Part shown: piece by piece, positions 1 to 43,127 of the stretch
How the letters are laid out: each line of letters starts with the position of its first letter
Numbering within the stretch: position 1 is the first letter of the stretch
Origin: Lachnospiraceae bacterium
Lineage (GTDB): Bacteria > Bacillota > Clostridia > Lachnospirales > Lachnospiraceae
Assembly (NCBI GenBank): GCA_024693225.1
Contig: JAILLI010000054.1
Span: forward strand, 1 to 43,127
Direction: 5' to 3'
Length of the DNA stretch: 43,127 nucleotides
Made by a program: the position numbers and the translations under genes
The notes under the pieces: model-generated
Told to the model about the DNA's origin: nothing
What the model saw: the letters and a program-made list of their open reading frames with translations, nothing else
Databases searched by the model: none

Positions 1-33
1 AAGATATAGTATACTCGGAAAGAAGGTGTTTTA

Positions 34-471
34 GTGGCTGCAAGAAATAAATATGTTTACGGTAACACAGCAAGAGCCCTTCAACCAGTCAGACAGGATG
101 TAAGATCACAAAGAAGAGAAACTCTCCGCCCGCGCAAGAGCATTGACAGGGATACCGGAATGAATCCCGGTTTTATGATATTCGTGACGATCGCAATGAT
201 AGTTACGGGAATCGTGTGTGTTCAGTATATACGGATGCAGTCGTCGCTGACTACATATGTCAATCAGATATCAGCGATGGAGATCGAACTGCAGTCACTG
301 CGTGCGGAAAATGATGATTATGAGAGCCGTATTAAAGGCGCGATAGGACTTGAGGACATCAAGAAGCGCGCCATGGATGAACTCGGAATGAAATATGCGA
401 GCGATGAACAGATCGTCGTATACAGCAGTGACGGGACCGATTATGTCAGACAATACGTCTCTCTTGAATAG
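34..471 (+). CDS. ftsL: FtsL/DivIC-like septum formation protein
   Basis: GTG start with upstream aagaaggtg; one N-terminal TM segment (GFMIFVTIAMIVTGIVCVQYI) followed by a coiled coil; sits directly before the PBP/FtsW/FtsQ/FtsZ genes. Confidence 0.72.
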   Translation: MAARNKYVYGNTARALQPVRQDVRSQRRETLRPRKSIDRDTGMNPGFMIFVTIAMIVTGIVCVQYIRMQSSLTTYVNQISAMEIELQSLRAENDDYESRIKGAIGLEDIKKRAMDELGMKYASDEQIVVYSSDGTDYVRQYVSLE

Positions 472-479
472 GTATTGTT

Positions 480-3035
480 TTGGCTAAGCGAGACAAACAA
501 AAAAAAAGAACGGGAAAATTCACACAGGGAATGTCGATAAAGCTGGCAGTATTGTTCATTATGATACTGGTGGCTTTCGCCTTTTTAGGGATAAGGCTTT
601 TTATCATCAACCGCGACAACGGTGACAAATACAAAAAGAGGGTGCTGTCCCAGCAGTCGTACGACAGCATTACTATCCCGGCCAAACGCGGCGATATAGT
701 CGATCGCAACAATACGAAACTCGCCGTTTCACAAAAGGTATATAACGTCTGTATAGATTCCAAGACTCTCAACAAGGATGAGGGGGTCGCGATCGAAGGT
801 ACGATCACGGCGCTTTATTCGACACCGGTTGAGTTTTCCTACACTAAAGATGAACTTCGTTCGTATATTCTTGACAATCCCGACAGCCAGTACAGGATCA
901 TCGCAAAAAAGCAGAGTTATGAAAGCGTGAGCGAGATCATGAACATGGTCAACAATCCGGAAATGTATCCCGATTTCAAAGGTGTGTGGCTTGAGGATAC
1001 TTATGTCAGACAGTATCCTTACAATTCGCTGGCATGCGATGTGATCGGATTTGTCCAGGGGGACAACGAGGGCGCATACGGCCTGGAGGAATTTTATAAC
1101 GACACGCTGGTCGGTACAAACGGCAGGGAATACGGATATCTGAACGATGACGAAAACCTTGAGCGTACCCTTAAGCCCGCACAGGACGGAAAGACGCTCG
1201 TGACCAGCATAGATGTCAACATACAGAGCATAGTCGAGAAGAACATACTTGCCTTTAATGAGGAACACAAGGATGAGGCGAGACCGGGCGCGGGTTCTTC
1301 AAATACCGGTGTCATCATCATGGATCCCAATAACGGCGAGATACTTGCGATGGCGAGTTACCCGACATTCAATCTCAACGATCCGAGAAATACGGACGGT
1401 CTTGATGTTCAGGTCGATCTCGATCCCGAGAAGTTCGGCGGGATCGCCGGGATAATTGACGCAACCCCCGGGCTTGAAAACATGGATCTTGAGAACATGG
1501 ACGACGCACAGATCGCCGAAGCCGTAAGACAGATGGCAGAGGAAGGCGCAAAAGAAGGCGAAAAGGAAAATGAAGAAGGCTCCGCCAGCATAAACATGCA
1601 GATCGGAACGGATAACGAGACTGCGGGAGATACGACGGAGAGCGCGGAGAGTGCGGAGAGTGCGGAGAGTGCGGATACAGGTGATAAACCGGCTGAGGCT
1701 GTCGGAGAGGCCGCAAAAGAAGAGGCCGAAGAAGCCGAAGAGAATAAAGAAGACGATGCCGACAAGGATCCGTATGAGGGACTTACGTATGCCGAGGCTT
1801 ATGAAAAAGCACTTGAGGATGCGAAGATGGAAGCGCTCAATGCACTTTGGAAAAATTTTTGCATCAATTCCACATATGAGCCGGGATCGACGATGAAGCC
1901 CTTTACGATGGCCGCAGGGCTTGAAGAGGGCATACTCAAGGGTGACGAATCATACGTATGCAACGGTGTCACCGAAGTCGGAGGACACCAGATCCACTGC
2001 AGCAACCGTTTGGGACACGGCACACTGACGTTTTCAGGGGCGCTTGAACAGTCATGTAACGTTGCGTTTATGAAGATCGGGACGACGATCGGCAAGAGCA
2101 TTTTCATGAAATACAACCAGCTGTTCAATTTCGGACTCAAGACGAATATAGATCTTACGGGAGAGGCTCTGACCAACTCGCTTGTTTTCGATATCGATAC
2201 GATGACCCCGACTGACCTTGCCATAAGCTCGTTCGGGCAGGGCTTTAACGTTACGATGATACAGATGATCACGGGCTTTTGCAGTCTGATCAACGGCGGG
2301 TATTATTACAAACCCCACGTTGTAACAAAAGTCCTTGATTCGGCCGGTGCAACTGTGGAGACTGTCGAGCCGAGGATAATGAAACAGACCGTATCAGAGG
2401 AGACGAGCGCAAGGATCCGCGATCTTTGCATAGCCGTTGTCGATAACGGTACGGGAAAAAGCGCAAGACCGGCGGGATACCGTATAGGCGGCAAGACCGG
2501 TACTGCCGAAAAATATCCCCGTGGAACGCCGAACTACGTGATCTCGTTCATGTCATTCGCACCGGCTGACGATCCCAAGGTCGTATGCTATGTTGTCATC
2601 GATGAGCCGAATGTTGAGTATCAGGCTGTTTCGAAATATGCGGCTGTTCTCAATAAGGACATACTGACCGAGGTGCTCCCGTACATGGGAATATTCCAGA
2701 CGGAAGAACTTACCGATGAAGAGAAGGAAGAACTTGACGAAAAACGTCAGGATTTCTCAAAGGGCTCCACGGGAGATGAAGAGAACAAAGAGGAAGAACA
2801 GGGCGAGATAATCGTCGATCAGGAAAACGGCGAAGAGAAGACCGAGGAAAAGCCTGAAGGCGGCGCCATAACATTTGTAGATGAGAACGGTAATGAACTG
2901 GACGAGGAAGATACGACAGACAGAAAGGTTGATATAGATCCCGAAACGGGTTACGCGATAGATCCGACCACGGGCGTCCTTTTGGATCCGCAGACAGGCC
3001 AGCCCGTCGACCCGACCGTGACGGATCTGCAGTAG
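480..3035 (+). CDS. Class B penicillin-binding protein (FtsI/SpoVD type) with a long acidic insertion and acidic C-terminal tail
   Basis: Transpeptidase motifs STMK (YEPGSTMKPFT), SCN (LEQSCNVAF), KTG (GGKTGTAEK); N-terminal TM; PBP dimer region RGDIVDRNNTKLAVS. Confidence 0.93.
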   Translation: MAKRDKQKKRTGKFTQGMSIKLAVLFIMILVAFAFLGIRLFIINRDNGDKYKKRVLSQQSYDSITIPAKRGDIVDRNNTKLAVSQKVYNVCIDSKTLNKDEGVAIEGTITALYSTPVEFSYTKDELRSYILDNPDSQYRIIAKKQSYESVSEIMNMVNNPEMYPDFKGVWLEDTYVRQYPYNSLACDVIGFVQGDNEGAYGLEEFYNDTLVGTNGREYGYLNDDENLERTLKPAQDGKTLVTSIDVNIQSIVEKNILAFNEEHKDEARPGAGSSNTGVIIMDPNNGEILAMASYPTFNLNDPRNTDGLDVQVDLDPEKFGGIAGIIDATPGLENMDLENMDDAQIAEAVRQMAEEGAKEGEKENEEGSASINMQIGTDNETAGDTTESAESAESAESADTGDKPAEAVGEAAKEEAEEAEENKEDDADKDPYEGLTYAEAYEKALEDAKMEALNALWKNFCINSTYEPGSTMKPFTMAAGLEEGILKGDESYVCNGVTEVGGHQIHCSNRLGHGTLTFSGALEQSCNVAFMKIGTTIGKSIFMKYNQLFNFGLKTNIDLTGEALTNSLVFDIDTMTPTDLAISSFGQGFNVTMIQMITGFCSLINGGYYYKPHVVTKVLDSAGATVETVEPRIMKQTVSEETSARIRDLCIAVVDNGTGKSARPAGYRIGGKTGTAEKYPRGTPNYVISFMSFAPADDPKVVCYVVIDEPNVEYQAVSKYAAVLNKDILTEVLPYMGIFQTEELTDEEKEELDEKRQDFSKGSTGDEENKEEEQGEIIVDQENGEEKTEEKPEGGAITFVDENGNELDEEDTTDRKVDIDPETGYAIDPTTGVLLDPQTGQPVDPTVTDLQ

Positions 3036-3050
3036 ATAAACCATACGATA

Positions 3051-4196
3051 ATGAGCGAACAGAGAAAAAAGAAAAAAGTCAAATACTTCTTCGATTATAC
3101 GATGCTCTTCATCGTAGTGTTTTTGCTGCTTTTCGGACTGGTCATGCTGTATTCGACCAGCTCATACGAAGCCAATGTCAAATTCGAGGATCCGGCATTC
3201 TATTTCAGAAAACAGGCTATAGCATCGGGGATCGGGATCGCGGTCATGCTCATCATCATGCTGATGGATTATCATGTAGTGCAGAAGTTCGCATTGATCG
3301 CTTACGCCGTGTCTCTGGTACTGATACTGCTGGTACTCACTCCGCTCGGATATGAGGCGGGCGGCGCGAGGCGCTGGCTAAACCTCGGAATGTCGCTTCA
3401 GCCGGCTGAGGTTGCAAAGCTCGCACTTATCGTGTTCTTTGCATCGCTCGTGACCAAATTCGGCGAAAGCATAAAAGAAAAGAAGGGATTTATCATTGTC
3501 CTGCTGCTCGCTTTTCCGCACGCCATCTGTGTCCTGACGATAACCCAGAACTTAAGTTCCGCGATAATAATCTTCAGCATAGTCCTGATGATGCTCTTCG
3601 TGGCAACGCCCCAGTACAAGGAGTATTTCATAATAGCCGGTATCGCGATCGCAGTTGCCGTGATAGTCGTGCTGCTCGTTAAATATGATTATATCCCGGC
3701 AACGATGTCATACAGACTTGCAAGGATAAAGGCATGGCTCGATCCGGAAAGCTACGCCGCAAACAAAGGCTTCCAGACGCTGCAGGCTCTTTACGCTATC
3801 GGGTCCGGTGATTATTTCGGGAAAGGGCTCGGACAGAGCATCCAGAAGCTCGGTTATCTTCCGGAGGCGCAGAACGACATGATTTTTTCCATAATCTGTG
3901 AGGAACTCGGGCTGTTCGGCGCTTTTGCCATCATTTTGCTGTTTGTACTGCTGATCTGGAGATTCATGCTGATCGCGAACAATGCTTCCGATATGTTCGG
4001 GGCACTTCTTGTTGTCGGAGTCATGGCCCATATATCCATCCAGGTCATACTCAACATAGCGGTCGTCACGAACACGATACCGAACACGGGAATTACCCTG
4101 CCGTTTATAAGCTACGGCGGCTCCTCTATAGTTTTCCTGCTGGCCGAAATGGGACTGGTGCTTTCAGTGTCAAGAAGCATACGCGTGGAGGGGTAG
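3051..4196 (+). CDS. ftsW: FtsW/RodA/SpoVE family peptidoglycan polymerase
   Basis: Polytopic membrane protein with GGARRWLNLG, QPAEVAKLALIVF and NTIPNTGITLPFISYGGSS signatures. Confidence 0.93.
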   Translation: MSEQRKKKKVKYFFDYTMLFIVVFLLLFGLVMLYSTSSYEANVKFEDPAFYFRKQAIASGIGIAVMLIIMLMDYHVVQKFALIAYAVSLVLILLVLTPLGYEAGGARRWLNLGMSLQPAEVAKLALIVFFASLVTKFGESIKEKKGFIIVLLLAFPHAICVLTITQNLSSAIIIFSIVLMMLFVATPQYKEYFIIAGIAIAVAVIVVLLVKYDYIPATMSYRLARIKAWLDPESYAANKGFQTLQALYAIGSGDYFGKGLGQSIQKLGYLPEAQNDMIFSIICEELGLFGAFAIILLFVLLIWRFMLIANNASDMFGALLVVGVMAHISIQVILNIAVVTNTIPNTGITLPFISYGGSSIVFLLAEMGLVLSVSRSIRVEG

Positions 4197-4199
4197 TGC

Positions 4200-5042
4200 A
4201 TGGTCGGAGCAGCATCGGTCATGAGAAAAAACAGGCTTATAAGAGCGCTGACGATCATCGTCGTGATCCTTTTGCTGCTGCTCGGTGCCTGTATATATGT
4301 ATGGTATGAATATGAGATAACGAGTGTGACCGTAAAGGGCAATTCGCATTATACGGATGAGGAGATAAAAGATATGGTCTTTACGGGTCCTTATTCGTAC
4401 AATTCGCTCGTGCTCTCGCTGATGTACCGGAATAAGAGCATTGAGGATATCCCGTTCATAGAAAAGATGGACGTGGATATCGTAAATTCAAATTCGGTAC
4501 GGATCAACGTGTATGAGAAGGCGATAGCCGGTTATGTCGAGTATCTCGGCCATTACATGTATTTTGACAAGGACGGTATAGTTGTCGAAAGCTCGAACAG
4601 GATCATTGACGGTATTCCGTTCGTTACGGGACTTTCATTTGATCACGTTGTGCTGCACAAACCGCTCCCGGTCAAAAGATCATCGGTTTTCCTTACGATA
4701 CTGAGCGTAACGCAGCTTCTCGGAAAATACGAGATACAGACCGACAGGATAGCGTTTGATTCCGACGGAAGGATAACTCTTTATTTCGGAAACGCAAGGG
4801 TCCTTCTCGGAACGGATGATTATATTGACGAGAAGATAAATGAGATGCACCTTCTCCTGCCGCAGCTGCAGGGGTATTCCGGAACACTTCATATGGAAAA
4901 TTATGTAGGTGAGGAAGTGAATTTCTCGTTCGAAAAAGACAAGGATCCGAACGAGCTCTCCGAAGAGCCGGAGGAAGAGGATACGGAAGAAGGTTCAGGC
5001 GAAGAGTCGGAAGACGAAAAGGAAGAAGAGAAAAAAGAGTAA
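4200..5042 (+). CDS. ftsQ: FtsQ/DivIB cell-division protein (POTRA) with acidic C-terminal tail
   Basis: N-terminal TM followed by ITSVTVKGNSHYTDEEI POTRA-like segment; between ftsW and ftsZ. Confidence 0.85.
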   Translation: MVGAASVMRKNRLIRALTIIVVILLLLLGACIYVWYEYEITSVTVKGNSHYTDEEIKDMVFTGPYSYNSLVLSLMYRNKSIEDIPFIEKMDVDIVNSNSVRINVYEKAIAGYVEYLGHYMYFDKDGIVVESSNRIIDGIPFVTGLSFDHVVLHKPLPVKRSSVFLTILSVTQLLGKYEIQTDRIAFDSDGRITLYFGNARVLLGTDDYIDEKINEMHLLLPQLQGYSGTLHMENYVGEEVNFSFEKDKDPNELSEEPEEEDTEEGSGEESEDEKEEEKKE

Positions 5043-5211
5043 ATTTTTTACATATTTTGAAAAAAAAGTGTTGATTTTACAACTGAATATATTTATTATA
5101 TGTTTGTATGGGTTTACGTAATATTGTTAACGTAACAAATTGTGGTATGTTTTTGGTATGACACAATAAATATATGAGGGACAGTTTAGTGATTGTAAGG
5201 AGGAGTAAAAA

Positions 5212-6612
5212 GTGCTGGAGATTAAGAACAATGAAGTAGAAGCTGCAGCAAGAATTCTCGTCGTAGGGGTCGGCGGGGCCGGTAACAACGCCGTAAACAG
5301 AATGGTCGAAGAGAATATAGCCGGAGTTGAATTCCTGGGTGTCAATACAGACAGCCAGGCTCTTAAGATGTGTAATTCCCACAGACTGCTGCAGATCGGA
5401 GAGAAGCTTACACAGGGGCTCGGAGCCGGTGCGGTTCCCGAGATAGGTGAAAAAGCTGCCGAAGAATCAGCCGAAACCATCGCCACAGCCATCAAAGGCG
5501 CACATATGGTCTTTGTTACATGCGGTATGGGCGGCGGTACCGGAACCGGAGCAGCTCCCGTTATAGCCAAGATCGCCAAGGAACAGGGCGCTCTTACGGT
5601 AGGTATAGTCACCAAGCCCTTCAGGTTTGAAGCAAGAAAGCGTATGGAAAACGCCATAGGCGGTATCGAAAAGCTTAAACAGAACGTAGATACACTGATC
5701 GTTATCCCCAATGACAAACTCCTTGATATAGTAGACAGAAGAACCAGCATGGCGGACGCCCTCAAGAAAGCGGATGAGGTCCTGCAGCAGGGTGTGCGCG
5801 GTATAACCGATCTTATAAATGTCCCTTCACTTATAAATCTTGACTTTGCAGATGTACGTACGGTCATGCAGGACAAGGGTATCGCACATCTGGGCATCGG
5901 TATGGCAAGCGGTGATGACAAGGCTGTTGAGGCAGTCAAGCTTGCCGTCAATTCTCCTCTGCTCGAGACCACCATTCAGGGGGCGAGCGACCTTATCGTT
6001 AATATATCCGGAGACATATCACTGTATGATGCATATGATGCGGTTGAATATGTAAGAGATATAACGGGTGACGAGGTCAACCTCATCATGGGTGCAAGAG
6101 ATGATGCCAGAGAAGCGGATACATGTACCGTGACCGTGTTTGCGACAGGTATTGACGAGAATGCCGCCAAAGCAGCCGCAGCTGCCCAGCAGCCGTCGGG
6201 AAGATATATGAACAGAAGGCCCCAGATGGGTATGAACGGTGTCGGCATGGCAGGGGCAGGAATGATAGGAAATGTACAGATGATGAACGGCCTCGGTCAG
6301 ATGAACGGGCCTATGGTCGGTTCTATGCAGGGCATGCCCCAGCCTATGTACGGAAACGGTCAGGTCGGTGCATATACCCAGCCCTTACCGCAGAATATGA
6401 ATACTCCGATGGGAAATCCCGGCGTTACAGGGACCATACCTCAAACGCAGATTGGACAGGCTCCCGCGGCTTCGATACCTACACCGTCACAGCCCACACA
6501 GCAGCGGACGGTAAGCTCTCTTACAGGGATATCAAGGCCGACAGCTCCGCTTGAGAGCAAGGTTGAAGCCAAGTCCATCAAGATACCGGATTTTCTGAAG
6601 AATAATAAATAA
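5212..6612 (+). CDS. ftsZ: Cell division GTPase FtsZ
   Basis: Tubulin signature [28 protein letters not shown]-terminal peptide [12 protein letters not shown] aaggaggag before GTG. Confidence 0.98.
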
Positions 6613-6626
6613 GACAGGAGTTCATT

Positions 6627-7076
6627 ATGAAGTGTCCATTTTGCGGTCATGAGAATACAAGAGTCATAGACAGCCGTCCGGCTGATGACAACAATTCGAT
6701 CAGACGCCGCCGTGTCTGTGATGAATGTGATAAGAGATTTACAACATATGAGAAGGTAGAGACGATCCCTATAATCATAATCAAGAAGGATAATAACAGG
6801 GAGGCATATGACAGATCCAAGATAGAAGCGGGAATACTCAGGGCATGTCATAAGAGACCTGTTTCCGCGGCAAGGATCAGCCAGATAGTTGACGAGGTTG
6901 AGACCGCCATCTTTTCATATGAGGAGAAAGAGATACCCAGCAACATAATCGGCGAGCTGATCATGGGCAAGCTCAAGGATCTGGATGCGGTGGCATATGT
7001 CAGATTTGCATCCGTTTACAGGGAATTCAAGGATGTCAATACATTCATGGACGAACTGAAGAAGGTTTTGAAATAA
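6627..7076 (+). CDS. nrdR: Transcriptional repressor NrdR
   Basis: MKCPFCGHENTRVIDSRPADDNNSIRRRRVCDECDKRFTTYE zinc ribbon plus ATP-cone. Confidence 0.97.
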   Translation: MKCPFCGHENTRVIDSRPADDNNSIRRRRVCDECDKRFTTYEKVETIPIIIIKKDNNREAYDRSKIEAGILRACHKRPVSAARISQIVDEVETAIFSYEEKEIPSNIIGELIMGKLKDLDAVAYVRFASVYREFKDVNTFMDELKKVLK

Positions 7077-7096
7077 TTATTTACATCAGGCTGATG

Positions 7097-7126
7097 CGCT
7101 CCGCACCTCTTGGTGCGGAGCGTTTT
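7097..7126 (+). terminator. Intrinsic terminator after nrdR
   Basis: CGCTCCGCACC-tctt-GGTGCGGAGCG-TTTT. Confidence 0.85.
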
Positions 7127-7162
7127 ATGCAAATATATTAACTATAAAGGAGAGAACACAAA

Positions 7163-8683
7163 ATGAGTAAGATCAGGATCATCGCGCTCGCTTTGTGTGT
7201 GGCGATTGTACCGTCTGTTGCACTGACAGCATGTTCAGGTGATAAGGCGGACGCTTCTTCTAAGATAGTTGTAGGGATCCCTCAGGATCTTGAAGACAGT
7301 CTTGACCCACATGAAGCAGTAGCGGCAGGAACTAAGGAAATTCTTTTCAACATCTATGAAGGACTGTTAAAGCCCGATGAAACAGGAAATCTGATACCTG
7401 CGGTAGCAAAAGAGTATTCCGTATCCGACGACGGACTTACCTATTCTTTTGTCCTTAGGGACGGGGTAAAGTTTCATAACGGAAATGATGTTACGGCAGA
7501 GGATGTCAAGTACAGCATTGAGAAAAGTGCCGGACTTGACGGCCATCAGTCCCTTATCGCTGCATTTTCCAACATCAAAGAAGTAAATATCAGGGATCAG
7601 AAGACCATAGACATCGTGCTTTCTGAGCCGGACATTGATTTCCCGGCCTATATAGCAAATCTTAATGCGGCCATCATACCGAAGGACAACGCAAAGCCGG
7701 ATGTCGAACCCGTCGGTACCGGCCCTTATATGTATGTATCCCGGTCACCGCAGGAAAACATGATCCTGAAGAAGTTCGACGGATACTGGGGAACGCCTGC
7801 CAATATAGAGAATGTTACACTGAAGGTCATTCCCAATGCTGATTCCATAGTCATGAATCTTAACGGCGGATCGGTAGATATGTTTGCAAGGCTTACTGCT
7901 ACCCAGACCCTCCAGCTTTCCGATAAGTTCAATGTACTTGACGGAGAGATGAATCTGGTACAGGCCCTGTATTTAAACCATGCCGTAAAGCCTTTTGACA
8001 ATGTGGATGTCTGCCGGGCCCTGTGCTATGCCATTGATGTTGATGAGATATTAAAGCTTACAAGTGACGGAAAGGGCTTCCCGGTCGGAAGCAGCATGTT
8101 CCCTGCATTTTCCAAGTATTATGTGGACCTTACGGGCACCTATACGACCGATCCCGAAAAGGCAAAGGAATTGCTCGCATCTGCCGGTTATCCGGACGGC
8201 TTTTCCTTCTCCATCACGGTGCCTTCCAATTATCAGCCCCATATCGAGACTGCCCAGGTAGTAGCGGAACAGCTCAAAAAGATAGGGGTTAAGGCGGATA
8301 TCAAGCTTGTGGAGTGGAACAGCTGGCTGTCGGATGTTTATTCGGGCAGACAGTTTGAATCGACCCTTATAGGCGTTGATGCCTCGTCACTTACTGCGGG
8401 AGCCATGCTTGACAGATTCAGGTCGGATGCTGCCAATAACTTCACCAACTATTCGAACAGCGAATATGACAGCCTCTATGAGAAGGTCTATACTTCTTCA
8501 TCGGAGGAGGAGAGGATACAGATCTATAAAGACCTCCAGAAGAACCTGGCCGATAATGCAGCAAATGTGTATATACAGGATATGGCTGAATTCGTTGCGC
8601 TGTCGGATAAATACGAGGGATATGTTTTCTATCCTCTCTATGTGCAGGATTTTGCCAGGATAAGATTAAAGGATCAGAAGTAA
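7163..8683 (+). CDS. Peptide/oligopeptide ABC transporter substrate-binding lipoprotein (SBP family 5)
   Basis: Lipobox LTAC; YEGLLKPDETGNLIPAVAKEYSVSDDGLTYSFVLRDGVKFHNG; followed by permeases and ATPases. Confidence 0.93.
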   Translation: MSKIRIIALALCVAIVPSVALTACSGDKADASSKIVVGIPQDLEDSLDPHEAVAAGTKEILFNIYEGLLKPDETGNLIPAVAKEYSVSDDGLTYSFVLRDGVKFHNGNDVTAEDVKYSIEKSAGLDGHQSLIAAFSNIKEVNIRDQKTIDIVLSEPDIDFPAYIANLNAAIIPKDNAKPDVEPVGTGPYMYVSRSPQENMILKKFDGYWGTPANIENVTLKVIPNADSIVMNLNGGSVDMFARLTATQTLQLSDKFNVLDGEMNLVQALYLNHAVKPFDNVDVCRALCYAIDVDEILKLTSDGKGFPVGSSMFPAFSKYYVDLTGTYTTDPEKAKELLASAGYPDGFSFSITVPSNYQPHIETAQVVAEQLKKIGVKADIKLVEWNSWLSDVYSGRQFESTLIGVDASSLTAGAMLDRFRSDAANNFTNYSNSEYDSLYEKVYTSSSEEERIQIYKDLQKNLADNAANVYIQDMAEFVALSDKYEGYVFYPLYVQDFARIRLKDQK

Positions 8684-9630
8684 TGAAAACGGTCCTTAAG
8701 AAGATGATCACTTTTTTTATAACGGTCCTGCTGGTCACCCTTTTTGTATTTCTTGCTTTTGAACTGATACCGGGTGACGCGGCGACCGCCAGGCTTGGAA
8801 CCAATGCTACTCCCGAGGCTCTTAGTGCGCTTCGGGAGGAGCTTGGTCTTAACAGGCCTTTTTTTGTACGCTATTTTTCGTGGCTGGGGTCATTCTTTTT
8901 CGGTGACATGGGGATATCCACCTCATACCGTGTGACGGTAAGATCCATGCTGTCTTCCAAGCTTCCCATCACCATGACCCTGACACTTATGTCATTTATC
9001 ATGGTTATAGCCATATCCATCCCGGCCGGGGTCATAACATCCAAGTATGAAGACCGTGTCGGATCAAAGATATGTGATGTTACGGGACAGCTGGCCATGT
9101 CGATCCCGCCCTTTTTTCTGGGTATAATAGTTACCTATGTCTTTGGCATGGTCCTTAGCATGTTCACACCCGGAGGCTATGTATCATATGAGACCGATCC
9201 TTTACGCTTCCTTGGCTATATGTTCTTTCCGGCCCTGGCCATAGCTGTACCTAAAGCCGCTATGAGCACAAAGCTTCTCAAGACATCCATACTGTCCGAA
9301 AGAAGACTTGATTATGTAAGGACCGCTTACAGCAGGGGCAATTCCACTACCGATGTGCTGTATAAGCATGTACTTAAGAATGCCCTTATCCCTGTCATAA
9401 CCTTTCTGGGAATGACACTTGCCGATATAGTGGCGGGAAGTCTTGTCATCGAACAGGTATTTTCCATACCCGGATACGGAAGGCTGCTCATATCCTCTAT
9501 AGCAAACAGGGATTATCCTGTTGTGCAGTCGATAATCACCATAATAGCCATGATAGTCATCCTGATCAATCTGCTGGTTGATATACTTTATCAGGTGCTC
9601 GATCCCAGGCTGAGGGAGGGCAGATCATGA
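8683..9630 (+). CDS. ABC transporter permease, DppB/OppB type
   Basis: BPD transport signature region (DYVRTAYSRGNSTTDVLYKHVLKNALIPVIT); overlaps preceding gene by 1 nt. Confidence 0.93.
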   Translation: MKTVLKKMITFFITVLLVTLFVFLAFELIPGDAATARLGTNATPEALSALREELGLNRPFFVRYFSWLGSFFFGDMGISTSYRVTVRSMLSSKLPITMTLTLMSFIMVIAISIPAGVITSKYEDRVGSKICDVTGQLAMSIPPFFLGIIVTYVFGMVLSMFTPGGYVSYETDPLRFLGYMFFPALAIAVPKAAMSTKLLKTSILSERRLDYVRTAYSRGNSTTDVLYKHVLKNALIPVITFLGMTLADIVAGSLVIEQVFSIPGYGRLLISSIANRDYPVVQSIITIIAMIVILINLLVDILYQVLDPRLREGRS

Positions 9631-10451
9631 AAGACAGGATGGGAAAACTTATCTATCTGTTCGGAAAGAACCCCGAGCTCTATATAGGCATACTGATCAG
9701 TACCATTATCATCGGTATCATTCTGATCGGGGCACTCATATCTCCATATGATCCGGATGCCATGGATGCTGCGAACAAGTTTGCGGACCCATCCTGGAAG
9801 CACCCGCTGGGCTGTGATAACTTCGGACGGGATCTTTTCTCCCGTCTGGCCGTGGGAGGAGCAACGACATTATTCGTAGCTTTCGGTACCGTTATCATCG
9901 GGGTCGTGGCGGGGACAGTCATAGGTGCCCTTACCGGTTATTACGGAGGTGCAGTTGATGAAGTGCTGATGAGGTTTAATGATGCGGTACTCGCATTTCC
10001 CAGCATACTTCTGGCCCTTGTCTTCATAAGCGTGTTCGGCAGCGGTACCTGGAAGGTCATAGTATCACTTGGCATAGTATTTGTTCCCAGTTTTGCAAGG
10101 ATAGTACGGTCCGAGTTCATGAGATGCAAAGGCCTTGACTATGTAAGATCAGCCAGGCTCATGGGGGCGAAGGATGCAAGGATAATGTTCGTTCATATAC
10201 TTCCCAATACCATACCGGTGGTCCTGTCCTCAACGGTCATAGGCTTTAATAATGCTGTTCTTGCCGAGGCCAGTATGAGCTTTCTGGGGATAGGCGTCCA
10301 GCCTCCGCAGTCAAGCCTGGGCAGGATGCTCTCGGATGCGCAGGCCTTTCTCTTTTCGGAGCCCTCATACGCCATATGTACGGGACTTACAATAGCACTG
10401 ATAGTACTCGGTTTTTCACTTATAGGAGACGGGTTAAAGAAAAATGCTTGA
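9627..10451 (+). CDS. ABC transporter permease, DppC/OppC type
   Basis: HPLGCDNFGRDLFSRLAVGG and DYVRSARLMGAKDARIMFVHILPNT signatures; 4-nt overlap with upstream gene. Confidence 0.93.
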   Translation: MKDRMGKLIYLFGKNPELYIGILISTIIIGIILIGALISPYDPDAMDAANKFADPSWKHPLGCDNFGRDLFSRLAVGGATTLFVAFGTVIIGVVAGTVIGALTGYYGGAVDEVLMRFNDAVLAFPSILLALVFISVFGSGTWKVIVSLGIVFVPSFARIVRSEFMRCKGLDYVRSARLMGAKDARIMFVHILPNTIPVVLSSTVIGFNNAVLAEASMSFLGIGVQPPQSSLGRMLSDAQAFLFSEPSYAICTGLTIALIVLGFSLIGDGLKKNA

Positions 10452-11994
10452 TGTTATCGATCTTCATATAGAAATAGAGGATTCGCTCATACCGGAGACG
10501 GTTGTTCATGATTTTGACATTTCCGTCTCCGCGGGCGAGATCGTGGGAATAGTGGGAGAGTCCGGCTCGGGCAAGTCCATGTCGGCCCTTGCCATTGCAG
10601 GACTTCTGTCAAGAAAGGACATGAAAAAAAAGGGATCCATCATGTTTGAGGGGGAGGAGCTCCTTTCCGTTGCAAGGGCCCGTCTTCGTAAGATACAGGG
10701 CGATGATATAGCCGTGGTCTTCCAGGAACCCATGACAAGTCTGGATCCCGTAAAGACCATAGGATACCAGGTGGAAGAAGCTCTTCGGATACACAGGGAT
10801 CTGTCCGACGAGGAACTGAAGCAGGCAGCCATCTCCATGATGAGGGATGTTGAACTGCCCGACGCCGAAAACCTCTACTATAAATATCCTCATGAGCTGT
10901 CCGGAGGGATGAGACAGAGGGTCATGATAGCAGCTGCCCTCATATGCAATCCCAAGCTTTTGATCGCGGATGAGCCAACGACTGCATTGGATGTCACCAT
11001 CCAGGCCCAGATCATAGAGCTTCTGAAGCGGATCAACAAAACAAAAGGAACAGCCATCCTCTTCATATCCCATGACTTAAGTGTCGTGAGGTCCCTCTGC
11101 AGCCGGGTCCTTGTCATGAACAAGGGCAGGATAGTGGAAAGCGGTCCCGTAGACCGGATCTTTACGTCACCTGCGGAGGAATACACTAAAAATCTGATCA
11201 GGGCCATACCTAAATTCGAAAAAAGAGCGAGCGTTATTGATAATGGCGACAAAAAACCGATACTGACAGTCAAAAATGTCAGCGCCAGATATAAAAAGAT
11301 CACAGGTTATTTTTCTCCGGGATCCAGGCAGAAGCTTGTGGTAAAGAATGCATCCTTTACCATGTACGAGGGAGAGATCATGGGTCTTGTGGGAGAGAGC
11401 GGAAGCGGGAAGACGACCCTGGGCAAGACCATACTCGGAATGCTCGATGATACTGAAGGTGAGATAATACATTATTCCGACAGGCCCCAGATGGTATTCC
11501 AGGACCCTTACGGATCGCTTAACCCCCGTAAGACGGTCGGCTGGATACTGCAGGAGCCCCTCAGGATAAGAGGGGGACAGCCGGCAGAGGAGATGTGCGA
11601 AAAAGCAAAGGAGATGCTGGGACTTGTGGGACTTGACGAAAGCTTTATGAACAGAAAGCCCAATGCCCTGTCAGGCGGTCAGAGGCAGAGGGTCTGCATA
11701 GCCCTTGCCCTTATGCTCGGCCCCAAGCTCATAATCGCTGATGAGCCGGTCTCGGCACTTGATGTTACAGTGCAGGATCAGGTATTAAATCTCCTTATAA
11801 GGCTGAACAGGGAGCTGGGAATAGCCATTTTGTTCATATCCCATGATCTTAAGGTCGTATATGAGCTTTGTTCGCGTATCATAGTCATGAAGGACGGGGT
11901 CATAGTCGAGCAGGGAACGGATATGGAGATATACAATGATCCCAAGGATCCTTATACAAAACAGCTGTTATCCAGTGCCGGATACACAAAATAA
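10444..11994 (+). CDS. Peptide ABC transporter ATP-binding protein, fused DppD-DppF type (two ATPase domains)
   Basis: Two Walker A (GESGSGKS, GESGSGKT), two LSGG signatures (ELSGGMRQR, ALSGGQRQR), two Walker B (LLIADEPTTALD, LIIADEPVSALD). Confidence 0.95.
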   Translation: MLDVIDLHIEIEDSLIPETVVHDFDISVSAGEIVGIVGESGSGKSMSALAIAGLLSRKDMKKKGSIMFEGEELLSVARARLRKIQGDDIAVVFQEPMTSLDPVKTIGYQVEEALRIHRDLSDEELKQAAISMMRDVELPDAENLYYKYPHELSGGMRQRVMIAAALICNPKLLIADEPTTALDVTIQAQIIELLKRINKTKGTAILFISHDLSVVRSLCSRVLVMNKGRIVESGPVDRIFTSPAEEYTKNLIRAIPKFEKRASVIDNGDKKPILTVKNVSARYKKITGYFSPGSRQKLVVKNASFTMYEGEIMGLVGESGSGKTTLGKTILGMLDDTEGEIIHYSDRPQMVFQDPYGSLNPRKTVGWILQEPLRIRGGQPAEEMCEKAKEMLGLVGLDESFMNRKPNALSGGQRQRVCIALALMLGPKLIIADEPVSALDVTVQDQVLNLLIRLNRELGIAILFISHDLKVVYELCSRIIVMKDGVIVEQGTDMEIYNDPKDPYTKQLLSSAGYTK

Positions 11995-12099
11995 ATAATG
12001 TCTTTAGTTATTTTATAAAAAGTGTTAAGGATTCCTGATAATTGCCGATATTAGTATTGCAAACTAAAATTAATGTGATATAATTCTCATATACGTTTT

Positions 12100-12534
12100 A
12101 TGTTAACCATCAGATCCGGGGCTGACATGAACGTGGGGGAGCAGGATATGATACAGGGAATTGATAATTATTCAAACAGCATAATGAATGCATACAGGGT
12201 CCAGAACAATCCCGGTGATGCAACATTAAGAAAGCTTAACAGCCAGGCCGAGGATCAGGCTCAGGAGAAGAAGGCCGAAGCGGCTTCTCCTTCCATAGAC
12301 CTCCGCCTTGACGATATACGTCCCAGGCAGAATGCCAGTCTCGAAGATATATCATTAAGCCTTAATGAGCCCAAAGCATTTGAGATGAAAGGTAAGGATG
12401 CCGATATCACATCACTTGATATGGATAAGGCCATCTCGGATATGCAGAAGGATCAGGCCCTTATGCAGTACCAGTATTTTGTAGGCGAGACTAACGTTTT
12501 GGCAGATGAAGACGGAATAGTGATAGCCAAATAG
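12100..12534 (+). CDS. Conserved-looking hypothetical protein; start uncertain (alternatives ATG 12127 or 12148)
   Basis: Open frame with coding-like composition, between the ABC operon and a terminator; no recognised domain. Confidence 0.55.
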   Translation: MLTIRSGADMNVGEQDMIQGIDNYSNSIMNAYRVQNNPGDATLRKLNSQAEDQAQEKKAEAASPSIDLRLDDIRPRQNASLEDISLSLNEPKAFEMKGKDADITSLDMDKAISDMQKDQALMQYQYFVGETNVLADEDGIVIAK

Positions 12535-12552
12535 GGAATTTAATTTGATCAT

Positions 12553-12582
12553 AACCTCTTGCATTTTGCAAGAGGTTTTTTT
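12553..12582 (+). terminator. Intrinsic terminator
   Basis: AACCTCTTGCA-tt-TTGCAAGAGGTT followed by T-run. Confidence 0.87.
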
Positions 12583-12594
12583 ATACTCTTTCCC

Positions 12595-13989
12595 ATGAGT
12601 GAAGGCAGGAAGAAAGAAATACTATCATGCGCAGGTCTCTTATTCGTGACCGTCAACTGGGGTCTCAGCTTTGTATTCATCAAATCATCCCTTGATGTGA
12701 TGCCGCCTCTTTATATGCTGGGTATAAGGTTTACTGTCGGCGGACTGCTGCTGGCGGTCTTTTTTTGGAGGAAGCTGGCGGGAGCCGGAAGGACATGCTT
12801 TATCCAAGGGTCGATAATAGGCGTTACTTTATATATAGCCGAGGTCTTCCAGACATACGGCTGTAAATATACAACTGCCGGTAAGAATGCCTTCCTGACG
12901 ACCATATATGTCATCCTTGTCCCTTTCATGCATTATATATTCAACAAGGTCAGACCCAGGTTCAGATATATAATAGCAGCTGTCATCGGATTCTGGGGTA
13001 TAGGTCTTATCTCTCTTACGGGGTCGTTTACGATAGAGATGGGAGATACGCTCACTCTTATATGCGGTATATTTTATGCCCTGCAGATCATAGTGATAGC
13101 AAGATATGCCGTAAGAAGCGATACCATAGTCCTTGTCATCTGGGAGTTTATTGTAACGGGCCTGCTCTCGTTAGCATCTGCCCCTTTTGCATCGGGCCCT
13201 ATGACTTCCGCCATGTTCACAAGAGGGTCAGTCATAAGCCTGGTCTTTCTTATCATATTTCCAACCATATTCGGATACGGTCTGCAGGTGGTATGCCAGA
13301 AATATGCCCCGCCCGCCCCGGCATCGATCATCATGGGTATGGAAGCAGTGTTTGCCGTGATAGCGTCCTACATCTTCCTGCATGAGGTCATGACGGCCCG
13401 GATGGTGACCGGATGCCTTATGATGATACTGGCCATGCTGCTTGTGGAGATAGATATCACGGGTTATTTTTACCCGGATGCCTACCTGGACAGCGCCTAT
13501 ATGATCGATTACCGGAAGCTTTATTCAGAGGGTATAAGGGGGATCATATTCGATATCGACAATACCCTGGTCATGCACGGATATCCGCCGGATGACCGGG
13601 CGGTAGATCTTCTTCGAAGGCTTGATGAGATGGGTTTTGCCATCCTCTTTCTGTCAAACAATAAAGAAGAACGTGTCAGGACCTTTCGTGACGGCAGCGT
13701 GCCATCGGCATTTTACATATACAAGGCTTCAAAACCGGCATCAGCCGGTTACAAAAATGCCATGAAGATCATGGGCACAAACAGGGAGAGCACGATAATT
13801 ATAGGAGACCAGCTCTTTACGGACATATGGGGGGCAAAGCGGTGCGGGATCAGGAACATACTGGTAAAGCCCATCCATAAGAAGGAAGAGATACAGATAA
13901 TACTGAAGAGACTGCTTGAGAGGATAGTCCTGTCATCATATGTAAGGTCAAAGATGGCAGAAGAGGAAAGCTCTTCAAAAAAGAGTTGA
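12595..13989 (+). CDS. DMT/EamA-family transporter fused in frame to a YqeG-type HAD (IIIA) phosphatase
   Basis: N-terminal ten-TM EamA-like region (MPPLYMLGIRFTVGGLLLAV... GMEAVFAVIASYIFLHE) then YPDAYLDSAYMIDYRKLYSEGIRGIIFDIDNTLV...SNNKEERV...IIIGDQLFTDIWGAKRCGIRNILVKPI. Confidence 0.88.
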   Translation: MSEGRKKEILSCAGLLFVTVNWGLSFVFIKSSLDVMPPLYMLGIRFTVGGLLLAVFFWRKLAGAGRTCFIQGSIIGVTLYIAEVFQTYGCKYTTAGKNAFLTTIYVILVPFMHYIFNKVRPRFRYIIAAVIGFWGIGLISLTGSFTIEMGDTLTLICGIFYALQIIVIARYAVRSDTIVLVIWEFIVTGLLSLASAPFASGPMTSAMFTRGSVISLVFLIIFPTIFGYGLQVVCQKYAPPAPASIIMGMEAVFAVIASYIFLHEVMTARMVTGCLMMILAMLLVEIDITGYFYPDAYLDSAYMIDYRKLYSEGIRGIIFDIDNTLVMHGYPPDDRAVDLLRRLDEMGFAILFLSNNKEERVRTFRDGSVPSAFYIYKASKPASAGYKNAMKIMGTNRESTIIIGDQLFTDIWGAKRCGIRNILVKPIHKKEEIQIILKRLLERIVLSSYVRSKMAEEESSSKKS

Positions 13990-14068
13990 ATTATTGCCGG
14001 TCTTAATGTAAACTATCTAAGAATCTGATAAGGACAACCATATATTCATTTCAAGGAGGAGTAGTCGG

Positions 14069-14626
14069 ATGATTTCAGCTGGTGATTTCAGGAACGGTGT
14101 TACTGTTGAGATAGATAACCAGATCTTTCAGATTATCGAGTTTCAGCATGTTAAACCGGGAAAAGGCGCAGCCTTTGTTAGAACTAAATTAAAGAATATC
14201 GTTAACGGCGGTGTAGTGGAGAAGTCTTTCCGTCCCACGGAGAAGTTCCCCCAGGCACGTATTGATAGAAAAGACATGCAGTATCTGTACAGTGACGGTG
14301 ATCTGTATTACTTCATGGATACGGAGAACTTCGAGCAGATAGCTCTCAACAGTGATACTGTCGGTGATACCCTCAAGTTTGTCAAGGAGAATGAGATGGT
14401 CAAGGTATGCGGACATAACGGAAACGTGTTCGCCATCGAGCCTCCGCTCTTTGTGGAACTCGAGATCACCGAGACGGAGCCGGGCTTCAAGGGTGATACG
14501 GCCACCGGTGCTACCAAGCCCGCAACCGTGGAGACAGGAGCCAACGTTAACGTACCGCTTTTCGTAGAGGTCGGAGACAAGATCAAGATCGATACGAGAA
14601 CCGGTGAGTATTTATCCAGAGTTTAG
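14069..14626 (+). CDS. efp: Elongation factor P
   Basis: [46 protein letters not shown] aaggaggag. Confidence 0.98.
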
Positions 14627-14636
14627 TTTGAACCAG

Positions 14637-14660
14637 AAGGCTGCGTAAGCAGCCTTTTTT
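14637..14660 (+). terminator. Intrinsic terminator after efp
   Basis: AAGGCTGC-gtaa-GCAGCCTTTTTT. Confidence 0.87.
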
Positions 14661-14757
14661 ATTGCGCATTTTCCGTTTCTGATCACCTTGACATCTGGCA
14701 TGGGCCCGGCGAGAGCTGCAATAGGGACCGTGCTTTATCAGAAAGGAGATTTGGGAA

Positions 14758-15645
14758 ATGGAATATATGGAATTCTTGGACAACGTATGCGGATATATAA
14801 ATGAGACGGCTGATGATGTCAGAGTAAGCATACATACCGCCGTAAAGAACAACGGTGTCAGGCTTTGCGGCCTGTCCTTTGCAAAGGAGGGTTACAATGC
14901 CTCACCGACCCTTTATATGGAAAATCATTACGAGGACTATCTGAAAGGGTCGGATATCTGTGAGATCGGTGATGCCATCCTGGCGTCTTACAGGGAAAAT
15001 TCCCCCTCGGTCAGCCTGGACATGTCTTTTTTTGAGGATTACGAGCTTGTAAAGGACCGTCTGTACATCAAGCTTGTAAACAGGGAGAAAAACGAGGAAT
15101 TTCTTAAGGAGGTACCCCATGAGGACTTTCTTGATCTTGCCATAGTGGCCTATGTCAGGATGTATGACAGGAGGATAGGAAACGGACTCATAATGGTCAG
15201 AAACGAACATTTGAAGCTCTGGGGGAAGGATGCGAAGACCATACTCGATAAGGCAAAGGCAAATACACATGACCATGAGGATTTTAACCTGAAGCATATA
15301 CTGGATGTGATGAATTCCCTGGGGTATAAGGAAATGGATGTATGTGAAGACGACAGGCCGGATTTTCCCATGTATGTCGTCACCAACAAGAGGATGCAGA
15401 ACGGGGCCGCAGTCCTTACCATGAAGGATAAGCTTAAGGAGTTCGGAAGGATGATAGGGGAGGACTATTACATCATACCCAGCTCGGTCCATGAACTGAT
15501 ACTCCTTGGCAGAAAGGGAAGCGATTCGGCCGACGATCTTGATGTGATGATAAGAGAGGTAAATTCAACCCAACTCGGTCCGGAGGAAGTGCTGGCCGAT
15601 CATGCCTATCTTTACAGGGTAAATGATGATGTCCTGATGTTTTGA
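14758..15645 (+). CDS. DUF5688-like protein
   Basis: 295-aa ORF with SD gaaaggaga; resembles DUF5688 family proteins recalled from Lachnospiraceae (not searched). Confidence 0.65.
   Translation: MEYMEFLDNVCGYINETADDVRVSIHTAVKNNGVRLCGLSFAKEGYNASPTLYMENHYEDYLKGSDICEIGDAILASYRENSPSVSLDMSFFEDYELVKDRLYIKLVNREKNEEFLKEVPHEDFLDLAIVAYVRMYDRRIGNGLIMVRNEHLKLWGKDAKTILDKAKANTHDHEDFNLKHILDVMNSLGYKEMDVCEDDRPDFPMYVVTNKRMQNGAAVLTMKDKLKEFGRMIGEDYYIIPSSVHELILLGRKGSDSADDLDVMIREVNSTQLGPEEVLADHAYLYRVNDDVLMF
15615..15645 (+). repeat. Direct repeat copy 1 (3' end of the DUF5688-like gene)
   Basis: CAGGGTAAATGATGATGTCCTGATGTTTTGA; 29/31 identical to 16135-16165. Confidence 0.9.
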
Positions 15646-16134
15646 ATCTCAGGTTCAGGATCAAATGTGGCTCAATCCCAGTGGCAGGGGATTGGGCCAT
15701 TTCTTCCGCATGGCTTGCTGACAGGAAATAATCAGCGGACATAAAAGATAAAGTCCTTCAAAAGGATCCGGAAATGATTTTCCCACAAAAATGTGATTGA
15801 AACACGATCCGCCATAATTTAGAATGAAAACGGGGATTTTCCCGTAAAGATATTCAACCGGATTGGCGAGAGTGTGAACATAGTGGCACAAGGTCTTCTG
15901 ATGATCTGCGTGATCAGTCTGAGAAAAGCGGGTTTGCCTGATCTTAGGCCGGCAATTGATACAGCAGATGAACAGAAGTATAGATCTTAAGGTATAACTT
16001 GGTATAGTAAAATCCGGATATCAGTTGATCCCAGTTGATACTTGAAAATGGTGGCCCTTCTACCGATGTCTTTGTTAAGGGCATCGGAAAAGAGAGAACT
16101 GCAGAGCTTTTCCATAATGTTCTTTTTGGAATGT

Positions 16135-16165
16135 CAGGGTAAATGATGATGTCTTGATATTTTGA
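16135..16165 (+). repeat. Direct repeat copy 2, upstream of tRNA-Arg
   Basis: CAGGGTAAATGATGATGTCTTGATATTTTGA; 29/31 identical to 15615-15645, offset 520 bp. Confidence 0.9.
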
Positions 16166-16182
16166 CCCCCCTATGGTATAGT
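16154..16182 (+). promoter_or_regulatory. Sigma-A-type promoter for tRNA-Arg
   Basis: TTGATA (16154-16159), 17-nt spacer, TATAGT (16177-16182), about 40 nt upstream of the tRNA. Confidence 0.65.
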
Positions 16183-16221
16183 AAACTACGTGTGAATTTG
16201 GGGGTTTTACATACCCAATAT

Positions 16222-16294
16222 GCACTCGTAGCTCAGTGGATAGAGCAGCGGTTTCCGGTGCCGCGTGTCGGGGGTTCGAATCCTCTCGGGTGCA
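16222..16294 (+). tRNA. tRNA-Arg (anticodon CCG)
   Basis: Cloverleaf can be drawn by hand: acceptor GCACTCG/CGGGTGC, D-arm GCTC..GAGC, anticodon stem GCGGT/GCCGC with loop TTCCGGT, T-loop TTCGAAT. Confidence 0.93.
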
Positions 16295-16339
16295 GTGCTC
16301 TATCATAAGGAGCAAAATGAAAGGTACAGGTTGCTTTTT

Positions 16340-17539
16340 ATGGCTAAAAAAGGTTTCAGGGAATTCCTTTTGGGACATTTGAGATATTTCATAATAGGGG
16401 GACTGTTCATTGCACTTGTCATAGTTCTCATAGTCATCTGGACAAAGGGCTCCCATAAGAGTTCCGAAGAAGATGAGAATGCATCAACTATCCCCGAGCT
16501 TGAGACCACGGTTGAGGTTCCCAAGGACAAATATGAAGAGAATGCTTATCCGGATGTCAATTCTCTTGTATCTTCATACCTTGGAGCGATGAGTACAGGT
16601 GATACGGAGACCATGGCCTCTCTTTCTTCCTCGCTCTCGGATGATATGAAGGCCTTCTATGAAGCTCAGGCCAAGTACGTTGGTAATTACTCCAATTATA
16701 ATGTATATACCAAGAAGGGACCTGCGGATAATTCATATTTCCTGCTGGCCACCTATGATCTTCTGATAAACGGGCAGAACACCCCGCTTCCGGCCCTTAT
16801 CTCACTGTATGTGTGCAGGAATGATTCCGGATCTTTATATATCAATTCCGAGAGCCTTACAGCGGATGAGGAAGCCTATATACTTGAACTTGTGGCCCAG
16901 AAGGATTTTGCCGATCTGATCAACCAGGTTGAGCTTGATTACAATTCCGCCCTTGATTCAAATGCAGCTCTGGCATCTGCGGCAACAGCTCTTAAGGACG
17001 AGATAAACAAAGATGCTCAGGAGATACTTGTTGCCAAGCAGCAGAAGGATCTCGAAGAGGCGGCCGAAGCCGAGGCTGCCGCAGCAGCGGAATCGGCGGA
17101 GGCAGGAGCCAGTCAGGTCAAGTGTACCAGCGAGAACGTCAATATAAGGGCATCCGCAAGTACCGATGCCGAGGTTCTCGGAAAGACCAAATCGGGTGAT
17201 ATCTATAAGCGGTATGAGAAGATGGAGAACGGCTGGAGCAAGATCGATTATAACGGCCAGGAAGCATATATCAAGAGCGAATACCTTGAGGAGGTGGAAA
17301 GCGCTGCCGACAGCGAAAGCTCATCCGAGGGAGAGAGTGCTGCCAAAGACTTAAAGCCCGGGGATAAGATCACCGTCAAGGAAAATGTCAATGTGAGAAA
17401 GTCGGCAAGCGAGACCGGAGAAAAGATCTCCACGGCATACAGAGGCGAGCAGTTCGAACTCATAGAACTGGCAAACGGCTGGTGCAAGATAAAATACAAA
17501 GGTGAAGAAGCATATGTCAAGGCCGACTATGTAGAATGA
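16340..17539 (+). CDS. Membrane-anchored protein with two C-terminal bacterial SH3 domains
   Basis: N-terminal TM (YFIIGGLFIALVIVLIVIW); two SH3_3-like repeats (NVNIRASASTDAEVLGKTKSGD..., NVNVRKSASETGEKISTAYRGE...). Confidence 0.85.
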   Translation: MAKKGFREFLLGHLRYFIIGGLFIALVIVLIVIWTKGSHKSSEEDENASTIPELETTVEVPKDKYEENAYPDVNSLVSSYLGAMSTGDTETMASLSSSLSDDMKAFYEAQAKYVGNYSNYNVYTKKGPADNSYFLLATYDLLINGQNTPLPALISLYVCRNDSGSLYINSESLTADEEAYILELVAQKDFADLINQVELDYNSALDSNAALASAATALKDEINKDAQEILVAKQQKDLEEAAEAEAAAAAESAEAGASQVKCTSENVNIRASASTDAEVLGKTKSGDIYKRYEKMENGWSKIDYNGQEAYIKSEYLEEVESAADSESSSEGESAAKDLKPGDKITVKENVNVRKSASETGEKISTAYRGEQFELIELANGWCKIKYKGEEAYVKADYVE

Positions 17540-17561
17540 TCGCACTTTACGGCAAAGGAAA

Positions 17562-17594
17562 AAACCCCGTAAACATCGGTTTATGGGGTTTTAT
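17562..17594 (+). terminator. Intrinsic terminator
   Basis: AAAACCCCGTAAAC-atc-GGTTTATGGGGTTTT. Confidence 0.8.
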
Positions 17595-17632
17595 TATAAG
17601 GTAAAAGCCGGGATGTGCCCGGCGGGAAGATA

Positions 17633-18361
17633 ATGGAAGAGCGTATAAGGATAAATAAATATCTGGCCGAAGCAGGCATCTGTTCAAGACGTGAGGCTGA
17701 CAGGCTGATAGAACAGGGGCAGGTTACGGTAAACGGAACGGTCGCTTCCTGCGGCATTAAGGTTTGCGATAAAGACGATGTAAGGGTCAGGGGAAAGAAG
17801 ATCGGCGGCAGGCAGAAGAAGGTATATCTTAAGTTCTATAAGCCGGCAGGCATAGTCTGTACGGCCGAAAAGCAGGAAGAGAACAACCTTATGGATTATA
17901 TAGATTATCCTGTAAGGGTCACTTACTGCGGACGCCTTGACAGGGATTCCGAGGGCCTTCTCCTTCTTTCGAACGACGGAGAACTCATGCAGAAGCTCAT
18001 GAAGGGGGCCAACGGACATGAGAGGGAGTATCTTGTCAGGGTTGACAAGCCGGTAACGGATGCCTTCATTTCAGATATGGAAAAGGGTGTCTTTCTGCCG
18101 GAGCTTAATGTTACCACCAAAAAGTGCAGGATAAGAAAAATATCAGATGTTACTTTTACCATAACCTTACAGCAGGGGCTTAACCGCCAGATAAGAAGGA
18201 TGTGCCGGCAGTTTGATTATCATGTGAGATTTCTAAAAAGGGTCAGGGTAGAGAATATCCAGCTTGGTGATATGGAGCCGGGCTCATATATGGAACTTGA
18301 AGATAAAGAACTTGCCGAGCTTAAAAGGAGAGTATATGGAAAAATCCGTAAGGATCCGTGA
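17633..18361 (+). CDS. RsuA/RluB/RluF-family rRNA pseudouridine synthase
   Basis: S4 domain RINKYLAEAGICSRREADRLI; GRLDRDSEGLLLLSNDGEL catalytic motif; GLNRQIRRM. Confidence 0.94.
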   Translation: MEERIRINKYLAEAGICSRREADRLIEQGQVTVNGTVASCGIKVCDKDDVRVRGKKIGGRQKKVYLKFYKPAGIVCTAEKQEENNLMDYIDYPVRVTYCGRLDRDSEGLLLLSNDGELMQKLMKGANGHEREYLVRVDKPVTDAFISDMEKGVFLPELNVTTKKCRIRKISDVTFTITLQQGLNRQIRRMCRQFDYHVRFLKRVRVENIQLGDMEPGSYMELEDKELAELKRRVYGKIRKDP

Positions 18362-20294
18362 ACTCGTAAATATATTAAATGATGCATCAAGAGCGTATTA
18401 TGCCGGGGATACGGAGGTCATGAGCAATTATGAATATGATCGCCTCTATGATGAACTTACCTCCCTTGAAGAGGAGACCGGTATAGTTCTTGCAAACAGC
18501 CCGACAAGGACAGTAGGCTACGAATCCGTGGACGAGCTTCCCAAGGAAAGGCACGCATCCCCCATGCTATCGCTGGATAAGACCAAGGACCGCGAGGCCC
18601 TGCGAGACTGGCTTGGGGATCAGGAAGGGCTTCTGTCGTGGAAACTGGACGGACTTACCATAGTCCTGACCTATTCGCAGGGAAAGCTTGAAAAGGCTGT
18701 GACAAGGGGTAACGGTGAGGTCGGTGAGGTGATCACGGCAAATGCGAGGACCTTTGTAAATCTGCCGGCAGCTATCCCCTTTAAGGGGACCCTGGTGCTC
18801 AGGGGCGAAGCCGTCATCGGATACAGTGATTTTGAAAAGATCAATGAAGCAATACCCGAGGTGGAAAGCAGATACAAGAACCCCAGGAACCTGTGTTCCG
18901 GATCGGTCCGCCAGCTCTCAAGCCGGATCACGGCCCAGCGTCATGTGAAGTTCTTTGCCTTCAGCCTGGTATCAGCCGATGGCATTGATTTTGCAAACAG
19001 AAGGACAAAGCAGCTTGAGTTCCTCAAAGAGATGGGCTTTGAAGTCGTTGAATATTTTCCGGTCAATGCGGATACCGTAACAGACCGTGTAGGCTACTTC
19101 GAGGAAGCCATAAAGGGTAATGATATACCTTCGGACGGACTGGTACTGACGCTTGATGATCTTGAGTATTCGGCTTCCCTGGGCCGTACGGCCAAGTTTC
19201 CAAGGGATTCCATTGCTTTCAAGTGGGCGGATGAGATAAAGGAGACAAAACTTCTTGAGATAGAATGGAGTCCGTCGAGAACGGGGCTTATAAACCCTGT
19301 TGCCATATTTGAGCCAGTGGAGCTTGAGGGGACTACGGTCAGCCGGGCCAGCGTCCATAATATAAGTATAATAGAAAGCCTGAAGCTGGGGATAGGGGAT
19401 ACCATCACCGTCTACAAGGCCAATATGATCATACCCCAGATCGCAGAAGATCTTACCGGAAGCGGGAATCTTACGATACCCTCAAAGTGCCCCGCCTGCG
19501 GTGGTGATACAGCCATAATGAACGATAAGGGCACCAGGACTCTTGTGTGTACCAACCCCGAATGCAGTGCAAAGAAGATCAAGAGTTTTACCCTCTTTGT
19601 GAGCCGTGATGCCATGCAGATCGACGGCATGAGCGAAGCTACTCTTGAAAAGCTGGCGGGACGCGGCATGATAAGGGAATATGCCGACATATACAGACTG
19701 GACCGGTACAGAGATGAAATCTGCCGGATGGACGGTTTTGGAGACAAGTCCTATAAGAATATGATCGACTGTATCGAAAAGAGCCGCACGACCACTCTGG
19801 TAAGGGTGATCTATTCGCTGGGCATCCCCAATGTCGGCCTGTCGAATGCCAAGGTCCTTTGCAGGCATTTCGACCATGACCTTGAGAGGATAAGAAAGGC
19901 CGGGGTGGAAGAGCTTTCCGCCATAGACGGTATAGGCGATGTGATAGCACAAAGCATAGTATCGTATTTTGCGGACGATAAAAAGAAGCGTATCGTAGAT
20001 GACCTTGTCGCAGAGCTTGATATAAAAAAGCCGGACACAAGCGATCAGGCCGGGAAGCTTGAAGGGATGACTTTCGTGATAACGGGATCACTTCATGGAT
20101 ATTCGGGCAGGAACGAGCTTAAGGACCTGATCGAAGGTATGGGAGGAAAGGTTGCAGGCTCTGTCAGCAGTAACACAACATGCCTTATAAACAATGATGT
20201 AACATCGGCTTCATCCAAGAACAAAAAGGCCAAAGAACTCGGGATCAGGATCATCTCCGAGGATGATTTTACGGAAGAATATCTGAAGGCCTGA
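18336..20294 (+). CDS. ligA: NAD-dependent DNA ligase LigA
   Basis: SWKLDGLTIVL (KxDG), zinc-finger CPACGG...CTNPEC, HhH repeats, C-terminal BRCT; start overlaps preceding gene. Confidence 0.96.
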   Translation: MEKSVRIRELVNILNDASRAYYAGDTEVMSNYEYDRLYDELTSLEEETGIVLANSPTRTVGYESVDELPKERHASPMLSLDKTKDREALRDWLGDQEGLLSWKLDGLTIVLTYSQGKLEKAVTRGNGEVGEVITANARTFVNLPAAIPFKGTLVLRGEAVIGYSDFEKINEAIPEVESRYKNPRNLCSGSVRQLSSRITAQRHVKFFAFSLVSADGIDFANRRTKQLEFLKEMGFEVVEYFPVNADTVTDRVGYFEEAIKGNDIPSDGLVLTLDDLEYSASLGRTAKFPRDSIAFKWADEIKETKLLEIEWSPSRTGLINPVAIFEPVELEGTTVSRASVHNISIIESLKLGIGDTITVYKANMIIPQIAEDLTGSGNLTIPSKCPACGGDTAIMNDKGTRTLVCTNPECSAKKIKSFTLFVSRDAMQIDGMSEATLEKLAGRGMIREYADIYRLDRYRDEICRMDGFGDKSYKNMIDCIEKSRTTTLVRVIYSLGIPNVGLSNAKVLCRHFDHDLERIRKAGVEELSAIDGIGDVIAQSIVSYFADDKKKRIVDDLVAELDIKKPDTSDQAGKLEGMTFVITGSLHGYSGRNELKDLIEGMGGKVAGSVSSNTTCLINNDVTSASSKNKKAKELGIRIISEDDFTEEYLKA

Positions 20295-20313
20295 ACAATA
20301 AAGGAGGCAAAGG

Positions 20314-21249
20314 ATGCCTATCAAGATCCAGGATTCGCTGCCGGCACAGGCAGTGCTTGAGAAAGAAAACATATTTGTGATGACCGAATACCGGGCCATG
20401 CATCAGGATATCAGGCCGCTTAACGTGCTGATCCTTAATCTCATGCCGACCAAGGAGGTCACGGAAACGCAGCTCTTACGAAAGCTTTCCAATTCTCCCC
20501 TTCAGGTCAATATCGAGCTGCTGCAGACCGCGAGCTATACACCCACTCATGTCAATGCGGCTCATCTTGACAGCTTTTATACGACCTTCGAAAAGGTGAA
20601 GGACCGTAAGTTTGACGGCATGATAATAACGGGCGCTCCCCTGGAGAACGTTGATTTTGAGGATGTGGCATACTGGAGCGAGCTCTGTGATATAATGAAA
20701 TGGTCGGAAAGTCATGTTCACTGCACTTTCTATCTGTGCTGGGGAGCATATGCCGCACTCTATTATTTTTACGGGATAAAGAACCTGATGTATGATGAAA
20801 AACTGTCGGGCATCTACGAACACAGGGTCTTGAAGCCGACATCACCTCTTTTTCGGGGCTTTGACGACATATTCCATGCCCCCCAGTCACGTGAGAGCTA
20901 TGTCACGGCCGGGCAGATAAGTGAGGTTGCGGAACTGGAACTTATGGCGGATTCCGATGAGGCAGGTGTTACGATCGTAAAGACCGAGGACTCGAGGAAG
21001 TTCTTTGTGACCTGTCATGCCGAATATGATGCGGATACCCTTGCAAACGAGTATTACAGGGATCTTGGTAAAGGCATGAACCCTCATATCCCCAGGAACT
21101 ATTTCCCGGATGACGACCCCAAGAAGCAGCCGATAGTCAACTGGAGATCAACGGGCCAGCTTCTTTATACCAACTGGCTCAATTATTACGTATATCAGTC
21201 CGTGCCTTATGATGTGGACAAGATCGGCAAAGAAGATGAGACCAAGTAA
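20314..21249 (+). CDS. metA: Homoserine O-acyltransferase MetA family
   Basis: MPIKIQDSLPAQAVLEKENIFVMTEYRA; ILNLMPTKEVTETQLLRKLSNSPLQV. Confidence 0.97.
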   Translation: MPIKIQDSLPAQAVLEKENIFVMTEYRAMHQDIRPLNVLILNLMPTKEVTETQLLRKLSNSPLQVNIELLQTASYTPTHVNAAHLDSFYTTFEKVKDRKFDGMIITGAPLENVDFEDVAYWSELCDIMKWSESHVHCTFYLCWGAYAALYYFYGIKNLMYDEKLSGIYEHRVLKPTSPLFRGFDDIFHAPQSRESYVTAGQISEVAELELMADSDEAGVTIVKTEDSRKFFVTCHAEYDADTLANEYYRDLGKGMNPHIPRNYFPDDDPKKQPIVNWRSTGQLLYTNWLNYYVYQSVPYDVDKIGKEDETK

Positions 21250-21293
21250 GAGAACGGAATAAATATTATCTATCAGAAAAGGAGGAACTGATT

Positions 21294-21668
21294 ATGGGAA
21301 TGAAGTTTTACAAATGTGCACATTGCGGACAGATCGTTGCGATCGTTAAGGGAACAGGTGTTCCGATCATGTGCTGCGGCGAAGCGATGAGCGAGATAGT
21401 ACCGGGTACAGTGGATGCATCCCTTGAAAAACATGTACCGGTCTATAATGTTGACGGTAACAAGGTTACGGTAAAGGTGGGAGCGGCAGAGCATCCCATG
21501 GCTGAAGAGCATTATATAGAGTGGATAGCTCTCGAGACAAAGGCCGGCAACCAGAGAAAGGCATTAAAGCCCGGGGATGCTCCCACGGCATGCTTTGCGA
21601 TGTGTGACGGTGATGAGGTCGTTGCCGTTTATGCTTACTGCAATCTTCACGGATTGTGGAAGGCGTGA
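21294..21668 (+). CDS. Desulfoferrodoxin (superoxide reductase)
   Basis: MKFYKCAHCGQIVAIVKG...MCCGE N-terminal iron site; EHYIEWI and YCNLHGLW active-site region. Confidence 0.94.
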   Translation: MGMKFYKCAHCGQIVAIVKGTGVPIMCCGEAMSEIVPGTVDASLEKHVPVYNVDGNKVTVKVGAAEHPMAEEHYIEWIALETKAGNQRKALKPGDAPTACFAMCDGDEVVAVYAYCNLHGLWKA

Positions 21669-21748
21669 GATGAGACCGGCTGTATCCTGCCTGTACAGAC
21701 AGGAAAGTGCAGCCATACCGGAATAAGGTTAAGGAAGGAGACAGGATA

Positions 21749-22288
21749 ATGGCTAACAAATATGCAGGAACACAGACCGAGAAAAATCTTCTCGCCGCAT
21801 TTGCGGGAGAGTCTCAGGCGAGGAACAAGTATACTTATTTTGCTTCAAAGGCCAAGAAGGAAGGTTATGAACAGATCAGTGCCATGTTCTTAAAGACGGC
21901 CGACAACGAGAAGGAACATGCCAAGATGTGGTTCAAGGAGCTTGAGGGAATAGGCTCGACAGCCGAGAACTTAGCAGCTGCTGCCGATGGTGAGAACTTC
22001 GAGTGGACAGATATGTATGAAGGCTTTGCCAAAACGGCAGAGGAGGAAGGATTTACTGAGCTTGCCGAAAAGTTCAGGGGTGTAGCTGCCATAGAGAAGA
22101 ATCACGAGGAAAGATACCGTGCCCTTCTTCATAACGTGGAAGCAAAAGAAGTGTTTGAAAAGAGCGAGGTCAAGGTCTGGGAATGCCGTAACTGCGGACA
22201 TATCGTTGTGGGAACGAAAGCGCCCGAAGTCTGTCCCGTATGTGCTCATCCCCAGAGCTATTTTGAGGTAGAAGCCAAAAACTATTAA
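21749..22288 (+). CDS. Rubrerythrin
   Basis: Ferritin-like diiron region [14 protein letters not shown]...EKEHAKMW; C-terminal rubredoxin [23 protein letters not shown]. Confidence 0.96.
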
Positions 22289-22310
22289 GGATCGGGTGAC
22301 AGAGACTAAG

Positions 22311-22835
22311 ATGAAAGAATTAAAGGATTATATAAGGAGCATTCCGGATTTTCCGGAAAAGGGGATAATATTCAGGGATATCACAACAGTACTGTCTGAC
22401 GCGGACGGCCTGCAGCTTGCCATCGATACCTATATCGGGATGCTCGAAGGAGTTGATTTCGATCTGGTCGTTGGTGCAGAGTCAAGGGGCTTTGTATTTG
22501 GTGCACCGCTTGCTTACCATTTCCACAAACCCTTCATCCCGGCAAGAAAACCCGGAAAGCTCCCGTGTGAGGTCGTATCACAGGAATATGAGCTTGAATA
22601 CGGCACTGCCACGATGGAGCTTCATGCGGACAGTATCAGACCCGGTGACAGGGTAGTCATAGTCGATGACCTTATAGCCACGGGCGGGACCGTCGAAGCC
22701 ATTGTAAAGCTTGTTGAGAAGCTGGGCGGTAAGGTAGTAAAGATCTGTTTCCTTATGGAACTTGCGGGCCTGTGCGGACGGGAAAAGCTTAAAGATTATG
22801 ATATTGCTTCGGGTGTTGTTTACGAGGGTAAATGA
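22311..22835 (+). CDS. apt: Adenine phosphoribosyltransferase
   Basis: MKELKDYIRSIPDFPEKGIIFRDITTVL; PRPP motif VVIVDDLIATGGTVEA. Confidence 0.96.
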   Translation: MKELKDYIRSIPDFPEKGIIFRDITTVLSDADGLQLAIDTYIGMLEGVDFDLVVGAESRGFVFGAPLAYHFHKPFIPARKPGKLPCEVVSQEYELEYGTATMELHADSIRPGDRVVIVDDLIATGGTVEAIVKLVEKLGGKVVKICFLMELAGLCGREKLKDYDIASGVVYEGK

Positions 22836-22845
22836 TACTGCGCCT

Positions 22846-24141
22846 TCAGAAACCGGAGTAGATGAAGGCACCGCTTCCGAAATAGGCGAACATGGCCGTG
22901 GCAATGACCAGTATGCAGAAGATGACCCGGTTGTGGAGCCTGTCAAAGGGAAGGGGCTTTAAGGGATCATTCCCGCCTGACCGCCTTGCACCGATGAGCT
23001 GAACAATAAGAAGCAGGGCTCCGAATATGAAGGTATATACATAATAATATGATACGCCGTCTGCGAGGGTGAATATACGGGATATGACCGTCCACGCGGC
23101 GGATGGGGTACTGACCCTGAAGGGGATCCACAAAAGATCCACAAAGAGGAAATTCATGATCATTGAGAGGATGCGAAGACCGGAAGAGGTCTTGGCATCT
23201 TTTCTTTTGCCGCAAAGGGCCCTGTGGACCATCTGTCCGAGACCGTGCAGCAGTCCCCAGATAAGGAAGTTTATGGTGGAGCCGTGCCACAGTCCGCTGA
23301 TGATCATGACAAGGAGGATATTTATATATGTACGCGTCTTACCTTTCCGGTTTCCGCCCAAGGGGATATAGACATAATCCTTGAGCCAGGAGGACAGGGA
23401 GATGTGCCACCTGTTCCAGAATTCCGAAGGGTTGGTTGCCATATAGGGGAGGTTGAAGTTTACGGGGATATCAAAGCCCAGCAGGGTGGCGGCCCCGACG
23501 GCCATATTTGAATATCCGGCAAAGTCAAAGAGGAGCTGGAGTGAATAGGAGACAGAGGTCATAAAAAGCGTCATACCGCTGTAAACGTTGGGAGTGCTGT
23601 ATACCCTGTCAACTGATACGGCCAGCCTGTCGGCCATGCACAGTTTCATGAAGAGGCCTGTCGCTATAAGCCATGCCGCTTTGGTAAACCGGTCCTTATC
23701 AAGCTTAATCCTGGATGATATCTGGGGGATGAAGTCTTTTGCCTTTGTGATGGGACCGGACAGTATGGTCGGGAAAAAACTCACATATATCATCACTTCC
23801 ATAAGCCCCGGAAACCGGTCGAATTCCTTCCGGACACAGTCCGCTAAAAAGCTTATAGCCATGAGTGTATAAAATGAAATGCCGACGGGAAGGGGTAAGC
23901 GCGCCGCATATTTAAAGTAACACAGGAGTCCGATAAGGGCTGCCGAAAACATCCCGAAGAACATACCGGCCTTTGTGCGGTCCCCCGCCCGGTGGCAGTC
24001 ATAGATCAGCCTGCCGCCCATGTAGGAAAATACCGATACGGCAATGAGGATAAAAAGGCCGCGCACATCAAAAAAGAGATAGAATGCGTAGCACATGATA
24101 AGGAGCACTATGTCATTTATCTTTCCTGTCCCCTTTACCAT
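22846..24141 (-). CDS. MBOAT-family membrane O-acyltransferase (AlgI/DltB-like)
   Basis: LPVGISFYTLMAISFLADC, NPSEFWNRWHISLSSWLKDYVYIPLGGNRKG, ISGLWHGSTINFLIWG. Confidence 0.92.
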   Translation of the reverse strand: MVKGTGKINDIVLLIMCYAFYLFFDVRGLFILIAVSVFSYMGGRLIYDCHRAGDRTKAGMFFGMFSAALIGLLCYFKYAARLPLPVGISFYTLMAISFLADCVRKEFDRFPGLMEVMIYVSFFPTILSGPITKAKDFIPQISSRIKLDKDRFTKAAWLIATGLFMKLCMADRLAVSVDRVYSTPNVYSGMTLFMTSVSYSLQLLFDFAGYSNMAVGAATLLGFDIPVNFNLPYMATNPSEFWNRWHISLSSWLKDYVYIPLGGNRKGKTRTYINILLVMIISGLWHGSTINFLIWGLLHGLGQMVHRALCGKRKDAKTSSGLRILSMIMNFLFVDLLWIPFRVSTPSAAWTVISRIFTLADGVSYYYVYTFIFGALLLIVQLIGARRSGGNDPLKPLPFDRLHNRVIFCILVIATAMFAYFGSGAFIYSGF

Positions 24142-25232
24142 CTGATCACCTTTTTAAGCTCGGCTGCCATCATCATATGCGCCGCACGGTTAACGTGTCC
24201 GTCCCCCAAAGTGGTATTGCAAAAGCCGTAAGGGACCACCTTTTCCTTTTCATATGCATCAAGGAAAGGCTGTGTCATATCGACGAAATCTATGCCGTTT
24301 TTGCGGCAGACCTTTTCGTAATAGGGTTCCGCATTGTTGGTAAGTATGGTCATGGTCCCGTCCTCTTCAAGCTTTACGGCGGGATGATAGAGTATGACGA
24401 CCTGTTTGTCGGTCCTGGTCCTTATGAATTTCATAAGATCGTCGAGAGCCTTTTCAAAATCCCCCTCATATTCGCTCTTCCAGAAAAGGGGATCGAGTAT
24501 ATCGGAGCCGGGTCCTTCAGCCTCTTCCTTAGCACCGAGATATGTATAATACTGTTTGCGGATGAGGCGGAGGAGAGGAAGATACTCTTTGGCTCTGATC
24601 AGAAGCTTCTGCCTTTTATCAAGACCGGCCATAAGGCTGTCGGCAGTCTCACCGGGATCATATCCGCATTCTGTCATGGAATCGTAGAGGGCTTTTGTAT
24701 CATAAGCAAGAGAGTCGGTCTCGATCACGTAGGCTTTTGCATCCGGAAATTCCCCGACTATACCGTCAAGATGCTGGAGACATACGGAGAAATAGTTGCC
24801 TGACCTGCCTATGTTGATCACATGGTTCTGACCGTCGTCAAAGGTCATATCGTTTAAAAGATCGGTATAGCGCCTGTCTTGTTTTATGAACAGACCCTCG
24901 GTATGGGAGGCGCCTGCAACAACGATATAGTCTTTTGACCGGGGCATGTTACGGTTGACATAGCCCTTATCATCTATATGGGCAATGCAGTATCCTTCCA
25001 GCCCGTAAACGCCGTGACTGTCAGGAAGGAGAAAACCGGTTGTGGCCCCCCGTTGGCGGGGCAGTTCCTGGCAGGGATCATAGAATGAAAAACAGGCCAG
25101 ATTGCATATAAACAAGGCTATCATGACTGCCGCAAGCCACCCGGCAGTTTTTTTCATAAAGGATGAAAATCTGTGCATGTGCAACATTTTACTTATTTTA
25201 GACTTCTTATGCAAGTAGGGGATGAGGTACAC
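24135..25232 (-). CDS. Membrane-anchored SGNH/AlgX-like protein partnered with the MBOAT gene (start may be a downstream Met)
   Basis: N-terminal TM; GASHTEG nucleophile-like motif; DGHVNRAAHMMMA C-terminal motif; overlaps the MBOAT ORF by 7 nt. Confidence 0.72.
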   Translation of the reverse strand: MYLIPYLHKKSKISKMLHMHRFSSFMKKTAGWLAAVMIALFICNLACFSFYDPCQELPRQRGATTGFLLPDSHGVYGLEGYCIAHIDDKGYVNRNMPRSKDYIVVAGASHTEGLFIKQDRRYTDLLNDMTFDDGQNHVINIGRSGNYFSVCLQHLDGIVGEFPDAKAYVIETDSLAYDTKALYDSMTECGYDPGETADSLMAGLDKRQKLLIRAKEYLPLLRLIRKQYYTYLGAKEEAEGPGSDILDPLFWKSEYEGDFEKALDDLMKFIRTRTDKQVVILYHPAVKLEEDGTMTILTNNAEPYYEKVCRKNGIDFVDMTQPFLDAYEKEKVVPYGFCNTTLGDGHVNRAAHMMMAAELKKVIRW

Positions 25233-25326
25233 CGGTCACCTTGCGGGTCATAAGTGACAGTGAATATTTCCAAAAATATCTTGAATAGTCGTTGATTAAG
25301 TTCTATTATATAGTGGATTAGTCGGA

Positions 25327-25362
25327 ATTACATCCTAGATTTTGTGTAACAGATGATGTAAT
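25327..25362. promoter_or_regulatory. Inverted repeat upstream of hypothetical gene/cstA (possible operator)
   Basis: ATTACATC (25327-25334) ... GATGTAAT (25355-25362), perfect 8-bp arms. Confidence 0.35.
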
Positions 25363-25374
25363 ATTTTATATTAG

Positions 25375-25884
25375 ATGCGAACTGTGAAAGATATGACGGA
25401 AGATCAGGCACTTTCGGCCCTTCTTCCTTTATTTGCGAATTATTACAACATCAACACGGATAATGTTGAGGAACCCTTTGTGGCCGAGGCCGTCTTTGCA
25501 TCGCACAATGAGCAGTATTATCTGATCAAGGCAGCGAAGGTTGCCGACATCAATACCAGTGAGTATGTGTATTTTGCCAGGTGTGACAGGCTGGGGGAAG
25601 AAGACCTTATACGTTATGACAAGGCGGCATGGGAGAGAGGCGTATCACATGCCAAGCCGGGATATGACCACAGGAATACGGATGTCACTCTTATAATAGT
25701 GGCAGGAAAGATAGATGAGGGGATCGGAAAGAAGATCCGGAAGATGCGCCATTACAAAAGCTGGAAGTTCGGATTTTTCGGCTGGAGTAATTACAGGCTG
25801 GTTGCAATCGGGTGCTCGGAGGGTGTGGCTTATTTTAACCACCAGGGCCGCAGTCTCAGAAAACTCGTTGGCAATATACTATAA
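25375..25884 (+). CDS. Hypothetical protein upstream of cstA
   Basis: 169-aa ORF with coding-like composition; 23 nt before cstA. Confidence 0.65.
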   Translation: MRTVKDMTEDQALSALLPLFANYYNINTDNVEEPFVAEAVFASHNEQYYLIKAAKVADINTSEYVYFARCDRLGEEDLIRYDKAAWERGVSHAKPGYDHRNTDVTLIIVAGKIDEGIGKKIRKMRHYKSWKFGFFGWSNYRLVAIGCSEGVAYFNHQGRSLRKLVGNIL

Positions 25885-25907
25885 GATCTTATAGGGAGGA
25901 GAGAAAC

Positions 25908-27623
25908 ATGACAGCATTATTAATCATCATTGCAGCTATCATCCTGCTTGTCATCGGCTATATCTATTATGGCTCATGGCTTGCAAAGCAGTGGGGCATC
26001 GATCCCGCCAAGAAGACTCCGGCTGTAGAAATGGAGGATGGTGTTGACTATGTTGCAGCAAAGCCTGCAGTACTCATGGGACATCACTTTTCATCAATAG
26101 CGGGAGCAGGCCCCATCAACGGACCTATCCAGGCAGCGGTATTCGGATGGATCCCCGTATTTCTCTGGTGTGTTATCGGTGGTATATTCTTCGGAGGATT
26201 ACAGGATTTCGGTTCACTGTTCGCTTCGATCAGACATGAAGGTAAGTCGGTCGGCGAGATCATCAAGGATTCCATGGGTCCGAGAGCCAAGAAGCTTTTC
26301 ATTGTCTTTGCGCTCCTTGTACTCATCCTTGTTATCGCTTCGTTCGTAAACGTTGTTGCAGGTACCTTCTTTACCGCAGATGATGCGGGACAGTTCGGCT
26401 TTGTCGCAAACCCCAACGGTAACCAGACAACAGCCATGATCTCATTCCTGTTCATCATCCTTGCGATAATCTATGGTATCATCACAAACAGAGCAGGTGT
26501 CAAGACACTTCCCGCAACCATCATCGGTATCGTTGGTATCGTTATCTCAACGATCATCGGTCTTAACTGCGGTCTTGCCATCGGACGTACTGCATGGATC
26601 GTCATAATCGGTATCTATATCGCGGTTGCTTCACTGGTTCCTGTATGGATCCTGCTTCAGCCCCGTGATTACCTTTCATCATTCCTGCTTTATGCAATGA
26701 TGGCTCTTGCTGTATTCGGTATCGTGATCTCTGCATTTACAGGCAGCGCATCATTTGATCTTCCTGCATTCACAGGCTGGTCGACCAAGATCGGTAACCT
26801 GTTCCCGGCACTCTTTATCACGGTTGCGTGCGGTGCATGTTCAGGTTTCCACAGCCTTATCTCAACAGGTACATCAAGTAAGCAGCTTGACAACGAGAAG
26901 AATGCAAAGGCCATAGGTTACGGCTCGATGCTTATCGAGAGTGCTCTGGGTATCATTTCTCTTATTGCGGTAGGTATGGTATGGAGCAAGTTCACAAACG
27001 GTGACTTCGGTTCACCTTCTGCAGCATTTGGTGCAGGTATCGCAACAATGTTCGGAGATGAGACAACAAAGGTTTATACGACCATCTACGCACTGCTCAC
27101 ACTTGCTGTTTCCGTATTCGCACTTACATCGCTTGATACAGGTACAAGGCTTTCAAGATTTATGTTCTCCGAGCTTTTCCTTACCGATGACGAAGAAACA
27201 TGGAAGGATGCAAAGGGTATCAGAAAGCTCCTTGCACATCCCCTTTTCGGTACGACCCTTATGGTTGTTGTAGGTTGCGTACTCGGCGGTCTGTCACTTT
27301 CACAGATCTGGGGACTGTTCGGTGCTGCAAACCAGCTCCTTGCAGGTATTGCCCTTATGGCTGTTGCAGCATGGCTCGGTGAAGTGGGTAAGAACAACAA
27401 GATGTTCTATATCCCCATGTGCTTTATGCTTATCGCAACACTTACATTCCTGGCTCAGAAGATCATCAGCCTCTGCAAGACCATTGCAGGTCTGGCTGAG
27501 AACCCTGCAATGTGGGGAGACTGGTTCCAGCTTGTATTTGCCATTGCAATGTTCATCCTTGCCATCATCCTTATCGTTGAAGGCTTCCAGACATTCAGGA
27601 GGCAGTCTGCAAAGGCAGCATAA
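25908..27623 (+). CDS. cstA: CstA-family carbon starvation/pyruvate transporter
   Basis: VLMGHHFSSIAGAGPINGPIQAAVFGWIPVFLW; CGACSGFHSLISTGTSSKQLDNEKNAKAIGYGSML. Confidence 0.95.
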   Translation: MTALLIIIAAIILLVIGYIYYGSWLAKQWGIDPAKKTPAVEMEDGVDYVAAKPAVLMGHHFSSIAGAGPINGPIQAAVFGWIPVFLWCVIGGIFFGGLQDFGSLFASIRHEGKSVGEIIKDSMGPRAKKLFIVFALLVLILVIASFVNVVAGTFFTADDAGQFGFVANPNGNQTTAMISFLFIILAIIYGIITNRAGVKTLPATIIGIVGIVISTIIGLNCGLAIGRTAWIVIIGIYIAVASLVPVWILLQPRDYLSSFLLYAMMALAVFGIVISAFTGSASFDLPAFTGWSTKIGNLFPALFITVACGACSGFHSLISTGTSSKQLDNEKNAKAIGYGSMLIESALGIISLIAVGMVWSKFTNGDFGSPSAAFGAGIATMFGDETTKVYTTIYALLTLAVSVFALTSLDTGTRLSRFMFSELFLTDDEETWKDAKGIRKLLAHPLFGTTLMVVVGCVLGGLSLSQIWGLFGAANQLLAGIALMAVAAWLGEVGKNNKMFYIPMCFMLIATLTFLAQKIISLCKTIAGLAENPAMWGDWFQLVFAIAMFILAIILIVEGFQTFRRQSAKAA

Positions 27624-27671
27624 ATTAATGCTTGCAAATTGGTAATCGCTGGTATATTATTGCTTAGGAGC

Positions 27672-29109
<1,438 letters not shown>

Positions 29110-29123
29110 AAGATGTGCATCCC

Positions 29124-29154
29124 GGCCCGGACATTTTAATGTCCGGGCCTTTTG
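29124..29154 (+). terminator. Intrinsic terminator after gdhA
   Basis: GGCCCGGACATT-tt-AATGTCCGGGCC then T-rich. Confidence 0.88.
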
Positions 29155-29274
29155 TTTGTGATATAATCTGATACAATGGTTTCAGATCAACCGGACCTGA
29201 TCCGTCCGTTGTATTAAGTCAGACTGTCTGAAACCCGTGTACTTGAAGATACATATACAAAAAGGGGTGATCAT

Positions 29275-31020
29275 ATGCATCTTTTATATTATATCGTCAT
29301 GCTGATCGTGGCGGCTTTATTCACACTGATACTTGTGATGAAATGGCGTAAAAGGTTTGACGTAAGCCTTGCCCTCATATTCGTACTCATTACCGTCAAT
29401 GATCTAGGTTATTTATTCTATTTTACAGCACAGTCACTTGGAGAGGCTTTGATCGCCCAGAAGATGATCTATATCGGAGGATGCTTTCTTCCGCTTTTGA
29501 TCTTTTTTGCTGTTATCAGACTGACCCGCCTTGTGGTGCCCAAATGGATGAAAGCCGCGATGGTGAGCCTGTCGATGGTCATGTATGCGCTCGTGCTTTC
29601 GATCGGTGTAACAAGATTTTTTTATGAGAATGTCGAATTTTCGCGCGTTAACGGTCTTGTAAGGGTCACCAAGGAATACGGGTGGGGACACACACTGTTC
29701 AATATCGTGCTCACGATGTATTTCCTGGCCGGTATCGGTGTGCTCATATATACCTATGTCAAGAAGGTGGAAGTATCCGTAAAGATACTTAAGCTGTTGA
29801 TGATACCCTTCCTTCTGTGTATAGCGGGTTTATGGATCGATAGAATATCGGATTCGATATACTATCTGGTCCCCCTGTTCTATAATATGACGCTTGCGGT
29901 CTATCTGGTCATCATACAGAAGATCAGTATGTATGACATAATCGATACCGGGATAGATTCACTTGCACGCGAAGGCGATACAGGCTTCATATCCCTTGAC
30001 CTGAAACTGAATTATCTGGGAAGCAATGAAGTGGCAAGAAAGATAATACCGGATATAAAAAGGGTGAGTATAGATACATCCATAAGGGACTACAGACTGT
30101 TTGGGGACAACCTGATAAAGTGGCTGGACAGCTTTTGCGAAGCTGAAGCAAAGGGGATCAGGAGAGATCAGTTCACGTGTAAGGATGCAGGCGGCGAGAG
30201 GATCTACTACGTCAATATAAGCTACCTTTATGACGGGCAAAAAAAATGCGGATACCAGTTCTTTTTTATAGACAATACAAAGGATCTGAAATATAAGGAG
30301 AATCTGAAAAAGGAAGTCCGTCAGAAGACTGAACATATTGTTGAGATGCACAATGCCCTTATCCTCGGAATGGCGACCATGGTAGAGAGCCGTGACAATT
30401 CAACGGGTGGCCATATCAGACGTACCAGTGAACTTGTCCGCATCCTTATGGAAAAGATCCGCAGATATTCGAACGGTGAGTTTGACATTACAGACGAATT
30501 CTATGACGACATTGTAAAAGCGGCGCCCATGCATGATCTCGGAAAGATAGCCGTTGATGACGATATCCTTCGAAAACCCGGAAGATTTGAGCCCTGGGAA
30601 TTCGAAAAGATGAAAGAACATGCGAATGAGGGGAAGAGGATTGTTCATGAGATATTAAAGGATACTGATGATGACAGCTTCAGAAAGATAGCCGAAAATG
30701 TTGCACATTATCATCATGAGAGATGGGACGGATCGGGATACCCGGAAGGTATCAGCGGAGAGCAGATACCCCTCGAGGCACGCATAATGGCAGTTGCGGA
30801 CGTGTATGATGCGCTTGTATCAAAGAGGGTCTACAAGGAAAAGATGAGCTTTGAAAAAGCGGACTCTATCATAATGGAGGGTATGGGTTCACAGTTCGAT
30901 AAAAGGCTTGAACCATATTACAAAAAGGCTAGAGGAGAATTTGAGGAATACTATACAAAACTTGATGAGGCCGGTGAAGATGACCGGATAAGAACAGGAG
31001 AAGACGATGGTCGGCAATGA
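29275..31020 (+). CDS. Membrane HD-GYP-domain protein (putative c-di-GMP phosphodiesterase) with N-terminal 7TM-like sensor
   Basis: Several N-terminal TM helices; [71 protein letters not shown]. Confidence 0.9.
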
Positions 31021-32554
31021 GGAAAAAGTAATAGTCCTGGATTTCGGGGGACAGTACAATCAGCTTATAGCAAGGTGCGTACGTGAGTGCAATGTGTATG
31101 CGGAGGTGCATCCCTACACAATGAGCCTTGATGAGATAAGGAAAATGGCTCCGAAAGGCATTATCTTTACGGGAGGTCCAAACAGTGTGTATGAGGATGC
31201 TTCGCCTCATTATGACAGGGCAGTTCTGGAACTGGGTATCCCTGTTCTTGGGATATGTTACGGGTCCCAGCTCATGGCTTATATGCTCGGAGGTAAGGTC
31301 ACGACTGCACCCGTCAGCGAATACGGAAGGACAAAGGTTACGGTCGATACTTCATCAAAGCTTCTCCACGGGATCGATGAGGAAACGGATGTATGGATGA
31401 GCCATACCGATTATATAGAGGAGGTACCGGACGGCTTCAGGATAACCTCACACTCGGCCGTATGCCCGGTTGCCGCCATGGAAGATCCAATTAGAAAGCT
31501 GTATGCCACACAGTTTCATCCGGAAGTCACTCATACCCGTGAAGGGAAGAAGATCATATCAAATTTCGTTTACACGATATGCGGCTGTGCCGGAAACTGG
31601 AAGATAGATTCTTTTGTAGACGAAAAGATCAGACAGATAAGGGAGACAGTAGGAGACAGAAAAGCCCTGTGCGCTCTGTCAGGTGGGGTCGATTCATCGG
31701 TTGCGGCAGTCCTTATGTCCAAAGCGATTGCAAAAAACCTGACCTGCGTGTTCGTTGATCACGGGCTTTTGCGAAAGGATGAGGGAGATCAGGTAGAGGC
31801 CGTATTCGGGCCTTCGGGCAACTATGATCTTAATTTTATAAGAGTAAATGCCGCCGACAGATTTTACGAAAAGCTTGCAGGTGTAGAGGAACCTGAGCAA
31901 AAGAGAAAGATAATAGGCGAAGAGTTCATACGTGTGTTCGAGGAAGAAGCAAAGAAGATAGGTGCTGTAGATTATCTTGTTCAGGGAACCATATACCCTG
32001 ATGTGATCGAATCGGGTCTGGGCAAATCGGCAGTCATCAAATCACATCATAATGTCGGAGGCCTTCCGGACTGCGTTGATTTTCAGGAGATCATAGAGCC
32101 TCTTCGCATGCTCTTTAAGGATGAGGTAAGGCGGGCCGGCAAGGAACTGGGTCTTCCCGACAGCCTGGTCAGGCGGCAGCCTTTTCCGGGCCCCGGCCTG
32201 GGTGTACGTATAGTCGGAGAGGTTACGGCTGATAAGGTCAGGATGGTTCAGGAGGCTGATGCGATCTTCCGAGAGGAGGTCGACAGGGCCGACCTTAAGG
32301 AAAGGCCGGGCCAGTATTTTGCGGCTCTTTCAAACATGCGCTCCGTTGGTGTCATGGGAGACTTCAGGACATATGACTATGCAGTCGTGCTCCGTGCCGT
32401 GAATACCACAGATTTCATGACGGCCGAATGCTGTGAGATCCCCTTCGAAGTACAGCAGACATGTATGCGCCGCATAATCAACGAGGTCAAAGGGGTGAAC
32501 CGGGTAATGTTCGATCTGACCAGCAAACCGCCCGGAACCATAGAATTAGAGTGA
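31007..32554 (+). CDS. guaA: GMP synthase (glutamine-hydrolysing)
   Basis: [46 protein letters not shown]-terminal [10 protein letters not shown]. Confidence 0.98.
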
Positions 32555-32561
32555 CCGGGAA

Positions 32562-32779
32562 CTGTCCCCGGACAAACTTTAATACCCTCAAAACCTTTAA
32601 AAGAGGCAAACTTATAAACCTTGTAACCCTAAAACGGCTGCAAGGTTTTTTTATGTCCTAGGGAAGGTGTGAGCCTTGGAAATATAACAGATTCTACGAA
32701 GAGAATCCGGACGTACAGAACGTGTGACGGTATAAAAGGTTTTGCCTCATGCCGTATATTTCATATTGTCCGGGGACAG
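32562..32779. repeat. Segment bounded by a 14-bp perfect inverted repeat
   Basis: CTGTCCCCGGACAA (32562-32575) and TTGTCCGGGGACAG (32766-32779). Confidence 0.85.
32616..32651 (+). terminator. Probable intrinsic terminator after guaA
   Basis: AAACCTTG ... CAAGGTTTTTTT. Confidence 0.65.
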
Positions 32780-32805
32780 GAACAAACATCACCGCCCAAA
32801 GATCC

Positions 32806-32917
32806 GCTGACGGCAAGGGCTTATACTGCTGACGGCAAGGGTTTATACTGCTGATGACAAGGGCTTATAACCGCTTATTGCAAGGGCTTATAACCGCATA
32901 TGGCAAGGGCTTCGGGG
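32806..32917 (+). repeat. Tandem direct repeat, about five 22-23 nt units (iteron-like)
   Basis: gctgacggcaagggcttatact / gctgacggcaagggtttatact / gctgatgacaagggcttataac / cgcttattgcaagggcttataac / cgcatatggcaagggcttcggg. Confidence 0.9.
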
Positions 32918-32984
32918 TCTTGTTTTTTTTATTGTTTTGAGTTATATTATTACGAGCAATACTGTTTTAAATTCTTTTTCTGTG

Positions 32985-33047
32985 GCAGATCGATTTCCGG
33001 CAGTTATTATCTTGCCGGGTAAATCCATAATTTACAGTAATATCTGC
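32985..33047. ncRNA. Candidate three-way-junction RNA element
   Basis: P1 GCAGAT/ATCTGC, P2 CCGGCA/TGCCGG, P3 GTAAAT/ATTTAC, all perfect 6-bp stems nested in 63 nt. Confidence 0.35.
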
Positions 33048-33138
33048 GTCTGTATTTTATAGTTAAAAGCGTAAGGATACTCGGACACGACGATCAAATG
33101 GTCTTAAGTGTATCTATTTAGTGCCTTCACACAGGTCT

Positions 33139-33573
33139 GACACTCGTTTTAGAAGATGGGTTGTAACGTAGTGTATAAATCTCCCCGAAAGAAAAAAATA
33201 ATAATTCATAGACACTTGTAAGGGTATTTGAGAAGTGACGGAGTGTCGAAATAAAGCAATTGAGGCAACCGAAGACACTTCTAATGGCATAGGGATATGA
33301 TAGAAGTGTCATAAAGAAGAGGGTAAGACACTCCTAAAGCACTGGGAATACGATGGGAGTGTCATAAAGAAGAGGGTAAGACACTCCTAAAGCACTGGGA
33401 ATACGATGGGAGTGTCATAAAGAAGAGCGTAAGACACTCCTAAAGCACTGGGAATACGATGGGAGTGTCATAAGGAAAACGTAAGACACTCCTAATGAGC
33501 TTGGAATATGAGGGAAGTGTCATAAGGAAAACGTAAGACACTCCTAAAGCGCTTGGAATATGAGGGAAGTGTC
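33139..33573. repeat. Array of eight 37-nt hairpin units, the last six in 52-53 nt tandem period
   Basis: 37-nt units at 33139, 33211, 33274, 33327, 33380, 33433, 33485, 33537, of the form GACACT(T/C)C...GAAGTGTC or GGAGTGTC; conserved 15-16 nt linker ataaaGaagAg(g/c)gtaa. Confidence 0.93.
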
Positions 33574-33671
33574 ATAAAGAAAAACTGAGATCATAATAAT
33601 GCCGGCGGCGGGCGGAAACCGCCTCCGGGTGGTTAATTCAACCTGACACGGACAACAAGGAGGTAGAGAAA

Positions 33672-34469
33672 ATTTTAGATTATTCAAAGGAATTAAATCA
33701 GCAGATCAAATGGCTTGATCAACTCATATCTACTACGAGGACAGCCTTGAGTGCTATCAGGATCGATGATGACAGACCTGTCAAAAGCTCAAAAAGAAAG
33801 AACGGTTATCAGTATTATTTACAGAGAGCAGATGGAAAACTTGAATATATCAAGGTAAAGGATATAGACAGAGTTAAAAGGATAGTTCAAAGAGACTATT
33901 ATAATTCACTTTTAGAAAATCTGTTAACTGTGCGAAACAGGGTTGAAAGGTTTACTGAGATTTATGATATCGAATCTATTACGAGGGCTTATGATAATCT
34001 GAGCCAGGCCAGAAAGGCTTTGGTCAATCCGATCATCCCTTCTGACGAGAACTATATTATGGAGTGGCGGGAACATAATAAAGGCGGTTGCAATCCATAT
34101 CCCGAGGAAGGGAAATATCAGACCCAAAGAGGCGAATTGGTCCGATCAAAATCAGAAAAAATATTAGCGGATCTGTTTGAAAAATTTGGTATCCCTTACG
34201 TCTACGAACCTCAAATAACAGCAGTAAATGGGAAAAACCTGTATCCTGATTTTGCATTGCTTAATGTAAGGACAAGAAGAACTGTCTACTGGGAACATTT
34301 CGGGCTCATATCAGATGGAGAATATGCCCAAAATGCATTGACAAAGATCAATCTGTATGAGCAGATGGGGATTGAGGTTGGAAAAAATCTGATCATCACT
34401 ATGGAGTCCGAGAGGATGTTGCTGGATATTAAACGAATAGAAAAGAAAATCAGGGAGTATCTGTTATGA
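33672..34469 (+). CDS. PD-(D/E)XK-nuclease-like protein of unknown function (annotated start 33747 TTG; ATT at 33672 proposed)
   Basis: Order of conserved-looking residues SEKILADLFEKFGIPYVYEP...LYPDFALLN...TVYWEHFG resembles PD-(D/E)XK; AAGGAGGT at 33657-33664 lies 7 nt before in-frame ATT TTA GAT TAT TCA. Confidence 0.62.
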   Translation: MLDYSKELNQQIKWLDQLISTTRTALSAIRIDDDRPVKSSKRKNGYQYYLQRADGKLEYIKVKDIDRVKRIVQRDYYNSLLENLLTVRNRVERFTEIYDIESITRAYDNLSQARKALVNPIIPSDENYIMEWREHNKGGCNPYPEEGKYQTQRGELVRSKSEKILADLFEKFGIPYVYEPQITAVNGKNLYPDFALLNVRTRRTVYWEHFGLISDGEYAQNALTKINLYEQMGIEVGKNLIITMESERMLLDIKRIEKKIREYLL

Positions 34470-34497
34470 TATAATATGATATACTATTGTATACTGG

Positions 34498-34698
34498 GCA
34501 GAAGAGCTATCTTCGGCCAAGAAAGGAAAGAAAAATTTAGCTAAGAGTCTTACTGCTGATAAAAAGACAGGAAGGATTAAGATAAAGAAAGGCTTGAAGA
34601 GAGGTTCCTATAAGATCAAAGTCAAGGTGTCAGCCGCAGGAGACAAGAATTACAGAAACGCCACAATGGATGTGACGTTCACGATAAAAGTGAATTGA
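34498..34698 (+). pseudogene. C-terminal fragment of a surface/Ig-like repeat protein
   Basis: Frame reads AEELSSAKKGKKNLAKSLTADKKTGRIKIKKGLKRGSYKIKVKVSAAGDKNYRNATMDVTFTIKVN* with no start or upstream remainder. Confidence 0.6.
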
Positions 34699-34898
34699 GT
34701 ATGATGTCATTTTGACGACAAAAAGACTCTGAAAAGGAGATAATGCATATAATATGTATATATTTTGCGCCGGAATTATAATTGATGCCACTATATATAG
34801 TAGAAGCACGTATATCATCAGAGATATTGAGGGGAGAGTGACACAAGTGTGACTGATGCTACGCTATCATCATATTGTAATCTGTTGAACCCCTTAAA

Positions 34899-35099
34899 GT
34901 GAATGAATCAATGGAGGAAAATCATAAGAAAGACAATAAGGATCTGAAGATCAATGAGGAAGAACTGGAAGAAGTAACGGGCGGAAACATATTGGAGGAT
35001 GTTGAAATGATCGAAAACATAGAAGCCCTGCAGTCTGAAGATGCGCCCGCACCGCGTCGGTCACACAGAAGATTTCTTCGAAGGAAAACCATTGTATAA
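34899..35099 (+). CDS. Small peptide with double-glycine-type leader (possible bacteriocin/RiPP-like precursor)
   Basis: LKINEEELEEVTGG|N leader-like motif; core NILEDVEMIENIEALQSEDAPAPRRSHRRFLRRKTIV. Confidence 0.5.
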   Translation: MNESMEENHKKDNKDLKINEEELEEVTGGNILEDVEMIENIEALQSEDAPAPRRSHRRFLRRKTIV

Positions 35100-35123
35100 A
35101 GACGGTAAGAAAAACGGTTCTGA

Positions 35124-35156
35124 AAAAGTTCCCGGATCACAAAGATCCGGGACTTT
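35124..35156. terminator. Bidirectional terminator between convergent genes
   Basis: AAAAGTTCCCGGATC-acaaa-GATCCGGGACTTTC; A-rich on one side, T-rich on the other. Confidence 0.75.
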
Positions 35157-36549
35157 CTATTCCGACCGAAAACTTGTAGCATCTGCTGAACCGGTCGTTG
35201 TTGAGAGACAGCACGACATCCCAGCCGTTACACCGGCCAGAGCAGACAAAGCTGTCGCATTTCGAGAGCATATAAAGAGCATAGAAATAATTGACGGTCG
35301 TATCTTCGAGCTTCTCTTCGTACATCCCGTCCGCATGTTCTTTCTCGTAAACGGATATGAGTTCGTTTTGGCGAAGATCCGAAAGTTTTAAGCGCTCCTG
35401 CGACAGTGCGACCAGCATGTGTCCGAACTCGCTGCGCATATATTCGAGTGCATCCTCATCCTCGGTAGCAAGAAATATCCGCTCAAATCCGTATTTTCCG
35501 ATCCAATCGTGAATAAGCGGCGCCATTTCCACGGCAGTAGCCATCTTCCTGTCGCCGGTCATTCCGGCCGTGACGTAATCGGTTCCGCGGATCATGACCC
35601 CGAGTACTTTTTCGCTGCCGAACAGTCCGTCATAATATTCGTCCATTTCGGCTTTGAACTTCTGAGTGATGATCGATTCGTCGATCGAGTGCGGGATCCC
35701 TTTAATGAATTTGGTCTTTGTCAATGCCATAAAGCTTGGAACTACAAGTGTATTGTCATCATCGGACTCCTCATCATGAAGATCGAGCGCAAAGTATTCC
35801 AGTAGATGATCTTCGTTAAACTTGCCGAGTTTACCGTTGCCGTTATGTACGAATCTGAGGTCGAACCTTTCGAAGGCGATCCTGTATCTCCTGCAGTAGG
35901 ACAGTATCAGTCCGATCCCGGCCCATTCGTCAATATCAACCGTAATGAACTTAAAATGTGAAAGATCCCGGCCGTCCAGTATCCATTGCAACAGGAATAC
36001 GTTATGAAACGCATATGTACTGCTGAGGGTGCGGAATCTCCCGTCTTCGATGCCGGATCCGAGCTCTTTTTGAATATACAGAAGGCTGTCTTTGTCCAAA
36101 GCTTCCGGAAACTTATCACAGACGTGAAGTCTTGCGTCTGACGGTATAAACCAGAGGATGCGCTGATCCATGCAGTAAACTTCAATATCCGTATGCTCCA
36201 GAACCAGCTTTGTCAGAACGATCGTATACTCGTTCAGCTCTTCAAAAATCATGTTGCTGACGCCGTCAAAGAAACCCATCCACAACGAGTCCGTGTCCTC
36301 CTCGTCATAAATGCGGTAACTTGCCATGAACGGCGGCTTCTGATATTCGGGATATGTGTCGAGGGGTTCGATATCGTCATTGTTGTCATAGTAGACGATG
36401 TCAAAATCATCCCCCACAGAGTTTGCAACATGGAATCTGTCCAGGCTTCCCGGATCAAGTCTTAATGCATCATGAAAAAGGGAAGGAGTAAGATCCAGTG
36501 TCGGGCATTCTGTTGTGTGATCAAAGCTTTCTATCCGGTACAATGTCAT
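35137..36549 (-). CDS. Glycosyltransferase resembling alpha-1,6-fucosyltransferase/NodZ-like (GT23-like) proteins; ORF extends to 36663
   Basis: GVMIRGTDYVTAG...PLIHDWIGKYGFERIFLATEDEDALEYMRSEFG...DTTVNYFYALYMLSKCDSFVCSGRCNGWDVVLSLN. Confidence 0.55.
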   Translation of the reverse strand: MTLYRIESFDHTTECPTLDLTPSLFHDALRLDPGSLDRFHVANSVGDDFDIVYYDNNDDIEPLDTYPEYQKPPFMASYRIYDEEDTDSLWMGFFDGVSNMIFEELNEYTIVLTKLVLEHTDIEVYCMDQRILWFIPSDARLHVCDKFPEALDKDSLLYIQKELGSGIEDGRFRTLSSTYAFHNVFLLQWILDGRDLSHFKFITVDIDEWAGIGLILSYCRRYRIAFERFDLRFVHNGNGKLGKFNEDHLLEYFALDLHDEESDDDNTLVVPSFMALTKTKFIKGIPHSIDESIITQKFKAEMDEYYDGLFGSEKVLGVMIRGTDYVTAGMTGDRKMATAVEMAPLIHDWIGKYGFERIFLATEDEDALEYMRSEFGHMLVALSQERLKLSDLRQNELISVYEKEHADGMYEEKLEDTTVNYFYALYMLSKCDSFVCSGRCNGWDVVLSLNNDRFSRCYKFSVGIESPGSL

Positions 36550-36747
36550 TCCTCCGTAACTGTTCAGCCACATATTATTGTAAAAGAGTTCTTTTGTAAA
36601 GCACGCCAGTATGCTGTGGTAATAAACCGTATGACTTGCGTCTGTACAATATATGCATTGCACGCCGTGTGAAAGCGCGATAGAATGTTTTCACAGGATT
36701 TTACCGGAGAGCTGTTCGTAAAGGAACAGGGAAGGGAAGAGATAAAA

Positions 36748-38625
36748 ATGAAACATATGACAGGAAAAACCGCGATAAGTACGATGATATCTGTTGCCAT
36801 GCTTGCTGTGTCACTCATGCTGTCGGGCTGTAATGTCGATCCTGATCAGGTTGCACAGCTTGTCGGATCAATGGCCCAAAACCCGGAGAAGACACAGGAG
36901 ATCGTGCAGGAGGCTGCAGATGCTGAAAAGGCAGAAACAGGAGCTTCGACCGATAATGCCGAAACGGCGGAAACAGGAGCTTCGACCGATAATGCCGGAC
37001 AGTCCGCTGACGCGGCTTCACAGAGCGAAGATGCCGATGATACCCCCTCGCTGCCGGACAGGGACATATATATCCTCTGTACCGCGGATATCCACTGCGG
37101 CGTGAATCAGGGATTCGGCTACGCCGGACTTAAACAGATACTGGACAGCCTCAGGATGAGAGGCTGCGATGTCATACTTGTGGATGACGGGGATCATGTT
37201 CAGGGCGAACTTATAGGTACCGTTTCAAAAGGTGAAGCGATCATGCCGATAATGAACGCACTCGGATATGAGATCGCGATCCCGGGTAATCATGAATTCG
37301 ATTACGGAATAGATGAGTTCATCAAATACACCGAGCTGGCTGATTTTCCCTATATCAGCTGTAACTTTACCAAAAACGGTGAGCCTGTTTTTGCACCCTA
37401 TCTTATAAAAGAGGCCGGAGGTAAAAGATTTGCTTTTGTCGGAGTGACGACGCCGGAGACGCTGACATCGGTATCACCGAAGACGTTTCAGGATAAGGAC
37501 GGCAATTATGTATACGGATTTATGCAGGGAGACGGCAGCCAGCTTTATCAGGCCGTTCAGGATGCCGTTGATGCGGCAGTCGCCGAGGGCGTTGATTATG
37601 TATATCTGATGGCACATGTCGGAAATGAAGAAGATTCGGCACCGTACAACTGCATGGATATCATAGCCAATACGACAGGCATAGATGTCGTTTTGGACGG
37701 CCACAGTCATGACCTCGATCAGATGGTGTTAAAGAACAGGGATGGTAAGGAGATTCCGAGGATCGCATGCGGATACAAGTTCAGCGGGATAGGATACAGT
37801 CATATCAAAGCTGAAGACGGCTCGGCAGATACGGGGATCTGGGTATGGGAAAACTCGGAGAGTGTCCCTGCACTTTTCAATATCCATAATGAAGTATCGG
37901 ATGATATTAGCAGTGTCCAGGCGGAGATAGAAGAAAAGACAAAACAGGTCATCGCCAGGACCGATGTCTCTCTTACGATCAATGATCCTAAACAAAAAGA
38001 TGAAAAGGGTGTTCCGGTCCGTATGGTCAGAAACCGCGAGACAAACATGGGTGATCTCTGTGCTGATGCGGTACGGATCCGCACCGGTGCCGATATAGGC
38101 GTGGTAAACGGAGGAGGCGTAAGAGCGGATATAGGAAAGGGCGATATCACATACGGAGATATCATAAGTGTTCATCCGTTTGGCAATAAGAACGTTGTGA
38201 TAGAGGTTACCGGCCGGCAGATAGAAGATGCGCTCGAATGGAGCTGCAGATCGGTCCCGGATGAGGAAGGAGGATTCCTGCAGGTTTCCGGTATGAGCTT
38301 CAAGGTTGATACAAGTGTTAAGAGCGGATGCACCGTGGATGAGAACGGCATGATGACCGGAATTAAGGGAGAGCGCCGTGTTTCGGATATCATGATCGGT
38401 GATAAACCGCTGGATCCGGATTCAAAATACACGGTAGCCGGAAATGAATTTATACTGATGAGAAACGGAAACGGATATTCATCGTTTGACGGTGCCACGG
38501 TCGTGGTCGAAGATGCAGGACTTGATAACCAGCTTCTTATCGACTATATAGTGGAAGACCTCGGCGGCACGATCGGTGAGGATTATTCGGATCCGTACGG
38601 CCAGGGAAGGATCGGGATCAAGTGA
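36748..38625 (+). CDS. Lipoprotein 5'-nucleotidase/UshA-like metallophosphoesterase
   Basis: Lipobox LMLSGC; DIYILCTADIHCGV, GDHVQGE, PGNHEFDYG, LDGHSHD; GGGVRADIGKGDITYGDIISVHPFGN. Confidence 0.93.
   Translation: MKHMTGKTAISTMISVAMLAVSLMLSGCNVDPDQVAQLVGSMAQNPEKTQEIVQEAADAEKAETGASTDNAETAETGASTDNAGQSADAASQSEDADDTPSLPDRDIYILCTADIHCGVNQGFGYAGLKQILDSLRMRGCDVILVDDGDHVQGELIGTVSKGEAIMPIMNALGYEIAIPGNHEFDYGIDEFIKYTELADFPYISCNFTKNGEPVFAPYLIKEAGGKRFAFVGVTTPETLTSVSPKTFQDKDGNYVYGFMQGDGSQLYQAVQDAVDAAVAEGVDYVYLMAHVGNEEDSAPYNCMDIIANTTGIDVVLDGHSHDLDQMVLKNRDGKEIPRIACGYKFSGIGYSHIKAEDGSADTGIWVWENSESVPALFNIHNEVSDDISSVQAEIEEKTKQVIARTDVSLTINDPKQKDEKGVPVRMVRNRETNMGDLCADAVRIRTGADIGVVNGGGVRADIGKGDITYGDIISVHPFGNKNVVIEVTGRQIEDALEWSCRSVPDEEGGFLQVSGMSFKVDTSVKSGCTVDENGMMTGIKGERRVSDIMIGDKPLDPDSKYTVAGNEFILMRNGNGYSSFDGATVVVEDAGLDNQLLIDYIVEDLGGTIGEDYSDPYGQGRIGIK
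36931..37002 (+). repeat. 36-nt tandem duplication within the nucleotidase gene
   Basis: gcagaaacaggagcttcgaccgataatgcc / gcggaaacaggagcttcgaccgataatgcc (AETGASTDNA twice). Confidence 0.85.
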
Positions 38626-39305
38626 ACATAGCATCGATAATAGACAGCATTGACAATTATTTATGGGGATGGCCGCTGATAGCCGTGCTGTTCGGCACAC
38701 ATCTTTTTATGACCTTCAGGACAGGGTTTATACAAAAGGAGATCTTTAAGGCAATAAAGCTGTCCGTCACAAAAGACAAAGACGCACCGGGAGATGTTTC
38801 TCAGTTCGGTGCGCTTACAACAGCACTTTCCTCTACGATCGGAACGGGAAATATCGTTGGAGTCGGAACGGCGATCGCCATCGGAGGTCCCGGGGCTGTT
38901 CTCTGGATGTGGCTGACGGGTATTTTCGGGATCGCCACCAAGTATGCGGAGACTCTCATAGCCGTGAAATACCGTGTTAAGAGTGAAGACGGATCGATGC
39001 TCGGGGGAGCCATGTACGCTCTGGACAGGGGACTCAATCTGAAGTGGCTGGGGATAGCATTTGCGCTGCTGGCCTCGATATGCGGTCTCGGCATAGGAAG
39101 CTCCGTACCGGCAAATGCCGTGGCATCAAATGTAAGGCAGAGTTTTGCCACCGATAAAGCATCAGGATGGATACTGACCATCATAACCGCCGTTATCCTC
39201 TGCGTACTGGTCGGTCTTGTTATCATAGGCGGCGTAAAGGCCATAACAAAAGTATCAGAAAAACTCGTGCCGTTCATGGCGGCTTTTTATGTGCAAGTAC
39301 GATAG
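38622..39305 (+). pseudogene. 3'-truncated AGCS (sodium:alanine/glycine) symporter
   Basis: FGALTTALSSTIGTGNIVGVGTAIAIGGPGAVLWMWLTGIFGIATKYAE typical AGCS N-half; homology stops at VPFMAAFYV followed by QVR*; AGCS proteins normally have several more TM helices. Confidence 0.8.
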
Positions 39306-39487
39306 AGCTCGAGTAACGAGCCTGTCATAGGGCAAAGTATGTTGCCCAGGGATATAGTATATTTTCTTCTTCTTGTTTTTGGGGAATTAAATCTTATTGA
39401 CGACCGTACAAAATGCGGCTATGCCGATAAAATGGATATAACAGATAAAGGCTAGGGAGAGCATCTGTAATCAAGGAATTGATAAAT

Positions 39488-39509
39488 ACCTGTTTACAGG
39501 TGTTTTTTG
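39488..39509 (+). terminator. Intrinsic terminator
   Basis: ACCTGT-tt-ACAGGT-gTTTTTT. Confidence 0.75.
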
Positions 39510-39655
39510 TATAATGACGTAGAAACGATCTGACTATGGATCAAGAGGCGAAACAACGCGCAAATTAACACGTAAATATACTTGCGCATGTACTTTTTGT
39601 GTCGTATTATAAGAATAGGTTTATTGTAGAACAATTTATGGAAAGAGGTGTGAAT

Positions 39656-39916
39656 ATGCCAAGCATAATGCCAATTTCAGATTTGAGGAACTATACAGAG
39701 GTCCTAAAAGAAGTTGATAATAAAAAACGTGTTTATCTTACCAGAAACGGTCATGGAGCATATGCAATCATGACGGTTGCTGAAGCTGATGAATTGGATA
39801 GGATCAGAGCTGCTAGGGCACTCGCTGCTGATTTGAGAAGAGCTGAAGAGCGGGCAAATCGAGAAGGGTGGATTGATGCGGATGACTTTGACCGCGAAAT
39901 GGGGATAATAGATTGA
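39656..39916 (+). CDS. Phd/YefM-family antitoxin
   Basis: MPSIMPISDLRNYTEVLKEVDNKKRVYLTRNGHGAYAIMTVAEADEL; SD aaagaggtg. Confidence 0.88.
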   Translation: MPSIMPISDLRNYTEVLKEVDNKKRVYLTRNGHGAYAIMTVAEADELDRIRAARALAADLRRAEERANREGWIDADDFDREMGIID

Positions 39917-40260
39917 AAAAATTAAAGTACTCACCAGATTATGTTGAAAAAATGAGGGAACTTAAAAAGTATCTTGATTTCCAATTTGGTGGGGATGTCA
40001 GGAAAAAGGTTATCAAAGAGATAGGAAGCAGTGTCCGATCATTACGAGAGAATGAACAGATAGGTATTTCTGTTCGTGGAATGTACGGTGTAGATACAGA
40101 TTGCTTGTGCATTTTTGTTGCAAAGAACTACGTGTTTTACCGGATTGAACAGGATAGTATTTATGTTGTGAACATCTATAACGAACGTGAAGATTTCATG
40201 ATGGACCTGTTTGGAATATCCGGACGCACGCAGGAGTCTATAGATTATTGGGGTGAGTGA
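39913..40260 (+). CDS. RelE/ParE-family toxin
   Basis: YSPDYVEKMRELKKYLDFQFG...; short basic ORF overlapping the antitoxin by 4 nt. Confidence 0.82.
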   Translation: MKKLKYSPDYVEKMRELKKYLDFQFGGDVRKKVIKEIGSSVRSLRENEQIGISVRGMYGVDTDCLCIFVAKNYVFYRIEQDSIYVVNIYNEREDFMMDLFGISGRTQESIDYWGE

Positions 40261-40340
40261 TACCCACCAAGGAAGCTATAGCATTGTCATCCGTGATAAT
40301 AAAATGACAATATAAACTTAAAAAAGTATAGTAGATACAT

Positions 40341-40515
40341 TTAAACCGTTCAGAAATGAACTGTTTAACCGACCTAAATTCGCTCAAAATACACTGTTCA
40401 GAAAATGTATTTGCGAGTTTGAGTAGACCCGGAGTGGCTTAGAGGTCGGTATAACAAATCAAGTATCTTCAAGGCCTGGAATCATGTTAAAAAAACATGA
40501 TTTCAGGCCTTTTTT
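40341..40515 (+). ncRNA. Candidate structured non-coding RNA with terminal intrinsic terminator
   Basis: TTAAACCGTTCA-GAAA-TGAACTGTTTAA; ACCGACCT/AGGTCGGT enclosing AAATTCGC..AAATACA/TGTATTTGCGAGTTT; then AAGGCCTG..CAGGCCTTTTTT. Confidence 0.42.
40471..40515 (+). terminator. Strong intrinsic terminator
   Basis: AAGGCCTGgAATCATGTT-aaaaa-AACATGATTtCAGGCCTTTTTT. Confidence 0.85.
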
Positions 40516-40534
40516 GTGTAGGCTGCAAGCCAGG

Positions 40535-40660
40535 GCCTCATCGGGGCGCTTGCGCACCAGTGAGGCTTTGGCGCCAGCCCATCATCGAAAGACCGATAGG
40601 CTTGAAATGACGGGCGTAGCTGTGGCGAGTAGGGGGGGATGAAATCCCCCCCCTCTCGAT
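40535..40660. other. GC-rich block of nested inverted repeats of unknown function
   Basis: GCCTCA..GCGCttGCGC..TGAGGC; CGCCA-GCCCATCAT..ATGACGGGC..TGGCG; AGGGGGGGAT-gaa-ATCCCCCCCCT. Confidence 0.55.
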
Positions 40661-40815
40661 TGTCGTGATACCTTTTTGATACTATTTTAGGAAAGAAAAA
40701 ATGTACCTATCCGCAAAAATTTCTTGCTTCATCTTGGTGATATATCGTTGGAATGATATAATCATACAAGAAATATTTGCGGCAACCGCAGAAAAATCTG
40801 CCAGGAGGGGGGATT

Positions 40816-41631
40816 ATGACAGAACAAATTTTAGAGACTTTTTGTGGCGATATACATTATTGGATAAATAAAGAGGCGATAAACTGTGATTTACAGTTGG
40901 TCTTTTTGCCGGGCCTCACCGCAGATCACAGACTGTTTAAAAAACAAATTGAATACTTTGAAGGGAAGTATCCTGTTTTCGTATGGGATGCACCGGGGCA
41001 CGCTGCTTCATGGCCTTTTCGCTTTGATTTTAATCTGATGGATAAAGCAGGATGGCTGGACGAAATCCTGGTAAAAGAGGGATTTGACCATCCTGTCATT
41101 ATCGGTCAGTCCATGGGCGGTTACGTGGGGCAGGCGTATGCACAATTGTTCCCTAAAAAGTTAAAAGGATTTGTTTCTGTGGATTCGGCGCCTTTGCAGC
41201 GAAGATATGTGACGGCCGCGGAAATCTGGCTGTTGAAGCGTATGGAGCCGGTGTATCGATACTATCCATGGAAATCTCTTTTGAAGACGGGGACGAATGG
41301 TGTTGCTACGTCGAACTATGGAAGAAAAATAATGCATAAGATGATGATGACCTATGATGGGGATCAAAAACGATATGCAAAAATTTCAGGCCATGGTTTT
41401 CGGATCTTGGCGGAGGCAATGGAGGCAAATTTGCCCTATGAAATTAAGTGCCCGGCTATTTTAATCTGCGGAGAAAAGGATCATGCCGGCTCATGTATCC
41501 GATATAATAAGGCGTGGCATAAAAATACCGGGATTCCTATAAAATGGATAAAAGACGCGGGACATAATTCCAATACCGATGCACCGGAAATTGTAAATCG
41601 GCTGATTGAGGAGCTGGTCAGGAAAGTATAG
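40816..41631 (+). CDS. Alpha/beta-hydrolase
   Basis: VFLPGLTADHRLF; VIIGQSMGGYVGQAYA nucleophile elbow; DAGHNSNTDAPE catalytic His; SD aggaggggg. Confidence 0.9.
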   Translation: MTEQILETFCGDIHYWINKEAINCDLQLVFLPGLTADHRLFKKQIEYFEGKYPVFVWDAPGHAASWPFRFDFNLMDKAGWLDEILVKEGFDHPVIIGQSMGGYVGQAYAQLFPKKLKGFVSVDSAPLQRRYVTAAEIWLLKRMEPVYRYYPWKSLLKTGTNGVATSNYGRKIMHKMMMTYDGDQKRYAKISGHGFRILAEAMEANLPYEIKCPAILICGEKDHAGSCIRYNKAWHKNTGIPIKWIKDAGHNSNTDAPEIVNRLIEELVRKV

Positions 41632-41739
41632 CTAAGAAAACAGTGTGTAGTATCGTTTTTGTAACTGTTCCGGTCCTTCGGTTCTTGAGGATGTGAGAAC
41701 ACTATATTGATGATATCATTGCGGATCTTGAAAACGGTT

Positions 41740-43127
41740 TCACGGCAGACCTGTGACGTCCAGGCTTTCCTTCATAAAATCCTCATTGGCATATTTCGCG
41801 CGGTATTGTCCCGGTGTTTTGCCGGTGATCTTCTTGAATTCCAATCCCAAATGGCTCTGGGAGGCAAAACCGAGATAAGAAGAGATCTCTGAAACAGTAT
41901 AAGAGGAATAGGTTAACAGATTTTCCGCCAGGCGGATCTTCTCCTCGATAATATACTGCTTCAGGGTCTTTTTTTCGCAGCTTTTAAACAGGGCGGAGAG
42001 ATAGTTTGTCTCCAGTCCGACGGCAGCTGCGATCTCCTGCACGGTCAGCTTCCCATGGAGATGGGCATAGATATAATCCTTGCATTTTGAGATGTGCGGG
42101 TTTTCTTCGACTTCGGGAATAGCGGCTTTTCGTTTTTTGATATCGCGTACCGCCCGGGCGAAATGGAGCTCCGCCTCCACGGTGCGGCGGATGATCTCGT
42201 GCGGATCCGTGCAGGCGTCCACCCTTTGAATGGATACATCGCTTAAATAAAAGGCGGTTTCCGAATGCAACCCTGCGTCGATGGACGCGCGACAGGCTAC
42301 GGTGATGGCCACCACGGCCAGATAGAGCTCCTGCCGGAGAGGATCGTTCGAGACCTTTCCGTAGCGGCCGGGGAAGCGCTCTTCCAAAAGCTTCGCGAGG
42401 TTTTCCACGTCGCCGTTTTTGATGTAGGATACCTCTAAACGCTCATGGGCGATGGGGTTATGGGCAAAGCCGTTTTCTACCTTTTCAAAGATCATGTTGT
42501 GGAGAGTGGGGACCGTATTGTCCTTTAAATCCTCGGGAAAGCAGTTGTGGTTGATCAGGGAAAGGCTTGTAAGGAAGGGCTCATCCTCTTCGCCGCTTTG
42601 TTCGCTGTTATAAAGAAGCAGGGTGTCATCCGTTAAGATCTGCAATGTGCTGAAGGGGATCTGCTCACGCAGGGTGAGGAATGGATCCTGTTCACGCAGG
42701 GTGAGGAATGGATCCTGTTCCGGCACTGCGGGGTTCGCGGTTGGAGTCGGTGTTGGGGGATTTGAGGCTTCAGTCGGTGACACGGAATCCGAGGCTTTGT
42801 CCGGTGCCGCGGGAGATGATGCCGGTAGGGGTGCCGTGATTTTGAGGCGATACCGGAAATCCCGCACCGAGGTGGTAAAGTGGGTGGGGCCGAGAAGAAA
42901 GAAATGCTCTTTCCCCGGAATGCAGGCATAGACCAGAGCATCGTTCACCACCATGAAGACGGGAAGCGGGCGGGGCATGCTGAAAAACCGGTCGCGCACG
43001 GCTTCCGCAATCCATCCGTCTGAAATGGTTTCGTCCCTTTGATATTCTTTTAGCAGCGTGCCATCGGGATGATACATGCGGGCGTTGGTATAAAGGTGTG
43101 TGGCAGCTTCGTGGAGAAGGTAGTTAA
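41740..43127 (-). CDS. AraC-family transcriptional regulator, 5' end beyond window edge
   Basis: C-terminal HTH_18: LTVQEIAAAVGLETNYLSALFKSCEKKTLKQYI...SEISSYLGFASQSHLGLEFKKITGKTPGQYRAKY; frame stays open to the window end (NYLLHEAATHLYTNARMYHPDG). Confidence 0.93.
   Translation of the reverse strand, partial: NYLLHEAATHLYTNARMYHPDGTLLKEYQRDETISDGWIAEAVRDRFFSMPRPLPVFMVVNDALVYACIPGKEHFFLLGPTHFTTSVRDFRYRLKITAPLPASSPAAPDKASDSVSPTEASNPPTPTPTANPAVPEQDPFLTLREQDPFLTLREQIPFSTLQILTDDTLLLYNSEQSGEEDEPFLTSLSLINHNCFPEDLKDNTVPTLHNMIFEKVENGFAHNPIAHERLEVSYIKNGDVENLAKLLEERFPGRYGKVSNDPLRQELYLAVVAITVACRASIDAGLHSETAFYLSDVSIQRVDACTDPHEIIRRTVEAELHFARAVRDIKKRKAAIPEVEENPHISKCKDYIYAHLHGKLTVQEIAAAVGLETNYLSALFKSCEKKTLKQYIIEEKIRLAENLLTYSSYTVSEISSYLGFASQSHLGLEFKKITGKTPGQYRAKYANEDFMKESLDVTGLP

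What the first reader, a model, noticed from the sequence alone, without database searches (positions are those of the whole stretch)
33076..33573. Eight-unit array of 37-nt hairpins with compensatory stem changes
Each unit is 37 nt with complementary ends. Stem position 7 is T-A in unit 33274 (GACACTTCTA/TAGAAGTGTC) but C-G in units 33327, 33380 and 33433 (GACACTCCTA/TGGGAGTGTC), a paired double change that keeps the stem. Units 33485 and 33537 have C.A there, which is G.U on the minus strand only. The last six units run at 53,53,53,52,52 nt with a conserved linker; the 5' units are degenerate and more widely spaced, and 33076-33114 may be a ninth. The period is not a multiple of 3, so this is not coding. 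Structure seems selected, either as RNA or as single-stranded DNA. It is unlike CRISPR and no Y1/RAYT transposase is in the window. Function is unknown.
Basis: seen in the sequence. Interest (0 to 1): 0.74.

Follow-up and report, generated by a model that had tools for sequence, protein, structure and literature searches.

The report
Phased DNA-site array of a nuclease
The "hairpin array" is a row of nine paired protein-binding sites in double-stranded DNA, spaced by whole turns of the helix in front of an undescribed nuclease gene, and many related genes in gut and rumen bacteria carry such a row with a different recognition word.

Summary
The array is real: nine inverted repeats at 33076-33573, not eight. 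It is not an RNA or single-stranded-DNA hairpin array. It is the 5' half of a cassette: sigma70-like promoter, leader hairpin, array, then a gene (33672-34469, probable AUU start) for a 265-aa protein with an N-terminal coiled-coil/three-strand sheet and a PD-(D/E)XK nuclease domain. Homologues are multi-copy in Lachnospiraceae and other Clostridia. Of 108 with 700 bp upstream, 75 carry such an array at a threshold no shuffled (0/108) or far-upstream (0/58) control reaches. Word and loop sequence differ between loci. Unit spacings fall on whole helical turns (42, 52.5, 63, 73.5, 84 bp; period 10.5, phase about 0; p<=4e-13 with <50%-identical representatives), also within single arrays with mixed spacing. 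Within-unit covariation is absent (2618 Watson-Crick cells observed, 2693 expected). Half-site words follow the protein's predicted beta-sheet (partial Mantel p=0.002), not its nuclease domain. Best reading: a phased array of double-stranded-DNA sites bound cooperatively by dimers of the adjacent nuclease, probably to hold it in check in cis (autorepression or sequestration). Binding, cleavage and purpose are untested. I found no prior description.

The parts
32920..32925 (+). -35-like TTGTTT of the putative promoter of the cassette
   Evidence: TTGTTT-N17-TATATT ends 128 bp before the array; about 30 homologous loci have TTGACA/TTTACT-type -35 boxes, N17 and TATATT at a similar place
32943..32948 (+). 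-10-like TATATT
32996..33019 (+). leader hairpin TCCGGCAG-TTATTATC-TTGCCGGG, followed by TAAATCCAT
   Evidence: hairpins with different but complementary stems, mostly followed by A(T)TCCC, at a similar distance from the -10 in many homologous loci
33076..33112 (.). array unit 1 (degenerate): half-sites ATACTC / ACACTT
   Evidence: 63 bp before unit 2
33139..33175 (.). array unit 2: half-sites ACACTC / ACACTA
   Evidence: 72 bp before unit 3
33211..33247 (.). array unit 3: half-sites ACACTT / ACACTC
   Evidence: 63 bp before unit 4
33274..33310 (.). array unit 4: half-sites ACACTT / ACACTT
33327..33363 (.). array unit 5: half-sites ACACTC / ACACTC
33380..33416 (.). array unit 6: identical to unit 5
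33433..33469 (.). array unit 7: identical to unit 5
33485..33521 (.). array unit 8: half-sites ACACTC / ACACTT
33537..33573 (.). array unit 9: half-sites ACACTC / ACACTT
33602..33630 (+). GC-rich hairpin between array and gene, no T-run; role unknown
33657..33663 (+). Shine-Dalgarno AAGGAGG
33672..34469 (+). nuclease gene with probable AUU start (33672-33674); 265-aa protein: coiled-coil helix, three-strand beta-sheet and long helix (putative DNA-binding part), then PD-(D/E)XK domain
   Evidence: invariant E166, D197, E212-H213; residue numbers count from base 33660; AlphaFold2 pLDDT 92; C-terminal match to PADLOC PDC-S68; non-ATG start with 8-nt Shine-Dalgarno spacing, shared by about ten close homologues

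Best explanation
The array is a cis-acting set of nine double-stranded-DNA binding sites for the protein encoded right after it. Each unit is a pair of inverted half-sites (ACACTY / RAGTGT) at fixed separation, fitting one protein dimer. Units lie whole helical turns apart, so that bound dimers sit on one face of the DNA and can touch. The protein reads the half-site with an N-terminal three-strand beta-sheet on a coiled coil and carries a PD-(D/E)XK nuclease domain. Because the array lies between promoter and gene, and the gene has a weak start codon, I infer that cooperative occupancy represses and sequesters the potentially harmful nuclease until something disturbs it, as in a one-gene accessory or defence cassette. 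Shown by computation: array, phasing, lack of pairing selection, association with the gene, half-site to beta-sheet correlation. Inferred: binding by the protein, dimer, repression or sequestration, nuclease activity, defence role.
For: Phasing: gap R=0.86 near period 10.5 with phase about 0 over 467 gaps; unique gaps per locus p~1e-50; with representatives below 50% protein identity p=4e-13. Mixed-spacing arrays jump mostly by 9-11 or 20-22 bp. Association: 75/108 upstream regions versus 0/58 far upstream, 0/108 shuffled, 10/117 downstream. Independent half-sites: no within-unit covariation. Protein as reader: closest homologues (63-73% identical) keep the same ACACT word while loops diverge; Mantel r=0.32, p=0.0005; partial Mantel significant at p=0.002 for beta-sheet residues 36-64 and only marginal for the next helix (p=0.04), not for the other regions. 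Promoter before the array. The array-bearing relatives in other orders have the full-length protein; the weaker matches, mostly to the C-terminal part, lack clear arrays.
Against: No binding, expression or cleavage data. Some loci carry same-word arrays downstream of the gene too (L009, L053, L057, L062, L114, L145), which a simple promoter-operator model does not need. About a fifth of homologues score as array-less at the looser threshold, some certainly with degenerate arrays. The leader hairpin with compensating stems suggests that RNA also matters somewhere in the leader. The DNA-binding part has no convincing solved relative. Half-site correlation is modest (r about 0.2-0.3).
Confidence: 0.66

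Rival explanations
1. Type III toxin-antitoxin-like system: the array is transcribed as tandem antitoxin RNA repeats that bind and inhibit the nuclease.
For: Order promoter, repeats, GC-rich hairpin, nuclease gene matches type III loci; repeat sequence differs per locus.
Against: Spacing quantised at 10.5 bp; no pairing covariation and no G.U/A.C asymmetry; PD-(D/E)XK domain instead of the ToxN endoribonuclease fold; some same-word arrays lie downstream of the gene.
Confidence: 0.08
2. The array is a nuclease target: the protein cuts its own sites or identical sites on incoming DNA, as a selfish or exclusion element, rather than only binding them.
For: Inverted half-sites around a spacer of about 17-25 bp are the layout expected for a dimeric nuclease cutting between half-sites; arrays can flank the gene on both sides; the cassette sits in a variable region after guaA.
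Against: Nine intact sites persist in the chromosome next to the gene; no methyltransferase or other protecting gene was seen among the neighbours scanned; phasing between units is not required for independent cutting.
Confidence: 0.15
3. The phased array serves chromosome or element maintenance (centromere- or origin-like), with the nuclease as a partner protein.
For: Phased tandem inverted sites resemble plasmid partition sites and iterons.
Against: Chromosomal multi-copy cassettes, each with its own word; no partition ATPase or replication protein among the neighbours scanned.
Confidence: 0.05
4. Ordinary satellite DNA made by slippage, next to the gene by chance.
For: Units 5-7 are identical recent copies.
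Against: Recurs beside the same gene family with unrelated sequences, and spacings are whole helical turns.
Confidence: 0.02

Closest known systems
Type III toxin-antitoxin (ToxIN; e.g. PMC8860590)
   Same: Promoter, tandem-repeat array, hairpin, then a nuclease gene; repeat sequence specific to each locus
   Different: Array behaves as phased double-stranded DNA sites, not RNA repeats; nuclease is PD-(D/E)XK with its own putative DNA-binding part
Controller-protein autoregulation of restriction-modification genes (C boxes; e.g. PMC8053105)
   Same: Symmetrical operator sites limiting expression of a nuclease gene
Iteron and centromere arrays (e.g. F plasmid sopC, parC; from memory)
   Same: Tandem, helically phased inverted or direct sites bound cooperatively in cis
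   Different: Chromosomal, before a nuclease gene, with no replication or partition proteins seen next to it
PADLOC candidate PDC-S68/S69
   Same: Homologous C-terminal PD-(D/E)XK domain (E 2e-27 to PDC-S68)
   Different: PDC-S68 profiles are about 1200 positions long and similar plasmid hits are annotated mostly as AAA-family ATPases; this is a 265-aa protein with a different N-terminus and an array
REP/RAYT and CRISPR arrays
   Same: Short palindromic repeats
   Different: No transposase; no variable spacers; linker repeats with the unit and spacing is phase-locked

Membership tests
Type III toxin-antitoxin | Toxin of the ToxN/AbiQ endoribonuclease fold | tested here: not met
   Model is PD-(D/E)XK with a coiled-coil/beta-sheet N-terminus; no Pfam or NCBIfam match
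Type III toxin-antitoxin | Repeats act as folded RNA | tested here: not met
   No covariation; helical phasing; no Rfam match
CRISPR array | Identical repeats separated by unique spacers | tested here: not met
   Loops and linkers repeat along with the unit, or all diverge except the arms
REP/RAYT | Y1 RAYT transposase and scattered palindromes | tested here: not met
   Array is unique in the genome; the neighbouring genes scanned are not Y1 transposases
PD-(D/E)XK nuclease superfamily | Core fold with conserved acidic residues | tested here: met
   Invariant E166, PDF (D197), EH (E212-H213) in 61 sequences; weak fold matches to DrdV, Bax1 and MunI; PADLOC domain match
PADLOC PDC-S68 defence candidate | Whole-protein match | tested here: not met
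   Only the last about 125 positions of a 1221-position profile match
Autoregulatory operator array | Sites between promoter and gene, bound by the gene's own product | tested here: inconclusive
   Position met; product as reader supported by correlation only; binding not testable here
Anti-phage defence system | Protection against phage | not testable with these tools
   Only indirect hints: variable genomic site, accessory distribution, related domain in defence candidates

The most novel reading that the evidence does not exclude
An undescribed, widespread class of one-gene systems in Clostridia: a sequence-specific PD-(D/E)XK nuclease kept inactive by cooperative binding to its own helically phased site array (a DNA 'antitoxin'), with each of several paralogues in a genome using its own private DNA word.
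Probability: 0.35. Interest if true: 0.9.

Novelty: new variant of a known kind. Interest (0 to 1): 0.74.

Why it matters
It links an unannotated, abundant gut and rumen nuclease family to a cis DNA array whose geometry (whole helical turns, rigid half-site separation) predicts its mechanism. Dozens of natural protein/half-site pairs are available at once, so the recognition code of a possibly new DNA-binding domain can be read from sequence and tested directly. If the array holds the nuclease in check, it would be a toxin-antitoxin-like logic in which the antitoxin is a piece of DNA.

Tried and rejected
RNA/ssDNA hairpin selection: rejected by the unbiased covariation and G.T/A.C tests. An earlier version seemed to show covariation and a G.T excess, but it chose columns by their pairing and was biased. 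AP2/arm-type integrase domain for the N-terminus: considered from the secondary structure, but the fold search gave no such relative. Rfam: no match. Viral-contig scans gave no answer, so phage-borne copies were not examined. Plasmid and phage collections: mostly matches to the nuclease domain alone, one nearly full-length match in an unannotated phage record from human faeces. Literature searches found no description of this array or gene pair; only openly licensed papers were searched.

Full report
What is there. Scanning for inverted arm pairs gives nine units, starting at 33076, 33139, 33211, 33274, 33327, 33380, 33433, 33485 and 33537, with spacings 63, 72, 63, 53, 53, 53, 52, 52. The array is a single-copy feature of this draft genome and its DNA is not found in 60 related genomes.

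The partner. Directly downstream is an open frame without a usable ATG, GTG or TTG start. A strong Shine-Dalgarno (33657-33663) lies eight bases before ATT (33672). About ten homologues of the same subfamily have ATT, ATA or ATC at this spacing, so an AUH start is likely. The protein has no Pfam, NCBIfam or PDB sequence match. Its last about 125 residues match the C-terminus of PADLOC's PDC-S68 (E 2e-27; all 61 aligned family members). AlphaFold2 (pLDDT 92) gives a coiled-coil helix, three strands and a long helix, followed by a PD-(D/E)XK core. Invariant residues include those of RSKSE, PDF and EHxG.

The association. Homologues occur in 17 of 37 genomes of the genus, 93 of 392 of the order, often six or more per genome, and in other clostridial orders; the genome collection returned at least 580. 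Upstream of them lie tandem arrays with unrelated sequences. With one scoring rule on 700-bp stretches, 75 of 108 upstream regions pass, against 0 of 108 shuffled, 0 of 58 regions 1.7-2.4 kb upstream and 10 of 117 downstream. Most of the downstream hits are true arrays, several with the same word as the upstream one.

Phasing. Unit-to-unit distances cluster at about 32, 42, 52.5, 63, 73.5, 84, 95 and 105 bp. The best period is 10.5-10.7 bp; at 10.5 bp the phase is close to zero, i.e. whole turns. Using one value per gap class and only representatives below 90, 60 or 50% protein identity, Rayleigh p is 2e-37, 5e-29 and 4e-13. Within arrays of mixed spacing, jumps are mostly one or two turns. 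The detection imposes no period. This is the signature of proteins sharing one face of B-DNA and is not expected of RNA hairpins.

No pairing selection. Across 72 arrays, with duplicate units removed and no selection of columns, Watson-Crick pairs within units number 2618 against 2693 expected when 3' letters are dealt out among units of the same array. G.T is 1073/1037 and A.C 796/782, observed over expected. Conservation is confined to arms of 6-8 bp in diverged arrays: in L024, L025 and L026, whose proteins are 63-73% identical to the window's, only ACACT/AGTGT survives while loops diverge at fixed length.

Who reads it. Half-site profiles resemble each other more when the proteins do (Mantel r=0.32, p=0.0005). 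When protein regions compete, only the predicted beta-sheet (residues 36-64) clearly predicts the half-site (partial r=0.21, p=0.002); the next helix is marginal (p=0.04), and coiled coil, middle part and nuclease domain are not significant. The strongest column is residue 46 at the end of the first strand. This supports, but does not prove, that the encoded protein binds the array.

Context. A TTGACA-N17-TATATT-type promoter lies roughly 80-170 bp before the array in about 30 loci, followed by a hairpin with changing but complementary stems, mostly followed by A(T)TCCC. This suggests that the leader, and probably the array as well, is transcribed. In the window the cassette follows guaA, as in L025 and L026. 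In sister species of the window's genus the DNA after guaA differs from that of the window, so this is a variable, accessory site.

Mechanism. I take the array to be a cooperative operator and sink for the nuclease itself. Downstream same-word arrays suggest that the purpose is not promoter occlusion alone; holding the protein locally, or looping, would fit as well. Nuclease activity, dimerisation, repression and biological purpose are inferred.

Limits. Many genomes are metagenome assemblies; the window's own is 85% complete. Weak or degenerate arrays are undercounted. Viral contigs could not be searched. Literature searches covered openly licensed papers only.

Noticed in passing
window 32804-32912: A second, short-period (22-23 bp) direct-repeat array (CCGCTGATGGCAAGGGCTTATAA x4.8) lies just before the promoter; short-period arrays also occur upstream in several homologous loci (L003, L004, L010, L019, L023).
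   Followed up: partly
window 32996-33019 and leaders of homologous loci: A leader hairpin with compensating stem differences, mostly followed by A(T)TCCC, at a similar distance after the -10 box; it is not in Rfam and its role is unexplained.
   Followed up: partly
window 33672 and L019, L024, L025, L026, L027, L029, L031, L036, L044: Probable AUU/AUA/AUC start codons at exactly eight bases from a strong Shine-Dalgarno in the window's subfamily.
   Followed up: partly
L009, L053, L057, L062, L114, L145: Arrays with the same word occur on both sides of the nuclease gene.
   Followed up: partly
window 32555-33000, downstream of guaA: The region after guaA is variable between sister species; inverted repeat CTGTCCCCGGACAA at 32562-32584 and 32757-32779.
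   Followed up: partly
window 39599-40260: Likely Phd/ParE-type toxin-antitoxin pair.
   Followed up: no
window 38622-39305: Sodium:alanine symporter match covers only the first part of the family profile; the gene looks truncated.
   Followed up: no
G000:C27:3742-3776 (L134): The only other ACACTY-N23-RAGTGT in the genome; about one is expected by chance.
   Followed up: no
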